Below, one piece after another: positions 1 through 64,000 of a DNA stretch of 64,000 bases (position 1 is the stretch's first letter; each line of letters opens with the position of its first letter). The notes under the pieces were generated by a model. The model worked only from the letters and a program-made list of their open reading frames with translations, had not been told where the DNA came from and searched no databases. Source of the stretch: Acidobacteriota bacterium (GTDB taxonomy: Bacteria; Acidobacteriota; Thermoanaerobaculia; UBA5066); contig JAKOVQ010000014.1 in the NCBI GenBank assembly GCA_029781975.1, positions 186,001 through 250,000 of the forward strand, in the 5' to 3' direction. The position numbers and the translations under genes were made by a program.

Positions 1-1885
1 GAGGGACGAAGGTCGGGGCGAACCGGAAGCGGACGGCCGGATCGCCCGGCGCGAGGCCCGTCACGACGTAGCGGCGCGTCTCGCCCGCCCTCAGCGTGAA
101 GCGTCCGCCGGACCGCCCCTCGACGTCGATCGCGACGACGACCGGGCGGCCGTCGGGGCGGGCGTTCCGGAGGACCGCCTCGACGGCGCGCCCCCCCGCG
201 GGGACCTTCCGGAACGCCGTCCGGCCGAGCCAGCGGAAGGGGGGCTGCCCGCCCCTCTGCTCGGCGGGGTAGGCGCCCATCCAGGGCCCCGCCCGGAAGG
301 CGTCGTCCGCGTTCGCCGTCGGGAGGACGGCGAGGAAGGCGCCGAGGACCCCCGCGGCCACGAGGACCGGGCGGATCCGCCGCGGCGGCCTCACGGCGTC
401 GTCCACGGAGGCCGCCTCCGGCGCCTCGGCCGGACGGGGGAGGCGGGCGGCGGCGAGCGCCGCCACGAGCGCCACCTCCGGGAACCTCAGGTGCGAGCCG
501 GTCATCGACGCGACGGCCAGGCCCAGGAGCGCGGCCCCGGCCGCGCGCGCGAGCGGCGGGGCGCCTCCGGCCCCGCAGGCGGCGTCGATCGACGACACGA
601 GGAGCGGGACCACGGCCGCCAGCGCGAGGGCGAGCGCCGGGAGGCCGCACTCGGCGGCCACGTCGAGGAGGGCGTTGGTCGCGTTGTCGGTCACCGTGAT
701 GGGGCCGCTCCTGCGCGCGTGACGGACCGGGAACTCGAACGGGAACCCTCCGAGGCCGCAGCCCGAGACCGGCTCCTCCCCGATCGTCGCGACCGCCTCG
801 CGCCAGAAGAGGGTCCGCTGGGTCGCGAAGTCCGCGAAGGACGAGGACGACAGCGTCGCGCCGACCCGGGCGACGAGCCCCCCGCGCGCGGTCGAGCCCC
901 CCCGCGGCGCCCCGGCGACGAGAGCCGCGACCACGGCCGCTCCGATCGCGCCGGCGACCGCCGCGGTCCGCCGGGCACGCGCCCCGCTGCGGGCGAGACC
1001 CACGACCACCGCCGCGCCGGCCACGAGGAGGAGGAGGAGCCCGCTCCTCGAGCCGGACGCTTCCTGGACGGCGAGGGTCCCGGCGAGGGCGAGGCCGCAG
1101 AGGGCCCGCGGCGCGGCCGGCCCCGGGACCGCCGCGAGCGCGGCGAAGAGCGGCGCGGCGAGGGCGGAGGCGATCCCGAGCGCGTTCGGGTCGGTCAGCG
1201 TCCCGGACTCGCGGCCGAGCGCGATCCAGCGGGGCGCCGTCAGCGGGAGGTGCGCCGCCGGCGCGGCCAGGGCGAGGGCGGCCGCGGCGGCCCAGCCCAC
1301 GGCGAGCGCCGGGACGAGCCGGTCCCGCGACGGCCCTCCGTCGCGGCCCCCGGGGGCGAACGCGGCCACCGCCAGGAAGAGGAGGACGAGGACGGCGAGC
1401 GACACCGCGGCCTCGCGGACCCGGTCGCCCGCGGACATCCCGAGGAGGTTCACCGGGTGGGGCGAGACCCCGCCGCGGAGGAGGAAGAAGAGGGTCTCGC
1501 CGCGGATCGCCGAGGCGACGGCCGACGCGGCGGCGACGGCGAGGAAGGCGCCGCCCCAGCGCCGGACGGGGCCGGGCAGGTCGAGCGCCTCTCCCGCGCG
1601 GGCGCGCCCCGCGAGGATGCCGAGGACGGCCGGTAGGGCGACCGCCGGCAGGAGCGGAGCGGCGGAGAGGTCGCCCCAGAGGCGCGGCAGGCCCGGCAGG
1701 AGCGGCGTGGCGGCGAGGAGGACGGCGGAGGCCGCGACGGGGCTCGCGGCGCCGCCCGCCAGGGCCGCCGCCGAAAGGACGAGGGCGAGGAGGCGCGTCG
1801 CGAGCGCCGCCTCCGCCGGGAAGACGAGCAGGAGGAGCGCGGCGGCCGCACCCCCTCCGAGGAGGAAGGGGGCCGCCCGCCTCAG
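1..1885 (-). CDS. O-antigen ligase/polymerase (Wzy/WaaL-like) membrane protein, C-terminus beyond window
   Basis: The frame stays open from base 1885 to the window edge (about 628 codons), so the protein is truncated here. The first 430 residues are mostly Ala/Leu-rich membrane segments. Short motifs typical of O-antigen ligase families are TDPNALG (residues 231-237), SGSRSG (277-282), GCGLGGFP (375-382) and a following NATNALLD. After a second hydrophobic stretch (about 450-540) the visible end is a soluble, beta-rich periplasmic-looking region. Family members join polymerised glycan to an acceptor or polymerise it at the periplasmic face of the inner membrane. No ATG, GTG or TTG lies in frame before residue 150. 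The only start that keeps the first helix is CTG at 1885, inside the CTGA that ends carB, preceded by GGAGG. Coupling to carB is therefore likely. The glycan substrate cannot be inferred. Confidence 0.7.
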
Positions 1886-4800
1886 GGCGTCGCCTCCTGG
1901 AGCGGGCTGACCCGCACCGGGCCGTTTCCGCGGGCGCGGATCGCCTCCACGGCCGCCGACGCCGCCGAGAGGGTCGTCAGGCACGGGATGTCCCGGTCCA
2001 GGGCGCTGCGGCGGATGGCGACCTCGTCGTAGAACGACTCCTTGCCGAGCGGCGTGTTGACGATGAGGTCGACCTCCCCGTTGATCATCCGGTCGACGAC
2101 GTTGGGCCGCCCCTCGTTCACCTTGAAGACCGACTCGGCGGCGAGGCCGGCCTGCCGCAGCCGCGCGGCGGTCCCCGAGGTCGCGATCAGCCCGAACCCG
2201 AGGGCGTGGAGCTCGCGGGCGATCGGGAGGACCGCCTCCTTGTCGCCGTCGTGGACGGAGAGGAACGCCCGGCCCCCTTCCGGGAGCCGGACCCCGGCCC
2301 CGAGCGCCGCCTTGAGGAACGCCATGCCGAAGCTCCGGTCGCGCCCCATCACCTCCCCGGTGGAGCGCATCTCGGGCCCGAGGACCGTGTCGACCCCCTC
2401 GAACCTGCGGAAGGGGAAGACGGGCGCCTTGATGTTGACGCCGCGGACCGGGGGCTCGGCGACGAGGCCGAGGGCGTCGAGGGTCTCCCCGAGGCAGACG
2501 CGCGCGGCCAGCTGCGCGAACGGGACGCCGGTCGCCTTCGCGACGAACGGCACGGTCCGCGAGGCGCGCGGGTTGACCTCGAGGACGTAGAGCGTCCCGT
2601 CCTTCAGCGCGTACTGGACGTTCATCAGCCCGACGACGCCGAGCGCCTCGCCCAGCTTCCGCGTGGCGTCGCGGATCGCCCCGAGCATCTCGCGGGGGAC
2701 CCGCCGGTACGGGGGCATCACCGCGTACGAGTCGCCCGAGTGGATCCCGGCCTCCTCGATGTGCTGCATGACGCCGGCGACGACGACGCGGCGGCCGTCG
2801 GCGATGGCGTCGACGTCGAGCTCGAAGGCGTCCTCGAGGAACCGGTCGATCAGGACCGGCCGCCCCGGGAACGCCTCGAGCGCCTCGTCGAGGACGGCGG
2901 CGAGGGTCGTCTCGTCGTAGACGATCCGCATCGCCCGCCCCCCGAGGACGTAGCTGGGCCGGACGAGGAGCGGGTAGCCGAGCCTCCGCGACGCGCTGAT
3001 CCCCTCGCTCGCGTCCCGCGCCGTGGTCCAGGGGGGGGCGGTGAGCCCCACCTCGCGGAGGAGCTCGCCGAACCGCTCGCGGTCCTCCGCGCGGTCGATG
3101 GCGTCGGGCGGCGTCCCGAGGATCCTCACGCCCGCCCTCTCGAGCGGGTGGGCCAGCTTCAGCGGCGTCTGCCCGCCGAACTGGACGACGACCCCGAGCG
3201 GCTTCTCGCGCGCGACGACCGCGAGGAGGTCCTCCTCGGTCAGCGGCTCGAAGTAGAGCCGGTCCGAGGTGTCGTAGTCGGTCGAGACGGTCTCGGGGTT
3301 GCAGTTGACCATCACCGACTCGTACCCGGCCGCAGTGATGGCCCGCGCCGCGTGGACGCAGCAGTAGTCGAACTCCAGCCCCTGGCCGATCCGGTTCGGA
3401 CCCGAGCCGAGGACGATCACCTTCGGCGTGCCGCTCGGGTCGGCCTCGTCCTCGCTCTCGTAGCAGGAGTAGAGGTAGGGGGTCGTCGAGTCGAACTCGG
3501 CGGCGCAGGTGTCGACGCGCGAGAAGACGGGCGCGACCCCGGCCGCCACCCGGGCCGCGCGCACCTCCGCCGCCGGCCGGAGGAGGAGGTGGCCCAGGTC
3601 GTCGTCGGAGAAGCCGTGCCTCTTGGCGCGCCTCAGGAGCGGCGCGAGGCCCTCGAGGGGGCGGGACGCGGCGCCGCGCAGCTCCTCCTCGAGGGCGACG
3701 ACCTCCGCGAACCGGTCGAGGAACCAGCGGTCGATCCCGGTCACCTCGGAGATCCGCTCCGGCTCCGCGCCGGCGCGGAGCGCGTCGAGGACGGCGAAGA
3801 CCCTCTCGGGGCGCGGGACGCGGAGCGCCTCGTCCCGCGGCATCGGCGGGCGCCCGTCGGCGGCGGCCGGGGTCGTCCAGCCGGCCCGCCCCGTCTCGAG
3901 CGAGCGGAGCGCCTTGCCGAACGACTCGGCGAAGGTCCGCCCGAGGGCCATCACCTCGCCCACCGACTTCATCTGGACGCCGAGGACGGTCGAGGCGCCG
4001 GCGAACTTCTCGAAGGCGAACCGGGGGACCTTCACGACGACGTAGTCGAGCGACGGCTCGAAGGAGGCCGGGGTCTTCCGGGTGATGTCGTTCGGGAGCT
4101 CGTCCAGGCGGTAGCCGACGGCCAGGAGCGCCGCGATCTTCGCGATCGGGAAGCCGGTCGCCTTCGAGGCGAGGGCCGACGAGCGCGAGACGCGCGGGTT
4201 CATCTCGATGACGATCCGGCGCCCCGTCCGCGGGTTGACCGCGAACTGGATGTTGGAGCCCCCCGTCGCCACGCCGACGGCGCGGATCACCTTCCTGGCG
4301 TCGTCGCGCATCGCCTGGTACTCGACGTCGGAGAGGGTCAGCTGCGGCGCCACGGTGATGGAGTCGCCGGTGTGGACCCCCATCGGGTCGAGGTTCTCGA
4401 TGGAGCAGACGACGACGCAGGTGTCGGCCGCGTCCCGCATCAGCTCCAGCTCGAACTCCTTCCACCCGAGGACCGACTCCTCGACGAGGACCTCGTGGAC
4501 CGGGCTGAGGAGGAGCCCGCGCTTGACGATCCCCTCGAAGTCGTCGGAGTTGAAGGCGATGCCGCCCCCGGTGCCGCCGAGCGTGAAGGAGGGACGGACG
4601 ACGACCGGGAAGCCGAACGGGCGGGCGATCTCCCGCGCCTCCGCGAGGCTCCTGGCGAGGCCCGAGCGGAGGACGTCGACGCCGCACTCCTGCATCGCCT
4701 GCTTGAAGAGGAGGCGGTCCTCCCCCAGCTTCACGGAATGGGCCGAGGCGCCCAGCATCTCGACGCCGAGCCGGCCGAGGATCCCCTCCTCCTCCAGGGC

Positions 4801-5100
4801 GACCGCGAGGTTCAGGGCCGTCTGCCCGCCGACGGTGGGCAGGAGGGCGTCGGGGCGCTCCCGCTCGATCACCCGGGAGACGGTGGCGACGTCCAGCGGC
4901 TCCACGTAGGTCGCGTCGGCGAACTCCGGGTCGGTCATGATCGTCGCCGGGTTCGAGTTCACCAGGACGACCCGGTACCCTTCGCGCCGGAGGGCCCGGC
5001 ACGCCTGGGTCCCGGAGTAGTCGAACTCGCACGCCTGGCCGATGACGATCGGCCCGGACCCCAGGACGAGGATCGACTTCAGGTCGGTTCTCTTCGGCAC
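1882..5100 (-). CDS. carB: Carbamoyl-phosphate synthase large subunit
   Basis: Makes carbamoyl phosphate from bicarbonate, two ATP and ammonia supplied by the glutaminase subunit CarA, feeding pyrimidine and arginine synthesis in the cytosol. The 1072 residues match the usual length of about 1073. The N-terminal carboxyphosphate half begins with [19 protein letters not shown] and carries ATP-grasp signatures such as [17 protein letters not shown] (about 300). The carbamate half begins near residue 558 with [17 protein letters not shown] and repeats [12 protein letters not shown]. The last 130 residues form the MGS-like allosteric domain ([22 protein letters not shown]). carA is not adjacent. 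The start is GTG at 5100, with TAGACT six bases upstream and no Shine-Dalgarno, so a leaderless mRNA is likely. Confidence 0.97.
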
Positions 5101-5106
5101 GGGCGG

Positions 5107-5112
5107 AGTCTA
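5107..5112 (-). promoter_or_regulatory. -10-like element TAGACT for carB (leaderless)
   Basis: Read on the minus strand, TAGACT ends six bases before the GTG start of carB. No -35 hexamer is evident 16-18 bases upstream. This spacing puts the transcript start at or next to the start codon. Confidence 0.5.
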
Positions 5113-5188
5113 ACGGGAAGGGGGAGCGGCCACCGGCCCCGCCCCGCGGGGAGCCGGGGGAGCCGTCCGGTCCCCGCCGTCCGCCGCC

Positions 5189-5218
5189 TTGACAGGGGAC
5201 CCCGCGCTTCCCGATGAT
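5189..5218 (+). promoter_or_regulatory. Sigma-70-type promoter TTGACA-N18-GATGAT for the diguanylate cyclase gene
   Basis: A perfect -35 hexamer at 5189-5194 is followed by an 18-base spacer and GATGAT (5213-5218, four of six matches to TATAAT). Transcription would begin near 5225. This excludes an upstream in-frame start at 5214 and supports the ATG at 5343, leaving a leader of about 118 bases in which I recognised no riboswitch. Confidence 0.55.
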
Positions 5219-5342
5219 CGCCCCCGCCACCTCCCCCGGAGGTCGTACAGCCCCAGGACGGCGTGAGGTCATCGTCCGGAGCGCCGCCCCCGAACGGGCG
5301 CCAGGGTTGCCGGAGGCCCGGCCCGGAGCGCCACGGGAGCCG

Positions 5343-7154
5343 ATGAGCGAAAGCCCGGGAATGCCCATCCGCGACATCCCTCGCCTCCAGGCGCTCTGGA
5401 GCGAGCTGGCCGAGCTGCGCCGGACCCTGTTCCACATGCCGGTCCTGATGTGCGCGACGGACGACGCCGGCAGGTTCGTCTTCTGGAACCGCGAGTGCGA
5501 GCGTGTGACCGGCTACCGGGCGGACGAGATGGTCGGGAACGCCGCGGCGTTCGACCTCCTGATCCCGGATCCCGAGGCGCGCGCCAGGGCCCTCCGGGCC
5601 GTCCGGGAGGGGGACTTCCGGAACGTCGAGTGGGAGATCGTCCACAGCGACGGGAGCACCCGCACCGTCGCCTGGTCGAGCCTCGCCCGCTCGCACCCCG
5701 TCAACGGGTGGAGCTCCTGGGCGGTGGGGATCGACCTGACGGAGCAGAGGAGGACGGAGCGGGCCCTCGCCCTCGTCGCCGAGGTCAACCGGCTCATCCT
5801 CCGGCGGGACCCGCTGGAGGTGATCCACGGGCGGATCTGCGAGGAGCTGGCGCGCCTCCTCGCCCTCCCGCTCGTCTGCATCGGCGTGAGGGAGGGGGAC
5901 GGCTCCGTCCGCCTCTCGGGGGCGGCCGGCGTGAACGCCCCCTTCGTCCGGGGGCTCGAGATGCGGTGGGACCGCAGGGACGGGACGGGCCTGACGGCGC
6001 GGGCGATCCGGACGGGAGAGCTCCAGAGGTCGGCCTTCGGGGGCGACCCGGGATTCGGCCGCTGGCGGACGCCCGAGGCGGCCGCCGGCGTCGTCGCCTC
6101 CGCCGCGCTCCCCCTCGCCGCACGGGGCCGCGTCCTCGGCGCCCTCACCCTCCACGCCGCGCGCGTCGACTCCTTCGACGACGCCACTCTCGCCCTCCTC
6201 CTGCGGCTCACCGAGCAGGTCTCCCTCTCCCTCGACCACGCGGCCGACCTGCAGGAGATCGAGCTGCAGTCGATGGCGCTCGAGGCCGCGGGCCACGCGG
6301 TGGCCGTCACCGACCGCGACGGGCGGGTCGTCTTCGTGAACGACTCGTTCTCGGCGCTCACGGGCTGGGGCCGCGACGAGCTCTCGGGCCGGCTCCTCCG
6401 GGACGTCCTCCCCGACGTCGTCGACCCCGACGTGGACGAGGAGATCTGGCGCATCCTCCGCTCCGGGGGCTCCTGGAGGGGCGAGAGGACGACCCGCCGG
6501 CGGGACGGAACCCTCTTCGTCGAGGACGAGACCGTCACCCCGGTCCGGGCCCCGGACGGGACGGTGACGCGCGTCGTCGCCATCAAGCGGGACGTCACCG
6601 CGAGGAAGCGTGAGGAGGAGCGCGTCGTCCACCTCGCCCGCCACGACCCCCTGACGGACCTCCCCAACCGGCGGGTCGTCGAGGAGGCGCTCCAGCGCCT
6701 CCTCGCCCGCGCGGCCCGCGGGTTCCCGAGCGCCGTCCTCCTCCTCGACCTGGACGGCTTCAAGGCGGTGAACGACCGGTACGGCCACGCCACGGGGGAC
6801 TCCGTCCTCCGCAAGCTGGCCGGCGTCTTCCGCGACGCGGTCCGCCCGGACGACCTCGTCGGCCGGATCGGGGGCGACGAGTTCGTCGTCCTCCTCGAGG
6901 GGGTCGACGGGGACGAGGCCCGCGCCGCCGCCGAGCGCCTCCGGTCGCGCGTGGCGCTGGCGGGCGGGGCGGAAGCCGGACCCCAGGCAGGTCTCGACGC
7001 CTGCGTCGGGATCGCGCTCGTCGACGGAGACCTCGGGACCGAGGCCGTCCTCGCCCGCGCCGACCGGGCCCTGTACGAGGCCAAGGCCCTCGGCAAGGGG
7101 CAGGTCGTCGTCGACGCCGGCTCCCACCCCGAGGCGGGGGCGCGTCCCGCCTGA
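5343..7154 (+). CDS. PAS-GAF-PAS-GGDEF diguanylate cyclase
   Basis: Predicted cytosolic sensor enzyme that makes cyclic di-GMP from two GTP. Domains in order: a PAS domain (about residues 33-140; FWNRECERVTGY), a GAF domain (about 150-300), a second PAS (about 310-425; VFVNDSFSALTGW) and a C-terminal GGDEF domain. The active-site GGDEF is intact (about 509-513). RPDD five residues upstream fits the RxxD product-inhibition site. There is no EAL or HD-GYP domain and no membrane segment, so it is probably a dedicated cyclase regulated by small ligands or redox through the PAS/GAF modules. The start ATG 5343 is chosen because GGAG precedes it and the promoter lies just upstream. The ligand is unknown. 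Confidence 0.92.
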   Translation: MSESPGMPIRDIPRLQALWSELAELRRTLFHMPVLMCATDDAGRFVFWNRECERVTGYRADEMVGNAAAFDLLIPDPEARARALRAVREGDFRNVEWEIVHSDGSTRTVAWSSLARSHPVNGWSSWAVGIDLTEQRRTERALALVAEVNRLILRRDPLEVIHGRICEELARLLALPLVCIGVREGDGSVRLSGAAGVNAPFVRGLEMRWDRRDGTGLTARAIRTGELQRSAFGGDPGFGRWRTPEAAAGVVASAALPLAARGRVLGALTLHAARVDSFDDATLALLLRLTEQVSLSLDHAADLQEIELQSMALEAAGHAVAVTDRDGRVVFVNDSFSALTGWGRDELSGRLLRDVLPDVVDPDVDEEIWRILRSGGSWRGERTTRRRDGTLFVEDETVTPVRAPDGTVTRVVAIKRDVTARKREEERVVHLARHDPLTDLPNRRVVEEALQRLLARAARGFPSAVLLLDLDGFKAVNDRYGHATGDSVLRKLAGVFRDAVRPDDLVGRIGGDEFVVLLEGVDGDEARAAAERLRSRVALAGGAEAGPQAGLDACVGIALVDGDLGTEAVLARADRALYEAKALGKGQVVVDAGSHPEAGARPA

Positions 7155-7162
7155 CGGTGGCG

Positions 7163-7927
7163 TCAGCCCGGGCCGCTCGGCGGGAGACGGACGATCCCGG
7201 TGAGGATCCGGCCCGTCCCGCGGCCGTCGCGCCGGTACGACGGGAAGCGGGCGGGGTCGCCCGCCGTGCAGAGGCCGGGGTCGACGATCCTCTCGCCTGC
7301 CACCCCCCGCCGCTCGAGCGCCGCCCGGACGAAGGCGGCGACGTCGAGCCAGCTCCGGTCGTCCCGGCCGGGACGGACTGCCGCGGGGGGATCGGCCCCG
7401 CCGGGGATGGCGCCCCGGACCGCCTCGACGACCTCCGGTCCCACCTCGTACCGGTCGCGCGAGATCGACGGGCCGACGTACGCCCGGAGCGCCCCGGGCG
7501 GCGCCCCCTCCGCGGCGAGGAGGTCGAGCGCCGCGTCGACGATCCGTGCGGCCGTCCCCCGCCACCCCGCGTGGATCGCCGCGATCCAGCCGGACGCCTC
7601 GTCGAGGAGGAGGAGGGGAACGCAGTCGGCCGTCGAGATGGCGAGCACGAGCCCGCTCTCGCGGGTCGCGACCCCGTCCGCCTCTCCGGCGACGACGTGC
7701 TGCACGCCGGAGCAGCTCCCGTCCGCCACGAGGACGACCGCCCCGTGGACCTGGCGGATCCTCACGACGGTGGCGTCGCGGGCTCCGAGCGCTCGCGCGA
7801 GGTGCCTCTCCCCTTCGCGCGTCTCGCGGCCGTCCGGGTGGATCCGCCGCGTCGTGAAGCCCGCCGCGAAGCCCGCCGGGAGCCCCTCGAAGAGGGCCGT
7901 CCCGTCCGGCCGGAGGGAGACGCTCAC
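7163..7927 (-). CDS. YfiH/LACC1-family (DUF152) multicopper-oxidase-like / purine nucleoside enzyme
   Basis: A 254-residue protein of the YfiH/LACC1 family, annotated either as polyphenol oxidase or as an adenosine/inosine phosphorylase-deaminase. The three family metal-site blocks are present: RQVHGAVVLVAD (His), STADCVPLLL (Cys) and IHAGWRGTAARIVD (His), followed by YVGPSISRDRYEVG. The start is GTG at 7927, which shares GTGA with the stop of the upstream DUF456 gene, so the two are translationally coupled. The gene ends eight bases from the convergent cyclase gene. Frame extension further upstream is an accident of high G+C over DUF456. Substrate cannot be decided from sequence. Confidence 0.9.
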   Translation of the reverse strand: MSVSLRPDGTALFEGLPAGFAAGFTTRRIHPDGRETREGERHLARALGARDATVVRIRQVHGAVVLVADGSCSGVQHVVAGEADGVATRESGLVLAISTADCVPLLLLDEASGWIAAIHAGWRGTAARIVDAALDLLAAEGAPPGALRAYVGPSISRDRYEVGPEVVEAVRGAIPGGADPPAAVRPGRDDRSWLDVAAFVRAALERRGVAGERIVDPGLCTAGDPARFPSYRRDGRGTGRILTGIVRLPPSGPG

Positions 7928-8409
7928 AGGAGGTACGCCACGGCGAAGACGCCGACCATCGCGACCGCCAGGGCCAGCTTCACGATCGTCCCCACCGCGA
8001 AGCCGAGCCACGTCGCCACGCCGACCTTCCCCGCCCGCGGCAGGTCGCGTCGCGCCACCCATTCGCCCACGAGCGCCCCGGCGAAGGGACCCGCGAGGAG
8101 ACCCGGGAGGCCGAAGAAGAGGCCGACCACCGTGCCGACGGCCGCGCCGGCGATGGCCAGCCTGCTCGCGCCGACGCGCCGGGCCCCGAGGCCCGCCGCG
8201 AGGAGGTCCACCGCGGAGGCCGTCGCGGCGAGGAGCCCGGCGAGGAGGAGGGGGAACCAGCCGACCTTCGTGAAGCCCTCGGCCCAGGCCGCCAGGAAGA
8301 GGCCGGCGAAGACGAGCGGCGTCCCCGGGACGCCCGGCAGGACCGTCCCCGCGAAGCCGGCGACGACCAGCAGCAGCGAGAGGACGAAGAGGAGCGGCGC
8401 GGCCTCCAC
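7924..8409 (-). CDS. DUF456 family membrane protein
   Basis: A 161-residue, almost wholly hydrophobic protein with about five membrane segments. The N-terminal VVAGFAGTVLPGVPGTPLVF and the central LFFGLPGLLAGPFAGALVGE blocks are typical of DUF456, a glycine-zipper-like family of unknown function. It overlaps the following YfiH/LACC1-type gene by four bases. The start is GTG at 8409, with TAGGAT ending six bases upstream, so it is probably leaderless and divergent from the histidine kinase gene. Confidence 0.88.
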   Translation of the reverse strand: MEAAPLLFVLSLLLVVAGFAGTVLPGVPGTPLVFAGLFLAAWAEGFTKVGWFPLLLAGLLAATASAVDLLAAGLGARRVGASRLAIAGAAVGTVVGLFFGLPGLLAGPFAGALVGEWVARRDLPRAGKVGVATWLGFAVGTIVKLALAVAMVGVFAVAYLL

Positions 8410-8415
8410 GCGTCG

Positions 8416-8454
8416 ATCCTAGCAGCGCGGCGAGCGCCCCGGAGGCGCTACGAT
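8416..8454. promoter_or_regulatory. Back-to-back leaderless promoters TAGGAT (minus) and TACGAT (plus)
   Basis: The 50-base divergent gap holds TAGGAT on the minus strand (8416-8421), six bases before the DUF456 GTG, and TACGAT on the plus strand (8449-8454), five bases before the histidine-kinase GTG at 8460. The second site argues against the out-of-frame ATG at 8453 as a start. Confidence 0.45.
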
Positions 8455-8459
8455 GGGAC

Positions 8460-9653
8460 GTGCGCGCCGGCCCCCGGTTCCTCCTCGCGGCCCCGGTCCT
8501 GGCGGCCGCGCTCCTCGGGGCCGCGCTCGTCGGGGTGGCCCTCGTCGCCGCAGGCAGCATCGCCCAGCGGGACACGGCCGTCCGCGACGGGCTCCTCGCG
8601 CGCCGCGCGCACGAGCTGGAGGCCGAGCTCCGGGAGTCCGGGCCGGACGGACGCGAGGAGGTCCTCGCGCGCTTCGGCGCCGAGCACGCCGGGGAGCTCG
8701 CGGGGATCGCCCTCGAGAGCCCGGCCGGCGTCCTCGCCCGCTGGGGAACGGTGGAGGGCGGCGCGTACGACCTCGCCGCCGCCCTCGGGCGCGACTGGCG
8801 CGGCTTCGGCGGACCGGGCGGCTTCGGAATGGGCCGGGGGGGCGGGCCGGGCGGCCCCCGGATCAGGATCCGGCTTCAGCCCGTCCCGGGCCTCGGCCGG
8901 TCCGGGCCCGTCTCGGTTCTCCTCCTCGGCGGCTCGGCGGTGGCGGCCCTCGCGCTCGTCGGCTTCTCGCTGGCGGCCGCGCGCGGGCTCGCCCAGCGCC
9001 GGAAGGTGGAGGCGCTCGAAGCCGAGGCCCGCCGCCTCGAGACCGTCGCGGCGGCGGGAGCGGGGCTCGCCCACCGGATCCGCAACCCGCTCGGCGCGAT
9101 CAAGGGGACGGCCCAGCTCCTCGCCTCCTCGGCCGCTTCGCCCGCGCGCGAGAGGGCGGGCCGGATCGTGGAGGCGAGCGAGCGGATCGAGGGGCTCGTC
9201 GAGCAGCTCCTCGACTTCGCCCGTCCCTCCGAGCCCCACCCGGAGCCGATCGACCTCGCCGCCCTCGCCCGCGACGTGGCCGCCCTCGACGGGAACGTCC
9301 GCGTCGAGGCCCGCGGGGAGGTGCGCGCGCTGGCGGACCGCGAGCACGCGACGGCCGTCCTCGAGGAGCTCCTCGCGAACGCGCGGACGGCGGACCCGGA
9401 GGGAGAGCTCGCCGTGGAGGCCGTCGCGGAAGGGAGCACGGCGGCGGTCGTCGTGGGCGACCGGGGGCCCGGCCTCGCCCTCCCGGCCGAGAAGGCGTTC
9501 GAGCCCTTCGTGACGACCCATGCCGCCGGGACGGGCCTCGGCCTGCCGACCGTCCGCTCCCTCGCCCGCGCCAACCGCGGCGACGTGGTGCTCGCCGCCC
9601 GTCCGGGAGGCGGCTGCCTCGCGCGGTTCACCCTCCCGGCCGGGGAGGCGTGA
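8460..9653 (+). CDS. Membrane-bound sensor histidine kinase
   Basis: Inner-membrane sensor that phosphorylates the regulator encoded next to it. It has an N-terminal membrane segment (about residues 7-30), a periplasmic loop rich in Gly/Pro (about 31-150) and a second membrane segment (about 155-178). The HisKA H-box AHRIRNPLGAIKG has the phosphoacceptor His near residue 204. A HATPase domain follows with LEELLANA (N-box, about 302), GDRGPGLALP and GTGLGLPTVRSL. The 397-residue layout resembles NtrB/ZraS-type kinases paired with sigma-54 activators. The regulator starts one base after the stop codon, so the pair is an operon. The periplasmic loop gives no clue to the signal. Confidence 0.9.
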   Translation: MRAGPRFLLAAPVLAAALLGAALVGVALVAAGSIAQRDTAVRDGLLARRAHELEAELRESGPDGREEVLARFGAEHAGELAGIALESPAGVLARWGTVEGGAYDLAAALGRDWRGFGGPGGFGMGRGGGPGGPRIRIRLQPVPGLGRSGPVSVLLLGGSAVAALALVGFSLAAARGLAQRRKVEALEAEARRLETVAAAGAGLAHRIRNPLGAIKGTAQLLASSAASPARERAGRIVEASERIEGLVEQLLDFARPSEPHPEPIDLAALARDVAALDGNVRVEARGEVRALADREHATAVLEELLANARTADPEGELAVEAVAEGSTAAVVVGDRGPGLALPAEKAFEPFVTTHAAGTGLGLPTVRSLARANRGDVVLAARPGGGCLARFTLPAGEA

Positions 9654-9654
9654 C

Positions 9655-10938
9655 GTGGCCCGCGTCCTCGTCGTCGACGACGACCCCTCGTTCCGCGCCT
9701 TCCTCCGGGACGCCCTCGAGGAGGCCGGGCACAGCGTGACCGAGGCGCGCGACGGGCAGGAGGCGCTCCTCTTCCTCGCCCGCGAGCGGTTCCAGCTGGT
9801 CCTCGCCGACCAGCGGATGCCGAAGGTGTCGGGAGCCGAGCTCCTCCAGAGGCTCCGCGCCGACGGCTCGCCGGTGCCGGTCGTCCTCCTGACGGCCTAC
9901 GGGACGATCCCGGAGGCGGTGGAGGCGGTCCGGCTCGGCGCCGCGGACTACCTCGTCAAGCCGCTCCCCTCGCCGGCCGCCCTCCTCTCGACCGTCTCCC
10001 GCGTCCTCGGTCCCGAGGCGGAGGCCGACGAGATCGTGACGCAGCTCCCGTCCTTCCTCGAGCTCCTCGACGTCGTGGACCGGGTCGCGCCCCGGGACGT
10101 CCCCGTCCTCGTGACCGGCGAGTCGGGGACCGGGAAGGAGCTCGTGGCGCGGCGCCTCCACCGCCGGTCGGGGCGGACGGGGCCGTTCGTGGCGCTCAAC
10201 GCGGCGGCCCTCCCGGAGAGCCTCGCCGAGAGCGAGCTCTTCGGCCACGAGAAGGGGGCCTTCACGGGGGCGGACCGCTCGCGCCCCGGCCGGTTCGAGG
10301 AGGCGCGCGGAGGGACCTTCTTCCTCGACGAGGTGGGCGAGCTCCCCCTGTCGCTCCAGGCCAAGCTCCTCCGGACCCTCGAGGAGAGGACCGTCCGCCG
10401 TCTCGGTGGCACCCAGGACGTCCCGGTCGACGCGCGCCTCGTCGCGGCGACGAACCGCGACCTGGCCGCGGAGGTGGAGCGGGGCGGGTTCCGGCGCGAC
10501 CTCTACTTCCGCCTCGCCGTCGTCCCGATCGCCCTCCCGCCGCTCCGCGAGAGGCCCGGCGACGTCCCGCTCCTGGCCCGGACCCTCCTCGAGCGGCTCG
10601 CCGCCCGCCATGCCCTCGCCGTCCCGGAGCTGACTGCCGGGGCCGAGGACGCCCTCGCCGCGCACCCGTTCCCCGGCAACGTCCGGGAGCTGAAGAACGT
10701 CCTGGAGCGCGCCCTCGTCATCCGCGGCGGGGCCCCGATCCGCCGCGAGGACGTCGCCGTCGGCGCGGCTCCGGCGCCGCCGGGAGCGGAGCTCCCGCTG
10801 GACCGCGACGAGCGGGAGAGGACCGCCCTCCTCGAGGCGCTGCGCCGCGCCGGGGGACACCGGGAGGAGGCGGCCCGCCTCCTCGGGATCTCGGTCCGGA
10901 CGCTCTACTACAGGCTCCGGCGCTGGGGGATCCGCTGA
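9655..10938 (+). CDS. Sigma-54-dependent response regulator (NtrC family)
   Basis: A transcription activator of 427 residues. The receiver domain (1-120) has the acidic pocket DDD (8-10), phosphoacceptor Asp52 in ADQRMP and the conserved Lys in LVKPLP. The AAA+ domain contains Walker A GESGTGKE, an intact GAFTGA loop (about 201-206) that contacts sigma-54, Walker B FFLDEVGELP, and HPFPGNVRELKNVL. A Fis-type helix-turn-helix ends the protein (EEAARLLGISVRTLYYRL). All elements needed for activity are present. The start GTG 9655 lies one base after the kinase stop and begins directly at the receiver fold; a longer reading frame overlapping the kinase is spurious. No target promoter was identified in the window. 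Confidence 0.94.
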   Translation: MARVLVVDDDPSFRAFLRDALEEAGHSVTEARDGQEALLFLARERFQLVLADQRMPKVSGAELLQRLRADGSPVPVVLLTAYGTIPEAVEAVRLGAADYLVKPLPSPAALLSTVSRVLGPEAEADEIVTQLPSFLELLDVVDRVAPRDVPVLVTGESGTGKELVARRLHRRSGRTGPFVALNAAALPESLAESELFGHEKGAFTGADRSRPGRFEEARGGTFFLDEVGELPLSLQAKLLRTLEERTVRRLGGTQDVPVDARLVAATNRDLAAEVERGGFRRDLYFRLAVVPIALPPLRERPGDVPLLARTLLERLAARHALAVPELTAGAEDALAAHPFPGNVRELKNVLERALVIRGGAPIRREDVAVGAAPAPPGAELPLDRDERERTALLEALRRAGGHREEAARLLGISVRTLYYRLRRWGIR

Positions 10939-10961
10939 CGGAGCCGGAGGCCCCATCCCTC

Positions 10962-10993
10962 GCGGAGCCGGCGAGGCGGGCCGCGGGCTCCGC
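10962..10993. terminator. GC-rich hairpin between convergent genes
   Basis: GCGGAGCC (10962-10969) and GGCTCCGC (10986-10993) form a perfect eight-base stem around a 16-base loop in the 60-base gap between the converging regulator and kinase genes. It has no U-tract, so bidirectional termination is only a suggestion. Confidence 0.35.
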
Positions 10994-10998
10994 CCCGC

Positions 10999-11838
10999 TC
11001 AGGAGCTGACGCGCCCGGCGCGTCCCACGGTCGCGCGCTCGAGCGCCGTGACGAACGCGCCGCACGACTCGAACCGCGCCGCGGGGTCCTTCTCGAGCAC
11101 CTTGAGGAGGACGTAGTCGGCCGACCGGTGGAGCCCCCCCTTCAGGTGCGAGGGGAGCTCGGGCTCGTCGCGGAGCGTCTTCTCCATGACGACGAAGACC
11201 GAGTTGGCCTCGAACGGGGGGGTGCCGGTGAGGAGGTAGTAGGCGAGGACGCCGAGGGCGTACTGGTCCGAGCGGGCCGTGGCCGGCTCGCCCCGCACCT
11301 GCTCGGGCGACATGTAGACAGGCGTCCCCAGGACCGTCCCGGCCACCGTCAGGCTCTCGCTCTCGCGCTCCTTCGCGAGGCCGAAGTCGGAGAGGTAGAT
11401 CCGCCCCGTCCGGTCGAAGAGCGCGTTGGCCGGCTTCACGTCGCGGTGGACGACCCCTTCCCCGTGCGCGAAGTCGAGCGCCGAGCCGACGGCGCGGAGC
11501 CAGGCGATCGCGTCCGTCGACGCGACTCCCGCGCGGGCGCGCTCCCTCAGGCTCCCCCCGGTCAGGAGGGGCATGACGAGGTAGAGGACGTCGTCCTGCC
11601 GCCCGAAGTCGTAGACGGGGAGGATGTGGGGGTGCTCGAGGCGGGCCGTCACCTTCGCCTCGCGCAGGAAGCGCTGGACGAAGGAGGCGTCGGCGCAGAG
11701 CTCCCCCGTGATCACCTTGACCGCGACGGGCCGCTCGAGGGTGGAGTCGAGCGCCTGCCAGACCTCGGCCATGCCGCCGGCGCCGACCCGCCGCTCGAGG
11801 ACGTAACGGCCGAGCGCGGCCCCCTCGGCGACGATCAC
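10999..11838 (-). CDS. Soluble serine/threonine protein kinase
   Basis: A 279-residue Hanks-type kinase that is almost entirely catalytic domain. It has the glycine loop GAGGMAEV, the ATP Lys in VAVKVIT, the catalytic loop HRDVKPAN, DFG in LSDFGLAK, and the activation segment ending GTPVYMSPEQ. The conserved domain APE equivalent and subdomain XI follow. There is no membrane segment and no PASTA, TPR or sensor domain, unlike many bacterial PknB-type kinases. It follows the sigma-factor gene by 76 bases on the same strand, so a regulatory link with that factor or the heat-shock genes is possible but unproven. The start is GTG at 11838; the N-terminus fits the usual kinase start. Confidence 0.93.
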   Translation of the reverse strand: MIVAEGAALGRYVLERRVGAGGMAEVWQALDSTLERPVAVKVITGELCADASFVQRFLREAKVTARLEHPHILPVYDFGRQDDVLYLVMPLLTGGSLRERARAGVASTDAIAWLRAVGSALDFAHGEGVVHRDVKPANALFDRTGRIYLSDFGLAKERESESLTVAGTVLGTPVYMSPEQVRGEPATARSDQYALGVLAYYLLTGTPPFEANSVFVVMEKTLRDEPELPSHLKGGLHRSADYVLLKVLEKDPAARFESCGAFVTALERATVGRAGRVSS

Positions 11839-11914
11839 CGGAGCCCCCGGCAGGAGCGGGCGGCCGGGCGGGAGGACGCGGTCGCCGGGGAGCCGAGGCG
11901 CAGCACGGCGCCCC

Positions 11915-12808
11915 TCAGTTCAGGCACGCCTTGAGCGCGCGCAGCTTCACGTCGCGGCCTCGCCGGATCCGGGCGATGGCCTGGGCCTCGATCTGGCGGA
12001 CGCGCTCGCGGGAGAGCTTCAGCTCGGCGCCGATCTGCTGCAGCGTCATCGGCTCGCGCTCCCCCTCGCTGCCGTCCTCGGGGATCCCGAACCTCCGGCA
12101 GAGGACGGCCTTCTCCTTCTCCTTCAGCTCCGACAGCATCCCGCGGGTCTGCTCGACGATCGCGCGCCGCTCGAGCTCCTCGTCGGCGGAGGCGACCGAC
12201 GTCTGCTCGAGGAAGTCCTCCAGCGTCCGGTCGAGGTCGTCGCCCCCGATCGACTGCGAGAGGGACTCCGCCGAGCGCGACACCGCCAGCAGGGTCTCGA
12301 CCTCGTCCACCGACATCTCGGCCTCCTTCGCGATCTCGGCCGGCGAGGGCTCGCGGCCGAGGGCCCGCTGGAGCGACTCCTTGATGCGGGAGAGGCGGTG
12401 CTGGTGCGCGGCCTGCTTGTGCGGGAGGCGGATCGCGCCGGCCTGCTCGGCGAGGGCGTGCGAGATCGCCTGCCTCACCCACCAGACCGCGTAGGTGATG
12501 AACTTCACGTTCCGGTCCGGGTCGAAGCGGCGCGCGGCCTGGATGAGGCCGATGTTCCCCTCGTTGATCAGGTCGATGAACGCCACGTCCGGGGAGTGGA
12601 ACCTCTTCGCGTGCGAGACGACGAAGCGGAGGTTCGCCCGGACCAGCTCGTCCACCGCCTGCTGGCGCAGCTCCTCCGGGGTCTCCGGATTCTGGATGAC
12701 CCGCCCCAGCTCGCGCTCCCGCTCGCCGGGGAGCGGCTTGTACTTCGAGATCTCCTCGAGGTAGCGGCGCAGCAGCCGTGAGTCCTCGTCGTGGCGGCGG
12801 CGAGCCAT
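11915..12808 (-). CDS. RNA polymerase sigma-70 family factor (RpoD/SigA-like)
   Basis: A compact 297-residue sigma factor. Region 1.2 starts at once (DSRLLRRYLEEISKYKPL), region 2 has LIDLINEGNIGLIQAARRFD and FITYAVWWVRQAI (-10 recognition and melting), region 3 follows, and region 4.2 has LSRERVRQIEAQAIARIRR (-35 recognition). Region 1.1 and the large non-conserved insertion of primary RpoD proteins are absent. It could be the sole housekeeping factor of this lineage or a group 2 factor; the length favours group 2. It lies downstream of dnaK-hspR and upstream of the Ser/Thr kinase. The start is ATG 12808. A weak TAAGCT lies nine bases upstream (12818-12823). Confidence 0.93.
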   Translation of the reverse strand: MARRRHDEDSRLLRRYLEEISKYKPLPGERERELGRVIQNPETPEELRQQAVDELVRANLRFVVSHAKRFHSPDVAFIDLINEGNIGLIQAARRFDPDRNVKFITYAVWWVRQAISHALAEQAGAIRLPHKQAAHQHRLSRIKESLQRALGREPSPAEIAKEAEMSVDEVETLLAVSRSAESLSQSIGGDDLDRTLEDFLEQTSVASADEELERRAIVEQTRGMLSELKEKEKAVLCRRFGIPEDGSEGEREPMTLQQIGAELKLSRERVRQIEAQAIARIRRGRDVKLRALKACLN

Positions 12809-12876
12809 CGCGGCGAGAGCTTATCGCGAAGGGGGGGCGGGCGGGCCCGCCGATCGCGCCGGCGCGGGACGCGGGC

Positions 12877-13311
12877 TCAGCCCCCCCGCCGGACCAGCGG
12901 CGCCCGCGGCCGGACGACGAGGGCCCGGGAGGGGGGAGTCGGGGTCGCGCCGCGGGCCGCGTGGTCGGCTGCGACGGCCCGGAACGCCTCCATCATCCGG
13001 GTCACCTCCCCTTCGATCCGGGAGAGGCGCGCCCTCAGGTCGAGGATCACCTCGACCCCGGCGAGGTTGACCCCCAGGTCCCGCGTCAGCGTCAGGATCA
13101 TCTCGAGCCGCTCCACCGTCTCGCGGTCGTAGAGGCGGGTGTTGCCCGCCGAGCGGGGGGGGCAGATGAGCCCCTCCCGCTCGTAGAGCCTCAGCGTCTG
13201 GGGGTGGACGCCGAACCGCTCGGCGACCACCCCGATCAGGACGTAGCTCTCGTCGTTCCGCCTGCCGGGCCGGCCCCGGCCCGGCCCGCGCGACCCGCCG
13301 GAGGAGCTCAC
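12877..13311 (-). CDS. hspR: HspR-like MerR-family heat-shock repressor
   Basis: A 144-residue DNA-binding protein. The winged helix-turn-helix VLIGVVAERFGVHPQTLRLY, then GNTRLYDRETVERL and the helix DLGVNLAGVEVILDLR, match HspR, which together with DnaK represses chaperone genes by binding HAIR inverted repeats. The C-terminal 60 residues contain a short coiled helix (RLSRIEGEVTRMMEAF) and a basic, Pro-rich tail. The start GTG at 13311 is chosen because it lies five bases after the dnaK stop with a purine-rich GAGGAG/AAGAAG upstream; an ATG further up would sit inside dnaK. The dnaK-hspR order is that of actinobacterial and related heat-shock operons. grpE and dnaJ are not adjacent. Confidence 0.83.
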   Translation of the reverse strand: MSSSGGSRGPGRGRPGRRNDESYVLIGVVAERFGVHPQTLRLYEREGLICPPRSAGNTRLYDRETVERLEMILTLTRDLGVNLAGVEVILDLRARLSRIEGEVTRMMEAFRAVAADHAARGATPTPPSRALVVRPRAPLVRRGG

Positions 13312-13315
13312 GACG

Positions 13316-15220
13316 TCACTTCTTCTCCTCGACGACCTCGGCATCGATCACGTCGTCCGCGGCCTTGCGCGCCCCGCCGTCGGCGCCCGGCGTGCCGGCG
13401 GCGGCCTCGGGCGGCGGCGTGCTCTTGTAGAGGGCCTCGGCGATCTTGTAGCTCGCCTTCTGCAGGTCGGCCGCCGCCTTCCGGAGCGCGTCCCCGTCGG
13501 TCGCCTGCGTCTCGAGGACCTTCTTCGCGTCGGCGATGGCGGCCTCGACGGCGGTCTTGTCCGCGGCCGGGACCTTGTCGCCGCTCTCGGAGAGGAGCTT
13601 CTCGGTGGCGTAGACGACGGAGTCGAGCTGGTTCTTCGCCTCGACGGCCTCGCGCCTCTTCTCGTCCTCGGACCGGTGCGACTCGGCCTCCTTCACCGCC
13701 TTCTCGACCTCGTCCTTGGCGAGGCCGGAGGAGCCGGAGATCTGGATCCGCTGCTCCTTGCCGGTCCCGCGGTCCTTCGCCGTGACGTGCAGGATCCCGT
13801 TGGCGTCGATGTCGAACGTCACCTCGATCTGCGGGAGGCCGCGCGGCGCGGGCGGGAGGCCGACGAGCTGGAACGTCCCCAGCTTCTTGTTGTCCGCCGC
13901 CATCTTCCGCTCGCCCTGCAGGACGACGATCTCCACCGAGGTCTGCCCGTCCGCCGCGGTCGAGAAGACCTCGGCCTTCTTGACGGGGATGGTCGTGTTC
14001 CGCTCGATCAGCGTCGTCATGACGCCGCCGAGCGTCTCGACGCCGAGCGAGAGCGGGGTGACGTCGAGGAGGAGGAGGTCCTTCACGTCGCCGGCCAGGA
14101 CGCCGCCCTGGATGGCCGCGCCGATGGCGACGACCTCGTCCGGGTTCACCCCCTTGTGGGGCTCCTTCCCGAAGAACTCCTTGACGATCTGCTGGATCTT
14201 CGGCATCCGGGTCTGGCCGCCGACGAGGACCACCTCGTCGATCTGGCGCGGCTCGAGCCCCGCGTCCTTGAGCGCCTGCCGGCAGGGGCCGACCGAGCGC
14301 TGGACGATGTCGTCGACCAGCTGCTCGAGCCTGGCGCGGGTCAGCTTCACGTTCATGTGCTTCGGCCCGGAGGCGTCGGCCGTGATGAAGGGGAGGTTGA
14401 TGTCGGTCTCGAGCGTCGTCGAGAGCTCGATCTTGGCCTTCTCCCCCGCCTCCTTGAGGCGCTGCATCGCCATCGGGTCGCGCGAGAGGTCGATCCCCTG
14501 GTCCTTCTTGAACTCCGCGAGGAGCCAGTCGACGATCCGCTGGTCGATGTTGTCGCCGCCCAGGTGCGTGTCGCCGTTCGTCGACTTGACCTCGACGACC
14601 CCCTCGCCCACCTCGAGGATCGAGATGTCGAACGTGCCGCCGCCGAAGTCGTAGACGGCGATCGTCTCGTTCTTCTTCTTGTCGAGCCCGTAGGCGAGCG
14701 CCGCGGCCGTCGGCTCGTTCACGAGCCGCTCGACCTTCAGCCCCGCGATCTGGCCGGCGTCCTTCGTCGCCTGGCGCTGGGCGTCGTTGAAGTAGGCCGG
14801 GACGGTGATGACCGCGCGCTCGACCTTCTCCCCCAGGTGGGCCTCGGCCGCCTCCTTGAGCTTCGTGAGGATCATCGCGGAGATCTCCGGCGGCGAGAGC
14901 TCCTTCCCCCCTGCCACGACCCGCGCGTCGCCGTTGGCCGAGCGCTGGACCTTGTAGGGGACCATCTTCATCTCGTCGTTGACCTCCTCGAACCGGCGGC
15001 CCATGAACCGCTTGATCGAGTAGACCGTGTTCTCGGAGTTGGTGATGGCCTGGCGCTTGGCCACCTGGCCGACCAGCCGCTCGCCCGACTTCGTGAAGGC
15101 GACGACCGAGGGCGTGGTCCGTCCCCCCTCGGAGTTGGCGATGACCTCGGCCTGCGTCCCTTCCAGAACCGCGACGACGCTGTTCGTCGTCCCCAGGTCG
15201 ATACCGATGATCTTGCTCAT
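13316..15220 (-). CDS. dnaK: Molecular chaperone DnaK (Hsp70)
   Basis: ATP-driven chaperone that binds exposed hydrophobic peptides and works with DnaJ and GrpE in the cytosol. All 634 residues align with bacterial DnaK. Visible blocks are the ATPase start [37 protein letters not shown] (about 190), [14 protein letters not shown], the linker-adjacent [20 protein letters not shown], and the substrate-binding and lid domains. The C-terminus ends with an acidic EVVEEKK tail rather than the proteobacterial form. The ATG start has GGAGGG eight bases upstream. A strong promoter lies just before it, and hspR follows directly, so HspR autoregulation is expected. Confidence 0.98.
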
Positions 15221-15253
15221 GTGTTCCCTCCGGCCCTGGCGGACCTGGGGGCA

Positions 15254-15283
15254 AATCTAAAACCTTAGCGTTCCATTGTCAAG
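15254..15283 (-). promoter_or_regulatory. dnaK promoter TTGACA-N17-TAGATT with HAIR-like overlap
   Basis: On the minus strand a perfect -35 (15277-15282), a 17-base spacer and TAGATT (15254-15259) precede dnaK, giving a leader of about 27 bases. CTTGACA (15277-15283) matches the HAIR half-site CTTGAGT at five of seven positions, and GCTAAGG seven bases on matches ACTCAAG at four of seven. An HspR operator overlapping the promoter is plausible but degenerate. Confidence 0.65.
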
Positions 15284-15298
15284 TCAGAAGAGACACAG

Positions 15299-15319
15299 AT
15301 CTACAGCACCACGGTAGAT
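15299..15319. repeat. AT-rich inverted repeat ATCTAC-N9-GTAGAT upstream of dnaK
   Basis: A perfect six-base inverted repeat with a nine-base spacer sits 17 bases upstream of the dnaK -35 and 19 bases after the stop of the preceding gene. The surrounding 70 bases are strikingly A+T-rich for this genome. It could be an operator or a weak terminator. The arms do not match CIRCE. Confidence 0.4.
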
Positions 15320-15337
15320 AAGCTGCAACCCATTGCT

Positions 15338-16639
15338 CTACTTGATGATGATGATTCCCTTCTTCCCCGCCTCCTCGACCTCTGCGCCGGTTTCCGGCGC
15401 CGGGACGTGGTGGGAGAAGAAGAGGTCCGTGTCGGTCTTCCCCTCGGCGTCGAAGCCGACGAGGTAGTACTTCCCCTTGTCCGACTGGAGGATGTAGCGG
15501 TACCTGCGGCCCCAGGGGTCGAGGAGATCGGCCCTCGGCAGGAGGTTGGCCCCGACGATCGCGTCGGTCGATTCGGGGAAGCGCCCCTGCGTCAGGTAGA
15601 AGACGTCGACCGCCTCCGCGAGCCGCCGAAGCCTCAGCAGCGAAAGCGACTTCTCGTACCCGTCGACGATCGCCAGCCTCCGGGCCGGGAAGGTCAGGAC
15701 GTTGAGCGGGTTGCGGGCCTGGAACGCGAGCCCGAGGCCGAGGAGGAGCGCGACGAGGACGCCCGCGACGATCGCCTCGAGCGGCGGCGCGGCGCGGGCG
15801 ATGGGGACCTCGATCGAAGGGGAGCTGGCCCGGAGGTCGAGGCCGACCCGGCGGGCCTCCTCGATCAGGCCCCGGCTGACGAGGTCGTAGAACGCCTTCA
15901 TCCCCTCGAACTCCGACAGGAAGGTCCGGTCGACGATCTCCGCGACGGTCCGGCGCCCGTCGACGAGCTCGTAGACGGACCACTCGCGCCGGGTGATCTT
16001 GATCGGCTCGTCCTTCCGCTCCCGCACCCGCTTCGTGAGCGACCCGTCGCCCCCGTCGGCCTCGGCGTCCTCGTCGTCGGACGGCACCACCCCCTGCCCG
16101 AACGGGACCCGCTGGTAGACGACGTCCGTGCTGCGGACGACCTTCTCGATGATCGGCCACTCGTCGAGCATCGTCGCCCCCTCCATCAGGAGGCTCTCGA
16201 CGGTGATCGGCGTGACGAACTCGTGGTCGTAGTCGATCCGCTCCTGCTGGTCGAAGACGTAGTCCCCGTCGGTCCAGCGGAAGAGCGCGAAGACGATCTT
16301 GCGGACCTGGGTCGCCAGCCCGGCGCGGAGGTCCTCTGCGGTGCAGAAGCCGTTCCGCAGGAGGATGAAGCCGAGCCGCTGGAGCGTCTGCCCCTGGATC
16401 TCGAGGGCGCGCGCGAGGTCCTCGGCCGTCAGGGTCCGCGTCTTGACGAGGAGGGTGCCGAGCCGCGTGTCGATCCGCTTGGCGCTCGACTCGGCCGTGA
16501 CCAGGCGCCCCTCGCTGAAGCCGAGAACGACGGTGTCCTCGGGTCCGCTCAGGGTCAGGAGGCCGGTCTTCTTCTGGAGGGCGATCAGCTGGAGGATGTC
16601 GGCGAGCGAGAAGTCGTGGAGGGTCCCTTCGAGCGCCAT
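15338..16639 (-). CDS. DUF4388 (PATAN)-domain protein with C-terminal type II secretion pseudopilin-like domain
   Basis: A 433-residue chimera. Residues 1-105 form a DUF4388/PATAN domain (LHDFSLADILQLIALQKKTG), a module common in Acidobacteriota and Myxococcota regulators. A second helical segment with acidic linker (about 105-215) and a winged-helix-like part (WSVYELVDGRRTVAEIV, about 225-270) follow. One membrane segment (about 287-308) leads to a C-terminal domain whose LLDPWGRRYRY and KYYLVGFDAEGKTDTD are hallmarks of the GspG globular domain, normally attached to an N-terminal pilin helix. The predicted topology is a cytosolic regulator with a periplasmic pilin-like head. Function is unknown. 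It starts five bases after the upstream TPR gene and lies upstream of dnaK. Confidence 0.75.
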   Translation of the reverse strand: MALEGTLHDFSLADILQLIALQKKTGLLTLSGPEDTVVLGFSEGRLVTAESSAKRIDTRLGTLLVKTRTLTAEDLARALEIQGQTLQRLGFILLRNGFCTAEDLRAGLATQVRKIVFALFRWTDGDYVFDQQERIDYDHEFVTPITVESLLMEGATMLDEWPIIEKVVRSTDVVYQRVPFGQGVVPSDDEDAEADGGDGSLTKRVRERKDEPIKITRREWSVYELVDGRRTVAEIVDRTFLSEFEGMKAFYDLVSRGLIEEARRVGLDLRASSPSIEVPIARAAPPLEAIVAGVLVALLLGLGLAFQARNPLNVLTFPARRLAIVDGYEKSLSLLRLRRLAEAVDVFYLTQGRFPESTDAIVGANLLPRADLLDPWGRRYRYILQSDKGKYYLVGFDAEGKTDTDLFFSHHVPAPETGAEVEEAGKKGIIIIK

Positions 16640-16643
16640 CGCC

Positions 16644-18581
16644 TCACGCCCTCCGCGCCGGGCGCTGCCCGAGGATCCAGGTCCCCAGCGCGAGGAGCCC
16701 CCAGAGCGCCGTCCCCAGGAGGAGGGGAGCGGCCCCGGGCCTCGGGGACGAGGCGAGGTCGGTCCGGAACAGGGCCGCGAAGAGGCAGAGGAGGAAGGTG
16801 CCGAGGACGGCCGCGCCCCGCACCGGACGCCCCTCGGCGAACGCGGAGGCCCCCGGGAGGAAGAGGTTGGCGACGAACCGGAGCCTCTCCCCCGCGGTCT
16901 GCCTCCTCTTGACCTCCTCCACCTTCTGGAGCTTCGTCTCGATCGACACGCCGTCCTTCTTGAGGTAGACGTGGACGCACTGCGAGCAGAGGCCGGGGCT
17001 CTCCTCCGGCGGCTTGCAGCGCCGGCAGAACGTCCGGCCGCACTTCTGGCAGGAGAGGGCGTAGCCGCGCCCCCCCTCCCGGCGCCGGTGGAGCCACAGG
17101 GCCGCCACGATGGCGAGGGGGACGGCCAGGACGACGGGGAGACGGAGGGAGCGCCAGGGGTCGTACGAGCGCCAGTGCCCCAGGTACCGGCGGCTCCGCG
17201 GGTCCTTCGACAGGGCCTGCAGCTTGGCCCGCGCCTCCTCCTCGGTGTAGCGGAGCGAGACCACCTTCACGAGGGACGAGCGCTCCTGGTAGGCGGCCAC
17301 GAGGTCGGCGTCCAGGGCCCGCGCCTCGCTGAGCGCCTGGCCGGCCTCGATCGTCCGGAAGGTCTCGGCATAGACGAGCGAGAGGTTGTAGCGGGCGGCG
17401 ACGCACCGCGGGTCGCGCCGGATCGCCTCCTGGAAGTCCTCCTGCGCGGAGCCGAAGTCCCCGTCGACGAACCGGATGTTCCCGCGGTTCACGAGGGCCC
17501 GCACCTCGGACGGCGAGGACTGCGCCGCGACGGTGTACTCCGCGACCGCCCGGTCGTTCTGGCCGAGCGACTGGTAGAGGCACCCGAGGAGGAACCGGAC
17601 GTCCGCGTCGTCGGGGATCACCCCCTGCAGCCCCTCGAGGTCGTCGAGGAGCCTCTGGTCGTACCGCTTCTCGGCGAGGGCCTCCGCCCCGCGGACGACG
17701 GGCGACGCCGAGACCGCGAGCTCGTACGACACCCGGTCGGTCACCGGCAGGATCAGGAGGAGCGGCAGGAGGGCCACGGCCGCCCCCGCCTGCTGGGGCC
17801 GCTCGGCGTAGCCGAACGAGAGGACGAAGAGGGTGAGCAGGAGCCAGACTACGTCGAGCGAGAGGAGGAGCGGCAGGAGGAGGAGCCCCACCGCCACCAG
17901 GCGGCTCGCCTGGGGCGAGAGGACCCTCGCGGCGACCTCGCCCAGGTCGTGGAGCAGCCTCGGGCCCGCTCCGATCGCGAGCAGGAGGACGAACGCCAGC
18001 CCGACGCCGCCCAGGGCGAGGACCACGAGGAGGGACGCCCGCGCGGCGACGATCCGCCGCGTCTCGACGTCGACCAGCGAGGCCCGGACGGCGCCCGGGA
18101 GGGCGCGGGCGAGCCCCACGACGTCGAGCGCCCGGGCCGCGACGCCGACCCGGGCCCAGCGGGGCTCCGGGAGGTCCGGGTCGAGCTTCACCGCCGCGTC
18201 GAGCGTCGCGATCGCCGAGCCGACGCGCTTGCCGCCGATCTCGCGCCGGGCGAGGAGGGTGGCCGCGACCGAGAGGTCGGTGAGGCGGCGGATCCCGATC
18301 TTCTGGGCGTAGCGGGCGATGTCCTCCACCTTGCTCGCGGCGAGGGCGGCGTCCCCTTCCTCGTGGGCCGCCAGCCAGGCGAACCACCGGGACCTCACCT
18401 CCCTGCGGAAGACGGTCTCGGTCGACTCGCCGGGGGCGGTGAGGACCTGCGAGGCGGCCGGCGCGGAGGCGGCCAGGATCAGGGCGCCGACGACCAGGGC
18501 GGGGAACGGGAGGGAACGGGCCCTCCGGACGGCCGCCGACGGCCGCCGGCGGGATCCCGGCCGGTCCCGCAGCCCTCTCAG
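16644..18581 (-). CDS. TPR membrane protein with C-terminal zinc-ribbon and secretion signal (CTG start proposed)
   Basis: No known family name is evident. Starting at CTG 18581 gives 645 residues. An Arg-rich n-region and hydrophobic core (LPFPALVVGALILA) end at ASAPAAS-Q, a convincing signal peptide that the first GTG (18398) would remove. Two membrane segments follow (about residues 180-270). Then come about four TPR units (about 290-430; EVRALVNRGNIRFVDGDFGS), another membrane segment near 460, and three CxxC pairs (CQKCGRTFCRRCKPPE, CSQC; about 490-520) typical of a zinc ribbon. Two further C-terminal membrane segments end the protein. The upstream gene stops two bases before the CTG and the next starts five bases after the end, so it lies in a DUF1844-TPR-DUF4388 operon. 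Confidence 0.7.
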   Translation of the reverse strand: MRGLRDRPGSRRRPSAAVRRARSLPFPALVVGALILAASAPAASQVLTAPGESTETVFRREVRSRWFAWLAAHEEGDAALAASKVEDIARYAQKIGIRRLTDLSVAATLLARREIGGKRVGSAIATLDAAVKLDPDLPEPRWARVGVAARALDVVGLARALPGAVRASLVDVETRRIVAARASLLVVLALGGVGLAFVLLLAIGAGPRLLHDLGEVAARVLSPQASRLVAVGLLLLPLLLSLDVVWLLLTLFVLSFGYAERPQQAGAAVALLPLLLILPVTDRVSYELAVSASPVVRGAEALAEKRYDQRLLDDLEGLQGVIPDDADVRFLLGCLYQSLGQNDRAVAEYTVAAQSSPSEVRALVNRGNIRFVDGDFGSAQEDFQEAIRRDPRCVAARYNLSLVYAETFRTIEAGQALSEARALDADLVAAYQERSSLVKVVSLRYTEEEARAKLQALSKDPRSRRYLGHWRSYDPWRSLRLPVVLAVPLAIVAALWLHRRREGGRGYALSCQKCGRTFCRRCKPPEESPGLCSQCVHVYLKKDGVSIETKLQKVEEVKRRQTAGERLRFVANLFLPGASAFAEGRPVRGAAVLGTFLLCLFAALFRTDLASSPRPGAAPLLLGTALWGLLALGTWILGQRPARRA

Positions 18582-18582
18582 G

Positions 18583-19071
18583 TCACCCTCGGCGACCCGT
18601 CGGCGGGACGGGGACCGGGCTCGCCTTCACCGCCTGGGAGGCGAGGCGGCTGTAGACCAGCTGCAGCTCCCCGAGCAGCCCCTCGACGGCATCCGACTCC
18701 TCGAAGGAGAGGCGGCCGCGGGTCTTCTCCCTGAGGGCCACCAGCGAGTCGATGATCTGGCGGGCGGCGGCCAGATCGACGGAGCGGCGGCCCGTCGCCG
18801 GGTCGGGGAACCCCTCGAGGTAGAGGGACGCCGTCTGCGCCAGCATGTCGAGGAGGCGGAGGAAGCCGGGGTTCGTCGCCACCGGCGGCTCGACGGGGGT
18901 TGCCGCGGCCGCGGCCGCGGCGGCGGCCGCAGCAGCCGCCTCGCTGGCGGCCTTCTTCTCCGCCGGGGTATCGGGCCGGTCGAGCTCGGCGCGGACCTCG
19001 TCCCGGAGCTCCCCGTCCGCGTTGAACATCCTGCGGTCCACGACCTTGATCGTCTTGTCGCTGTCAGCCAT
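18583..19071 (-). CDS. DUF1844 domain protein
   Basis: A 162-residue cytosolic protein. The N-terminal 40 residues (TIKVVDRRMFNADGELRDEV) and the C-terminal helical part (FLRLLDMLAQTASLYLEG to QLVYSRLASQAV) match DUF1844, a small family of unknown function frequent in Acidobacteriota. Between them lies an unusually long alanine run (about residues 44-57) encoded by mixed GCN codons, acting as a flexible or helical linker. It is the first gene of the DUF1844-TPR-DUF4388 set. The ATG start has GAGG upstream and a TAGAAT -10-like element at 19093-19098. Confidence 0.85.
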   Translation of the reverse strand: MADSDKTIKVVDRRMFNADGELRDEVRAELDRPDTPAEKKAASEAAAAAAAAAAAAATPVEPPVATNPGFLRLLDMLAQTASLYLEGFPDPATGRRSVDLAAARQIIDSLVALREKTRGRLSFEESDAVEGLLGELQLVYSRLASQAVKASPVPVPPTGRRG

Positions 19072-19092
19072 AGAACCTCGTTGGGCGGCCGT

Positions 19093-19130
19093 ATTCTAAG
19101 ACGATCGGCGCCGGCGGAGGCGCCGGCGGA
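19093..19130. promoter_or_regulatory. TAGAAT/TATTCT divergent -10 candidates and a 12-base tandem repeat
   Basis: TAGAAT on the minus strand (19093-19098) would serve the DUF1844 gene, and overlapping TATTCT on the plus strand (19092-19097) could serve mazG with a 38-base leader. GGCGCCGGCGGA is then repeated in tandem (19107-19118 and 19119-19130, with a partial third copy) and runs into the mazG ribosome-binding region. Confidence 0.35.
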
Positions 19131-19141
19131 GGCGCGGGACG

Positions 19142-20035
19142 ATGAGCACGGGTCGACCGACGGAATCGGAGGAGGGGACGGGCCGGCGCGCGGCGGAGGC
19201 CGGAGCCGCCGTCGCGGCCCTCGTGGTCCTGATGGACCGGTTGAGGTCCGACTGTCCCTGGGACCGCAAGCAGACGTTCCGGGAGCTCTCTGGCTACCTC
19301 CTCGAGGAGTGCTACGAGGCGCTCGACGCGCTGGCCCGCGAGGACCTCGCCGAGCTCGAGGGGGAGCTCGGCGACCTCCTCTTCCAGGTCGTCTTCCTCG
19401 CCCGGCTCGGGAGCGAGAAGGGCGCGTTCGACCTCGCGTCGGTCGCGCGGCGGATCCACGGCAAGATGGTGAGCCGGCACCCCCACGTCTTCGGGGAGGC
19501 CGAGGTCCGCGACGCCGAGGCCGTCCGGGTCCAGTGGGAGGAGATCAAGGAGCGCGAGAGGCGCGCGAAGGCGGACGGGGGGGACAGCACGGCGGCGTCC
19601 CCGTTCGCGGGCGTTCCCCGTGCCCTCCCCGCCCTCCTGAAGGCCATCCGGGTCACCTCGCGGGCCGCCGATCTGGGCTTCGACTGGCAGCGCGACGCCG
19701 ACGTCCTCGACAAGCTCGACGAGGAGGTGGCCGAGTTCAAGGCGGAGCTCCTCGCCCCCGACGCGTCGCCGGAGAGGGTGGCTCACGAGCTCGGAGACAT
19801 CCTCTTCACGGTGGTCAACGTCGCCCGGAGGCACCGGATCGACCCCGAGGCGGCCCTGCAGGCCACGAGCGCCCGCTTCGTCCGCCGCTTCGAGGAGGTC
19901 GCCCGTCGGGTCGTCGCCCGCGGCGGGACCGTCCGCGAGTCCTCGCTCGCCGAGCTCGACGCGATCTGGGACGAGGTGAAGGCGGAGGAGGAGGGCGGCT
20001 CGCCGGCCCCTCAGACCCCCAGGACGGACCAGTAG
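19142..20035 (+). CDS. mazG: Nucleoside triphosphate pyrophosphohydrolase MazG
   Basis: Hydrolyses (d)NTPs, including non-canonical ones, to NMP and pyrophosphate in the cytosol. The 297 residues hold two MazG folds. The first (about 20-140) has CPWDRKQTFRELSGYLLEE and the metal-binding EECYEALDAL and ELGDLLFQVVF blocks. The second (about 165-260) has GFDWQRDADVLDKLDEEV and ELGDILFTVVNVARR. The layout matches housekeeping MazG rather than phage or single-domain forms. ATG 19142 is preceded by GGAGGCGCGGGACG. Its last 25 bases overlap the 3' end of the convergent M14 peptidase gene, so the two messages are complementary at their ends. Confidence 0.95.
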   Translation: MSTGRPTESEEGTGRRAAEAGAAVAALVVLMDRLRSDCPWDRKQTFRELSGYLLEECYEALDALAREDLAELEGELGDLLFQVVFLARLGSEKGAFDLASVARRIHGKMVSRHPHVFGEAEVRDAEAVRVQWEEIKERERRAKADGGDSTAASPFAGVPRALPALLKAIRVTSRAADLGFDWQRDADVLDKLDEEVAEFKAELLAPDASPERVAHELGDILFTVVNVARRHRIDPEAALQATSARFVRRFEEVARRVVARGGTVRESSLAELDAIWDEVKAEEEGGSPAPQTPRTDQ

Positions 20036-22632
20036 AGCGCGTCGAAGAGGAACGGGAAGGTGGCGTGGGTCTGGGCCCGGTACTGCGGCCGGAACCCGAG
20101 GAGGACCAGCTTCCCCTTGCCGAACGTCGTGGCCACGGCCGCGGCCCGCCTCGTCAGCCGCTCCTCTCCCCGGATCCAGCCCGAGGCGAGGACGTCGCGC
20201 GCGTCGTCCGGGTAGGCGGCCAGGACCCAGCGGCTCAGCTCGGCGCCCGGGAGCGACGTCTGGAAGGCCATCGGCTCCTCGAGGAAGATGGCGACCTGCC
20301 GGGGCAGGCCCCACGTCACCGGGTGCCCGGGCGCCACGCTCACGTTGAGGAGGGTCCCGGGGCAGCGGAACTCCTCGGGCCGGCTCTTCGCCAGGACGTT
20401 CCGGACGGGGACCTCGAACTCGCCCGTCACCCAGTCGCACGCGGACGCCAGCGCGACCAGCGTCCCTCCCGCGTCGACGAAGTCGCGGAGGGCCCGGGCT
20501 CCCTCGCGCTCCAGCCCCCCCGTGTACTCGGGCGGAAGGCTGGGGACGTAGCGCGGCTCCCCCTCCTCCTGCTTGCGCCGTCCGGTCGACAGGACGTCGG
20601 GCGGCACGTCCGGAAGGACGATGACGTCGAACCTCTCGCGCAGCCTGCCGGCCTGGACGGCCGCGTTGTCGAGCGAGACGGGGGCGAACCCGTAGCGCTC
20701 GAGGAGGAACCGGGTCCACCCCTCGTCCATCGAGGCCGCCCACGGCTTGTAGAGCCCGACGCGAGGCGCCTTCAGGAGGACCGTCCCCCGGGGAGCCGCC
20801 TTCCGCGCGGTCCAGGCCACGCCGGTCCCCCCGGCCACCCCGGCCGCCGCGGCCGCGGCAGGCGCGTCGAGGAACGCGGTCCCCGCCGGAAGGCCGTCCC
20901 GCTCCACGGGAAGGACCGAGACCGTCCCCTTCGACCGGAGCGCGGCGTTGAGGACCTTCGCCCGCTCGGGGCTGTCGGGGCGGATCGCGAAGACCGCGCC
21001 GCCCTCTGTCGCCGCCGCGATTGGCGCGGGGGGCGTCCAGGGCGCGAGCCCCTCCGGCAGCGGCGCCTTCTCGACGGAGACGCCCATCATCAGGGGGAGG
21101 CTCCACGCGGTGACGTCGTAGGGCGCGACGATCTCCTTCCCCGCGACGAGCTTCACCTCGGGGTAGCGCTGCGGCTCCATCATCTCGCGGACGAACCGGC
21201 CGTAGGGCTGGGCCAGCGGGACGTAGACGTCGCCGTTCGCGTTCGCGAGGACGTCGACGTTGTGCTCCCGCATCAGCGCCGCGAGGAGCCGCGCCGTCGG
21301 CGCGTCGCGCTGCGCGGCGGGGATCCGGTACGCCTCTCCCGGGGCGGCCGCCGCGATCGTGGCGCGGGCCCTCTCGAGCATGTCGCGAAGGACGTCCTCG
21401 CGGTGGTCGGCCACGGACTCGAGGAGGGCGTCCGAGGCGATCCGCTCGTAGTCCATCACGTCGCGCAGGCGCCACGCGCCGCCCGGCCACGGGCTCGGGA
21501 AGTTCGCCTGGGCGGTGTAGGTGACGAGGCCCTTCGCGCCGCCCGCCAGCTCGGTCGGCGGCACCTCGACCGGCGTGGCCAGGCGCGGGGAGGCCACCTC
21601 GGTCAGGAGCCCCGTGACGTTCTTCCACCACGCGGTGTTCTTCGTCCCCCCCGGCCAGGAGGCGTCGAAGGCGTAGCCGTAGATGACCCCCTTCTTCCCG
21701 GCCTGCTCGAGGCGCAGGGCCATGGTCGAGCCGATCAGGTTCGCCTCGCGGAAGACGAGCGGGTGGATGTCGGGGTCCATCGGCTCGGCGTAAGGCGGGA
21801 CGAACATCCTCGGCCCCGACGGCCCCATCTGGTGCTCGTCCAGGAAGACCTGCGGGAACCAGTCGTGGTAGAGGACCCGCGTGAGGGCCTTCGTCTCCGC
21901 CTGGGTCAGCATGTACCAGTCGCGGTTGTCGTCGTGGCCCACGTAGGGGTGGTAGAGCCACGGCATCCGCCCCCCCTCCCACCTCGTCCCGAGGTACTTG
22001 CGGTACCACTCCACCTCCATCACGTTCCCGTCCGGGTTGATCGAGGGGACGAGGAGGAGGACGACCTCCGAGAGGCGCCGGAGGGTCTCGGGGTCGGTCG
22101 CCGTCGCGAGCCCGTAGGCCCACTCCATCGCCATCTGCGTCGAGCCGATCTCGCTGGCGTGGATCCCGCACGTGACGAGGACGACCGCCTTCCCCTCCTT
22201 CACGAGCGACTCCGCCTCGGCGGGAGCGAGGCCCCGCGGGTCGGCCAGACGCCGCGCGATCTCGCGGATCCTCCCCTGCCGGGCGAGGTTCTCCGGCGAG
22301 GAGACGACGGCCATCAGCATCTCCTTGCCGAGCGTCGAACGGCCGAAGGAGACGACCTCCACCCGGTCGGACGCGGCGTCGAGGGCGCGGAAGTAGTCGG
22401 AGATCTGCCGGTAGTCCGCGAGCGTCCGGTCGGCGCCGACGGGGATCCCGAGGAACGCCGAGGGGCTCGGGACCTCCGCGCCGGCGGACGCGGCCTTCGC
22501 GGAGACGGCGCCGGGTCCCGCGGGCGACGAGGGGGCCGGGACGCCCCGCGCGGAGAGGGAGAGGACCAGGAGGCCGGCCGAGAGAGGAAGCGAGAGGGAA
22601 AGCGAGAGAGGGAGTGAAGCGAGCGAGCGCAT
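20011..22632 (-). CDS. Secreted M14-family zinc carboxypeptidase with C-terminal GATase1-like domain
   Basis: An exported metallopeptidase of 873 residues. A signal peptide (1-33) is encoded by a low-complexity Leu/Ser repeat (LPLSLSLSLPLSAGLL). The M14 domain shows the zinc motif HASE (in CGIHASEIGSTQ), NPDGN, the substrate-binding DNRDW and a later zinc-ligand candidate His in FLDEHQMGPSG. From about residue 590 the chain contains a GATase1/ThuA-like fold (YKPWAASMDEGWTRFLLERY, FDVIVLPD, FVDAGGTLVALASA), as in the large M14 proteins common in Acidobacteriota and Bacteroidetes. Likely role: periplasmic or extracellular peptide degradation. ATG 22632 has TAAACT eight bases upstream and no Shine-Dalgarno. 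Confidence 0.9.
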   Translation of the reverse strand: MRSLASLPLSLSLSLPLSAGLLVLSLSARGVPAPSSPAGPGAVSAKAASAGAEVPSPSAFLGIPVGADRTLADYRQISDYFRALDAASDRVEVVSFGRSTLGKEMLMAVVSSPENLARQGRIREIARRLADPRGLAPAEAESLVKEGKAVVLVTCGIHASEIGSTQMAMEWAYGLATATDPETLRRLSEVVLLLVPSINPDGNVMEVEWYRKYLGTRWEGGRMPWLYHPYVGHDDNRDWYMLTQAETKALTRVLYHDWFPQVFLDEHQMGPSGPRMFVPPYAEPMDPDIHPLVFREANLIGSTMALRLEQAGKKGVIYGYAFDASWPGGTKNTAWWKNVTGLLTEVASPRLATPVEVPPTELAGGAKGLVTYTAQANFPSPWPGGAWRLRDVMDYERIASDALLESVADHREDVLRDMLERARATIAAAAPGEAYRIPAAQRDAPTARLLAALMREHNVDVLANANGDVYVPLAQPYGRFVREMMEPQRYPEVKLVAGKEIVAPYDVTAWSLPLMMGVSVEKAPLPEGLAPWTPPAPIAAATEGGAVFAIRPDSPERAKVLNAALRSKGTVSVLPVERDGLPAGTAFLDAPAAAAAAGVAGGTGVAWTARKAAPRGTVLLKAPRVGLYKPWAASMDEGWTRFLLERYGFAPVSLDNAAVQAGRLRERFDVIVLPDVPPDVLSTGRRKQEEGEPRYVPSLPPEYTGGLEREGARALRDFVDAGGTLVALASACDWVTGEFEVPVRNVLAKSRPEEFRCPGTLLNVSVAPGHPVTWGLPRQVAIFLEEPMAFQTSLPGAELSRWVLAAYPDDARDVLASGWIRGEERLTRRAAAVATTFGKGKLVLLGFRPQYRAQTHATFPFLFDALYWSVLGV

Positions 22633-22640
22633 CGCCCGGC

Positions 22641-22646
22641 AGTTTA
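22641..22646 (-). promoter_or_regulatory. -10-like element TAAACT for the M14 peptidase gene
   Basis: TAAACT ends eight bases before the ATG at 22632, with no recognisable -35. This implies a leaderless or nearly leaderless message. Confidence 0.45.
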
Positions 22647-22719
22647 GCCGCGCCGCGGCGCTCCGCCGCGGGGCGGTCCCGGGCGGGGCCGTCCGCCCGC
22701 CGCGCCGGGACCCGTCCCC

Positions 22720-23139
22720 TCAGACCTGGAGCTTCGAGGAGACCTCGACGACCGACTGCGTGTTCGCGAGCGGGAGGAGCGGCGCCATCAGGAACGCCTT
22801 CACGCTGCTCGCGAGCCCCTCGAGGCGCTCGGGCGGCACGGAGAAGGCCGCGGCCCACCGGGCGAGGAGCGCCTTCTCGGCGTCGGAGTAGCCGCCGTCG
22901 ACGAGCGCGACGAGGAGGCCGCAGCGGAGGACGAGCTCGCGCTGCGCCTCGCCGGGGAAGAGCGCGAGGAGCTCCGACGGGTCCGGGTCCTTCGTCTCCT
23001 TCCCGAGCGGCGCGAGCTCCTCGATCAGGGCGACCTCGCGCGGGTCGACCGCGCCGTCGCTCCGCGCCACGGCGAGCATCGCCCGTCCGAGCGCCTCGGC
23101 CTGCGCGTTGGTCAGATCGACGTCGAGGAAGTCGTTCAT
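22720..23139 (-). CDS. TerB-like domain protein
   Basis: A 139-residue, all-helical cytosolic protein. AMLAVARSDGAVDPREVALIEEL and the second repeat-like block LLVALVDGGYSDAEKALL are typical of TerB-like (tellurite resistance B-like) folds, whose acidic helical bundle is thought to bind divalent metals. No other ter gene is present, so tellurite resistance should not be inferred. ATG 23139 is preceded by a good Shine-Dalgarno (GGAGGG, five bases away), and TATCAT lies at 23164-23169. The longer frame that continues upstream runs antisense-like through the neighbouring gene and is not real. Confidence 0.8.
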   Translation of the reverse strand: MNDFLDVDLTNAQAEALGRAMLAVARSDGAVDPREVALIEELAPLGKETKDPDPSELLALFPGEAQRELVLRCGLLVALVDGGYSDAEKALLARWAAAFSVPPERLEGLASSVKAFLMAPLLPLANTQSVVEVSSKLQV

Positions 23140-23163
23140 CGCGTCCCTCCGGTGCGGACCCCG

Positions 23164-23169
23164 ATGATA
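23164..23169 (-). promoter_or_regulatory. -10 element TATCAT for the TerB-like gene
   Basis: TATCAT (five of six matches to TATAAT) precedes a leader of about 18 bases that contains GGAGGG and the ATG at 23139. It suggests the TerB-like gene is transcribed apart from the upstream YibQ-type gene. Confidence 0.45.
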
Positions 23170-23183
23170 GCGGACCCCCTGCC

Positions 23184-24143
23184 TCAGTCGACCAGCTCGG
23201 AGAGGCGGACCCGGAGGATCCCCCGCCGGGGAAGGTCGGGGAGGTGCGAGGAGAGGAAGTCGAGGGTGTCGGCGTGCGGGTGGCCGATCACGACGCAGCG
23301 GCCGTTCCTCCTCGCGAGGCGGAGCGCGCGCTCCCACTCGGGGGCGAAGACGGCGGGAGAGAGGGGCGCGTCGGGCCGCTCGGCGCGGGCCGCGTCGAGG
23401 AAGACGTCGCGGGAGAGCGACGGGACCCCCATCGCCTGCGCCTCGGCCGCGCCGACGGAGGCGGCCGTCGTGCGCGAGTCGAGGAAGAGGAGGCCGCGCG
23501 CGTGGAGGACCGAGAGGACGGCCCTGACGACCCGCCGGTCCGCCGTCGCCTTCGACCCCTGGTGGTTGTTCACGCCGATGGCGCCCGGGACGCGCGCGAG
23601 GGCGTCCTCCACCTTGACGGCGATGGTCCCGTCGTCGTCCCCGGGACCGATCGAGCCGGGCTCGAACGCGCCCGCGACCGGCTCCATCGGCAGGTGGACG
23701 AGGACGTCCCACCCCTTGCTCCTCGCGAGCGCGGCGGCCTCGGCCGCGCGCGGGGCGTCGGGGATGATGGCGACGGTGAGGGGCCCGGAGAGGCGCGCCA
23801 GCCGGTCGAGCGCCCCCCCCGCGAACCCGACGTCGTCCAGGACGACCGCCAGGGCTCCCCCCTTCGCCTGCTTCTCCACCGGCTCGAAGTCCTTCGGGAG
23901 CGCCTCGGTCGAGGTCGCCTCGGCGGGGAGCGGCGTCGCCGGGGGCGGAGGCGGGGGCGTGGGAGCCTCCGCCTGGCGCCCCGCCTCCGTCCCGGGCCCC
24001 GGCGGGACCGCGGCCGGCCCCCGGTGGAGCGTCATCCACGCCCAGGCGCCGAACGCCCCGACCGCCACGCATCCGAGGACGAGGAGGAGCCGCGGCAGGA
24101 GCCGGCCCGCCCCTCCCGGCCGACCCCTCCGGCGGGCCGTCAC
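23184..24143 (-). CDS. Divergent polysaccharide deacetylase family protein (YibQ/DUF610-like)
   Basis: A 319-residue exported or membrane-anchored protein. An N-terminal membrane segment (about 14-36; LLPRLLLVLGCVAVGAFGAW) is followed by a Pro-rich spacer (about 50-85) and the NodB-like divergent deacetylase fold. Blocks are LAVVLDDVGF, LTVAIIPDAPRA, VLVHLPMEP, GVNNHQGSKAT, LLFLDSRTT and VVIGHPHADTL. Metal-type Asp and His positions are kept, but enzymatic activity of this family is unproven. The gene overlaps the S41-like gene by four bases. The EnvC-Ctp-YibQ gene order is shared with many Gram-negative bacteria and points to cell-wall remodelling. Confidence 0.88.
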   Translation of the reverse strand: MTARRRGRPGGAGRLLPRLLLVLGCVAVGAFGAWAWMTLHRGPAAVPPGPGTEAGRQAEAPTPPPPPPATPLPAEATSTEALPKDFEPVEKQAKGGALAVVLDDVGFAGGALDRLARLSGPLTVAIIPDAPRAAEAAALARSKGWDVLVHLPMEPVAGAFEPGSIGPGDDDGTIAVKVEDALARVPGAIGVNNHQGSKATADRRVVRAVLSVLHARGLLFLDSRTTAASVGAAEAQAMGVPSLSRDVFLDAARAERPDAPLSPAVFAPEWERALRLARRNGRCVVIGHPHADTLDFLSSHLPDLPRRGILRVRLSELVD

Positions 24144-25462
24144 GACGCGGTCTTGGCCGGCTCCGGACGCCCCTCGGCGAGGACCTTGAGGCCCCGCTGC
24201 AGGAACGGATCGGGAGGGGGCGGCGTGGCGGCGGCCTCGTCCGGCCCGAGGTGGTAGACGCGGTCGTCGGGCTCGAGCCCCCGCGGGGAGAGGCTCCGCC
24301 CTCCGGCGGTCCGCAGCTTCCCGACGGTCAGCTTCAGGGCGCCGCCGCTCGCGAGGCGGACCACCTCCTGGGTGATCCCCATCCCGAACGTGGGCTCGCC
24401 GACCAGGCGGACGCGCATCTTCGCCTTCTCCCCCGGGAACGGGCCCGTCGGCCCGGCGGCCGGGTCCGCGTCGGCATCCTCGTCGGAGGGTCTCGCGGCG
24501 AGGGCCGCCTTGCCGACGCCCGCCTCACGGGCCGCGGACTCCCGGAGCGCCGCCGCGAAGAGCTCGGCCGGCCCGGCGGTCCCGCTGTCGACGAGGACGA
24601 CGACCCTGCCGGTGGCGACCTGCTCCTTCGGCCCGGCGACGAAGCGGGTCGTCTCGATCTTCCGGCCCTTCATCTCGGCCAGGGGACCGGCGGGGACGAA
24701 GAGGGCGGCGGCCCGCGCCGCCTCCTCGAACGACCCGTACGCGTTCCCCCGGACGTCGACGATCAGCGGCCTGGTCCTGTCGAGGGGCTCGAGGATCGCC
24801 GCCAGGGCCTTCGCCGTCCCGGGCCCGAACGTCGGGAGCGTGACGACCAGCTCGCCGGAGACGCGGGTGGAGCTGGGCATCGCCGGCGACCAGGAGGTCC
24901 GGACGACGTCGAGGGTCCGCCGGTGGGGCCGGGAGTCCCTGACGACGAAGAGCTGGACCTTCCCGCCGGGCTTGCCGGCGAGCGCCGCCTCGACCTCCCA
25001 GAGGGCCATGGTCCGGGCCGACCGGTCGCCGACCTTCTCGAGGATGTCGTCCGACTGGAGGCCCGCCAGCGCCGCCGGGCCGCCGGCCACCGCGGAGACG
25101 ACGACCGGATAGCCCGCCCGCCGCGCCAGGACCACCCCGGCCTCGACGTCGTCGGCCTTCCGGCGCGCCGCGCGGGCCGCCTCGAAGGCGGCCATCTTGT
25201 CCGGCGGGATGTACTCGGAGAAGGGGTCCATCGCCTCGGTCATCCCGGCGAACGCCCCCTGGAGGAGCGGTTTGAGCTCCACCTTCTCCACGTAGTTGCT
25301 GCGGACGAGCGAGACGACCTCGGTGAAGAGGCCGAGCGGGCGGTAGAGGCCGTCCTTCGACCCCTTGTCGTTCTCGTCGGCCCCGAAGCCGGGGAGGACG
25401 ACGAACAGGCCGAGGATCAGGGCGAACGAGGTGAGGAGCGTCGCGAGCCGGGACTTCGTCAC
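24140..25462 (-). CDS. S41 (CtpA-type) family protein lacking the catalytic Ser and Lys
   Basis: An exported PDZ/S41 protein of 440 residues: signal or anchor segment (about 6-28), helical N-domain with MTEAMDPFSEYIPPD, a PDZ domain (about 95-175) and the S41 core. C-terminal processing proteases cut exported proteins with a Ser-Lys dyad in (S/T)AS-ASE and GEPTFGKG. Here these read GTAGPAE (residues 294-300), with Gly297 at the serine position, and GEPTFGMGITQ, with Met361 at the lysine position. Gln365 is kept. About 35 acidic, Pro/Ala-rich residues separate the blocks more than usual. I infer an inactive scaffold. GTG 25462 has TATCAT six bases upstream, lying between this gene and the EnvC-like gene. 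Confidence 0.85.
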   Translation of the reverse strand: MTKSRLATLLTSFALILGLFVVLPGFGADENDKGSKDGLYRPLGLFTEVVSLVRSNYVEKVELKPLLQGAFAGMTEAMDPFSEYIPPDKMAAFEAARAARRKADDVEAGVVLARRAGYPVVVSAVAGGPAALAGLQSDDILEKVGDRSARTMALWEVEAALAGKPGGKVQLFVVRDSRPHRRTLDVVRTSWSPAMPSSTRVSGELVVTLPTFGPGTAKALAAILEPLDRTRPLIVDVRGNAYGSFEEAARAAALFVPAGPLAEMKGRKIETTRFVAGPKEQVATGRVVVLVDSGTAGPAELFAAALRESAAREAGVGKAALAARPSDEDADADPAAGPTGPFPGEKAKMRVRLVGEPTFGMGITQEVVRLASGGALKLTVGKLRTAGGRSLSPRGLEPDDRVYHLGPDEAAATPPPPDPFLQRGLKVLAEGRPEPAKTAS

Positions 25463-25468
25463 GGCCGG

Positions 25469-25474
25469 ATGATA
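25469..25474 (-). promoter_or_regulatory. -10-like element TATCAT before the S41-like gene
   Basis: TATCAT lies in the 19-base gap after the EnvC-like gene and six bases before GTG 25462. It could give a separate leaderless transcript inside the envelope gene cluster. Confidence 0.45.
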
Positions 25475-25481
25475 GCGTTTC

Positions 25482-26735
25482 TCAGCGGAGCCACTCCCGG
25501 GGGTCGACGGACGTCCGCGCCTCCCTCACCTCGAAGTAGAGGCCGCCGGGCTCGTCCTCGGGGGGATCCGCCACCCGTCCGATCCTCTCCCCCACCCCGA
25601 CGCGGGTCCCCCGCGAGACGGTGCCGGTCATCAGGTGACCGTAGAGCGTGAAGACCCCCTCCCCGTGGTCGATCACGACGAGGTTCCCGTATCCCTTCAG
25701 CCACTGGGCGAAGACGACGTCCCCGGCGAAGACCGCCCGGACGTCGGTCCCGACCGGGGCGTCGATGGTCCAGCCGGTCGACCGGAGGAACGTCCTGGGG
25801 AACTTGGGGTTCGCGATCCGGCCGAACGGGACGACGACCGCCCCCCGGACCGGCCAGTCGAGCGCGCCCCGGAACTTCCGGATCGAGGCGGAGCCGGCGG
25901 GGAGGGCCCGACCCCGCGTCTCGAGGAGCTCGAGGAGCGCGGCCAGGCGGGTCGTCTTGTCCTCCAGCTGGGTCACGGCCTGCCGCTGCTGCTCCTCCGC
26001 CTGCCGGACGCGGCCGAGCAGGGCCGCCTGCTGGGCCCGCGCCAGCTGCAGGGCCCGCTCGCGCTGGCGGCTCTCCCGCGCCCACCCCGAGAGCTGCTGC
26101 TGCTGGTCCGCCAGGTGGCGCTCGAGGTTCTGGAGGTTGGCGAGCGCCCCCTCGTACTTCCGGAGGAGGAGCGCGTCCCGGCGGACGAGGAAGCTCAGGA
26201 GCTGGAGCCCGCGGAGGAATCGCTCGCCGGAGTCGGCCGAGACGAGCGTCTGCAGGTAGCCGAGGCGCCCCATCCGGTAGAGGGCCCCGACCCGGACGTT
26301 CAGGTCGACGCGGAGGGCGTCCACCTGGCGCCGGGCCTCGTCGCGGCCCGACCGGGCGTCGGCGACGGCCCGCTCGGCCTCCGCCGTCTTCAGCTCCGCC
26401 TCCCGTCTCTCCGCGGTCCGGATCTCGAGGTTCAGCTCGGCGTCGGCCAGGGACTGCTGGGCGTCGGCGGCCTTGCGGCGGGTCGCCTCCCACCGCGCCT
26501 TCAGGTCGGCGAGCCGGCGCCTGAGGAGCCCGAGCTCCCGCCTCTCGCCTTCGACCCCCGCCGGAGCGGGGCGCGCGGCTTCTTGGGCGGGACCCGCGGC
26601 GGGGGTCGCGGCCGGAGCCGCCGCTGGGGACGGGGGCATCTCGGCAGCGGGCTCGGCGGGGGTGCCGGCCATGACGGCGGCGGCGACGGTGGCGGCGGCC
26701 GTCGCCACGAAGGCGGCGAGCAGGGGCCCCCTCAG
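25482..26735 (-). CDS. EnvC/NlpD-like murein hydrolase activator (coiled coil plus degenerate LytM/M23 domain)
   Basis: A periplasmic protein of about 417 residues. After an N-terminal hydrophobic signal (about 1-24) and an Ala/Pro spacer, a long coiled coil (about 60-270; RRRLADLKARWEATRRKA) leads to a C-terminal LytM/M23 domain (about 295-415; GWTIDAPVGTDVRAVFAGDV, GYGNLVVIDHGEG). In active M23 enzymes a zinc-ligand His lies four residues before this Asp; here it is Gly. The domain is therefore probably non-catalytic, like E. coli EnvC, which activates cell-separation amidases. No ATG, GTG or TTG gives a charged signal peptide. CTG 26735, within the CTGA that ends the upstream gene, gives LRGPLLAAFVATAAATVAAA and is the proposed start. 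Confidence 0.85.
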   Translation of the reverse strand: MRGPLLAAFVATAAATVAAAVMAGTPAEPAAEMPPSPAAAPAATPAAGPAQEAARPAPAGVEGERRELGLLRRRLADLKARWEATRRKAADAQQSLADAELNLEIRTAERREAELKTAEAERAVADARSGRDEARRQVDALRVDLNVRVGALYRMGRLGYLQTLVSADSGERFLRGLQLLSFLVRRDALLLRKYEGALANLQNLERHLADQQQQLSGWARESRQRERALQLARAQQAALLGRVRQAEEQQRQAVTQLEDKTTRLAALLELLETRGRALPAGSASIRKFRGALDWPVRGAVVVPFGRIANPKFPRTFLRSTGWTIDAPVGTDVRAVFAGDVVFAQWLKGYGNLVVIDHGEGVFTLYGHLMTGTVSRGTRVGVGERIGRVADPPEDEPGGLYFEVREARTSVDPREWLR

Positions 26736-28915
26736 AGCAGCGGCACCCCGTCGAGCTTCTCGGGGGGCGTCACCCCGAGGAGCGAGTAGATGGTGGCCGG
26801 GACGTCGGCGATCGCCGCGCGCCGGTCGCGCGCGAAGGGGCGCGAGATGAAGAGGATCCCGGGGACGACGTCCGGGTCGAGCGAGCAGTGGTCGCCCGAC
26901 CAGACCTGCTTGTTCTCCTCGTAGAGGTCCTCGGTGACGACGCCGAGGCTCGCCTGCCAGGACACCCGGTAGCCCGCGCTGTTCGTGACGAACAGGTCCG
27001 GGATGAGGTTCGGGTCGTACGAGCCGTACGCCTCGTCGCGCGTGAAGATCCGCGAGACCGGCTTCTCGCCGGTCTCGGGGTCCACGATCTCCGAGAGCCT
27101 CGTCCGGATCTCCTCGCGGAGCGCGTCGTACTCGGCGCCCGGGCTGACGATCCCCTGCCCCTCGCGGCCGCGGACGTTCAGGTAGATCTCCCCGAGCCCC
27201 ATCGAGTAGGCGCGGGTCTTCGACCAGTCGACGTTCGGCCAGAACTCGCCCTGGTTGAAGAGCATCTCCAGGTCGGCGAGCTTGGTGTCGTTCTGCTTCA
27301 GGACCAGGTAGCCGTTCCGGACGAGCCAGGTGTTGTAGTTGATCGACCGCCGCCAGGTCGAGAACCCGTGGTCCGAGCAGACGAGGACGAGGTCGTCCGG
27401 GCCGGCCCTCTTCATGACGTCGCCGACGATGTCGTCCATCACCCGGTAGTTCGCCTCCACCGACGGGGCGAACTCCTTCGCCTTCAACGGGTCGTAGGCC
27501 GGGTGCTGCGGGTCGAGGAAGCGCCACATCACGTGGGCGACCCGGTCGGTGAACTCGTAGATCTGGACGTAGAGCTTCACGTCCGGCTCGTCGAGGAGCC
27601 CGTCCATCATCTTCCGGTACTGCCCCTCGGTCGCCGAGACGTCCTCGAGGAACGTCTTCTCGTCGATCGTCTCCTCGCTCATCGACCAGGTGTCGATCGA
27701 CCAGCCCATCGTCTTGTAGAGGCCGAAGCGCGCGGCCAGCCTCTTGGCGAGCGAGCCGGGAGCGGAGATCTTCACCCCGGGCGGGAGCCGGACCGGGTCG
27801 AAGTTGATCGGCGAGAGGTAGAGCTGGACCTCCGGGGCGACCGACGCCAGGTGGAAGCGCCCGATCCCGGAGAGCTTGACGAGGTCGTTGAACGGGAAGG
27901 TGAAGGTGACCCAGGGAGACCACTCCCCCGGCTTCAGCGTGACCGCCGGGCTCCCCTGCGGCTCGACCTTCAGGCCCGCCCCGTCCGGCAGGACCGTCAG
28001 CGTCATCGGGATCTTGATGACGGGCGGCTCGCCGAACAGCTTGTTGTAGGGCCCGAAGACCTCCGTCCGGATCGTCCCGACGTTCGACTCGAGCCGGACG
28101 AGCTCCACCGAGAACTCGTTCTTGTTCTTCGGGGCGAAGAAGGGGTCGGACGTGTAGAAGCTCGGCGTCCCGATCCGGCCGCGGACGTCCGGGACCCCGA
28201 GGCCCGAGACGAGCTCGCCGTTCGGGTAGTCGACGGCCGGGAAGGTCACGGGGACACGCATCACGATCGACTTGATCCCCTTCGCGCCCGCAGCCTCCCA
28301 GAACGGGGTCCCGAGCCGGTTGCTCGTCACCGTCGGGACCTCCCTCGGGAGGAGCTTCCCCACCCTCCAGCCCGCCCACCCCGCGGGCACCGCCAGGACG
28401 AGCCCGACGAGCGCCGCCCGGCCGTTCGCCTTCAGGAAGGGCCGGGCGAGGCCGAAGCCGACGAGGAGGGCGACGAGCGCGAGCGCCGCCGCCGCCCCTT
28501 CCCGGTTCCGCGCCCCGAGGAGGAAGGGCTTCGTCCCCTCCTCGGCGATGGCGAACTCGGGCCGGTACGTCTTCGGGTCGCGCTTGAGGAAGTCGAAGAT
28601 CTGCGTCCGGCCGGGGGAGAGGCCGGTCGAGAAGGTCGACCAGGAAACCGGGGTCTGGGCCGGAATCGTCGGGCGGAGGGACGTGAAGCCCCCCTGGGAG
28701 GCGAGCTTCGAGAGGTTGGGGAGCTTCCCCTCGGCCAGGAGCTGCTCCACGAGCCGGTGGTCGGCGCCGTCGAAGCCGAGGACGAAGACGCGCCCCTTCA
28801 CCGGCTCCGCCGCGGCGGTCTGCGCCGTGGCCGCCGGCAGGAGGAGGGCTGCCGCCAGCCCGGCGGCGGCGGCGACGGGGCGAGAGCGGATAGACTGGCG
28901 CGGGTTGCGAGGCAC
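26732..28915 (-). CDS. Alkaline phosphatase superfamily (type I phosphodiesterase-like) membrane protein
   Basis: A 727-residue exported enzyme. A signal peptide (about 1-32) precedes the AlkP superfamily core: metal Asp in VLGFDGADH, nucleophile region PAQTPVSWSTFSTGLSPG, FTDRVAHVMWRF (Asp/His ligands), and VCSDHGFS. Such enzymes hydrolyse or transfer phosphate mono- or diesters, including lipid-linked ones. Residues of about 138-190 form two hydrophobic helices inserted between the nucleophile block and the rest of the catalytic domain, so the enzyme is probably membrane-embedded. The insertion LGVPDVRGRIGTPSFYTSDP follows. GTG 28915 is chosen because the signal peptide follows at once and TAGAAT lies five bases upstream. 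The substrate is unknown. Confidence 0.85.
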   Translation of the reverse strand: MPRNPRQSIRSRPVAAAAGLAAALLLPAATAQTAAAEPVKGRVFVLGFDGADHRLVEQLLAEGKLPNLSKLASQGGFTSLRPTIPAQTPVSWSTFSTGLSPGRTQIFDFLKRDPKTYRPEFAIAEEGTKPFLLGARNREGAAAALALVALLVGFGLARPFLKANGRAALVGLVLAVPAGWAGWRVGKLLPREVPTVTSNRLGTPFWEAAGAKGIKSIVMRVPVTFPAVDYPNGELVSGLGVPDVRGRIGTPSFYTSDPFFAPKNKNEFSVELVRLESNVGTIRTEVFGPYNKLFGEPPVIKIPMTLTVLPDGAGLKVEPQGSPAVTLKPGEWSPWVTFTFPFNDLVKLSGIGRFHLASVAPEVQLYLSPINFDPVRLPPGVKISAPGSLAKRLAARFGLYKTMGWSIDTWSMSEETIDEKTFLEDVSATEGQYRKMMDGLLDEPDVKLYVQIYEFTDRVAHVMWRFLDPQHPAYDPLKAKEFAPSVEANYRVMDDIVGDVMKRAGPDDLVLVCSDHGFSTWRRSINYNTWLVRNGYLVLKQNDTKLADLEMLFNQGEFWPNVDWSKTRAYSMGLGEIYLNVRGREGQGIVSPGAEYDALREEIRTRLSEIVDPETGEKPVSRIFTRDEAYGSYDPNLIPDLFVTNSAGYRVSWQASLGVVTEDLYEENKQVWSGDHCSLDPDVVPGILFISRPFARDRRAAIADVPATIYSLLGVTPPEKLDGVPLL

Positions 28916-28926
28916 GCGGCATTCTA
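28891..28926. promoter_or_regulatory. Face-to-face overlapping leaderless promoters
   Basis: TAGACT on the plus strand (28891-28896) precedes TTG 28905 by eight bases. TAGAAT on the minus strand (28921-28926) precedes GTG 28915 by five bases. The two 5' coding ends overlap by 11 bases, and each -10 element lies inside the other gene. Confidence 0.45.
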
Positions 28927-30464
28927 ACGGCGGACCGGGTCTCGTCCGGTCGTCGCTCCTCCTCGCGGCGCTCCTCGCCGTCGCGACCGCCTGCCGGCGG
29001 GACGCGGACCGCCCCTCCGACGACACGCTCGTCGTCGGGATCGAGTCGGGGCCCCTCCACTTCGACCCGCGGGTCGGGACCGACCAGGCCTCGTGGCGCG
29101 TCCACGACGTCGTCTTCCCGGGGCTCGTGAAGAAGGGGACGGGGGGCGACTTCCTCCCCGACCTGGCCGAGTCGCTCGACTCCGCGGACGGCGTCACCTG
29201 GCACGCCCGCCTCCGCGCGGGGCTGACGTTCCACGACGGCCGCCCGCTCACGTCGCGCGACGTCGCCTTCACCTACCGGAGCCTCCTCGCCCCCGGCTTC
29301 GTCAGCAGCAAGCGGGAGCCGCTGAAGGTGATCGCCTCGATCGAGACCCCCTCCCCGCTCGACGTGGTCTTCCGCCTGACCGCGCCGTACGCGTCGTTCC
29401 CGCTCCAGCTCCTCCTCGGGATCGTCCCCGACGGGACGACGACGGAGGAGGCCGACACCCGCCCCGTCGGGGCCGGCCCCTACCGCCTCGTCTCCTCCCG
29501 CCCCGACGACCGGGTCGTCTTCGAGCGGTTCGACGGCTACTACGGCCCGCGCGCGATCCTGCCGCGCGTCGTCTACAAGATCGTCCCCGACGCCACGACG
29601 CGGGCGCTCGAGCTCCTCCACGGGACGCTCCACCTCGCGATCAACAACCTCCCCCCCGACCTCCTCCCCCGGTTCCGCCGCTCCCCCGGCCTCGCCGTCA
29701 CGATCCTGCCGGGCTCGACGTACGCGTACCTCGCGTTCAACCTGCGCGACCCCGTCGTCGGGAAGGTCGAGGTGCGCCGCGCCCTCGCGCTGGCCCTCGA
29801 CCGCGACGCCCTGGCAAACGGCCTCTGGCGGGGGACCGTCGAGAAGACGGAGACGCTCCTGCCGCCCGGGCACTGGGCGCGGGCGGACGACCTGCCGGTC
29901 CTCGCCCGCGACCTGCCACGCGCCCGAGCGCTCCTCGACGCCGCGGGGTTCCCCGACCCCGGCGGCGGCCGCCCCCGTCTGGTCCTCGACTACAAGACCT
30001 CGACCGACGAGACCTCGGTCCTCCAGGCGACCGCCATCGCGGCCCAGTGGCGCGAGGTCGGCGTCGAGACGCGGATCCGCTCGAACGACTTCGCCACCTT
30101 CTACCAGGACGTCGTCCGGGGGAACTTCCGCCTCTACGCCCTCAGGTGGCAGGGGATCGTCGACCCCGACCACTACCACGAGGTCTTCCTCTCGACCGCC
30201 GTCCCGCCGAAGGGCTGGAACCGGGGCTTCTACTCCGACCCCGAGGTGGACTCCTGGATCCTCGAGGCCCGGCGGCTCCTCTCCCGGCCGGCCCGGCGGG
30301 CGCTCTACGTCGAGATCCAGAGGCGGGCCGCGCGGGACCTGCCCTACGTCTCGCTGTACACGGCCCGGACGGTCGCCGTCCACGATGCGCGGCTGACGGG
30401 CCTGGAGGCGATTCCGCAGACGGGGGACTTCACCTTCCTGCCCCGGATCGGCCGCAGGAGGTAA
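28905..30464 (+). CDS. ABC transporter family 5 solute-binding lipoprotein (peptide/nickel type)
   Basis: A periplasmic substrate-binding protein of 519 residues (SBP_bac_5 / DppA-OppA class). A lipoprotein signal ends in LLLAALLAVATAC, with Cys30 as the lipidation site. Family blocks are LHFDPRVGTDQ, FLPDLAESLDSADGVTWHARL, GLTFHDGRPLTSRDVAFTY (the family signature), RPVGAGPYRLV, and VEVRRALALALDRDAL. No permease or ATPase gene is adjacent, so partner genes lie elsewhere. The start is difficult: no ATG or GTG lies between the in-frame TTG at 28905 and the lipobox, and TAGACT lies eight bases before that TTG. TTG is therefore proposed, overlapping the start of the divergent phosphatase gene. 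Confidence 0.87.
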   Translation: MRGTRHSNGGPGLVRSSLLLAALLAVATACRRDADRPSDDTLVVGIESGPLHFDPRVGTDQASWRVHDVVFPGLVKKGTGGDFLPDLAESLDSADGVTWHARLRAGLTFHDGRPLTSRDVAFTYRSLLAPGFVSSKREPLKVIASIETPSPLDVVFRLTAPYASFPLQLLLGIVPDGTTTEEADTRPVGAGPYRLVSSRPDDRVVFERFDGYYGPRAILPRVVYKIVPDATTRALELLHGTLHLAINNLPPDLLPRFRRSPGLAVTILPGSTYAYLAFNLRDPVVGKVEVRRALALALDRDALANGLWRGTVEKTETLLPPGHWARADDLPVLARDLPRARALLDAAGFPDPGGGRPRLVLDYKTSTDETSVLQATAIAAQWREVGVETRIRSNDFATFYQDVVRGNFRLYALRWQGIVDPDHYHEVFLSTAVPPKGWNRGFYSDPEVDSWILEARRLLSRPARRALYVEIQRRAARDLPYVSLYTARTVAVHDARLTGLEAIPQTGDFTFLPRIGRRR

Positions 30465-30467
30465 GAT
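30462..30467 (+). promoter_or_regulatory. Possible -10 element TAAGAT
   Basis: TAAGAT overlaps the TAA stop of the solute-binding protein gene and would start a leader of about 33 bases that contains GGAGGAGGGG before TTG 30507. Confidence 0.3.
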
Positions 30468-30506
30468 CCCGCTTCGTCTGCGGGTCCCGTCGGGAGGAGG
30501 GGTCTC

Positions 30507-31826
30507 TTGGTTCTCGTCGCGTGGGGTCTCGCCGCGGCGGCCGTCGCCGCGGCCATCGTGGCCTTCGGCAAGCTGGCCGCCACGAAGAGGACGGCCGCCG
30601 AGGAGGCGGCGCGTCTCCAGGGCGAGGTGACACGGCTCGCGGAGGAGAAGGAGAGGGCGCTGCACGGGCTCGACGAGGAGCGCGGCAGGGCGGGCCTCCT
30701 CGAGCAGCGCGCCCAGGAGCTCGAGGGGGAGGTCGAGCGCCTCGCCTCGGAGCTCGCCGAGAAGGAGAAGGAGGTCGACCGGCTCGCCGACCGCGCCCGG
30801 CGCGACCAGGCGACGCAGCGCCTCTTCTTCGGCCGGAAGGCGCGCGCGACGTTCGACCAGCTCCGCCAGAGGCTCCTCGCGGACGGCTTCCCCGAGAGGC
30901 TCGAGGAGCTCGCGAACGGGTCGGGCCCCAGGACCCTCACCGAGGAGGCGAAGCGGCTCCTGAAGGAGGTGGAGTCCTGGGCCGAGCAGGGGGGCGTCGA
31001 GGACCCCGGCCTCCTCCACACCCTCGCCGTCATCGACTACTCGCGCGGCGACGCCAAGCGCGCCGAGCTTCGCCTGAGGACCGCCGCCCGGATCTCCTCC
31101 GACCCGCTCCTGCACGAGAACCTCGGGGACCTGATGCGGCTGACGGGGAGGGGCCGGCGCGCCCTGGAGCACTACAAGTCCGCCGCCCGGTCGGCCCCCG
31201 AGGACTCGCCGGTCCATCGCAAGCTGGGGACCTCGCTCTTCGAGGCGAAGGACTACGCGGGGGCCGTCCGGCCGCTGACCCTCGCCCTCGCGGCGAGCCC
31301 CGACGACCCCGAGATCCACCTGAAGGCCGCGCGGGCCCTGATCGAGACGGGCGACTTCCAGAAGGCCGTCGACGTGACGCAGGCCGCCGGCAAGCGCTTC
31401 CCGAAGAACCCGCAGATCCCCGCCGTCCAGATCACCGCCTTCGCGAAGATGAAGAAGGTCCGCGAGGCGCACCGGGCGTTCGAGAAGGCGAAGGAGATCG
31501 ACGAGAGGAGCCCGGACGCCCACGTCGCCCTCGGCTGGGCGCTCCTCGACGAGGGGAAGGTCGCCGAGGCCGTCGCGTCGTTCCGGACGGCCCTCGACTG
31601 CGACCCGGCCCGCTCCGACGCCCTCTGCGGCCTCGGGGTGGCCGCGAACAGGACCCAGGAGTGGGAGACCGCCCTCGGGCACCTGAAGCAGGCGGTCGCC
31701 CTGAGCCCCGACTCCGCCGAGGCGTGGCACGCCATGAAGACCACCTACGAGGGGCTGAAGAAGTTCCAGCTCGCGGTCGAGGCGCTGAACAAGGCGATGG
31801 CCCTCGACCCGCGGCTCCAGGCCTGA
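30507..31826 (+). CDS. Membrane-anchored coiled-coil TPR protein
   Basis: A 439-residue protein of no specific family. One N-terminal membrane segment (about 2-24; VAWGLAAAAVAAAIVAFGKL) is followed by a charged coiled coil (about 30-110), then by at least six TPR-like helical pairs (about 165-435; DPLLHENLGDLMRLTGRG, DAHVALGWALLDEGKVAEA). TPR arrays hold protein partners together, so a scaffolding role at the inner membrane is likely; the orientation is unclear. TTG 30507 is chosen because GGAGGAGGGG lies five bases upstream. The 42-base gap after the solute-binding protein gene could allow co-transcription. It converges with the histidine phosphatase gene with nine bases between them. Confidence 0.8.
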   Translation: MVLVAWGLAAAAVAAAIVAFGKLAATKRTAAEEAARLQGEVTRLAEEKERALHGLDEERGRAGLLEQRAQELEGEVERLASELAEKEKEVDRLADRARRDQATQRLFFGRKARATFDQLRQRLLADGFPERLEELANGSGPRTLTEEAKRLLKEVESWAEQGGVEDPGLLHTLAVIDYSRGDAKRAELRLRTAARISSDPLLHENLGDLMRLTGRGRRALEHYKSAARSAPEDSPVHRKLGTSLFEAKDYAGAVRPLTLALAASPDDPEIHLKAARALIETGDFQKAVDVTQAAGKRFPKNPQIPAVQITAFAKMKKVREAHRAFEKAKEIDERSPDAHVALGWALLDEGKVAEAVASFRTALDCDPARSDALCGLGVAANRTQEWETALGHLKQAVALSPDSAEAWHAMKTTYEGLKKFQLAVEALNKAMALDPRLQA

Positions 31827-31835
31827 GGGCGGAGC

Positions 31836-32483
31836 TCAGCGCGCCGCGTCGAGGACGCCCGGCGACGTCGGGATCGCGCCGAGGTGCCCGACGTCGTCCA
31901 CGACGAGCGGGACGGCCGGCCCCTCCCCGTCCCACTCGAAGAGCGAGAGCGAGGCGTTGCGCTGCCGGATCTCGTCCATCCGCGACAGGTCGCGGCCGAG
32001 GAGGACGCAGAAGAGGATCCGGTTCGACCGTCCGTGTCCGACCAGCAGGGGCGCCCGCGCCCCCGAGGCGACGACCCGGTCGAGGACGCGCCTCAGCCGG
32101 CGCGCCGCGCGGACCGGCGACTCCCCCTCCGGCGGCCGGGCGTCGACGTCCCCGGAGCGCCAGCGCGCGCGGAGCTGCGTGACCCTCCGCTCCATCTCCT
32201 CGTCGAGCGAGAGCCCCGTCCACTGGCCCCAGTCGTACTCCACCAGCTCGAGGTCGAGCGAGAGGCCCAGCCCGTGGGGAGCCGCCGCCGTCCCGGCCGT
32301 CTCGCGGGCCCTCTGGAGCGGGCTCGCGACGACGGCGTCGACCCGGGCGTCCGCCAGGGCGATCGCCATCGCCTCCGCCTGGCGCCGGCCGTTCGCCGTG
32401 AGGGGCGTGTCGATCCGGCAGCCCTGGAGCGTCCCGGCGAGGTTCCCCTCGCTCTCCCCGTGTCGCGCGATCCAGATCCTCAT
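31836..32483 (-). CDS. Histidine phosphatase (phosphoglycerate mutase-like)
   Basis: A 215-residue cytosolic phosphatase of the branch 1 histidine phosphatase superfamily. The phosphoacceptor motif is IARHGESEGN (His8). Other active-site elements are the Arg in SPLQRARETA, the Glu region VEYDWGQWTG, and the second His in LLVGHGRSNR. It resembles cofactor-independent-lineage broad-specificity phosphatases (CobC/PhoE/GpmB-like) more than glycolytic mutase. Substrate is unassigned. ATG 32483 is chosen because the catalytic His should lie near residue 8; in-frame Met codons upstream fall in the divergent methyltransferase gene. TACAAT lies eight bases upstream. Confidence 0.9.
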   Translation of the reverse strand: MRIWIARHGESEGNLAGTLQGCRIDTPLTANGRRQAEAMAIALADARVDAVVASPLQRARETAGTAAAPHGLGLSLDLELVEYDWGQWTGLSLDEEMERRVTQLRARWRSGDVDARPPEGESPVRAARRLRRVLDRVVASGARAPLLVGHGRSNRILFCVLLGRDLSRMDEIRQRNASLSLFEWDGEGPAVPLVVDDVGHLGAIPTSPGVLDAAR

Positions 32484-32491
32484 CCCGCCGG

Positions 32492-32515
32492 ATTGTAGGG
32501 GCCCCGACGTATGAT
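32492..32515. promoter_or_regulatory. Back-to-back leaderless promoters TACAAT (minus) and TATGAT (plus)
   Basis: In the 40-base divergent gap, TACAAT (minus, 32492-32497) lies eight bases before ATG 32483. TATGAT (plus, 32510-32515) lies eight bases before GTG 32524. Both match TATAAT at five of six positions and neither has a visible -35. Confidence 0.5.
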
Positions 32516-32523
32516 CGCCGCGC

Positions 32524-33684
32524 GTGCCCCGCTCGACCGAAGCCCAGTTCGAGGCCCTGGTCTCGCGCATCGAGGACCCGGCGATCCGGGCCCTCTTCAC
32601 CTGGCCCTTCCTCGCGGCGACGGAGCTCTTCGACGAGCTCGTCGATGCCGCGTCCTGGGAGCTCCTCGAGGGCCTCGGGGCGCTTCCGCCCCCGGCCGGC
32701 CAGGAGCCCGAGGCGCTCGCCCGGACGCGCGGCTTCCCGGAGCGCGCGCTCCCCGTGGTCCGATTCCTCCACGGGAAGCTCGCCGGCTCCGGTCACCTCC
32801 GCGAGGAAGGGGGGCGCTACTTCCCGGGCGCCCCTCCCGCCAGGGGGTCGGCGTCGCTCGCGGAGGAGCTGGCGTCGCGGTTCCCGTCCGCGGCGGTCGG
32901 GACCGAGGCGGTCCGGCTCCTCCTCGACGAGGCGCCGGCCTTCTTCTCCGGCGACAGGAGCGGCGAGGAGATCCTCTTCGCCCCGAACCGCCTCCCGCTC
33001 TGGTTCCGCTACTTCTCCAACGACAACCTCCTCTACGAGATCAACAACTCCCTCGGCGCCGAGGCGCTCGCGTCCGCCCTCCCGGCCGGTCCGGCGGCGA
33101 TCCTCGAGATCGGCGGCGGCTGCGGCAGCGCGGCCGAGCGCGTCCTCGCCCGGCTCGGGCCGCGGGTCGGCCGCTACCTCTTCACCGAGATCGTCCCGAC
33201 CTTCCTCCGCCGGGGCGAGCGGGCGGCCCGCGCGGCCGCCGCTCCCGGGACCGCCGTCCACGCGGCCCGCCTCGACATGACGAAGCCCTGGTCGGAGCAG
33301 GGGGTCGAGCCCGGCGCCTTCGACGCCGTCTACGCCGTCAACTGCTTCCACGTCGCCCCGGACCTGGGGCAGGTGCTCGCGGAGGCGGAGGCCGCCCTGA
33401 GCCCGGGAGGGGTCCTCGTCCTCTCCGAGTGCGTCCGCCCCCTCTCGGCGGCGCAGCCGGTCTACGTCGAGTTCCTCTTCGACTTCCTCGAGAGCTTCAC
33501 CGGCGTCGCCACCGACCCCGAGGGGCGCCCGACCCACGGCTTCCTGACGGCCTCGGCGTGGCGCACGTCGCTCGCGCGGGCCGGCTTCGGGCGGGTCACC
33601 CTCGTCCCCGACGTCGAGTCGCTCGCCCGGGCCTACGACCGGTTCTTCGTCGCCGCGGTCGTGGCGCGCAAGGGGGCCCCGTGA
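32524..33684 (+). CDS. SAM-dependent methyltransferase (class I)
   Basis: A 386-residue cytosolic enzyme. The first 180 residues are helical without a recognised family. The Rossmann methyltransferase domain begins with AILEIGGGCGSAAERVL (motif I, about residue 197-213), continues with YLFTEIVPTF, FDAVYAVNCFHVAPDL (motif IV region) and GGVLVLSECVRP, and ends near residue 380. The layout, a helical N-domain plus a C-terminal SAM fold, resembles methyltransferase modules of polyketide-type and small-molecule enzymes, but no substrate can be assigned. GTG 32524 is supported by TATGAT eight bases upstream. The stop overlaps the YceH start by four bases (GTGA), so the two are coupled. Confidence 0.85.
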   Translation: MPRSTEAQFEALVSRIEDPAIRALFTWPFLAATELFDELVDAASWELLEGLGALPPPAGQEPEALARTRGFPERALPVVRFLHGKLAGSGHLREEGGRYFPGAPPARGSASLAEELASRFPSAAVGTEAVRLLLDEAPAFFSGDRSGEEILFAPNRLPLWFRYFSNDNLLYEINNSLGAEALASALPAGPAAILEIGGGCGSAAERVLARLGPRVGRYLFTEIVPTFLRRGERAARAAAAPGTAVHAARLDMTKPWSEQGVEPGAFDAVYAVNCFHVAPDLGQVLAEAEAALSPGGVLVLSECVRPLSAAQPVYVEFLFDFLESFTGVATDPEGRPTHGFLTASAWRTSLARAGFGRVTLVPDVESLARAYDRFFVAAVVARKGAP

Positions 33685-34325
33685 CCGCGCGCCTCCCGCG
33701 GACCCTCGACGCGCACGAGGCGCGCGTCCTCGGCGCGCTCCTCGAGAAGCAGCTCGTCACGCCGGACGCCTACCCCCTCAGCCTCTCCGCGCTCGTCGCC
33801 GCCTGCAACCAGAAGACCGCGCGCGAGCCGGTCCTGGAGCTCCCGGAGCGGGAGGTCCTCGCCGCCCTCGAGCGGCTCCGGGAGCACGTCCTCGTCTGGA
33901 AGGTGACGGGAGGGCGGGTCGACAAGTGGGAGCACAACCTCGAGCTCCGCTGGTCGCTCACGCCGCCGCAGAAGGCGCTGATGGCGCTCCTCCTCCTCCG
34001 GGGCCCCCAGACGCCGGGCGAGCTGAGGGGCCGCAGCGAGCGCCTCCACGACTTCGCCGGGCCCCAGGACGTGGAGACGGCCCTCGGCGAGCTCGCCGCC
34101 GGGCCCGAGCCGCTCGTCGCCGAGCTGCCGCGCCGCCTCGGCCAGAAGGAGCGCCGGTTCGCGCAGGTCGTGACGGGCCCGCCCGCCGAGCCTCCGGCGG
34201 GGGATGCGCCGGCCGCGCCCCACGCGGAAGGGCGCAGGAGCGACCGGATCGACCTCCTCGAGGAGCGGGTCGGCCGCCTCGAGGCCGAGCTCGCCGACCT
34301 CCGGCGCCTCCTCGGCGGCAGATAG
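33681..34325 (+). CDS. YceH-family protein (UPF0502/DUF480)
   Basis: A 214-residue cytosolic protein made of two winged-helix repeats. Recognisable blocks are DAHEARVLGALLEKQLVTPDAYPLSLSALVAACNQK (residues 8-43, given here only as a span to identify the family signature), then LTPPQKALMALLLLRGPQTP and RRLGQKERRFAQV. A C-terminal coiled coil (DLLEERVGRLEAELADLRRL) follows a Pro/Ala linker. YceH homologues are conserved in many bacteria but their role is unknown; the fold suggests nucleic-acid binding. The GTG start at 33681 overlaps the methyltransferase stop. The gene ends 25 bases from a convergent gene, where GGCGGC-TCAG-GCCGCC (34345-34360) could form a short hairpin. Confidence 0.9.
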   Translation: MTARLPRTLDAHEARVLGALLEKQLVTPDAYPLSLSALVAACNQKTAREPVLELPEREVLAALERLREHVLVWKVTGGRVDKWEHNLELRWSLTPPQKALMALLLLRGPQTPGELRGRSERLHDFAGPQDVETALGELAAGPEPLVAELPRRLGQKERRFAQVVTGPPAEPPAGDAPAAPHAEGRRSDRIDLLEERVGRLEAELADLRRLLGGR

Positions 34326-34350
34326 CGGCGGGGGGGAGCGGCGGGGCGGC

Positions 34351-34863
34351 TCAGGCCGCCGAGCGGTCCTCGAGGGCGAGGCGCGGGTCCGAGGCGAGGA
34401 GCGCGTCGAGGCCCGGCCAGGCGACGTCGGGCTGGCTCGAGAAGGCGTGGAGGTAGATCGCCGCCGTCCGGGCGTCGAAGCCCCGGAGCAGGAGCTCGAC
34501 GGCCCCCTTCAGGGCGTCCGCCGACGGCTCGGGGACGCTCCCCTCGGCCGTCAGGTTCGGCCCGTCGTGAGGAAGCCCGAGGGCCTCGAGGAACGCCTCG
34601 ACCAGCCGGGCGCTGCCGCGCGTCAGCCCGCCCGAGAGGACGTAGAGGGCGAGGTCGGCTCCCCGCTTGTCGCGGAGGGTCTTCCTCACGAGCCCCTTGC
34701 GGACCTCCTCGGGAGCCCGCTCGAGCCGGGTGAGCGGAATCCGCTGGTAGGTCAGGATCCCCCCGGCGATCTTCTCGGGGATCTCGTCGTCCTCGCAGGC
34801 GGCGAGGACGAAGGCGTCGATCTCGGTGCTGGAGAGGCGGCGGAAGATCTCGTAGGCCTTCAT
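34351..34863 (-). CDS. Conserved-looking hypothetical protein (170 aa)
   Basis: I do not recognise this family. The 170 residues are soluble and mostly helical, with no signal peptide, membrane segment or metal motif. It begins MKAYEIFRRLSSTEIDAFVL, has a charged basic centre (RAPEEVRKGLVRKTLRDKRG) and ends with the segment ELLLRGFDARTAAIYLHAFS and an Ala tail. ATG 34863 is chosen because the following residues look like an ordered domain, whereas the upstream frame is Pro/Arg-rich intergenic sequence. TATCCT at 34876-34881 could be its -10 element. It is divergent from the SNF2 helicase gene, with about 109 bases between their starts. Confidence 0.65.
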   Translation of the reverse strand: MKAYEIFRRLSSTEIDAFVLAACEDDEIPEKIAGGILTYQRIPLTRLERAPEEVRKGLVRKTLRDKRGADLALYVLSGGLTRGSARLVEAFLEALGLPHDGPNLTAEGSVPEPSADALKGAVELLLRGFDARTAAIYLHAFSSQPDVAWPGLDALLASDPRLALEDRSAA

Positions 34864-34972
34864 CGCGAGCTGATGAGGATAGCGCGGATGCGGGCGCGGC
34901 GTGGCGGGGGTCCGGCGCCCCGGGGCCCCCTCGGGGCACCACCCTCCCCAAGAAGCCCCGAACTGAGTGAGA

Positions 34973-37900
34973 ATGGCAGCCTTGGTCGTCCTGCACGGTG
35001 GCCCCCTGCCCCCTTCCGGTCCAGTCCCCACCCCGGGGTTCTTCCTCTGGGGGGAAGGACCATTCCGCGATCGCGGGGAGACGTCCGTCCATCCCCGCCT
35101 CCTCGAGGGGAGCGCTCTCCTGGGCGCGCTCCGGTCCGCCGGCTTCCCCCTGACGCTCGGCGTCGGGCTCGTCCGGGAGACCCCCCTCCACCTGACGGTC
35201 CCCGCCCTGCAGGACCGACCGGTCCCGTCGGCCGCCTCGCTGCGCGAGGACCTCGACTACTCCGGGGGCGAGGTCTCGCTCAGGACCTACCTCCTCGACG
35301 CCCTCGTGGTCCCCCCCGGGCGCGCCTTCGACCTCCTCATCCACCTCTCCGAGGCGGGCGAGCTCGACCGCGCGGGGACCGCCCTCGGCGACGACCTCGA
35401 GTACTGGACCGCGGTGGCCGGATGGGCCTTCGACCTCCTCCGGCGCCGCCGCGTGGTCCCGACCGTCGAGGGCGGGATCCCCCGCTGGCGGCCGGTCCTG
35501 ACGGACCCGCACGAGAAGGACCGCTTCGAGCTCTTCAGCCGCGCGATGCCCGCCGTGAGCAGGACGTCGGCCTGGCCCGGGACCCGCCGCGAGGGGCTCT
35601 ACCCGTCCGCCTCGGCCCTCCTCCGGACCTTCCTCGACGACGTCGTCGACGCCGCGGCCCGCGAGCTCCTCCGGGAGGTGATGCCGCCCGAGAGGCGCCG
35701 CGCAGGGAGCGGGGCGGAGGCGCAGCTCCTCGCCCTCCTCTCGTCGCGGGTGGAGGCGGCCGAGGAGGAGGCCGTCAAGGGCCCCCCGCTGCCGCCGGAG
35801 CTCGTCGACAAGATCGCCTCGTGGACCGTTCCCCTCCTCGAGCCCCTCCCGGAGGGGGACCTCCGCCTCGGCCTCCGCCTCCTCCCTCCCGACCCCATGA
35901 CGGACGAGCCGGACGCCTGGAAGGTCGCCTACCACCTCGAGGCGGTCGACGACCCCAGCCTGAAGCTCTTCGCCGAGGAGATCTGGAGCGACAGCTCGAC
36001 GAGCCTCGGACGCCTCGGCCGCCGGTTCCTCAACCCGCAGGAGACGCTCCTGGCGCGGCTCGGCGGCGTCGCCCACCTCTGCGAGCCCGTCCGCCGCAGC
36101 CTCGAGGCGCGCCACCCCATCGGGGCCTCGCTCACCGTGGAGGAGGCCCACCGGTTCATCGTCTTCGAGGCCCCCCTCCTGACCGAGGCCGGGGTCCAGC
36201 TCCTCCTCCCGGCGGAGGGGCGCCTGGCGCGCGCCTCCGTCCGCCTCTCCGCGACCGAGAGCCGCTGGAAGAGCGGCGTCGCCGTGACCCGCTTCGGGCT
36301 CTCCACCCTCGTCGACTTCGACTGGAAGATCGCCGTCGGGGACTCGGTCCTCACGCCGGAGGAGTTCGAGGACCTGGCGACCCGCAAGGTCCCCCTCGTC
36401 AAGATCCGCGGGGAGTGGGTCCTCCTCGACCCGCACCAGGTCGCCAAGACGCTCCAGCTCTTCGACCGGCGCCCCGGCAGCCGGACGACGCTGGGCGACT
36501 TCCTCCGCCTGGCGTCGGGGCTCGCCGGGGAGGAGGACGGGGAGCTGCCGATCGAGTCGGTCACGGCGGACGGCTGGCTCGGCGACCTGATCGCCGCCGA
36601 CGTCGACCGGGCGAGCCTCGACGACTTCGTCGTCCCCGCGTCCCTCACCGGCAACCTCCGGCCCTATCAGGTGCGGGGCGTGGCGTGGCTGAGGTTCCAC
36701 ACCTCCCGCGGGATCGGCTGCTGCCTCGCCGACGACATGGGGCTCGGCAAGACGGTGCAGTTCCTCGCCACCCTCCTCTCCGCGCGCGAGGCGGGCGAGG
36801 CCATCCGCCCGTCGCTCCTCGTCTGCCCCACCTCGGTCGTGGAGAACTGGGTGCAGGAGGCGGCCCGCTTCGCGCCCTCGCTGAGCGTCGCGATCCACCA
36901 CGGCCCCGACCGCGCCGCGGGCGAGGCCTTCGCCCGCCTCGTGGAGGAGACCGACCTCCTCGTCACGACCTACTCGCTCGTCCACCGCGACCGGGTCCTC
37001 TTCTCCGAGATCGGGTGGGAGTACCTCGCCCTCGACGAGGCGCAGAACATCAAGAACCCCGGGACCGCCCAGGCCCGGGCGGTCCGCGGGCTGAAGGCGG
37101 CGCGCCGCGCGGCGCTGACGGGGACGCCGCTCGAGAACCGGCTCTCCGAGCTGAAGGCGATCCTCGACTTCCTCAACCCCGGCCTCCTCGGGTCGGACGA
37201 GTCGTTCCGGCGCGCCTTCTCGGTCCCGATCGAGCGGCACCGCGACCCCGCGACGACCGAGCGGCTCCGCCGCCTCACGGGCCCGTTCCTCCTCCGCCGG
37301 ACGAAGACCGACCCGGCGATCGCCCCCGACCTCCCGGAGAAGATCGAGACGAAGGAGTGGGTCGGCCTCACGCGCGAGCAGGCGACCCTCTACCGGGCGA
37401 CGACGAAGGCCCTCCTCGAGGGGATCGGGAAGGCGCGCGGGCAGAGCCGGCGCGCCAAGGTGCTCCTGCTCCTCCTCCGCCTCAAGCAGATCTGCAACCA
37501 CCCGACCCTCTTCCTCGGGGACGGCAGCCGCCTGGACGGCCGCTCCGGGAAGCTGGGACGCCTCCTCGAGATGCTCGAGGAGACCGAGGCCGAGGACCGC
37601 CCGTCGCTGATCTTCACGCAGTTCGCCGAGATGGGGCACCTCCTCGTGAGGGCCCTGAAGGACCACTTCGACAAGGAGGTCCTCTTCCTCCACGGCGGCG
37701 TCCCGCGCCCCTCGCGCGTCGAGATGATCCGCCGCTTCCAGGAGGACGACGAGCCGCCGCCGTTCTTCGTCCTCTCGCTCAAGGCGGGGGGGAGCGGGCT
37801 CAACCTCACGCGCGCCTCGCACGTCTTTCACTTCGACCGCTGGTGGAACCCGGCGGTCGAGGACCAGGCCACGGACCGGGCGTTCCGGATCGGGCAGACG

Positions 37901-38098
37901 CAGCACGTCCAGGTCCACAAGTTCGTCTGCCGCGGGACCCTCGAGGAGCGGATCGACGGGATGATCGACGAGAAGAAGGACCTCGCCCGCAACGTCGTCG
38001 GCGCGGGCGAAGGGTGGATCACGGAGCTCTCGAACGACGAGCTGGCGAGCCTCGTCGCCCTCGGCCGCGACGCCGTCGAGCCCGAGGACGGGCACTGA
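34973..38098 (+). CDS. SNF2/HepA-family ATP-dependent helicase-like protein
   Basis: A DNA translocase of 1041 residues. The first 550 residues are the helicase-associated region typical of large bacterial HepA-like SNF2 proteins (VEEAHRFIVFEAPLLTEAGV). The motor starts near residue 557: motif I DDMGLGKT (about 587), motif Ia, LVTTYSLVH, motif II LDEAQNIKN (about 688), motif III LTGTPLENR, and the C-lobe SLKAGGSGLNLT and DRAFRIGQ. All ATPase motifs are intact. No nuclease or methyltransferase gene is attached. ATG 34973 is preferred, though GTG 34967 in the same frame is possible. The SWIM gene follows eight bases after the stop, so they probably act together. Confidence 0.93.
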   Translation: MAALVVLHGGPLPPSGPVPTPGFFLWGEGPFRDRGETSVHPRLLEGSALLGALRSAGFPLTLGVGLVRETPLHLTVPALQDRPVPSAASLREDLDYSGGEVSLRTYLLDALVVPPGRAFDLLIHLSEAGELDRAGTALGDDLEYWTAVAGWAFDLLRRRRVVPTVEGGIPRWRPVLTDPHEKDRFELFSRAMPAVSRTSAWPGTRREGLYPSASALLRTFLDDVVDAAARELLREVMPPERRRAGSGAEAQLLALLSSRVEAAEEEAVKGPPLPPELVDKIASWTVPLLEPLPEGDLRLGLRLLPPDPMTDEPDAWKVAYHLEAVDDPSLKLFAEEIWSDSSTSLGRLGRRFLNPQETLLARLGGVAHLCEPVRRSLEARHPIGASLTVEEAHRFIVFEAPLLTEAGVQLLLPAEGRLARASVRLSATESRWKSGVAVTRFGLSTLVDFDWKIAVGDSVLTPEEFEDLATRKVPLVKIRGEWVLLDPHQVAKTLQLFDRRPGSRTTLGDFLRLASGLAGEEDGELPIESVTADGWLGDLIAADVDRASLDDFVVPASLTGNLRPYQVRGVAWLRFHTSRGIGCCLADDMGLGKTVQFLATLLSAREAGEAIRPSLLVCPTSVVENWVQEAARFAPSLSVAIHHGPDRAAGEAFARLVEETDLLVTTYSLVHRDRVLFSEIGWEYLALDEAQNIKNPGTAQARAVRGLKAARRAALTGTPLENRLSELKAILDFLNPGLLGSDESFRRAFSVPIERHRDPATTERLRRLTGPFLLRRTKTDPAIAPDLPEKIETKEWVGLTREQATLYRATTKALLEGIGKARGQSRRAKVLLLLLRLKQICNHPTLFLGDGSRLDGRSGKLGRLLEMLEETEAEDRPSLIFTQFAEMGHLLVRALKDHFDKEVLFLHGGVPRPSRVEMIRRFQEDDEPPPFFVLSLKAGGSGLNLTRASHVFHFDRWWNPAVEDQATDRAFRIGQTQHVQVHKFVCRGTLEERIDGMIDEKKDLARNVVGAGEGWITELSNDELASLVALGRDAVEPEDGH

Positions 38099-38106
38099 GG
38101 ACGATC

Positions 38107-38940
38107 GTGCCGCGCAAGCGCAAGACCACGTCCCCGTCCGCCCCCCTCGCGGTGGCGTGGTGGGGAACCCGGTGGCTCCAGCTCCTCTCCTCCTTCGGCT
38201 TCAAGCAGCGCCTCGACAAGGGGCGGGAGCTGGCCCAGGCCGGCGGCGTCGGCCCGCTCGTCCTGGGCGCGGGCGCCGTGGACTCCGAGGTCCGCGACGC
38301 CACGGGGACCCCCTACGCGGTCGCGATCCGGGTGGAGCCCCTCCCCGAGAAGGTCTTCGACCTCGCCGTCCGGGTCCTGGCGGGGCGCGCCAGCTTCACG
38401 GCGTCCCTCCTCTCCGGCCGGCTCCCCGAGGAGATCGACATCGTGTTCGCGGCGGCCGGCGGGGACCTCCTCCCCGACGAGGCCGGCGCGCTCGGGCACC
38501 GCTGCTCCTGCCGCGAGGAGCCCGCGCCGTGCCGCCACGCCGCCGCGGTCCACTGGGCCCTCGCCGACCGGCTCGACCGCGACCCGTTCCTCGTCTTCCT
38601 CCTCCGCGGGAAGACGCGCGAGGAGCTCCTCGCGCGGATCCGGAAGGCGCGCTCGCTCCGCCCCGCCGGGGCGACCGTCCCGCGCGCGGAGGAGGCGAAG
38701 GTCCCGATGGAGCCCCTCCCGGACGTCCGCCCCGACTCGTTCTTCCGCTCCGTCGAGCCGCTCGCCCTCCTCAGGACGCACCTCGGCGCGCCCGAGCACC
38801 CCGACGCGATCGTCGCCCGCCTCGGCCCGCCGCCGCTCTCCGACCCCGAGGCGGCGCGCCTCCTCGTCGACTTCCACCGGGCCATCGGCCACGGCGCCAC
38901 CGAGCGGCTCTCCGAGTGGGAGTGGAAGAGGATCCGGTAG
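38107..38940 (+). CDS. SWIM zinc-finger protein, partner of SNF2 helicase
   Basis: A 277-residue protein with a SWIM zinc finger near residues 131-150 (HRCSCREEPAPCRHAAAVHW, the CxC-xn-CxH pattern). The N-terminal part (WWGTRWLQLLSSFGFKQRLDKG condensed region, residues 17-38) and LGAGAVDSEVRDATGTPYAV are typical of SWIM proteins coded beside bacterial SNF2 helicases. SWIM fingers bind DNA or protein partners. In many HepA-like enzymes the SWIM finger is fused to the N-terminus; here it is a separate gene eight bases downstream. GTG 38107 is the first in-frame start after the helicase stop. A function in DNA repair or transcription recycling is inference only. Confidence 0.88.
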   Translation: MPRKRKTTSPSAPLAVAWWGTRWLQLLSSFGFKQRLDKGRELAQAGGVGPLVLGAGAVDSEVRDATGTPYAVAIRVEPLPEKVFDLAVRVLAGRASFTASLLSGRLPEEIDIVFAAAGGDLLPDEAGALGHRCSCREEPAPCRHAAAVHWALADRLDRDPFLVFLLRGKTREELLARIRKARSLRPAGATVPRAEEAKVPMEPLPDVRPDSFFRSVEPLALLRTHLGAPEHPDAIVARLGPPPLSDPEAARLLVDFHRAIGHGATERLSEWEWKRIR

Positions 38941-38981
38941 TCCGCACCCGCTCCCGGGAGTTCCTCGATCCCCCCGGACCC

Positions 38982-39009
38982 CCCGGCCGGGGCTGAGCGC
39001 GCCGCGCGC
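38982..39009. other. Nested GC palindromes in the convergent gap
   Basis: The 77-base gap between the converging SWIM and CPBP genes contains the perfect palindrome CCCCGGCCGGGG (38982-38993) followed by GCGCGC-C-GCGCGC (38997-39009). They could form stacked hairpins at both 3' ends, but no T-run is present. Confidence 0.3.
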
Positions 39010-39017
39010 CCGGGGGC

Positions 39018-42000
39018 TCAGGCCGCAGCTTCCGGCGGGCGGCGCCAGCCGGGCGAGACGAGGACGAGGGCGCCGATCGCAAGGAGAGCGGCCCCGTTGG
39101 CGACCCACGGACCGACCCCGCTGACGACCAGCTCGACCCCTCCGCGCAGGACGACCGTCCCGACGGCGGCGAAGAGGTAGGCGCGCGGGTCGTCGCCGAG
39201 GAAGGCGACGACGGCCCAGGCGAGCGCGGCGGCGGGGAGGACCCCCGCCACGACCGGGACCAGGAGGTCCCCCGCGGTCCTCGCGTCGAGGGGAGCCCAG
39301 ACCCCGGCGGCCATGAGGACCGCCGCCGCGCGCATCCACCGCGGGACGGGGGCCGACTTCACGAGCCGCGCCGCGGCCGCCGCCAGGAGGGCCAGGACGA
39401 GGACGAACCGGGTCGCGTCCGCGAGGACCGGGAGGACCGGGACGAGCGCGTCGACCGCGGGCGGGAAGCGGAAGCCGCCGAGGCCCAGCTCGGACGGGAA
39501 GGCGGCGGCGAGGTTCCCCCGGAGGGCCCGCGCGGCGAGCGTCAGGAGGACGGCCGCGGCCGCCCTGCGCAGGGCCTGGGAGGCCCCCGCGCGCGCCGCG
39601 ACCCCCGAGAGGATCCCCGGCCTCGCCGACTCGGCGAGCGTCCCGGCGGCCAGGGCGAGGGCGAACGCCAGGAAGAGCCCGACGAGGACCCCGATGGCCG
39701 CGATGACCGCGTAGGCCGACAGCGGGAACTCGGGCGAGTAGGTCATCAGGAGCTGCGGCGCGGTCGCGAGCCTCCCGAGGAGGGCGGGGATCGACAGGAG
39801 GGCGGCCGCGATCAGGACGCGGCGCCACGGGATGCCGCCGGCGCGGACGGCGAGGACCAGCTCCACCAGGACGAGCCCGATGACGCAGCCCAGCCCCAGG
39901 ACCTTCCACCCGACCGCGACGTACGTCCACGCCGTGCTCTTCTCCCCGGCGCGGACCCACTCCTCCGGCAGCTTCAGCCCCGTCGCGAGGAGGGCGGGCC
40001 GGTCCCCGGCGACGGAGACCGCCACCCACCGGCGCGCCTCGCCGCTCGCCTCGCCCCGCGACTCGAAGACGACGTCGTGGTCCCTCCGCCCCTTCCGGTC
40101 CTCGGCGCGCGTCGAGACGACCTTGTACGCGGCCGGGTCGAGCCCGAAGGCGGCCAGCTCCCGGCGCGCCACCTCGAGGGCGGCCTCGGGCGAGAGCGAG
40201 GCGCCCGGCTCGTCGTCGGGGAGGCGCCGGCTGAAGCCGGTCACCGCCCCGCTCCGCGCGTCGACCACGACCCACCACGCGTGCCGGTCCCGCTCGCGGA
40301 CGTAGCGCACCTGCCAGACCGGGCCCGGGAGGACGTTCGCGCCCCACCGCTCGAGCTCGGCGAGCCCTCCGTGGGCCACCAGCCACCGCTCGGCGTTCCG
40401 CGACCAGTCGTACGGGAGGAGGCCCGGCCCGGCGTCCGAGGCGCTCTCGAGGGCCGGCAGCGCCGAGCCGCTCTCGGCCGCCGCGAGGTAGCGCGCGGGG
40501 TCGTCGCCGGAGCGGCGGAGGAAGGCGTCGGCCGCCTCCCGCGCGGCGCCCGCCGGGACGCGGAGCGTCTCGCCAGGCCCGAACGAGGCCCGCGGCAGGA
40601 CCGCCCGGGAGAGGGCGAGGACGGCGAGCGACAGGCCGATGGCGGCGAGGAGGCGCGGGAGCGCCACCGGCCGGACCGGCAGCGGCGCCGGCGGCGCGGC
40701 GGCCGCCTCTCGGGGCGGCGCCGGCGCCGAGCCGACCGCCTGGTTCTCGAGCGGGCCGTCGGCCGCGAAGCCGCCCCGGCGGATCGCGAGCGCGACGGAG
40801 ACGACGAGCGGAAGAAGGAGCGCGCCGGCCGCGAGGGCGCCGCTGACGACGAAGTAGGGGCTCGACGACCGGACGAGGATGAGCGACGTGTAGAGCGCGT
40901 CGACCGTGAAGTGCCAGACGAGGAGCGGGAAGACGTCGAACCGGAGCATGAGCGCCCCGATGACGACGCCGGCCGTCCCCACCTCCACGCCGCGGATCCA
41001 GAACGGCTGGTTCGGGTAGGCGCTGTGCGCGAACCCCCAGATGAGGGCGGGGACGAGGACCGCCACCCAGCGGGGCGCGAAGCGCGAGACGAAGGGGATG
41101 GAGAACATCCGCGAGGAGAACTCCTCGGTCGTCGCGGGGAGGAACCCCATCAGGAGGACGGCGAGCCAGGGGAAGCGGGTCCCGAGGAGGTTCGAGTAGG
41201 GGACGTCCGCGGGCGCCCACGCGCCCAGCCGGTCGGCGGCGACGTAGAAGACGACCTGGTAGGCGAAGAAGCAGGCCGTCAGCGCGTAGCCGAGGGCGAG
41301 GCCGCGGAGGAACCGCTTCGAGCCCACGCCCCGGAGCGAGAAGATCCGCCCGAGCGCCGGCTTGTCGGGGTACGCCTCCCGGTAGAGCGGCTCGCCGCCC
41401 GCCACCAGGAGGAAGACGATCACCCCCAGGAGGATCGCCCCCCCGACGCTCGAGAGGAGCGCCTGGGCGAGGAACCCGCCCCAGCTCTCCGCGGTCTGGT
41501 AGTCGAAGAGCGCGATCGGCAGCTCGTTCAGCGAGGAGGCGAGCTGCAGGACGACCCCGACCCCGCCGAACGCCAGCGCCCAGCGCCACTTCACGTCGCG
41601 GCGGCGGATCCGGACGAGGAAGGTGACGAGGAGCGCCACCGCCGTCAGGAAGAGGCCGAAGGTGGCGACGGCCCCCGCCGCCTGGTTGCGCGACCGGAGC
41701 GCCTGGTACCCCTCGCGCCACGCCTCGGGGACCTCCAGCCAGGTCGACGACCGGCCGACCCGGTCCCCCTGGACCTCGACGAGGTAACGGACCGCGGCGT
41801 CGCCGAACCGGATCGTCCGCGACTCCCAGACGTACCTCCGGTCGACGCGCGCCGGCCGGCGCTCGACCGTCGCCTCGACGGCCTTCAGCGAGGACGGGTC
41901 GAGGCCCCGCATCCTCCGGAGCGTCTGCTCGGCCAGCTTCCGCGCCGCCTCGTCGCCCGGGTCGGGCGCCGCGGCCCGCTCCGGGAGGATCCGCCGGTAG

Positions 42001-42404
42001 GCGTCGAGCCGGCCCGAGGGCGAGACGAACGCGCGGAACTCGGCCTTGTCGAGGGGCCTCACCCAGCGGATCGACCAGCGCCAGATCGGGACCTCCGTCC
42101 CCATGAGCGGGCTCGCCTTGGCGAGGCCGAGCGTCCGCTCGAGGAAGACCTTGGCGGTGTCGTCGTGGTCGAAGACCACGAGGGGGCGGAACCCCGAGAG
42201 GTCGAACCCGCGCGCCTCGAGCTCGCGCTGCGCGATCGCGCGGGCCTCCTGCCGAGTGACCCGGAAGTCGATCGAGGCCTCGGGGAACGCCCGCGAGAAG
42301 CCGGCGAGCCCGATCGCGCCTCCCACGAGGACGAGGACGACGCAGGCCCCGAGGAAGCGGAGGTCGGTCCGGTCGAGCCGGACCGGCTGGGGCTCGGAGG
42401 TCAC
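39018..42404 (-). CDS. Large CPBP-family intramembrane metalloprotease with duplicated architecture
   Basis: A 1128-residue polytopic membrane protein, several times the usual CPBP length. The first half has an N-terminal membrane segment, a PepSY-like extracytoplasmic region (about 45-215), and a membrane domain with CPBP motifs ATTEEFSSRMF (Glu-Glu near 428), WGFAHSAYPNQPFW (His near 457) and LVWHFTVDALY (His near 497). Active relatives cut membrane peptides or CAAX-type proteins. The second half (about 570-1128) repeats the PepSY-like/membrane plan (LEVARRELAAFGLDPAAYKV, WVRAGEKSTAWTYVAVGWKV) but lacks the Glu-Glu and His motifs. GTG 42404 has TAGAAT nine bases upstream. The substrate is unknown. 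Confidence 0.87.
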   Translation of the reverse strand: MTSEPQPVRLDRTDLRFLGACVVLVLVGGAIGLAGFSRAFPEASIDFRVTRQEARAIAQRELEARGFDLSGFRPLVVFDHDDTAKVFLERTLGLAKASPLMGTEVPIWRWSIRWVRPLDKAEFRAFVSPSGRLDAYRRILPERAAAPDPGDEAARKLAEQTLRRMRGLDPSSLKAVEATVERRPARVDRRYVWESRTIRFGDAAVRYLVEVQGDRVGRSSTWLEVPEAWREGYQALRSRNQAAGAVATFGLFLTAVALLVTFLVRIRRRDVKWRWALAFGGVGVVLQLASSLNELPIALFDYQTAESWGGFLAQALLSSVGGAILLGVIVFLLVAGGEPLYREAYPDKPALGRIFSLRGVGSKRFLRGLALGYALTACFFAYQVVFYVAADRLGAWAPADVPYSNLLGTRFPWLAVLLMGFLPATTEEFSSRMFSIPFVSRFAPRWVAVLVPALIWGFAHSAYPNQPFWIRGVEVGTAGVVIGALMLRFDVFPLLVWHFTVDALYTSLILVRSSSPYFVVSGALAAGALLLPLVVSVALAIRRGGFAADGPLENQAVGSAPAPPREAAAAPPAPLPVRPVALPRLLAAIGLSLAVLALSRAVLPRASFGPGETLRVPAGAAREAADAFLRRSGDDPARYLAAAESGSALPALESASDAGPGLLPYDWSRNAERWLVAHGGLAELERWGANVLPGPVWQVRYVRERDRHAWWVVVDARSGAVTGFSRRLPDDEPGASLSPEAALEVARRELAAFGLDPAAYKVVSTRAEDRKGRRDHDVVFESRGEASGEARRWVAVSVAGDRPALLATGLKLPEEWVRAGEKSTAWTYVAVGWKVLGLGCVIGLVLVELVLAVRAGGIPWRRVLIAAALLSIPALLGRLATAPQLLMTYSPEFPLSAYAVIAAIGVLVGLFLAFALALAAGTLAESARPGILSGVAARAGASQALRRAAAAVLLTLAARALRGNLAAAFPSELGLGGFRFPPAVDALVPVLPVLADATRFVLVLALLAAAAARLVKSAPVPRWMRAAAVLMAAGVWAPLDARTAGDLLVPVVAGVLPAAALAWAVVAFLGDDPRAYLFAAVGTVVLRGGVELVVSGVGPWVANGAALLAIGALVLVSPGWRRPPEAAA

Positions 42405-42413
42405 GCGCCGTGG

Positions 42414-42419
42414 ATTCTA
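42414..42419 (-). promoter_or_regulatory. -10-like element TAGAAT for the CPBP gene
   Basis: TAGAAT ends nine bases before GTG 42404 in a 39-base gap after the cytochrome gene. It is a five-of-six match to TATAAT without a visible -35. Confidence 0.45.
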
Positions 42420-42443
42420 CGGGTCGGGGCCCGCGGAGGCGGG

Positions 42444-43058
42444 CTATCTCGACGGGGACTGCGAGGCGGCCTGCGCCGGGGACGGAGCCGGGGGCTGGTA
42501 CTCCGGCGCGAGGTTGCGGATCGGGGGCACGGTCCGGAGGTACGCGAAGACGGCGCGGAGGTCGTCCTCGGTGGCCTGCGCGGTCGACGGCCAGGGCATC
42601 GGCGGCAGGATCGGCCGCCCCACGCCGAGGTGCTTGCCGGACTTCAGCGCCTTGACGAAGTTCTCCTCGGTCCAGCCGCCGAGCCCGGTCTCCCTGTCGG
42701 AGGTGAGGTTGATCGCGTAAGTGGTCCCCCACGGACCGTGGAAGGCCGTGTTCGTCGCCGCGCCGGACCACGCCCAGCCGGCCCCTCCCTTCGGCGGGGC
42801 GCCCAGCTTCATCCCCTGCGGGTGACCCGACAGGAAGCGGCTCCGGTCGGGCTCCGGGCCGTTCGGGCCCATCTTCATCGGGGTGTGGCAGTCGCTGCAG
42901 CCCATGATCCCGACGAGGTACCGCCCGCGGGCCACCTCTCCGCCGCCCGACGAGGCGGCCAGGACGGGGGGAGCGGCGACGAGGGGTGCGCCGAGTGCCG
43001 AGGCGAGGGTGATCGAGGCCAGGGTCGTCAGCACGGCTCTTCCGGGAACGCTCTTCAC
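42444..43058 (-). CDS. Periplasmic monohaem cytochrome c
   Basis: A 204-residue exported electron carrier. A signal peptide (about 1-34, ending LVAAPPVLAA) is followed by a mono-haem cytochrome c domain: YLVGIMGCSDCHTPMKMG carries the CxxCH haem site (about residues 54-58). The probable sixth ligand is a Met in the PPMPW or PMKMG region. AWSGAATNTAFHGPWGTTYAINLT and a C-terminal EDDLRAVFAYLRTVPPI are typical of the c-type subunits found beside dehydrogenases or diheme partners. No oxidoreductase gene is adjacent, so the donor is unknown. GTG 43058 is preceded by AGGAGG eight bases upstream. Confidence 0.92.
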   Translation of the reverse strand: MKSVPGRAVLTTLASITLASALGAPLVAAPPVLAASSGGGEVARGRYLVGIMGCSDCHTPMKMGPNGPEPDRSRFLSGHPQGMKLGAPPKGGAGWAWSGAATNTAFHGPWGTTYAINLTSDRETGLGGWTEENFVKALKSGKHLGVGRPILPPMPWPSTAQATEDDLRAVFAYLRTVPPIRNLAPEYQPPAPSPAQAASQSPSR

Positions 43059-43144
43059 GAAGACCTCCTGCCGGTTCTCTCTCGGGGGACCCGCCCTGTT
43101 ACGGATGGGATGGGCGGGAGTTTCGCGGGGTCCGCGCGGGGCGC

Positions 43145-43163
43145 AAACCCGCCGTGAAGCGGG
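43145..43163 (-). terminator. Possible Rho-independent terminator after 43176 gene
   Basis: On the minus strand CCCGC (43159-43163), a six-base loop and GCGGG (43148-43152) are followed by TTT (43145-43147), 13 bases after the stop of the 132-residue protein gene. The stem is short and the T-run minimal. Confidence 0.4.
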
Positions 43164-43175
43164 CCGCGGGACGGC

Positions 43176-43574
43176 TCAGCGGTCGCCCTCCCCGACGAGC
43201 TTCCCCGACCAGCGCTCCCGCCCCTCCCAGAACGGACATTCGGGGCAGGAGGTTCCCTCGGGGTAGTCGACCCCCTCCTCGTGCGGGCAGCCGAGGATCC
43301 CCTCCGCGACCACGACGGTGACGGCCTTCGCCGCCCGGACGTGGTCCACCACCGCCGCCGACACGAACGGGTCGCCTCGCGCGTCGCCGTCCGCGACCGC
43401 CCACGTCCTCGGCTCCGCGGGCTCGACGCCCTCGGACGGGACGATCGCGACGACCACCTTCGTCGCGCGGGCGTCGTCCGGACCGTAGTAGGCCACCGTC
43501 GCCGCCGGATAGCCCCGGAAGCCGCGCCGCGAGCGTTTCCTCAGGTAGGGGTCGACCAGGTCGCCCGTCGCCAT
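43176..43574 (-). CDS. Conserved hypothetical protein with C-terminal CPxC-type site (132 aa)
   Basis: A 132-residue soluble protein; I cannot name its family. The basic N-terminus (DPYLRKRSRRGFRGYPAATV) leads to an alpha/beta core with AYYGPDDARATKVVVAIV and AAVVDHVRAAKAVTVVVAEG. The end has LGCPHEEGVDYPEGTSCPEC, in which one Cys-Pro-His and a CPEC pair could form a metal or redox site. ATG 43574 begins the ordered region; an upstream extension would be Arg/Gly-rich noise. It lies 59 bases after the DUF99 gene on the same strand and is followed by a possible terminator, so it may end that transcription unit. Confidence 0.7.
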   Translation of the reverse strand: MATGDLVDPYLRKRSRRGFRGYPAATVAYYGPDDARATKVVVAIVPSEGVEPAEPRTWAVADGDARGDPFVSAAVVDHVRAAKAVTVVVAEGILGCPHEEGVDYPEGTSCPECPFWEGRERWSGKLVGEGDR

Positions 43575-43633
43575 TCCGGACCGAGGGTAGCGGGAGCCGG
43601 CCGCCGGGGAAAGTCCGGCCGAGCCTTCGCGCC

Positions 43634-44194
43634 TCAGGCTCGTCCCCGGCTCTCCCCCGTCGCCAGCGCGCCCGCGACGAGGTGCGCCGTCCGGAGCGGC
43701 TCCGGGATCCGCCCGTTCACCGCCGTGGCCCGGATCACCTCCCCGGCCTCCTCGAGCGAGAGCCCCGCCCGCTGCACCCGCACGTCCGCGACCTCCTCCA
43801 TCGGGCCGAGCCGCTCGATCAGCCGCCACTTCCGGCGCCCGCCCGGGACCCGGCCGAGGAGCGCCTCGCGGATCGCGGCGAGGTCGGGCTCCCGACGCGC
43901 CACGACGAGGACCGGGAGCCCCGTCCCCTCGTGGAGGAGCGGCACGTCGACGACGTTGAACCCCGCGAGGGCGATCCCCTGGAGGAGGATCAGCTGGAGG
44001 TGGCCGGAGAATCGCCCCGCCGAGACGAGCCGCGCCAGCTCCGCCGCGGCGTTCGCCCCGTCCTTCCGGACCTTCCCGACGAGGATCCCCTGGAGGACGG
44101 GCCCGGAGAAGACGGCGCCGACGACCGGGACGTCGCCCCGGTGGCCCCGATCGAAGGGGGCGTCGTCGAAGCCGACGACGTGCGAGAACCGCAT
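43634..44194 (-). CDS. DUF99 family protein (endonuclease V-like fold)
   Basis: A 186-residue cytosolic protein. It starts with MRFSHVVGFDDAPFDRGHRG and has VPVVGAVFSGPVLQGILVGKV, LILLQGIALAGFNVVDVPLL and LPVLVVARREPDLAAI, which together match DUF99. This family is best known from archaea, is distantly related to endonuclease V, and keeps early acidic residues. The biochemical role is unproven. ATG 44194 has GGGGGAGGGG directly upstream, and the gene begins 23 bases after the cupin stop. An in-frame extension upstream would overlap the cupin gene and is rejected. Occurrence in a bacterium is unusual but not unique. Confidence 0.85.
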   Translation of the reverse strand: MRFSHVVGFDDAPFDRGHRGDVPVVGAVFSGPVLQGILVGKVRKDGANAAAELARLVSAGRFSGHLQLILLQGIALAGFNVVDVPLLHEGTGLPVLVVARREPDLAAIREALLGRVPGGRRKWRLIERLGPMEEVADVRVQRAGLSLEEAGEVIRATAVNGRIPEPLRTAHLVAGALATGESRGRA

Positions 44195-44217
44195 CCCCTC
44201 CCCCGGCCGGACGCCCC

Positions 44218-44586
44218 TCAGCCCTCCGGGTCGCGGTGGACGGTCGCCGGGGAGAAGGCCGGAACGCAGACGGCGACGTACTCCGCCCCCTCGACCCCCG
44301 GAGTCGCGTAGCGCACCCACTCGCCGGCGCTCACCAGGACGGCCTGCCCCGCCGAGACCGTCAGGACCCCGTCGCGCGTCTCGACGCGGACCGCTCCGCG
44401 GAGGACGACCGTCACCTCGTCGAACTCGGGAGTCTGGCCGGGCTCCTCCCAGCCGGGAGGGCTCGTCATCCGCGCCACGCTGAACCCGGGCGTCTCGGTC
44501 CGGACCCGCCCGACGAACTCCTCGATCCTCTTCGGCCTGGTCCCGGCGGCCGGGACGACGGCCGGGGCGTCGATCAGCCTCGCCAT
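44218..44586 (-). CDS. Cupin-domain protein
   Basis: A 122-residue single-cupin protein. The beta-barrel motifs are seen in the order FDEVTVVLRGAVRVETRDG (cupin 1, residues about 57-75) and VSAGQAVLVSAGEWVRYATP (cupin 2). The usual first-motif His pair is replaced, since the text reads EFDEVTVV, so the metal site may be incomplete and the protein could be a binding rather than catalytic member. The ATG (44584-44586) shares one base with the TGA of the GNAT-SRPBCC gene, so the two are coupled. The small-molecule ligand is unknown. Confidence 0.85.
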   Translation of the reverse strand: MARLIDAPAVVPAAGTRPKRIEEFVGRVRTETPGFSVARMTSPPGWEEPGQTPEFDEVTVVLRGAVRVETRDGVLTVSAGQAVLVSAGEWVRYATPGVEGAEYVAVCVPAFSPATVHRDPEG

Positions 44587-45662
44587 CAGGCCCCCTCGCC
44601 CGCCCCCCCGTCCCGGCGCGGCTCCTCGAGGTACCGCTTCAGGCTCGCGAGCGTCTCGTCCCACCCCTTGTCGCACTGCGCGTAGTAGGCGTCCGCCTTC
44701 CGGCTCAACGGGAAGCCCGACTGCCGGACCCTCACGCGGCACCCGGACGGAGCCGGCCCCACGATGAACTCGGTGGTCAGGTCGGCCTCGAACGGGAGGG
44801 GGCCGGTCCGGGCCAGGTACTTGAAGCCTCCGAGGACGAAGCGGCGGGGGGGCTTGAAGACCACGAACGTCGCCGTCGTGGCGACCTCGGGCGAGTCCTC
44901 GTCGTCCCCCCAGGTCACGGCGTATCCCCCGCCCGGCTCCGCCACGACGACCGCCCGCGACGCTCCCCACCACGCCCGGATGGAGCTGGGGGTGACGAGG
45001 GCCGCGAAGGCGAGCCCGGGCGAGGTGACGATCTCGATCTCCTTCAGGTGGGACCGGGTGTCGGGCGCGGCGCCCGGCGCGACCGCCGCGAAGACGCCGG
45101 ACTCCTTCGAGTCGGGGGTGGAAGGAGGTGGGGGCGGCGGCGGGGCGGGGCGGGGCTCCTTCCTCACGGTGGCCGAGTCGAACTTCATCAGGATCGAGCC
45201 GCTCGACTCCTGGAACTCCTCCCTCCGCCGGAGGAGGTGCCGCCAGAACGCCAGGGCCGGCTCGTTCCGCGGCAGGACCGAGAGCTCCCACGTCCCCGGG
45301 AACGTCGTCAGGAGGAGGCCCATCGCCGCCTGCCCGATGCCGCGGCGCCTCCGCGCGGCCAGGACGAAGAACTCGGCCAGCTTGAACTCGGCGTCGGTGA
45401 CCCGGTACGGGAAGGGCTTCTGGCCGACCAGGGCAAAGCCGATCGGCTCGCTCCCGTCCACCACGACCATCGGGTGACAGCAGACCTCCGCCATCCAGTA
45501 CGGGATCAGGTCCGGCTGCCAGATGCCGCGCTCGTCGAGGTAGTAGCTCTTCTCGTCGTAGGCCGAGAGCTCGTGGACGTAGAGCGGATAGACGTGCTTC
45601 AGCCACGCCTTGTCCTGCTCGCTCAGCCTGGCGTTCCGGAGCCTCAGCGACTCGAATCCCAT
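44586..45662 (-). CDS. GNAT acetyltransferase - SRPBCC (AHSA1-like) fusion protein
   Basis: A 358-residue two-domain protein. Residues 1-158 form a GNAT acyl-CoA N-acyltransferase: the AEFFVVLAARRRRGIGQAAM-type acetyl-CoA loop reads AEFFVLAARRRRGIGQAAM, and LSVLPRNEPALAFWRHLL is the C-terminal helix region. A Pro-rich linker (about 172-187) joins an SRPBCC/AHSA1-type domain (about 206-345; LAFAALVTPSSIRAWWGAS, WDETLASLKRYLEEP) that usually holds a hydrophobic ligand. The fusion suggests that the substrate binds in the SRPBCC cavity, but this is inference. It starts three bases after the amino-acid permease stop and runs directly into the cupin gene. The ATG start is uncontested. Confidence 0.85.
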   Translation of the reverse strand: MGFESLRLRNARLSEQDKAWLKHVYPLYVHELSAYDEKSYYLDERGIWQPDLIPYWMAEVCCHPMVVVDGSEPIGFALVGQKPFPYRVTDAEFKLAEFFVLAARRRRGIGQAAMGLLLTTFPGTWELSVLPRNEPALAFWRHLLRRREEFQESSGSILMKFDSATVRKEPRPAPPPPPPPSTPDSKESGVFAAVAPGAAPDTRSHLKEIEIVTSPGLAFAALVTPSSIRAWWGASRAVVVAEPGGGYAVTWGDDEDSPEVATTATFVVFKPPRRFVLGGFKYLARTGPLPFEADLTTEFIVGPAPSGCRVRVRQSGFPLSRKADAYYAQCDKGWDETLASLKRYLEEPRRDGGAGEGA

Positions 45663-45665
45663 CGG

Positions 45666-47120
45666 TCAGCTCTCCTTCGCCTCCGCCGCCGGGGAGGGCC
45701 CCGGGGCGCCGGAGCCCCCCGGAAGGCCGGGTGTCGCGCCCCCCCCGCGCAGGCGGCGTCTCCACAGGGTATACGCAGGGAGCCCCAACGCAAGGAGGAC
45801 GAGCCCCGCCAGCGACTCCTTCGGCTTCTCCAGGAGGGTGTTCGCCGCCAGGGCCAGGGAGAAGAGGACGAAGAGGCCCGGGACGAAGGGGTAGCCCCAG
45901 GTCCGGTACGGGCGGCTCGCCCCGGGGCGCGTCCTCCGGAGGACCACCACCGCCGCGCCCGTCGCGGCGTGGAAGAGGACCATCCCGAAGACCACGTACG
46001 TGAAGATCTGCTCGTAGCTCCCCTGGAAGACGAGGAGGGTCGCCCAGCCGGCCTGCGCGACGAGGCTCGCCGCGGGGGTCGCGTAGCGGGGGTGGACCCG
46101 GGCCAGGGCCCGGAAGAAGAGGCCATCCGCCGCCATCGGGAGGTAGACGCGGGCGCAGGCGAGGACCGCCGCCGAGAGCGCGCCGAAGATCGAGACCAGG
46201 ACCGCCGCCGAGACGAGACGGCCCCCCGCCGGCCCCGCGAGCGCCGTCGCGGCGGCTTCCCCCACCCGTCCCGACGCCCGCATCTCGTCGACGGTGAGGA
46301 CGCGGACGTAGACGAGGTTCAGCAGCGCGTAGAGGAGCGTGACGGCGGCCGTCCCCCCGATCAGCCCGAGGGGGAGGTTCCGTCCCGGGTCGCGGACCTC
46401 GCCGGCCGAGTAGGCCAGCTGGTACCAGCCGTCGTACCCCCAGTAGACCGCGATCATCCCGACGCCGAGCGCGGCGGCGAGAGAGCCGGGAGGGAGCGGC
46501 GCCAGGAGGTGCGGCTCGACCCGGGCGGGGAGCGCCAGCCCGACCGCCGAGAGGCCCACGACCGAGGCGACCTTCAGCACCGTCACCGCGCTCTGGAGGG
46601 AGGCGCCCCTCCTCACCCCGAGGACGTTCACCCAGGTCAGGAGCGCGATGGCGGCGGCGGCGGCGAGCTGGCCCCCGGTCGGCTGCCACGTGAACGCGCC
46701 GAGCGGGACCCGGGCGAGGACGTGGCGCGGGGAGAGGACCGGGACGAAGACGCCGAGGTACTCCGCGAAGGCGACGGCGAGCGCGGCGATCCCGCCGGAG
46801 TTCACCACGAAGAAGCAGGCCCAGCCGAAGAGGAACCCGACGAGCGGCCCGTAGGCTTCCCTGAGGTACGTGTACTGGCCCCCCGCCTCGGGGAGCATCG
46901 CCCCCAGCTCGGCGTACGAGAGCGCCCCCGCCATCGTGACGAAGCCTCCCGCGACCCAGAGGAGGACGATGAGCCCCGCGTGCGGGACGGCCCGCGCGAT
47001 GTCGGACGTCGTCAGGAAGATCGCGGAGCCGAGGACCGAGCCGATCGTGAGGAGGGTGCCGTCGCGCGCGCCGAGGCCGCGCACCAGGGCCGGGGCTTCG
47101 GAGCCGCTCTCCCTCGTCAC
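45666..47120 (-). CDS. APC-family amino acid permease
   Basis: A 484-residue inner-membrane transporter with about 12 membrane segments. The APC signature lies at the start (GLGARDGTLLTIGSVLGSAI) and in ALSYAELGAMLPEAGGQYTY (helix 3), both typical of the amino acid-polyamine-organocation superfamily and closest in style to LAT/YfnA-like transporters. The C-terminal tail is cytosolic and Pro/Gly-rich. It probably imports or exchanges an amino acid. It is followed at three bases by the GNAT-SRPBCC gene and then by the cupin gene, which could act on the transported compound. GTG 47120 has TAGCAT eleven bases upstream. Confidence 0.92.
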   Translation of the reverse strand: MTRESGSEAPALVRGLGARDGTLLTIGSVLGSAIFLTTSDIARAVPHAGLIVLLWVAGGFVTMAGALSYAELGAMLPEAGGQYTYLREAYGPLVGFLFGWACFFVVNSGGIAALAVAFAEYLGVFVPVLSPRHVLARVPLGAFTWQPTGGQLAAAAAIALLTWVNVLGVRRGASLQSAVTVLKVASVVGLSAVGLALPARVEPHLLAPLPPGSLAAALGVGMIAVYWGYDGWYQLAYSAGEVRDPGRNLPLGLIGGTAAVTLLYALLNLVYVRVLTVDEMRASGRVGEAAATALAGPAGGRLVSAAVLVSIFGALSAAVLACARVYLPMAADGLFFRALARVHPRYATPAASLVAQAGWATLLVFQGSYEQIFTYVVFGMVLFHAATGAAVVVLRRTRPGASRPYRTWGYPFVPGLFVLFSLALAANTLLEKPKESLAGLVLLALGLPAYTLWRRRLRGGGATPGLPGGSGAPGPSPAAEAKES

Positions 47121-47151
47121 GTTGCCGGGAGATGCTACAGGAGGGCGCGCG

Positions 47152-47667
47152 TCAGGCGGACGGCGCCACCTCCTTGACCATCCTCGCGCAGGCGAGGCGG
47201 ACGCCGCTCGGGTGGTCGTGCCGCGCGAGCCCGGTCACGAGGTAGCCGTGCCGCTCGTAGAACGGGACGGCGTTGAGCGTCGCCGAGAGGCGGAGGGCCG
47301 TCGCGCCGCGGGAGGCGGCAGCCCCCTCGAAGAGCGACAGGAGCGCCGACCCCACGCCGCGCCCCGCGCGATCGGGGTGGACGTAGAGGGCGAGGAGCTC
47401 CGCCGTCGCCGGGTCGAACGCGCAGAAGCCCGCGAGCCTCCCCCCCTCCTCGGCCACGTGGAACTCGCGCCCGTCGATGGAGTCCGTGTACGACTCCGGG
47501 CGCAGGGCCCCCGTCCACCGCGCGATCTCCTCCGGCGCGTAGGCCTCGCGGCAGAGACGGCGGATGGAGGCGACGTGGAGGGCGCAGATCGCCCCGCGGT
47601 CGTCGAGGGTGGCTCGCCGCAGAGCCGGGGCGCCCGCCGGGCCTCCGCGCGTCCGGTCCCGGGTCAC
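47152..47667 (-). CDS. GNAT-family N-acetyltransferase
   Basis: A 171-residue cytosolic acyltransferase. The acetyl-CoA binding segment LALYVHPDRAGRGVGSALL (motif A, RxGxGxG/A) lies near residue 105, and LRLSATLNAVPFYERHGYLV gives motif B. The start GTG 47667 overlaps the stop of the upstream membrane-protein gene by four bases (GTGA), so the longer in-frame extension is rejected. The substrate is unknown; PvdY/YjcF-type small-molecule targets are common in this class. Confidence 0.88.
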   Translation of the reverse strand: MTRDRTRGGPAGAPALRRATLDDRGAICALHVASIRRLCREAYAPEEIARWTGALRPESYTDSIDGREFHVAEEGGRLAGFCAFDPATAELLALYVHPDRAGRGVGSALLSLFEGAAASRGATALRLSATLNAVPFYERHGYLVTGLARHDHPSGVRLACARMVKEVAPSA

Positions 47668-48059
47668 CGCCCGCCGTCCGCTGCCGGCCCGCCGGGAGGC
47701 GCGTGGCCCGCCGGGCGGCCCGGACGGAGGTAGAGCCACCAGTAGATCGGGAAGACGAGGAACGCCCCGACGACGAACGCGACGCCCCAGGCCGCCCGCA
47801 TGTCCCGCGGGACGTCTTCGGTCCGGGTCAGCCGCCTCGTGTAGTAGACGGTCAGGCCGACGATCAGAAGGAGGGTCGGGATCGAGCCGAGGACGATCGC
47901 GATCGCCGTCGGCAGGAGCGCCTCCTGCGTGGCGACGTCGCCTTCCAGGACGAAGGCCGCGAAGACCCGCGGCAGGAGGTCGATCGCGAGCGCGAGGGCG
48001 ATCACCGGCCAGAGGGTGAGGGCGAAGAGGACCCAGGCGCCGGCGCGGTCGCGCGTCAT
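47664..48059 (-). CDS. Small membrane protein (131 aa)
   Basis: A 131-residue protein with three predicted membrane segments (about 8-37, 47-72 and 88-110) and a Pro/Gly-rich cytosolic tail. No family is recognised. The charged loop YYTRRLTRTEDVPRDMRAAW between helices 2 and 3 is Arg/Asp-rich. It starts seven bases after the thioesterase gene and overlaps the next GNAT gene by four bases, so the three form an operon. No function is inferred. Confidence 0.7.
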   Translation of the reverse strand: MTRDRAGAWVLFALTLWPVIALALAIDLLPRVFAAFVLEGDVATQEALLPTAIAIVLGSIPTLLLIVGLTVYYTRRLTRTEDVPRDMRAAWGVAFVVGAFLVFPIYWWLYLRPGRPAGHAPPGGPAADGGR

Positions 48060-48066
48060 CGCCCCG

Positions 48067-48528
48067 TCACGAGCCGCGGCCCGCCCGCGGCGCGATCGGC
48101 GCGAAGTCGTCGGTCCGCGAGAGCCGGCCGACCGCCTCCGCCAGGGCCACAGGAGGCGGGGCCAGCCGCCGCGCCTCGAGGTCGAGCCAACCCCCGGAGC
48201 TCGTCACGCGGGCCGCGACGGCGCCGCTCTCGGAGAGGAACTCGTTCCTCAGCCGGAAGCGCGCGGCGTCGTCGCTCACCCCGGCGAGGGCCAGGGTGAC
48301 CGTCACCGGCTCGAGGAGCCGGAGCTCGCGGAAGTAGTCGAGCTCGTCGCGGAGGATCACCGGCCCGATCCGCAGCCGCTCGAACTCGCGCATCGGGAAG
48401 CCCTCCGACTCGAAGTAGAGCATCCTCACGTCCCCCGCGAGGTCGAGGTACGCGGTGTTCCTCATGTGGGCGTTGAAGTCCATGTCGGCCCAGCGGACGC
48501 GGAACGTCCGCGAGAACGGCTCGGTCAT
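48067..48528 (-). CDS. 4-hydroxybenzoyl-CoA thioesterase-type (hotdog) acyl-CoA thioesterase
   Basis: A 153-residue hotdog-fold thioesterase that hydrolyses acyl-CoA in the cytosol. The active-site motif VRWADMDFNAHMRNTAYLDL near residue 10-29 has the nucleophilic Asp (ADMD) and the following N-H-M. EFERLRIGPVILRDELDYFR and VTVTLALAGVSDD are further family blocks. The length is typical. ATG 48528 has GGAGGAGGACG directly upstream. The acyl chain preference is not decidable. It is the first gene of a three-gene operon with a membrane protein and a GNAT. Confidence 0.9.
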   Translation of the reverse strand: MTEPFSRTFRVRWADMDFNAHMRNTAYLDLAGDVRMLYFESEGFPMREFERLRIGPVILRDELDYFRELRLLEPVTVTLALAGVSDDAARFRLRNEFLSESGAVAARVTSSGGWLDLEARRLAPPPVALAEAVGRLSRTDDFAPIAPRAGRGS

Positions 48529-48580
48529 CGTCCTCCTCCGGCCCCGCCGGCCGTGGGCGGATGGTACGCGCCGCCGCCGG

Positions 48581-48596
48581 GCCGGCGCACGCCGGC
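48581..48596. terminator. GC hairpin GCCGGC-GCAC-GCCGGC
   Basis: A perfect six-base stem around GCAC lies 65-80 bases after the stop of the DUF421 gene (minus strand). No T-run follows on either strand, so it is a candidate terminator or RNA-processing stop only. Confidence 0.35.
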
Positions 48597-48660
48597 GCGG
48601 GGCTCGGCGCAGGCTCCGTACCGGCGCCCGTCCGGGTCTCCCGCGCCGCGCCCTCCCCGA

Positions 48661-49188
48661 TCAGGCCGGCCTCTCCCGCGGGGCATCCCTCCCCGGCGGG
48701 GACCCGCCCCCCCCGTTGCGGCGCTCCTCCTTCGGGATGACGCTGATGGCGCCGTTGTTCTCGAGGATCGCCGTCCGGACGTCGTCGACGCAGGTCAGCC
48801 CCGCCTGGCGGATCGCCGCGTTGAGCTCGTGGTGCGTGAGCTGTGCCCTCGACAGGACCTTCTCGTAGACCCTCCCGTCGTGCACCAGCACCTCGGGGCG
48901 CCCCTCCACGAGCGACTCGAGCCGCTTGCTCCGGAAGGTCGCCCACCCGACCGTCAGGTTGAGCCCCACGAGGGTGACGGCGGAGATCAGCCCCCCCACC
49001 AGCGAGTTGTCGCCGCCGTTCATCGAGTTCTGGACCGCGTTCGAGAGGACGAGGAGAAGGACGAGGTCGAAGGGGGCGAGCTGCCCCACCTGTCTCTTCC
49101 CGGTGAGCCGGAGGAGGACGAGGAGGAACGTGTAGACGACCCCGGAACGCAGGATCAGCTCCCACCAGGGGACCGCCATGTTCAGCAT
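48661..49188 (-). CDS. DUF421 (YetF-like) membrane protein
   Basis: A 175-residue inner-membrane protein with about three membrane segments in the first 85 residues (RSGVVYTFLLVLLRLTGKRQ, FDLVLLLVLSNAVQNSMNGG are family blocks) and a cytosolic DUF421 domain (EVLVHDGRVYEKVLSRAQLT to AILENNGAISVIPKEE). It ends with a Gly/Pro/Arg tail. At 175 residues it is on the short side for this family. YetF-like proteins are linked to spore or envelope physiology in Bacillus, but no precise role is known. ATG 49188 has TAGACT six bases upstream and no Shine-Dalgarno. Confidence 0.87.
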   Translation of the reverse strand: MLNMAVPWWELILRSGVVYTFLLVLLRLTGKRQVGQLAPFDLVLLLVLSNAVQNSMNGGDNSLVGGLISAVTLVGLNLTVGWATFRSKRLESLVEGRPEVLVHDGRVYEKVLSRAQLTHHELNAAIRQAGLTCVDDVRTAILENNGAISVIPKEERRNGGGGSPPGRDAPRERPA

Positions 49189-49194
49189 GGGGCC

Positions 49195-49200
49195 AGTCTA
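49195..49200 (-). promoter_or_regulatory. -10-like element TAGACT for the DUF421 gene
   Basis: TAGACT ends six bases before ATG 49188, the same hexamer and spacing as at carB. Confidence 0.45.
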
Positions 49201-49255
49201 CGCCGGGCGCACGGAGCGCGCACCGCAGCGGCCGTCCGCCGCCCGGCCTCTCCCG

Positions 49256-49735
49256 TCAGAAGCAGTGGGTCGAGGAGACCCGGCCCCGCAGCCTGTCGCC
49301 CGCCGGGTTGACGCAGTCGACGTCGATCACCAGGCGGAAGTCCTCCACCTTGTTCACGCGCCAGCCGGTCGAGTCGAGGGAGAAGTGGAAGACCGGGCAG
49401 TCGGCCTGTCGGAAGACCACCGTCCTCCGGAACGGCTCGGCCGGGTCGAAGACGCGGACCGCGGGGCCGGTCACCGGGTCGACGGCCAGCCGGATCACCC
49501 TCCCCGCCTTCTCGTCCTCGAAGTCGCCCCCCAGGAAGTACTGGCGCGCGCCCGACGAGCACGAGGCCGGAGCGAGCGTCGCGTTGCCGAGGAGCTCCGA
49601 GGTGAGCGTCATCGAGCCGAGCGCCTCGGGGGCGGTCTCTCCCCCCCCGCCGGGGACCGGCCCGCTCGAGAAGCACCCCCCGGCCGAAAGGGCCCCGGCG
49701 AGGGCCAGGACCAGGACGCCGTCGCGCTTCCTCAT
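49256..49735 (-). CDS. Small lipoprotein of unknown function (159 aa)
   Basis: A 159-residue protein with a lipoprotein signal ending in LVLALAGALSAGGC, in which Cys21 follows a good lipobox. The mature part is beta-rich with three further Cys (LAPASCSSG, RQADCPVFHF, VIDVDCVNP) and a terminal THCF, so disulfides are likely in the periplasm. No family is recognised. It lies 67 bases from the DUF421 gene and 24 bases after the alpha/beta-hydrolase gene, all on the same strand. Confidence 0.7.
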   Translation of the reverse strand: MRKRDGVLVLALAGALSAGGCFSSGPVPGGGGETAPEALGSMTLTSELLGNATLAPASCSSGARQYFLGGDFEDEKAGRVIRLAVDPVTGPAVRVFDPAEPFRRTVVFRQADCPVFHFSLDSTGWRVNKVEDFRLVIDVDCVNPAGDRLRGRVSSTHCF

Positions 49736-49759
49736 CTGCGCTCCCTCCCGCGGGCGCCC

Positions 49760-50479
49760 TCAGGCCGCCCGGGTCCGCCGCCTCGCCCGGGGGCGGGCGA
49801 GGAGCCCGGCCACGAGCCGGTAGCTCGCGACCGAGAAGATCAGGCCGAGGTGGCTCGCGTCCACCTCGTGGTGCTCCACCGTGTCGTTCACGAGGTCGAG
49901 GCAGGCCCGCCACGCCACCACGCCGTCGCTCCGGCTGTAGACCGCCGCGACGGCCGCGCGAAGCGGCGTCGCCTCGCGCTGGCGAACCTGACGCTCGATG
50001 GCGTCGACGTCGTACCCGCGGCGGCGGTATCCGCGGGCCGACGCCGTGTACTTCGGACCGCCGACCACGGGGGTCCCGAGCGTCACCACCCTCTCGACGA
50101 TCTCCGGCCGCTCGCGCGCCACCTCCCGGGCGAGGTACCCGCCGAGGCTCCAGCCGACGACCCGGACGGGGCCGCCGGCCGAGAGCGCGAGGTCTTCCAC
50201 CCGGGCCGTCAGGAGCGGGAGGAGCGTCGCCACCTTCCCCCCGTTCCTCCCCAGTCCCCAGCCGCGGACCGTCCAGCCGACGTCGGAGAGGAAGCCGCGA
50301 AGCGTCGCGGTCCACGAGTCGTCGGTCGCGAACCCGGGGACGACGAGGACCGGGGAGCCGTCGCCGCGGGGGACCTCCCGCCGGAGGCGCGGGAGCGCCG
50401 CCCGGAGGGCGAGGTACTCGAGGACGACCCGCGCCTCCGTCACGAGCTTCAGCGGCGAGGGCTCGGCGAGGCGGGCCAC
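49760..50479 (-). CDS. Alpha/beta-hydrolase fold protein
   Basis: A 239-residue hydrolase. The nucleophile elbow GWSLGG lies in PVRVVGWSLGGYLAREVARE (Ser near residue 109), followed by the charge-relay Asp region AVYSRSDGVVAW and a His in VDASHLGLIF. The oxyanion-hole-type start SPVLVVPGFATDDSWT fits the superfamily. No signal peptide is evident. A lipase/esterase-like activity on a small ester is likely, but no family within the superfamily can be named. The ATG at 50479 begins three bases after the VOC gene stop. Confidence 0.85.
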   Translation of the reverse strand: MARLAEPSPLKLVTEARVVLEYLALRAALPRLRREVPRGDGSPVLVVPGFATDDSWTATLRGFLSDVGWTVRGWGLGRNGGKVATLLPLLTARVEDLALSAGGPVRVVGWSLGGYLAREVARERPEIVERVVTLGTPVVGGPKYTASARGYRRRGYDVDAIERQVRQREATPLRAAVAAVYSRSDGVVAWRACLDLVNDTVEHHEVDASHLGLIFSVASYRLVAGLLARPRARRRTRAA

Positions 50480-50482
50480 CGG

Positions 50483-50881
50483 TCAGGACGCCCCGCCGGG
50501 CCGGGCGGGCGGCCCCTTCAGCTCGAGGACGTTCCCCTCCGGGTCGGAGACGTAGACCGAGGGCCCGGTCCCGTCCGCCCCGAACCGTTCCTTCACCTCG
50601 CTCACCTCCACCCCGTGGCGGGCGAACCGCTCGGCGATCGCCCGGGCGTCGAACGGCTGGACCCGCAGGCAGACGTGGTCCACGTTCCGCCTCCCGGGGT
50701 CCGGCGGGGCGCCGTGCGCCTCGACGAGGTCGATCTGCGACGCGCCCGCGCGGAGGTGGAAGAGGCCGATCCCGGGGACGCTCCGCTCGAGGCGGCAGCC
50801 GACCACGTCGACGTAGAACCGGATCATCGACGGGACGTCCCGGCACCTCAGCACCACGTGGTCGATCCCGAGGACTCTCAC
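50483..50881 (-). CDS. VOC (glyoxalase/dioxygenase-fold) protein
   Basis: A 132-residue vicinal-oxygen-chelate protein. VLGIDHVVLRCRDVPSMIRF carries the first metal-type His (residue 6), NVDHVCLRVQPFDARA the second His near residue 70, and VYVSDPEGNVLEL the terminal Glu region. One domain suggests a dimeric enzyme or a resistance/lyase-like protein. The reaction is unknown. GTG 50881 has CAGAAT six bases upstream. The start of the following alpha/beta-hydrolase gene is three bases beyond the stop, so they share an operon. Confidence 0.88.
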   Translation of the reverse strand: MRVLGIDHVVLRCRDVPSMIRFYVDVVGCRLERSVPGIGLFHLRAGASQIDLVEAHGAPPDPGRRNVDHVCLRVQPFDARAIAERFARHGVEVSEVKERFGADGTGPSVYVSDPEGNVLELKGPPARPGGAS

Positions 50882-50887
50882 GCGCCG

Positions 50888-50893
50888 ATTCTG
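50888..50893 (-). promoter_or_regulatory. -10-like element CAGAAT for the VOC gene
   Basis: CAGAAT ends six bases before GTG 50881. It lacks the leading T of the consensus but keeps the AGAAT and the spacing seen elsewhere. Confidence 0.3.
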
Positions 50894-50912
50894 CCGGATC
50901 GCCGCACGGCGC

Positions 50913-51275
50913 TCAGCGCGGCGCCGCCGGGTCCGACGTCAGCCTCTTCACGTAACGCCCCGTCGCCAGGGCTGCCACGAGCGACGGGACGACGAGGATC
51001 GCCAGCGACGCCTTCAGGAACGCGTCGGGCGAAAGCGACTGGCTCCGATAGGCCGCCAGGATCAGGACCGCCGAGACGGCGCTCGCGACGAGGAGCCCGC
51101 GGCCGAAATGCGCGTTCGCCTCGTACCAGACGGCGTCGTCGGCCATCGTGGCCCGCGTCCGGTAGCCGTAGGCGACGTTCCGCGGCACCTTCCGGAGGAC
51201 CAGGGGGAGCGCGACGAGGACGAAGACGAGGTCGCAGCAGAGGACGGTGACGAGCCCCTTCTCGTAGACGCTCAA
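50913..51275 (-). CDS. SdpI-family membrane protein
   Basis: A 120-residue protein with three or four membrane segments. VALPLVLRKVPRNVAYGYRT and the MADDAVWYEANAHFGRGLLV segment are the hallmark of SdpI-like proteins, where the (P)N..GYR loop is conserved. Bacillus SdpI is an immunity protein for a toxin, but most homologues lack that context, and none is seen here. TTG 51275 is supported by GGAGGGG five to eight bases upstream. A long inverted repeat overlaps that ribosome-binding site (51286-51330). Confidence 0.82.
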   Translation of the reverse strand: MSVYEKGLVTVLCCDLVFVLVALPLVLRKVPRNVAYGYRTRATMADDAVWYEANAHFGRGLLVASAVSAVLILAAYRSQSLSPDAFLKASLAILVVPSLVAALATGRYVKRLTSDPAAPR

Positions 51276-51285
51276 CGGGACCCCT

Positions 51286-51330
51286 CCTTCCGTGACCCCA
51301 TTCTCGGCCCGCGCGCCCGTCCACGGAAGG
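51286..51330. repeat. Nine-base inverted repeat spanning the SdpI-gene leader
   Basis: CCTTCCGTG (51286-51294) and CACGGAAGG (51322-51330) are perfect complements, 27 bases apart. On the mRNA the second arm runs into the GGAGGGG that would initiate the TTG at 51275, and a GAGAAT -10-like element (51300-51305) lies in the loop. It may be an operator or an RNA switch. Confidence 0.4.
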
Positions 51331-51392
51331 GGCCGCAGCCGTCACGCCGGAGTCATGCTCGAGCCGCGCCCGAGCCGCGCCGGGGCCGCGTC

Positions 51393-51782
51393 CTATCTCC
51401 TCCCGAGGATCCAGGCCTCGAGGAGGACGAGGGCGCCGACGAGAAGCGCGGCGAGCCACGTCTGCCCATGGGCCTTCGCGGCCGGGACGCCCGCCAGCGT
51501 CGCGTCGTTCAGGAGGGCGAAGACCAGCCAGAAGAAGAGAGCGCTCGCGACGAGCGCCGCGACCGGGGCCACCGCGAGCCGGACGAAGCCCGGCGCGTGC
51601 GCGGCGAGCCGCACCGCCGCCGCCACCGACGTCCCGGTGAGCCAGAGCGCGACGACGAGCCAGCCGAGGAAGATCGCCTCGCCCCCCTGAGGCCCCTTCC
51701 CCGGCTCCAGCGCGAGCGTCCACCGTGTCAGGACCGCGAGAGGGAGGAGAGTTGCGAGGACGAGGGCCGGGAGGACGCTCAT
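51393..51782 (-). CDS. Small membrane protein (129 aa)
   Basis: A 129-residue, four-helix hydrophobic protein (segments near 2-18, 33-58, 70-92 and 105-125) with an Arg-Arg C-terminus. No family is recognised. ATG 51782 begins 25 bases after the CocE-type hydrolase gene, with the same orientation. The central loop EPGKGPQGGEAIFLGW is the only polar part. It could be an accessory of that hydrolase, but nothing supports this beyond position. Confidence 0.6.
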   Translation of the reverse strand: MSVLPALVLATLLPLAVLTRWTLALEPGKGPQGGEAIFLGWLVVALWLTGTSVAAAVRLAAHAPGFVRLAVAPVAALVASALFFWLVFALLNDATLAGVPAAKAHGQTWLAALLVGALVLLEAWILGRR

Positions 51783-51807
51783 CCGGGGGCTGCCCCGGCC
51801 CGCGCCC

Positions 51808-53826
51808 TCACGGCTCCGTCACCAGCGGCAGCTCGACGAAGCTGGCCCGCCCCGGCTCGTGGTAGATCCGCTGCGTCGCCTTCCGGTACTCCCCGGGCTT
51901 CGCCCGGAAGATCGACGGGACGAACGTCTGCGGGTTGCGGTCGTAGAGCGGGAACCAGCTCGACTGCACCTGCACCATGATCCGGTGCCCCGGGAGGAAG
52001 ACGTGGTTCGCCGTCGGGAGGGCGAAGCGGTAGAGGAGCGGCTCGCCCGCGGCGAGCGGCGCCGGCTTCTCGAGGCTCTCTCGATAGCGGCCCCGGAAGA
52101 TGTCGGCCGAGACCATCAGCTGGTAGCCCCCCATCTCCGGCTGCCCCGGCACCTCGTCGGGGTAGACGTCGATCAGCTTGACGACCCAGTCCGAGTCGGT
52201 CCCGCTCGTCGAGGCCACGAGGTTGGCCACCGGCTCCCCGCTGATCTTCACCCCCTTCTCCAGCCGGTCCGACACGAACGTCACGACGTCGGCGCGGCCC
52301 GAGGCCTCGCGCTGGTCGTCGACGAGCCACTGCGACCAGCTCTGCCCCTTGTCGTACCCCATCGGCTGGATCGGGCGGGACCGGTAGGGGACCGGCTTCG
52401 CCGGGTCGGAGACGTACTCCTCGAACGGCGCCGAGCCCGCCGCGGGCGGCGCGAAGGCGAGCTTCAGCCCCGCGCCGAGGTAGAGGGGCGTCGGCTTCAC
52501 CGAGCAGCCGGACGGACACCCCGACGGCCACGAGGCGAGGCGCAGCCACCGGTTGGTCCCCGTCTCGAACGCCGTCACCGGCGCGACCCCCTCCTTCGGC
52601 GCCTCCGCCTTCAGGTAGCGCGCGAGGAAGGGGGCCAGGACGTCCCTGCGGAACGTCAGCGCCGTGTCGCTCCCGAAGCGGACCGGGCCGAGCGAGCTGC
52701 CGTCGTGGATCTCCTGCCCGTGGTGCCACGGCCCGAGGACGAGGAACACCTTGTCGTGGGACGTGTCCTTCGGCTCCAGCGCCTTGTAGACCGCGATCGC
52801 CCCGTAGATGTCCTCCTGGTCCCAGAGGGAGTGGACGAGGAGGATCGGGACCGTGAGCGGCCGCGCCGCCAGGACCCGGTCCACCGCCTGGTCCCGCCAG
52901 AAGGCGTCGTAGCTCGGGTGGGCCAGGATCTTCCGCCAGAAGCCGACCTGCTCGAGGCCGTGGCGCCGTCCCAGCTCGCCCGCCGACCCAGCCTCCAGGA
53001 ACGTGTCGTAGTCGTCGAAGTGGCCCGACCACCACTTCGCCTCGTTCCTGCGCGTCGCCTCCTGCTCCTGGATGTACGGCATGTTCTGCTGCCGGAACGC
53101 GCCGTTGTGGAACCAGTCGTCGCCCCGCCAGCCGTCGACCATCGGGTTCATCGGGACCGCGACCTTCAGCGCCGGGTGCGGGTCGACGAGCGCCATCAGC
53201 GGAAGGAACCCGTCGTACGAGATCCCGAGGATCCCGACGCGGCCGTTCGACTCCGGGACGTTCTTCACCAGCCAGTCGATCGTGTCCCACGTGTCCGTCG
53301 CGTGGTCGACCGGCGTCGGGTTCTGCGGCCCGCGGAGCGGCCGGTTCATGACGTAGTCGCCCTCGGAGCCGTACTTGCCCCGCACGTCCTGGACGACCCG
53401 GATGTACCCCCCGTCGAGGATCACGTCGGTCGCGTTGTCGTAGCCCTGCAGGACCGGGCCGAGGTGGGAGCTCGCGGCGTGTGTCGTCAGCGCCGTCGCG
53501 TCGTACGGCGTCCGCGTCAGGAGGATCGGCGCGTCCTTCGCCCCCTTCGGGACGAGGATGACCGTGTGCAGCTTCACGCCGTCGCGCATCGGGATCATCA
53601 CGTCGCGCCGGACGTGGTCGAACGAGTCGGTCCTCTGCTCGAACGAGTCCGGGGTCTCGCTCGGGAAGTCGGGGTAGAGCGGCGCCGGCTTCTGCGCCCG
53701 CGCCGCCGGCGCGAGGAAGGCGGCCGCGACGACGAGGGCCAGGCCCCGTATCGCCCGCCCGGAGCCGATCCTGGGAGCCGCCGCGTTCCGCCGCCCTCGG
53801 CCGGGATCACCCGTCTCGCTGACCAT
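51808..53826 (-). CDS. Secreted CocE/NonD-family hydrolase (Xaa-Pro dipeptidyl-peptidase-like)
   Basis: An exported hydrolase of 672 residues. After a basic N-terminus and hydrophobic core (about 25-45; LALVVAAAFLAPAARA) comes the X-Pro/CocE catalytic domain: MRDGVKLHTVILVPKGAKDA, RTPYDATAL, RYVVQDVRGKYGSEG-type segment, and the nucleophile elbow GILGISYDGFLPL (Ser near residue 213). A C-terminal jelly-roll domain (about 440-672) ends SFVELPLVTEP. Relatives cleave esters or acyl amides and some peptides. ATG 53826 has GGAGGAAGGCGAC upstream. A TTGCCG-N17-TAATCT promoter precedes it. Confidence 0.9.
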   Translation of the reverse strand: MVSETGDPGRGRRNAAAPRIGSGRAIRGLALVVAAAFLAPAARAQKPAPLYPDFPSETPDSFEQRTDSFDHVRRDVMIPMRDGVKLHTVILVPKGAKDAPILLTRTPYDATALTTHAASSHLGPVLQGYDNATDVILDGGYIRVVQDVRGKYGSEGDYVMNRPLRGPQNPTPVDHATDTWDTIDWLVKNVPESNGRVGILGISYDGFLPLMALVDPHPALKVAVPMNPMVDGWRGDDWFHNGAFRQQNMPYIQEQEATRRNEAKWWSGHFDDYDTFLEAGSAGELGRRHGLEQVGFWRKILAHPSYDAFWRDQAVDRVLAARPLTVPILLVHSLWDQEDIYGAIAVYKALEPKDTSHDKVFLVLGPWHHGQEIHDGSSLGPVRFGSDTALTFRRDVLAPFLARYLKAEAPKEGVAPVTAFETGTNRWLRLASWPSGCPSGCSVKPTPLYLGAGLKLAFAPPAAGSAPFEEYVSDPAKPVPYRSRPIQPMGYDKGQSWSQWLVDDQREASGRADVVTFVSDRLEKGVKISGEPVANLVASTSGTDSDWVVKLIDVYPDEVPGQPEMGGYQLMVSADIFRGRYRESLEKPAPLAAGEPLLYRFALPTANHVFLPGHRIMVQVQSSWFPLYDRNPQTFVPSIFRAKPGEYRKATQRIYHEPGRASFVELPLVTEP

Positions 53827-53873
53827 GTCGCCTTCCTCCTCGCCGCCTGGCCGGCCGGGTTCGGCGGCGGCCG

Positions 53874-53902
53874 AGATTAGACGGGACGCCTTCCACCGGC
53901 AA
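53874..53902 (-). promoter_or_regulatory. Sigma-70-like promoter TTGCCG-N17-TAATCT for the CocE-type gene
   Basis: On the minus strand TTGCCG (53897-53902), a 17-base spacer and TAATCT (53874-53879) precede a leader of about 40 bases that contains GGAGGA. Confidence 0.45.
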
Positions 53903-53983
53903 AGAAACCCCGTTCGCCCCGCGTCCGTATGAACCGGCGCTCCGGCGGCCCCGGCTGCGGGCCCGGGGGATCAGGAGGCGAGC

Positions 53984-54904
53984 ATGACCCTGGAGCGCAA
54001 CGCGGCCCTCCTCGCGGCCCTGGCCACCGTCGGGTCCCTCGCGACCTACGCGTCCATCGCGGCAGCCGCTCCCCCAGCGGCCTCCCCCGCCGCCGGGACC
54101 GAGGGCCCGGCGGCGAGCGCGGCATCCTCATGGCTCGAGCCTCGCCCCGGCGTCGCGAAGGGAAAGGTGGAGGCCTTCACCCTCGCCGACGCGCACGATC
54201 ACCGGAGCCGCAAGGTCTCCGTCTACACGCCTCCCGGCTACGACCCGAAGGCGGCGGAGCCGTACGGTCTCGCGATCTTCCTCGACGGCCCCGCCTTCTA
54301 CATCGAGGAGATCCCGGCGCCCACGATCCTCGACAACCTCGAGGCGGCGGGCGCGATCCGGCCTCTCGTGGCGCTCTTCGTCGACAGCTCCGAGGACCGC
54401 CCGGGGGACCTCGCGAACCGCGCGGCGTTCGCGGGATTCCTCGGGGACGAGCTGGTCCCGTGGGTGAGGAAAGGGTGGCGGGTCTCCTCCGACCCCGCCC
54501 GGACGATCGTCTGCGGAGCGAGCGCGGGAGGCCTCGGGGCGGCGTTCGCCGCCTTCAGGCGCCCGGACCTCTTCGGCAACGTCCTCTCGCAGAGCGGGGC
54601 CTTCTGGCGCGGGCCCGAGGGGCGGACCGACGACCTCGAGTGGCTCACCGCGCAGCTCCGGAAGTCGCCGAGGCTCCCGATCCGCTTCGTCGTCGAGGTG
54701 GGCGAGACCGAGACCCACGCGACCGCCGCCGGGCCGATCTTCATCGAGACGAACCGGCGGCTCCGCGACGTCCTCGTGTCGAAGGGGTACGACGTGAGGT
54801 ACCGCGAGATCCCGGGCGGGAGGCACAGCCCCGCCACCTGGGGACCCGCGCTCCCGGACGCGCTGATCCACCTGGCCGGAACGCCGGCGGCGGCCCCGCG
54901 CTGA
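53984..54904 (+). CDS. Secreted esterase D/enterochelin-esterase-like alpha/beta hydrolase
   Basis: An exported hydrolase of 306 residues. A hydrophobic signal (about 7-30) and Ala/Pro spacer precede a catalytic domain with YTPPGYDPKAAEPYGLAIFL, the nucleophile elbow CGASAGGLGA (Ser near 180) and the terminal His in PGGRHSPATW. This resembles Fes/esterase D enzymes that cut siderophore or acyl esters, but siderophore genes are absent nearby. ATG 53984 is preceded by GGAGGCGAGC. It converges on the GNAT-VOC gene with 24 bases between. Confidence 0.86.
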   Translation: MTLERNAALLAALATVGSLATYASIAAAAPPAASPAAGTEGPAASAASSWLEPRPGVAKGKVEAFTLADAHDHRSRKVSVYTPPGYDPKAAEPYGLAIFLDGPAFYIEEIPAPTILDNLEAAGAIRPLVALFVDSSEDRPGDLANRAAFAGFLGDELVPWVRKGWRVSSDPARTIVCGASAGGLGAAFAAFRRPDLFGNVLSQSGAFWRGPEGRTDDLEWLTAQLRKSPRLPIRFVVEVGETETHATAAGPIFIETNRRLRDVLVSKGYDVRYREIPGGRHSPATWGPALPDALIHLAGTPAAAPR

Positions 54905-54928
54905 GCGCGCGGGCGCGTTCGCGGCGGC

Positions 54929-55885
54929 TCAGGGCTTCCAGGCCCCGTTCTGCAGGACGACCCGGTAGCCGTCCGGGTCCTCGAACGTCCTGCCGAGGCG
55001 GTCCCAGTACGGGTTGAACGAGGGGACGGCCGGATGTCCCGCCGCGAGGAGCCTCGCGACCGCCGCCTCCCACTCCGCCCGGTCGGGGAGGTAGAGGACG
55101 AGGAGGTTGTCCTCGGTCGGGGCGCGCCCCGCGGCGTGCCCCGCCTTCCGCGTGAACTCCAGGTGGTAGGGCGCGCCCGGGTGCCCGAGCATCACGCCGT
55201 CGAACCCCTCGTGGTCCCGGAAGCCGCCGAGCACCTCGAACCCGAGGCCGTCGCGGTAGAAGCGAGTGACCGCCTCGAGGTCGTCCGAGGGGCGGGCGAC
55301 GCGCAGGTGCGCCCGGGCGAGCGGGTCCGTGAAGGGAGAGAGCGGCACCCGCTCCTCCCGGACGATCGAGTAGACCGCCGCGTCGTGGGGCGTCCCGTGG
55401 ACCAGGAGCCGCGAGCGCGCCACCCCCTCGAGGAGCGCCCCGGCCTTCTCGGCCACCCTCCGGCTCCGGGCGTTGCCGACGGCCGCGACGACCTCGAGCC
55501 GGACGAGGTCGGTGCGCGAGAACGCCCACGCGGCGGCCGCGCGCGCGGCGCGGGACGCGACGCCCCGTCCCGCCGCCGAGCTCCGGACCCAGTACCCGAG
55601 GTTCGCCAGCCGATGAAGTCGGTTGACCTGGTTGACGCCGCACCCGCCGAGGAAGCGGCCGGCGCCGTCCTCGATCACGAACTCGAACGCGTCGCCCCGC
55701 TCCCGCGCTTCCACCTGCGCGGCGATCCAGGGCCTCGCCTGGTCGAGGCCGTACCCGTCGTGGCACCACTCCATCCAGGGGAAGACGTCGCCGACCGACT
55801 CGAGCGCCGCCTCGACGAGCGCCTCGGCGTCGGACGGCTCGTAGGGCCGGAGGGTCACGGCGTCCCCGTCCCGGCTCGCCGTCAC
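54929..55885 (-). CDS. GNAT acetyltransferase - VOC fusion protein
   Basis: A 318-residue two-domain protein. Residues 1-180 form a RimJ/RimL-type GNAT (TLRPYEPSDAEALVEAALES, GYWVRSSAAGRGVASRAARA, NARSRRVAEKAGALLEGV). A short linker leads to a VOC domain (about 190-318; HLRVARPSDDLEAVTRFYRD, LGHPGAPYHLEFTRKAG and DPDGYRVVLQNGAW), which resembles YycE-type resistance-like VOC proteins. The pairing joins acetyl transfer to small-molecule binding; possible detoxification is inference. GTG 55885 begins four bases after the upstream membrane-protein gene. Confidence 0.86.
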   Translation of the reverse strand: MTASRDGDAVTLRPYEPSDAEALVEAALESVGDVFPWMEWCHDGYGLDQARPWIAAQVEARERGDAFEFVIEDGAGRFLGGCGVNQVNRLHRLANLGYWVRSSAAGRGVASRAARAAAAWAFSRTDLVRLEVVAAVGNARSRRVAEKAGALLEGVARSRLLVHGTPHDAAVYSIVREERVPLSPFTDPLARAHLRVARPSDDLEAVTRFYRDGLGFEVLGGFRDHEGFDGVMLGHPGAPYHLEFTRKAGHAAGRAPTEDNLLVLYLPDRAEWEAAVARLLAAGHPAVPSFNPYWDRLGRTFEDPDGYRVVLQNGAWKP

Positions 55886-55889
55886 CGCC

Positions 55890-56996
55890 TCACCTCGGGA
55901 GCGGCCGGCGCGCGAGGTAGTCGTCCACGAGGCCGATCGCCTCGTCCCGCTCGCCGCCCCGGGGCCAGGCTTCCAGCGCGGACCGGAGCGTCCGCGCCTC
56001 CGCGTCGAAGCGGTCCTCGCGGAACCGCTCGGCCGCGAGGAGGATTCCCCAGGTCAGCCCCTTGACGTGCGTGATGTGGCCGCGCGAGGGGTCCTTCGCG
56101 TCGGCCCGGTAGTCGTCGGCGAGGAGGAGGATCGCCTTCCGGATCGCCGGCGCCCAGGCCGGGTCGGCCGGGTCGCACAGGCCGACGAAGTTCGCCGCGT
56201 GCTCGCGCTCGAGGGGGAGCGGGTCGGAGAGCCGCGCCTCGAGCCGCCTCGTCAGGTCCGGGAGCTTCCGGATCCGCTCGACCGCGAGGGCGTGGTGGGC
56301 CGCCCCGGTGTCGATGAAGAGGTGCGACAGGAACTGCTCCAGGGGGGCGTCGTCGGGGAGCGCGTCCAAGGCGGCGTCCTGCTCGGCGTCGTGGCGCCGC
56401 TGGCGCTCGGCCTCCTCGAGGCGGCTCTTCTCCCATTCGGACTCCTGCTCCTGCCGCGCGCGCGCCCGGGCGTTCTCGGACTGCACCCACGCCACGACGC
56501 CCCAGCCGGCCGTCGCGAAGGCGAGGACCAGGAGCGGCCAGCCGACGGCCTTCGGCCAGGACCGGGCAGCCAGGACGGATGGCGCGGTCCAGAGGAGCGC
56601 CGCGACGAACCCCTGGACCGCGAGCGGGAGGAGGAACGCGCCCGCCAGGCCGATCGGCGTTCGCCAGGCGCCGGTCCGCGCCTCCAGCCCCATCCCGGCG
56701 GCGACCACCGACAGCGCTCCCAGCCCCACGGCGGTCGCGAGGACGGCCAGCGTCGGGACCGCCGGCGTGCCGCTCACCCAGTCGAAGGCGCCGCGCCGGA
56801 CGGCGATGAACGCGGCCACGAGCGTGAGGAGCCACGCGACGATCAGGACGAAGAAGATGACGACGAGCCCCATGGCGTCGGAGCCGCTCGGGGGCTTCAT
56901 CGTGTAGAGCTTCGTCACCCCGGCGGTGACGAGGGTCAGGAGGACGGCCAGCCCGAGGGCGATCGTCCCGATCGTGGGAGCCGCGCTGTTCGACAC
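55890..56996 (-). CDS. Polytopic membrane protein with cytosolic coiled coil and helical C-domain
   Basis: A 368-residue protein with no recognised family. Five hydrophobic segments occur in the first 170 residues (about 10-30, 45-68, 83-103, 115-140 and 148-168). They are followed by a charged coiled coil (RARQEQESEWEKSRLEEAER, about 178-200) and a soluble helical region of 160 residues with ALPDDAPLEQFLSHLFIDTG. GTG 56996 has GAGAAT seven bases upstream, a weak match to the leaderless pattern. It precedes the GNAT-VOC gene by four bases. No function is inferred. Confidence 0.7.
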   Translation of the reverse strand: MSNSAAPTIGTIALGLAVLLTLVTAGVTKLYTMKPPSGSDAMGLVVIFFVLIVAWLLTLVAAFIAVRRGAFDWVSGTPAVPTLAVLATAVGLGALSVVAAGMGLEARTGAWRTPIGLAGAFLLPLAVQGFVAALLWTAPSVLAARSWPKAVGWPLLVLAFATAGWGVVAWVQSENARARARQEQESEWEKSRLEEAERQRRHDAEQDAALDALPDDAPLEQFLSHLFIDTGAAHHALAVERIRKLPDLTRRLEARLSDPLPLEREHAANFVGLCDPADPAWAPAIRKAILLLADDYRADAKDPSRGHITHVKGLTWGILLAAERFREDRFDAEARTLRSALEAWPRGGERDEAIGLVDDYLARRPLPR

Positions 56997-57036
56997 GGAG
57001 GCGATTCTCGCATCGCTCTCGCCCGACCTCTCGCGG

Positions 57037-57513
57037 CTAGGGCGCCAGCCTCTTCGTCAGGAGGCGGCGGTGGTAGTCGACGAAGCCGAGACGCGTGTAG
57101 AGGGCCGTAGCGCCCGTGTTCGCCGCCTCCGACTCGAGGTGGAGGGCCCGGAGCCCGAGGCGGCGCCCTTCCTCCTCCAGCAGGCCGAGGACCGCCGTCC
57201 CGATCCCCCGACCGCGCCGCTCGGGGACGACGAAGAGCTCGTCCACGAACGCCGTCCTCCCGCCGAACTCGAGGCTGAAGGAGAAGGAGAGGATCGCGTA
57301 GCCCACGACCTCCTCCCCGAGCGCGACGAGCCACGCGACGCCGAGCGCCGGGTCCCCGATCAGCTCCTGGACGGCGCGCGCCTTCTGCTCCTCGACGTAC
57401 GGATACCCGAAGTGCTCGTAGAACGCGTGGACGAGCGGGAGGATCACCGGCGCGTCCCCGGGCCCGGCGGCGCGGAGGCGGGCGGCCGTGCCCGGGGCGT
57501 CGCTGCTCGACAT
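57037..57513 (-). CDS. GNAT-family N-acetyltransferase
   Basis: A 158-residue acyltransferase with VDELFVVPERRGRGIGTAVL as acetyl-CoA loop near residue 95 and a C-terminal LESEAANTGATALYTRLGFV. The length is typical of small-molecule or peptide acetyltransferases. ATG 57513 is preceded by GAGAGGAAACATCG; in-frame extensions upstream would run antisense to the efflux operon and are rejected. It is divergent from the Cys-rich gene with 150 bases between, and 40 bases upstream of the membrane-protein gene on the same strand. Confidence 0.88.
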   Translation of the reverse strand: MSSSDAPGTAARLRAAGPGDAPVILPLVHAFYEHFGYPYVEEQKARAVQELIGDPALGVAWLVALGEEVVGYAILSFSFSLEFGGRTAFVDELFVVPERRGRGIGTAVLGLLEEEGRRLGLRALHLESEAANTGATALYTRLGFVDYHRRLLTKRLAP

Positions 57514-57647
57514 CGATGTTTCCTCTCGTCGCGGGGGGAATGCGAGCTCCACGGCCCCCCGGCCTCCGGGAAGAGTACCGCCCCGTCGGCGACGGTCGCG
57601 TCCGGCGGGCCGCCGTCGGCGCGGAGGCGTCGGGTGCCCCGGGGGGG

Positions 57648-57653
57648 TATACT
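57648..57653 (+). promoter_or_regulatory. -10-like element TATACT for the metal-efflux operon
   Basis: TATACT (five of six matches to TATAAT) lies ten bases before ATG 57664, giving a nearly leaderless message. No -35 is evident. No MerR-type dyad flanks it, although CCGTC-GGC-GACGG occurs at 57583-57595. Confidence 0.45.
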
Positions 57654-57663
57654 CGCCCGCGCG

Positions 57664-58167
57664 ATGGCCGAACGCCGCAACCAGCAGGCAGGGCCCGGGA
57701 GGCGGACGACGGTTCGTGCCGGGCGCGTCCGCACCGGAGCGGCCCGGGTCGCGACCCTCTGGGGCGTGACGGCTCTTTCCCTCGTCGCGCTCCTCCTCGC
57801 CGGCCCTTCCGCCGCCGCCTCGTGCTCTCGCCTCGCGGCTCCGGACGGCGCCCCGGCGGGACCGGCGCCCGCGGCCTGCTGCTGCGCCGCGATGGCGGGA
57901 TCGGGCCCGGCTTCCGGCGCCACGGAGCGGATGGCCGAGCCGGGAGGCTGCTGCTGCCCCGCCGGCACCTGCGGCATGGGTCCCGTGAACCGCGTTCCCG
58001 ACGCTCCTCCCGAGAAGGCCTCGGCCCCGGCAGCACCGCTCGCGGCGAGCGACGCCGAGGTGGCCCCCCCCGAGCGGGTCGCGCCGGCGGCCCCGGCCCC
58101 CGCGATCCCCGAAGGGGGCGGAAGCTCCGACCGGCTCTTCCTCGCGCTCGGCGTCCTGAGACGTTGA
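57664..58167 (+). CDS. Cys/Met-rich exported hypothetical protein at head of Cus-type operon
   Basis: A 167-residue protein that I cannot assign to a family. A basic N-terminus and membrane segment (about 30-52) look like a signal peptide with cleavage near AAA-SC. The mature part holds eight Cys, mostly in two triplets: CCC (72-74) near Met77 and CCC (96-98) with Cys103 and Met105. Long Pro/Ala spacers follow, ending DRLFLALGVLRR. Cys/Met clusters often bind Cu(I) or Ag(I), and the next three genes encode a CusCBA-like pump, so a periplasmic metal chaperone or sensor is plausible. It is not CusF. ATG 57664 fits the TATACT position. The 72-base gap to the TolC-like gene includes a hairpin. 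Confidence 0.65.
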   Translation: MAERRNQQAGPGRRTTVRAGRVRTGAARVATLWGVTALSLVALLLAGPSAAASCSRLAAPDGAPAGPAPAACCCAAMAGSGPASGATERMAEPGGCCCPAGTCGMGPVNRVPDAPPEKASAPAAPLAASDAEVAPPERVAPAAPAPAIPEGGGSSDRLFLALGVLRR

Positions 58168-58192
58168 TCCCTCGGTCGACGAGGTTTCCCGT

Positions 58193-58209
58193 CCGCCCCC
58201 CCGGGGCGG
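58193..58209. terminator. GC hairpin CCGCCCC-CCC-GGGGCGG between Cys-rich and TolC-like genes
   Basis: A perfect seven-base stem with a three-base loop lies 26-42 bases after the Cys-rich gene and 31 bases before the TolC-like start. No T-run follows. It could attenuate the downstream genes or protect the 3' end of the first message. Confidence 0.4.
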
Positions 58210-58239
58210 CATCCGGAGCTTTTCGAACGAGGTGGACCG

Positions 58240-59655
58240 ATGTCCCGTTCCCGGTATCCGGCAGGCGCCTCTTGCGGCCCGCGCCGCAACGCTTCCTTCC
58301 TCCGTAGGCTCGGCCTCTTCCCGGCCGTCCTCGCTCCCCTCCTCCTGACCCTCGCCGCGGCCCTCCCGGCGCGGCCCGCGCACGCGGAGGAGCCTTCCCC
58401 CGGGGCCCCCGCCGCGCCCGGGACGGAGCTCGACCGCCTCGTCGCCGAGGCGCTCGCGCGAAGCCCCGACCTCGCGGCCGCGCGGGCCACGGCGGAGGCG
58501 GCGGCCTCGCGCGTGAGCCCGGCGAGCGCCCTCCCCGACCCGATGCTCTCCGTCGGCTACGAGAACGACGGGACCGGCATCTCGCTCGGCGAGGAGCCGA
58601 TGACGCGGCTCACGTTCATGGCCCAGCAGGCGATCCCCTTCCCGGGAAAGCTCCGGCTGGCGGGCGAGATCGCCGCGAAGGACGCCGACCGCTCCCGGAC
58701 GGCGCCGGAGAGGGTCGCCCTGGACCTCGCCGCGTCGGTGAAGCGCGCGTACGCCGACCTCGTCGAGGCGCGCGAGGACCAGCGGCTCGTCGAGGACCAG
58801 GTCGAAACGTGGAAGGCGATCGAGGAGGTGACCCGCGCCCGGTACACAGCCGGGATGGGGAGCCAGCAGGACGTCATCCGCGCGCAGGGCGAGAGGACGA
58901 GGCTCCTCCAGCAGCGCGCCCGCGACGCTGCCGCCGAGGAGACTGCTCTCGCGCGCCTCAGGGCCCTCCTCTACCTCCCGCTCGACGCGCCCCTCCCGAC
59001 CACGCTGCGCCTGGCCCCGGGCTCGCTCCCGGAGCTCCCGGCCGCCGACGAGGCCCTCGCGCGCGCCCTCGACGTCACCCCCGAGCTGAAGGAGGCGGCC
59101 CTCGCGAAGGAGCGCGCCGGCCTCTCGGAGGACCTCGCCCGGCGCCAGCTGAAGCCCGACCTCGTCGTCTCGGCCGGCTACATGAACCGCGGCTCGCTCC
59201 CCCTGATGTGGTCCGCGGGGATCGGCGTCTCGGTCCCGCTCTGGGCCGGGAAGAAGCAGCGCCCGCTCGTCGCCTCCGCCCGGAGCGAGGCCGCCGCGGC
59301 CGCGGCGAGGGAGGAGTCGCTGCGCCGGACGATCGAGGGGCTCACCCAGCAGCGCCTCGTCCGCCTCCGCCAGCTCGCCGAGGAGGCGAAGCTCGACGCC
59401 GAGGGGGTCCTCGTCCAGGACCGCCTCTCCGTCGAATCCGCCCTCGCCAGCTACCGGACCGGCGCCGTCCCGTTCGTCACCGTCCTCGAGGCGCTCAGCA
59501 CCGACTTCACCGACCGGCGCGCGGCCGTCGGCCGGCTCGCCGACCTGATCCGCGCCCGCGCGGACCTCGAGGAGTACTCCCTGACCGGGAGCCCGTCCTC
59601 CGCCATGGTTTCGCCCGCCCCGCCCTCCGGCGCCTCCGCCGGGTCGAAGATGTAG
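58240..59655 (+). CDS. TolC/CusC-type outer-membrane efflux protein
   Basis: The outer-membrane channel of the tripartite efflux system: 471 residues with a signal region (about 22-50; PAVLAPLLLTLAAALPARPA) and two OEP repeats. Family blocks are LDRLVAEALARSPDLAAARA, PDPMLSVGYENDGTG, and LDLAASVKRAYADLVEARED with paired coiled-coil helices, then QLKPDLVVSAGYMNRGS and VSVPLWAGKKQRPLVASARS. CusC proteins are often lipoproteins, but no lipobox Cys is seen here. ATG 58240 has GAGG seven bases upstream. The adaptor gene begins ten bases after the stop, so they are co-transcribed. Confidence 0.9.
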   Translation: MSRSRYPAGASCGPRRNASFLRRLGLFPAVLAPLLLTLAAALPARPAHAEEPSPGAPAAPGTELDRLVAEALARSPDLAAARATAEAAASRVSPASALPDPMLSVGYENDGTGISLGEEPMTRLTFMAQQAIPFPGKLRLAGEIAAKDADRSRTAPERVALDLAASVKRAYADLVEAREDQRLVEDQVETWKAIEEVTRARYTAGMGSQQDVIRAQGERTRLLQQRARDAAAEETALARLRALLYLPLDAPLPTTLRLAPGSLPELPAADEALARALDVTPELKEAALAKERAGLSEDLARRQLKPDLVVSAGYMNRGSLPLMWSAGIGVSVPLWAGKKQRPLVASARSEAAAAAAREESLRRTIEGLTQQRLVRLRQLAEEAKLDAEGVLVQDRLSVESALASYRTGAVPFVTVLEALSTDFTDRRAAVGRLADLIRARADLEEYSLTGSPSSAMVSPAPPSGASAGSKM

Positions 59656-59665
59656 GGAGCCCCAC

Positions 59666-61141
59666 GTGAAGAGAAGCCGCACCCTCGCCGTCGCCCTCTC
59701 GCTGGCCGCCGCCTCCCTCCTGGGCGGCGCGGCCCTCCTCTCCACCGCGTGCGGGAAGGGGGAGCCGTCCCCCGCCGCCGCGAAGCCGGCGGTCCGCTAC
59801 CACTGCCCCATGCACCCGCAGGTCGTGAGGGACCAGCCGGGCGACTGCCCCATCTGCGGGATGAGGCTCGTCCCGATCGACGAGAAGGCCCACGGGGCCG
59901 AGACTCCGGCGGCCCCGGCCACGGCGGGCGAGCGGAAGGTCCTCTTCTACCGCTCTCCCATGGACCCGAAGGTCACCTCCCCCGTCCCGACGAAGGACGA
60001 GATGGGGATGGACTTCGTCCCCGTCTACGCCGACGAGGTCGCCGGGGGCGGAACGGGCCCGGCGGGCCTGGCCCCGGTCACCATCGACCTGAGGGAGCAG
60101 CAGCTCCTGGGCCTGACGACGGTGAAGGTCGAGCGCGCGCCGCTGGCCTCGTCGATCCGGACGGTCGGCCGCGTCGCGTTCGACGAGACGCGCCTCCACC
60201 ACGTCCACCTGCGCTACGACGCCTACGTCGAGCACGTCGAGGCCGACTTCACGGGCCAGCACGTGAGGAGGGGAGAGGTCCTCGCGCAGGTCTACAGCCC
60301 GGAGCTCTACGCCACCCAGCAGGAGTACCTTCTCGCCCTGAAGGCGTCGCGGTCGCTCTCGGGCTCGACCATCCCGTCCGTGACCGCCGGGGGCGAGGAC
60401 CTCCTCGCGGCCGCGCGCAAGCGCCTCCTCCTCTGGGACATGGCGCCGGCCGACATCGACGCCCTCGGCCGGCGCGGCGAGCCCTCGCGCACCGTCAACG
60501 TCTACGCGCCGATCTCCGGCTACGTCATGGCGCGGACGGCGTACCACGGCATGCGGGTGACCGCCGCCGACTCCCTCTTCGACATCGTCGACCTCTCGAA
60601 CGTCTGGGTCCTGGCCGACGTCTACGAGTACGAGCTCCCGCGCCTCGCCCTCGGGCAGAGGGGGACCGTGACCCTCTCGTACTGGCCGGGGCGGAGCTGG
60701 ACCGGCCGCGTCACCTACGTCTACCCGGTGGTGGACGAGAAGAGCCGCACCGTGAAGGTGCGGCTCGAGCTCGCCAACCCGCGCGAGGAGCTGAAGCCCG
60801 AGATGTACGCCGACGTCGTCATCCAGGGCGCCTCCCGGGACGCCCTCGTCGTCCCCGACGACGCCCTCCTCGACAGCGGGACGCGGATGATCGCCTTCGT
60901 CTCCGAGGGCCAGGGGCGCCTCTCGCCGCGCGAGGTGACGGTGGGCGAGCACGCGAAGGGCCTCTACGAGGTGAAGGCCGGGCTCGCCGAGGGGGAGACC
61001 GTGGCGCGCGGCGCGAACTTCCTCGTCGACTCCGAGTCCCGGCTGAAGGCGGCCCTCTCGGCGATGGCGCCGGCCTCTCCCGCTCCTCCCGCCCCATCCG
61101 CTCCCGCGAAGGCCCCCGAGGCCCCCGGTCCCGCGCACTGA
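59666..61141 (+). CDS. cusB: RND efflux periplasmic adaptor (CusB-type) with heavy-metal-binding motifs
   Basis: A periplasmic membrane-fusion protein of 491 residues. The signal ends at LLSTAC, a lipobox-like site. Residues about 40-60 form a heavy-metal-binding motif (YHCPMHPQVVRDQPGDCPIC, then GMRLVPI) and a second copy without Cys follows (FYRSPMDPKVTSPVPTKDEM, GMDFVPVY). Such elements are typical of CusB/CzcB-type adaptors for Cu/Ag. The lipoyl-like hairpin and beta-barrel domains follow (GQHVRRGEVLAQVYSPELYA, VNVYAPISGYVMARTAYHGM, VDLSNVWVLADVYEYELPRL). GTG 59666 is used. The end has an Ala/Pro tail. It sits ten bases from both neighbours. Confidence 0.93.
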   Translation: MKRSRTLAVALSLAAASLLGGAALLSTACGKGEPSPAAAKPAVRYHCPMHPQVVRDQPGDCPICGMRLVPIDEKAHGAETPAAPATAGERKVLFYRSPMDPKVTSPVPTKDEMGMDFVPVYADEVAGGGTGPAGLAPVTIDLREQQLLGLTTVKVERAPLASSIRTVGRVAFDETRLHHVHLRYDAYVEHVEADFTGQHVRRGEVLAQVYSPELYATQQEYLLALKASRSLSGSTIPSVTAGGEDLLAAARKRLLLWDMAPADIDALGRRGEPSRTVNVYAPISGYVMARTAYHGMRVTAADSLFDIVDLSNVWVLADVYEYELPRLALGQRGTVTLSYWPGRSWTGRVTYVYPVVDEKSRTVKVRLELANPREELKPEMYADVVIQGASRDALVVPDDALLDSGTRMIAFVSEGQGRLSPREVTVGEHAKGLYEVKAGLAEGETVARGANFLVDSESRLKAALSAMAPASPAPPAPSAPAKAPEAPGPAH

Positions 61142-61151
61142 GGGGGCGACG

Positions 61152-64000
61152 TTGAGCACGCACAGCCCATCCTCCGGGGGCGGCGGTCCGATCAAGGCGG
61201 TCATCCGCTTCTCCGCCGAGAACAAGTACCTCGTCCTCGCCCTCTACGCCGTGGCGGTCGTCCTCGCCGTCGGGGTCCTGAAGAGGACCCCGCTCGACGC
61301 CATCCCCGACCTCTCCGACACCCAGGTCATCATCTACTCGCGGTGGGACCGGAGCCCCGACGTCATCGAGGACCAGGTGACCTACCCGATCGTCACCGCC
61401 CTCCTCGGCGCGCCGAAGGTGAAGACGATCCGCGGCTTCTCCGACTTCGGCTTCTCCTACGTCTACGTCATCTTCGACGACGGCACCGACCTCTACTGGG
61501 CCCGCTCGCGCGTCCTCGAGTACCTCTCGAAGATCCAGGGGAAGCTCCCGGAGGGGGTGAGGACCGAGCTCGGCCCCGACGCCACGAGCGTCGGCTGGGT
61601 CTTCCAGTACGCGCTGGTCGACAGGTCGGGGAAGAACTCGACCGAGGAGCTCCGGAGCTACCAGGACTGGTTCCTCCGCTACGCCGTCCAGTCGGTCCCC
61701 GGCGTGGCGGAGGTGGCGACCGTCGGCGGGAGCCAGAAGCAGTACCAGGTGACCGTCGACCCGAACACCCTCTCCGCCTACGGCGTGAGCCTGGAGGCGG
61801 TCGCGGCCGCCATCCGCAGGAGCAACGGCGAGGTCGGGGGGAGGCTCATCGAGTTCTCCGGCCGCGAGTACATGGTCCGCGGCCGTGGCTACATCAAGGA
61901 CGTCGCCGACATCGAGAAGATCGTCGTGAAGACGAACGACAACGGGACCCCGGTCACGATCCGCGACGTCGGACAGGTCTCGATCGGGCCCGACATCCGC
62001 CGCGGGATCGCGGACCTCGACGGCGAGGGGGACGTCGTCGGCGGCATCGTCGTCATGCGGAGCGGCGAGAACGCCCTGAACGTCATCGACCGGGTGAAGG
62101 CGAAGCTGAAGGAGATCGAGCCGTCGCTCCCGCCGGGCGTGAAGATCGAGACGACCTACGACCGGTCGGAGCTGATCCAGCGCTCCGTCGACACCCTGAG
62201 GGACAAGCTGATCGAGGAGATCGTCGTCGTCTCCCTCGTCATCCTCCTCTTCCTCTGGCACGTCCCGAGCGCGATCGTCCCCATCCTGACGATCCCGATC
62301 TCGGTGATCCTCGCCTTCATCCCGTTCCAGGCGATGGGGCTGAACATCAACATCATGTCGCTGGGCGGCATCGCCATCTCCATCGGCATCCTCGTCGACG
62401 GGGCGATCGTCGAGGTGGAGAACGCCTACAAGAAGCTCCAGCTCTGGAACGACCTCGGGCGGCCGGGCGACTTCCACAGGGTGCGCCTCGAGGCGCTGAT
62501 GGAGGTGGGCCCGTCGGTCTTCTTCTCCCTCCTCGTCATCGCCGTCGCCTTCCTCCCCGTCTTCACCCTCGTCGACCAGGAGGGGCGCCTCTTCAAGCCG
62601 CTCGCCTACTCGAAGACCCTGGCGATGGCGATCGCGGCGTTCCTCGCCCTCACCCTCGACCCGGCGCTCCGGATGCTCTTCGCCCGGATGGACCCGTTCC
62701 GGTTCCGCCCGCGCTGGGCCGCGCGCATCGTGAACACGGTGGCGGTCGGGACCTACCACGCCGAGGAGAAGCACCCGATCAGCGTCCTCCTCCACCGCCT
62801 CTACGAGCCCCCCTGCCGGGCGGTCCTCAGGCACCCGAAGACGACGATCGCCATCGCCCTCGCGATCCTCGGCTCGACCGTCCCCGTCTTCCTGAAGCTC
62901 GGGTCGGAGTTCATGCCCCCGCTCTACGAGGGCTCCATCCTCTACATGCCGACGACCCTTCCCGGCCTCTCGGTCACCGAGGCCGAGAGGCTCCTCCAGG
63001 TGCAGGACAAGGTCCTGAAGTCGTTCCCCGAGGTGGAGCGGGTCTTCGGCAAGGCCGGCCGCGCCGACACCTCCACCGACCCGGCCCCCTTCTCGATGAT
63101 GGAGACGACCGTCGTCCTCAAGCCCGAGTCCGAGTGGCGGCGGAGGGAGCGGTGGTACTCCTCCTGGGCGCCCGGCTGGCTGGCGTCCGCCTTCCGGCAC
63201 GTCTGGCCCGACCGCATCTCCCACGACGCCCTCGTCGACGAGATGGACCGCGCGCTGAAGATCCCCGGCGTCACGAACGCCTGGACGATGCCGATCCGGG
63301 GGAGGATCGACATGCTCTCGACCGGCATCCGGACGCCGATCGGGATCAAGGTCTTCGGCTCGAGCCTGCCGGAGATCGAGCGGATCGGCACGGAGGTCGA
63401 GAGCGCCGTCCGGACGCTCCCGGCCACCCGGTCGGCCTACGCCGAGCGGGTCGCCGGGGGGTTCTTCGTCGACTTCGACCTCAGGCGCGACGAGCTCGCC
63501 CGCTACGGCCTCACCATCGACGACGCGAACGCGGTCATCATGACGGCGATCGGCGGCGAGCCGGTGACCACCGTCATCAAGGGGCGCGAGCGCTATTCGG
63601 TCAACCTCCGCTACCCGCGCGAGCTCCGCGAGGACCTCGGGCGCCTCAGGCGCGTCCTCGTCCCCACGATGACCGGCGCGCAGGTCCCGCTGGGCCAGCT
63701 CGCCGACATCCGCCTCGTCAACGGCCCGGCGATGATCCGGAACGAGAACGGCCTCCTCTCGGGCTACGTCTACGTCGACTTCGACACCGGCAAGGAGGAC
63801 GTCGGCCGGTTCGTCGAGGAGGCCAAGCGCGTCGTGGGCGAGAGGGTGAAGCTCTCTCCCGGCACGACGCTCGTCTGGAGCGGCCAGTACGAGAACATGC
63901 TCCGGGTCAAGGAGCGGCTGAAGGTCGTCGTCCCGGTGACGCTCGTCCTGATCTTCCTCCTGATGTACATGAACACGAAGTCGGCGATGAAGACGATGAT
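61152..64000 (+). CDS. cusA: Heavy-metal RND efflux pump (CusA/CzcA family), C-terminus beyond window
   Basis: A trimeric inner-membrane proton-driven pump. About 949 residues are visible, the frame is still open at the end, and relatives have about 1047. Family blocks include TPLDAIPDLSDTQVIIYS, TIRGFSDFGFSYVYVIF, ELGPDATSVGWVFQYALVDR and the TM4 proton-relay motif GGIAISIGILVDGAIVEVEN. Of the three CusA copper-ligand methionines, two are conserved in context (APFSMMETT and RIDMLSTGI), but the third position, ARYGMT in E. coli CusA, reads ARYGLT here. Copper or silver export is therefore likely but not certain. TTG 61152 is chosen because GAGGGGG precedes it. It starts ten bases after the cusB stop. 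Confidence 0.93.
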   Translation, partial: MSTHSPSSGGGGPIKAVIRFSAENKYLVLALYAVAVVLAVGVLKRTPLDAIPDLSDTQVIIYSRWDRSPDVIEDQVTYPIVTALLGAPKVKTIRGFSDFGFSYVYVIFDDGTDLYWARSRVLEYLSKIQGKLPEGVRTELGPDATSVGWVFQYALVDRSGKNSTEELRSYQDWFLRYAVQSVPGVAEVATVGGSQKQYQVTVDPNTLSAYGVSLEAVAAAIRRSNGEVGGRLIEFSGREYMVRGRGYIKDVADIEKIVVKTNDNGTPVTIRDVGQVSIGPDIRRGIADLDGEGDVVGGIVVMRSGENALNVIDRVKAKLKEIEPSLPPGVKIETTYDRSELIQRSVDTLRDKLIEEIVVVSLVILLFLWHVPSAIVPILTIPISVILAFIPFQAMGLNINIMSLGGIAISIGILVDGAIVEVENAYKKLQLWNDLGRPGDFHRVRLEALMEVGPSVFFSLLVIAVAFLPVFTLVDQEGRLFKPLAYSKTLAMAIAAFLALTLDPALRMLFARMDPFRFRPRWAARIVNTVAVGTYHAEEKHPISVLLHRLYEPPCRAVLRHPKTTIAIALAILGSTVPVFLKLGSEFMPPLYEGSILYMPTTLPGLSVTEAERLLQVQDKVLKSFPEVERVFGKAGRADTSTDPAPFSMMETTVVLKPESEWRRRERWYSSWAPGWLASAFRHVWPDRISHDALVDEMDRALKIPGVTNAWTMPIRGRIDMLSTGIRTPIGIKVFGSSLPEIERIGTEVESAVRTLPATRSAYAERVAGGFFVDFDLRRDELARYGLTIDDANAVIMTAIGGEPVTTVIKGRERYSVNLRYPRELREDLGRLRRVLVPTMTGAQVPLGQLADIRLVNGPAMIRNENGLLSGYVYVDFDTGKEDVGRFVEEAKRVVGERVKLSPGTTLVWSGQYENMLRVKERLKVVVPVTLVLIFLLMYMNTKSAMKTM

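Follow-up and report, generated by a model that had tools for sequence, protein, structure and literature searches.

The window, as the whole 64,000-nucleotide stretch of acidobacterial DNA analysed here is called, carries in an envC-ctpA-yibQ operon a CtpA-type S41 gene whose product has lost both catalytic residues of the family, with Gly297 standing for the nucleophilic Ser and Met361 for the general-base Lys. This loss is conserved among relatives and the gene is under purifying selection. Since Gly and Met replace both catalytic residues, the S41 Ser-Lys mechanism is closed to the protein, and from its sequence we infer that proteolytic activity has been lost. On balance, the gene probably encodes a secreted dimeric pseudoprotease, selected as a non-catalytic binding protein, namely a scaffold or regulator, in the control of septal amidases. 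The original prediction, which had interpreted this single gene as a pseudoprotease kept for binding or scaffolding, is thereby partly supported as a whole, and the loss of the dyad is found to reach much further, as the operon-linked S41 protein is dyad-less in nearly the whole phylum Acidobacteriota.

The operon is made up of three genes on one strand:

25482..26699 (start putative), minus strand: EnvC-like amidase activator with a coiled coil and a degenerate LytM/M23 domain (Pfam Peptidase_M23)
24140..25462, minus strand: S41/CtpA-type pseudoprotease gene, 440 aa, GTG start at 25462, stop codon 24142-24140
23184..24143, minus strand: YibQ/SddA divergent polysaccharide deacetylase (Pfam PF04748, 2e-61), whose GTG start overlaps the S41 stop (GTGA)

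The S41 gene thus lies between the EnvC-like and PF04748 genes, with the stop codon of the EnvC-like gene 19 bp before the S41 start, and the claim of an intact frame and operon position is borne out, the same operon being conserved in relatives. The EnvC-like protein has its best PDB matches among EnvC-type structures (8tzk, 6tpi and 8hd0), and its metal site shows the same kind of degeneration as in the known amidase activator EnvC of E. coli. The metal ligands of the YibQ/SddA protein are apparently kept, as judged by alignment to 2nly. In P. aeruginosa, the corresponding operon is envC-ctpA-PA5135 and CtpA together with LbcA degrades cell-wall hydrolases (PMC12569750). In E. coli, the activation of septal amidases is modulated by SddA, a deacetylase of denuded strands (PMC12440217). 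Amidase_3 proteins and FtsX are also encoded in the genome from which the window derives. In the same part of the window are found a gene for an M14 zinc-carboxypeptidase-like protein of 873 aa (20011-22632, minus strand), separated from yibQ by a TerB-like gene, and a DUF1844 gene (18583-19071, minus strand). A DUF1844 gene is also the immediate downstream neighbour of pseudo-ctpA in family f9 (L159:3917-5083, minus strand), with envC and yibQ not nearby.

The domain order of the 440-aa protein is a Sec-type signal sequence, recognized by inspection and hence pointing to a periplasmic location, followed by an N-terminal dimerisation region, a PDZ domain and the S41 core, with the two middle segments located as follows:

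25148..25354, minus strand: N-terminal dimerisation region, residues 37-105, with hydrophobic dimer-interface positions kept in dyad-less relatives
24893..25147, minus strand: PDZ domain, residues about 106-190 (Pfam PDZ_6, 1.8e-8)

This layout, foreseen as a helical N-domain, PDZ and S41 core, was recovered by Pfam as CtpB_N-like, PDZ and Peptidase_S41 matches, the last in two pieces split by an insertion. With 91 bits against PF03572 (cut-off 24), the protein has the S41 core, and it scores 144.7 bits against the NCBIfam model TIGR00225 (prc), below the curated cut-off of 218.6; the Ser nucleophile and Lys base of S41A (CtpA/Prc) proteases are absent. An AF2 model of mean pLDDT 87 predicts a CtpA fold and dimer surface, and its best PDB matches are all CtpA/CtpB-type proteases. 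P. aeruginosa CtpA (S41A), which is among the best matches by sequence and the best by fold, has domain order, operon neighbours and the register of the dimer interface in common with the window protein; it differs in being active through Ser302 and Lys327, in degrading cell-wall hydrolases and in lacking the 40 residues inserted ahead of the Lys motif. The fold is also that of Helicobacter pylori CtpA and Bacillus CtpB, which are active and have Ser, Lys and Gln in place. The model of the window protein is closest to their resting conformations and fits resting forms better than active ones, the TM values by target length being 0.77 for 9ksp_B, 0.61 for 4c2e and 0.47 for 4c2c, and the model of a distant dyad-less relative (L102) is likewise closer to resting than to active CtpA/CtpB conformers, a likeness that may reflect a bias of the method.

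The catalytic positions and the insertion map to the following segments:

24563..24589, minus strand: nucleophile motif DSGTAGPAE, residues 292-300, with Gly297 at the Ser position
24416..24535, minus strand: family-specific insertion, residues about 310-349, AAREAGVGKAALAARPSDEDADADPAAGPTGPFPGEKAKM, Ala/Pro/Asp-rich and predicted to be flexible
24377..24400, minus strand: general-base motif GEPTFGMG, residues 355-362, with Met361 at the Lys position
24368..24370, minus strand: Gln365 codon CAG, equivalent to the third residue of the CtpB triad and varying in orthologues

In phmmer alignments to solved CtpA structures, Gly297 (codon GGG, plus-strand coordinates 24572-24574) falls on the nucleophilic Ser and Met361 (ATG, 24380-24382) on the Lys of TFGKG, exactly as had been proposed. 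Among relatives drawn from the family, order and class of the window organism, all 12 same-family orthologues have Gly at position 297, and position 361 is Met in ten and Ala in two of them, so that Gly combined with Met or Ala is seen in 13/13 when the window protein is counted. Because these 12 orthologues agree, sequencing error or chance is ruled out as the cause of the replacements. The argument drawn originally from the supporting Gln365 fared differently: this Gln is indeed present in the window protein, but in several orthologues its place is taken by Ala, Tyr or Leu, and it was dropped as a sign of a retained active site. In P. aeruginosa CtpA, the S302A or K327A substitution abolishes activity in vivo and Q331A has little effect (PMC11021448), and hence it is the replacement of Ser and Lys that counts. 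The insertion, described earlier as acidic and Pro/Ala-rich and as widening the spacing between the blocks, is real, with 12-52 residues between aligned flanks in the window protein's family as compared to about 4 elsewhere, although it is just mildly acidic overall. Its mean pairwise identity within this family is 27%, where the N-terminal region, PDZ and core reach 63-72%, and its pLDDT in the AF2 model is low.

The extent of the dyad loss was surveyed using yibQ as an anchor, so that relatives were not picked by motif. Ninety of 247 acidobacterial genomes surveyed contained yibQ, and together with the relatives from the family, order and class of the window organism 93 distinct yibQ loci were obtained. 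An S41 gene lies upstream of yibQ on the same strand in 90 of these 93 loci, and only three of the 90 S41 genes retain Ser and Lys, all three in family f8. The other yibQ-linked loci have Gly/Leu, Gly/Met, Gly/His, Arg/Asp and many further combinations, with residue calls in the most divergent proteins depending on the alignment. Distant dyad-less examples are still above the Pfam S41 cut-off, and the model of L102 (pLDDT 84) matches CtpA structures. Family f36 lacks the S41 gene and has envC immediately adjacent to yibQ (L139:3119-5437), an order also known from E. coli, and the operon can thus function in the absence of the S41 protein. Conversely, family f9 and the Blastocatellia have dyad-less S41 proteins encoded apart from envC and yibQ, and hence the operon is not obligatory for the role of this protein. 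Both observations count against the interpretation favoured here. CtpA-type proteins with Gly/Ala at the Ser/Lys positions and the Gln kept were seen on contigs of Blastocatellia and other Acidobacteria (L081-L084, L086 and L090), one of which (L083) has ruvX and yceG/mltG adjoining rather than envC and yibQ. Named matches of the window protein's family come from metagenome-assembled Acidobacteriota, some labelled Thermoanaerobaculia, and give no frequency because the search patterns contained the Gly motif.

Family f8 informs on how the dyad was lost. Ser, Lys and Gln are kept in 10 of its 16 informative proteins, and the remaining ones have Ala (GCC) or Gly (GGN) in place of Ser (TCN), or Arg in place of Lys. 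These variants, among which the codon series Ser (TCC), Ala (GCC) and Gly (GGC) is visible, look like steps of recent, separate losses. When dyad state within f8 was compared with yibQ adjacency, no clean pattern was found. In a tree that was built by a quick method and has several long branches, the f8 proteins with the dyad branch from within dyad-less ones, which could also be read as loss of the dyad near the base of the Acidobacteriota, giving a standing non-catalytic septal regulator, and a later regain of Ser-Lys in f8, by which a pseudoprotease would have turned back into a protease. With regain allowed, a two-state model gave lnL -14.5 as compared to -16.1 for a loss-only history, which needs nine losses, a difference that is not decisive. 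Since the TCN Ser codons of f8 and the Ser/Ala/Gly series fit ongoing loss, repeated loss stays the more likely history, and a regain is rather improbable.

Pairwise dN/dS values, obtained by a counting method within genera of the window protein's family, range from 0.11 to 0.24, with higher values in some wider or very close pairs (0.41-0.47 for the window protein to L009/L010, and 0.40 for L028-L034). The positions reported as hydrophobic in the N-terminal dimer interface of P. aeruginosa CtpA (PMC8764530) carry hydrophobic residues in 68-100% of 94 dyad-less proteins, as compared to 29% at the other positions of this region. When dead proteins of the window protein's family (f1) are compared with active f8 proteins, the dimerisation region is the most alike (0.46) and the core the least (0.31-0.33), and canonical CtpAs have the reverse order, with 0.36 for the N-terminal region and 0.60 for the core. 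Conservation, as read from these alignments, has thus shifted away from the catalytic core and towards the N-terminal dimerisation region, a pattern expected if binding and oligomerisation, more than catalysis, hold the family. With an S41 fold that is devoid of the catalytic residues, in frame, under purifying selection and kept in relatives, the protein qualifies as a pseudoprotease. The earlier assertion that it is such a protein and not a decayed gene is therefore well supported by the replaced dyad in every close orthologue, the intact frame, the low dN/dS within genera, the confidently predicted fold and the conserved operon. That it is kept for binding or scaffolding agrees with the preserved dimer interface and PDZ domain and with the shift in conservation, its partners being putative.

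Among other explanations, the least unlikely, though given a clearly minor chance, is that the protein regulates the intact CtpA or an adaptor by N-terminal heterodimers or substrate competition, rather than acting with EnvC and SddA. The kept dimer interface would suit such a role, and the same genome does encode a separate CtpA with intact Ser, Lys and Gln (L001). Furthermore, on four alphaproteobacterial contigs (L085, L087, L088 and L089) an active-type ctpA (GSASASE, TFGKGSVQ) directly precedes a Gly/Arg copy (GTAGPAE, TFKRGSAQ), apparently an independent pseudoprotease in tandem with an active paralogue; on three of these four contigs yibQ follows. However, L001 lies on another contig, is longer and divergent, and has 23% identity to the window protein, and since canonical CtpAs show little resemblance to the window protein's family in their N-terminal regions (0.19-0.23), mixed dimers are less likely here.

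Slow decay after relaxed selection, with the gene carried along between two needed genes whose translation it couples, comes next in likelihood and is quite unlikely. The lack of an S41 gene between envC and yibQ in f36, the overlap of the S41 stop with the yibQ start and the raised dN/dS in the pairs named above would agree with it, but nearly all of the relatives examined have an intact frame, dN/dS is low within genera, the dimer residues are conserved across the 94 proteins and the gene persists outside the operon in f9 and Blastocatellia. Last in the order, and very improbable, comes a protease still active through another nucleophile or a Ser-Lys pair elsewhere in the fold. The fold is predicted to be intact and Ser293, Ser372 and Lys382 are invariant within the window protein's family; yet no possible pair is kept in the sister family f2, where Ser293 is Gly and Lys382 is Glu, Ser372 and Lys382 align with ordinary strand positions of the S41 fold, and losses recur at both catalytic positions with many different residues. 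An alternative Ser-Lys pair, which the original prediction had named as a finding that would speak against it, was set aside, as none is conserved across f1 and f2.

For the preferred reading, a non-catalytic S41 protein would work alongside the amidase activator EnvC and the denuded-strand deacetylase SddA/YibQ of the same operon. Its PDZ domain and substrate tunnel may still bind the tails of cell-wall enzymes or of their activators, and the dimer would hold, mask or position such bound proteins at the septum, thereby tuning the activity of the FtsEX-EnvC-amidase system. The operon and the work in P. aeruginosa and E. coli suggest these partners, a use of the PDZ domain and an effect on amidase activity at division. 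The service of an S41-like fold in binding without proteolysis has a counterpart in the vertebrate interphotoreceptor retinoid-binding protein (IRBP/RBP3), likened here by description only, which is a eukaryotic ligand carrier with no link to EnvC. Within the EnvC/SddA pathway itself, EnvC with its degenerate LytM domain and Atu2773, an SddA relative without metal ligands, are retained pseudoenzymes (PMC12440217). As members of the same pathway or operon that are kept after loss of catalysis, they resemble the window S41 protein; they differ in their folds, and at the window locus the dead member is the S41 protein, SddA being apparently intact. A literature search for bacterial S41 pseudoproteases yielded no description of such a family.

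As the S41 copies match peptidase S41 models, they are likely annotated as S41 peptidases, and yet in the greater part of a large phylum the S41 protein encoded next to envC and yibQ is unable to cut by the S41 mechanism. Family f8 includes closely related proteins whose dyads are intact, lost in half or lost altogether, in which proteolysis and binding can be tested side by side. The loss of the dyad points to a non-proteolytic job of CtpA in the control of septal cell-wall hydrolysis, which may also operate in active CtpAs.
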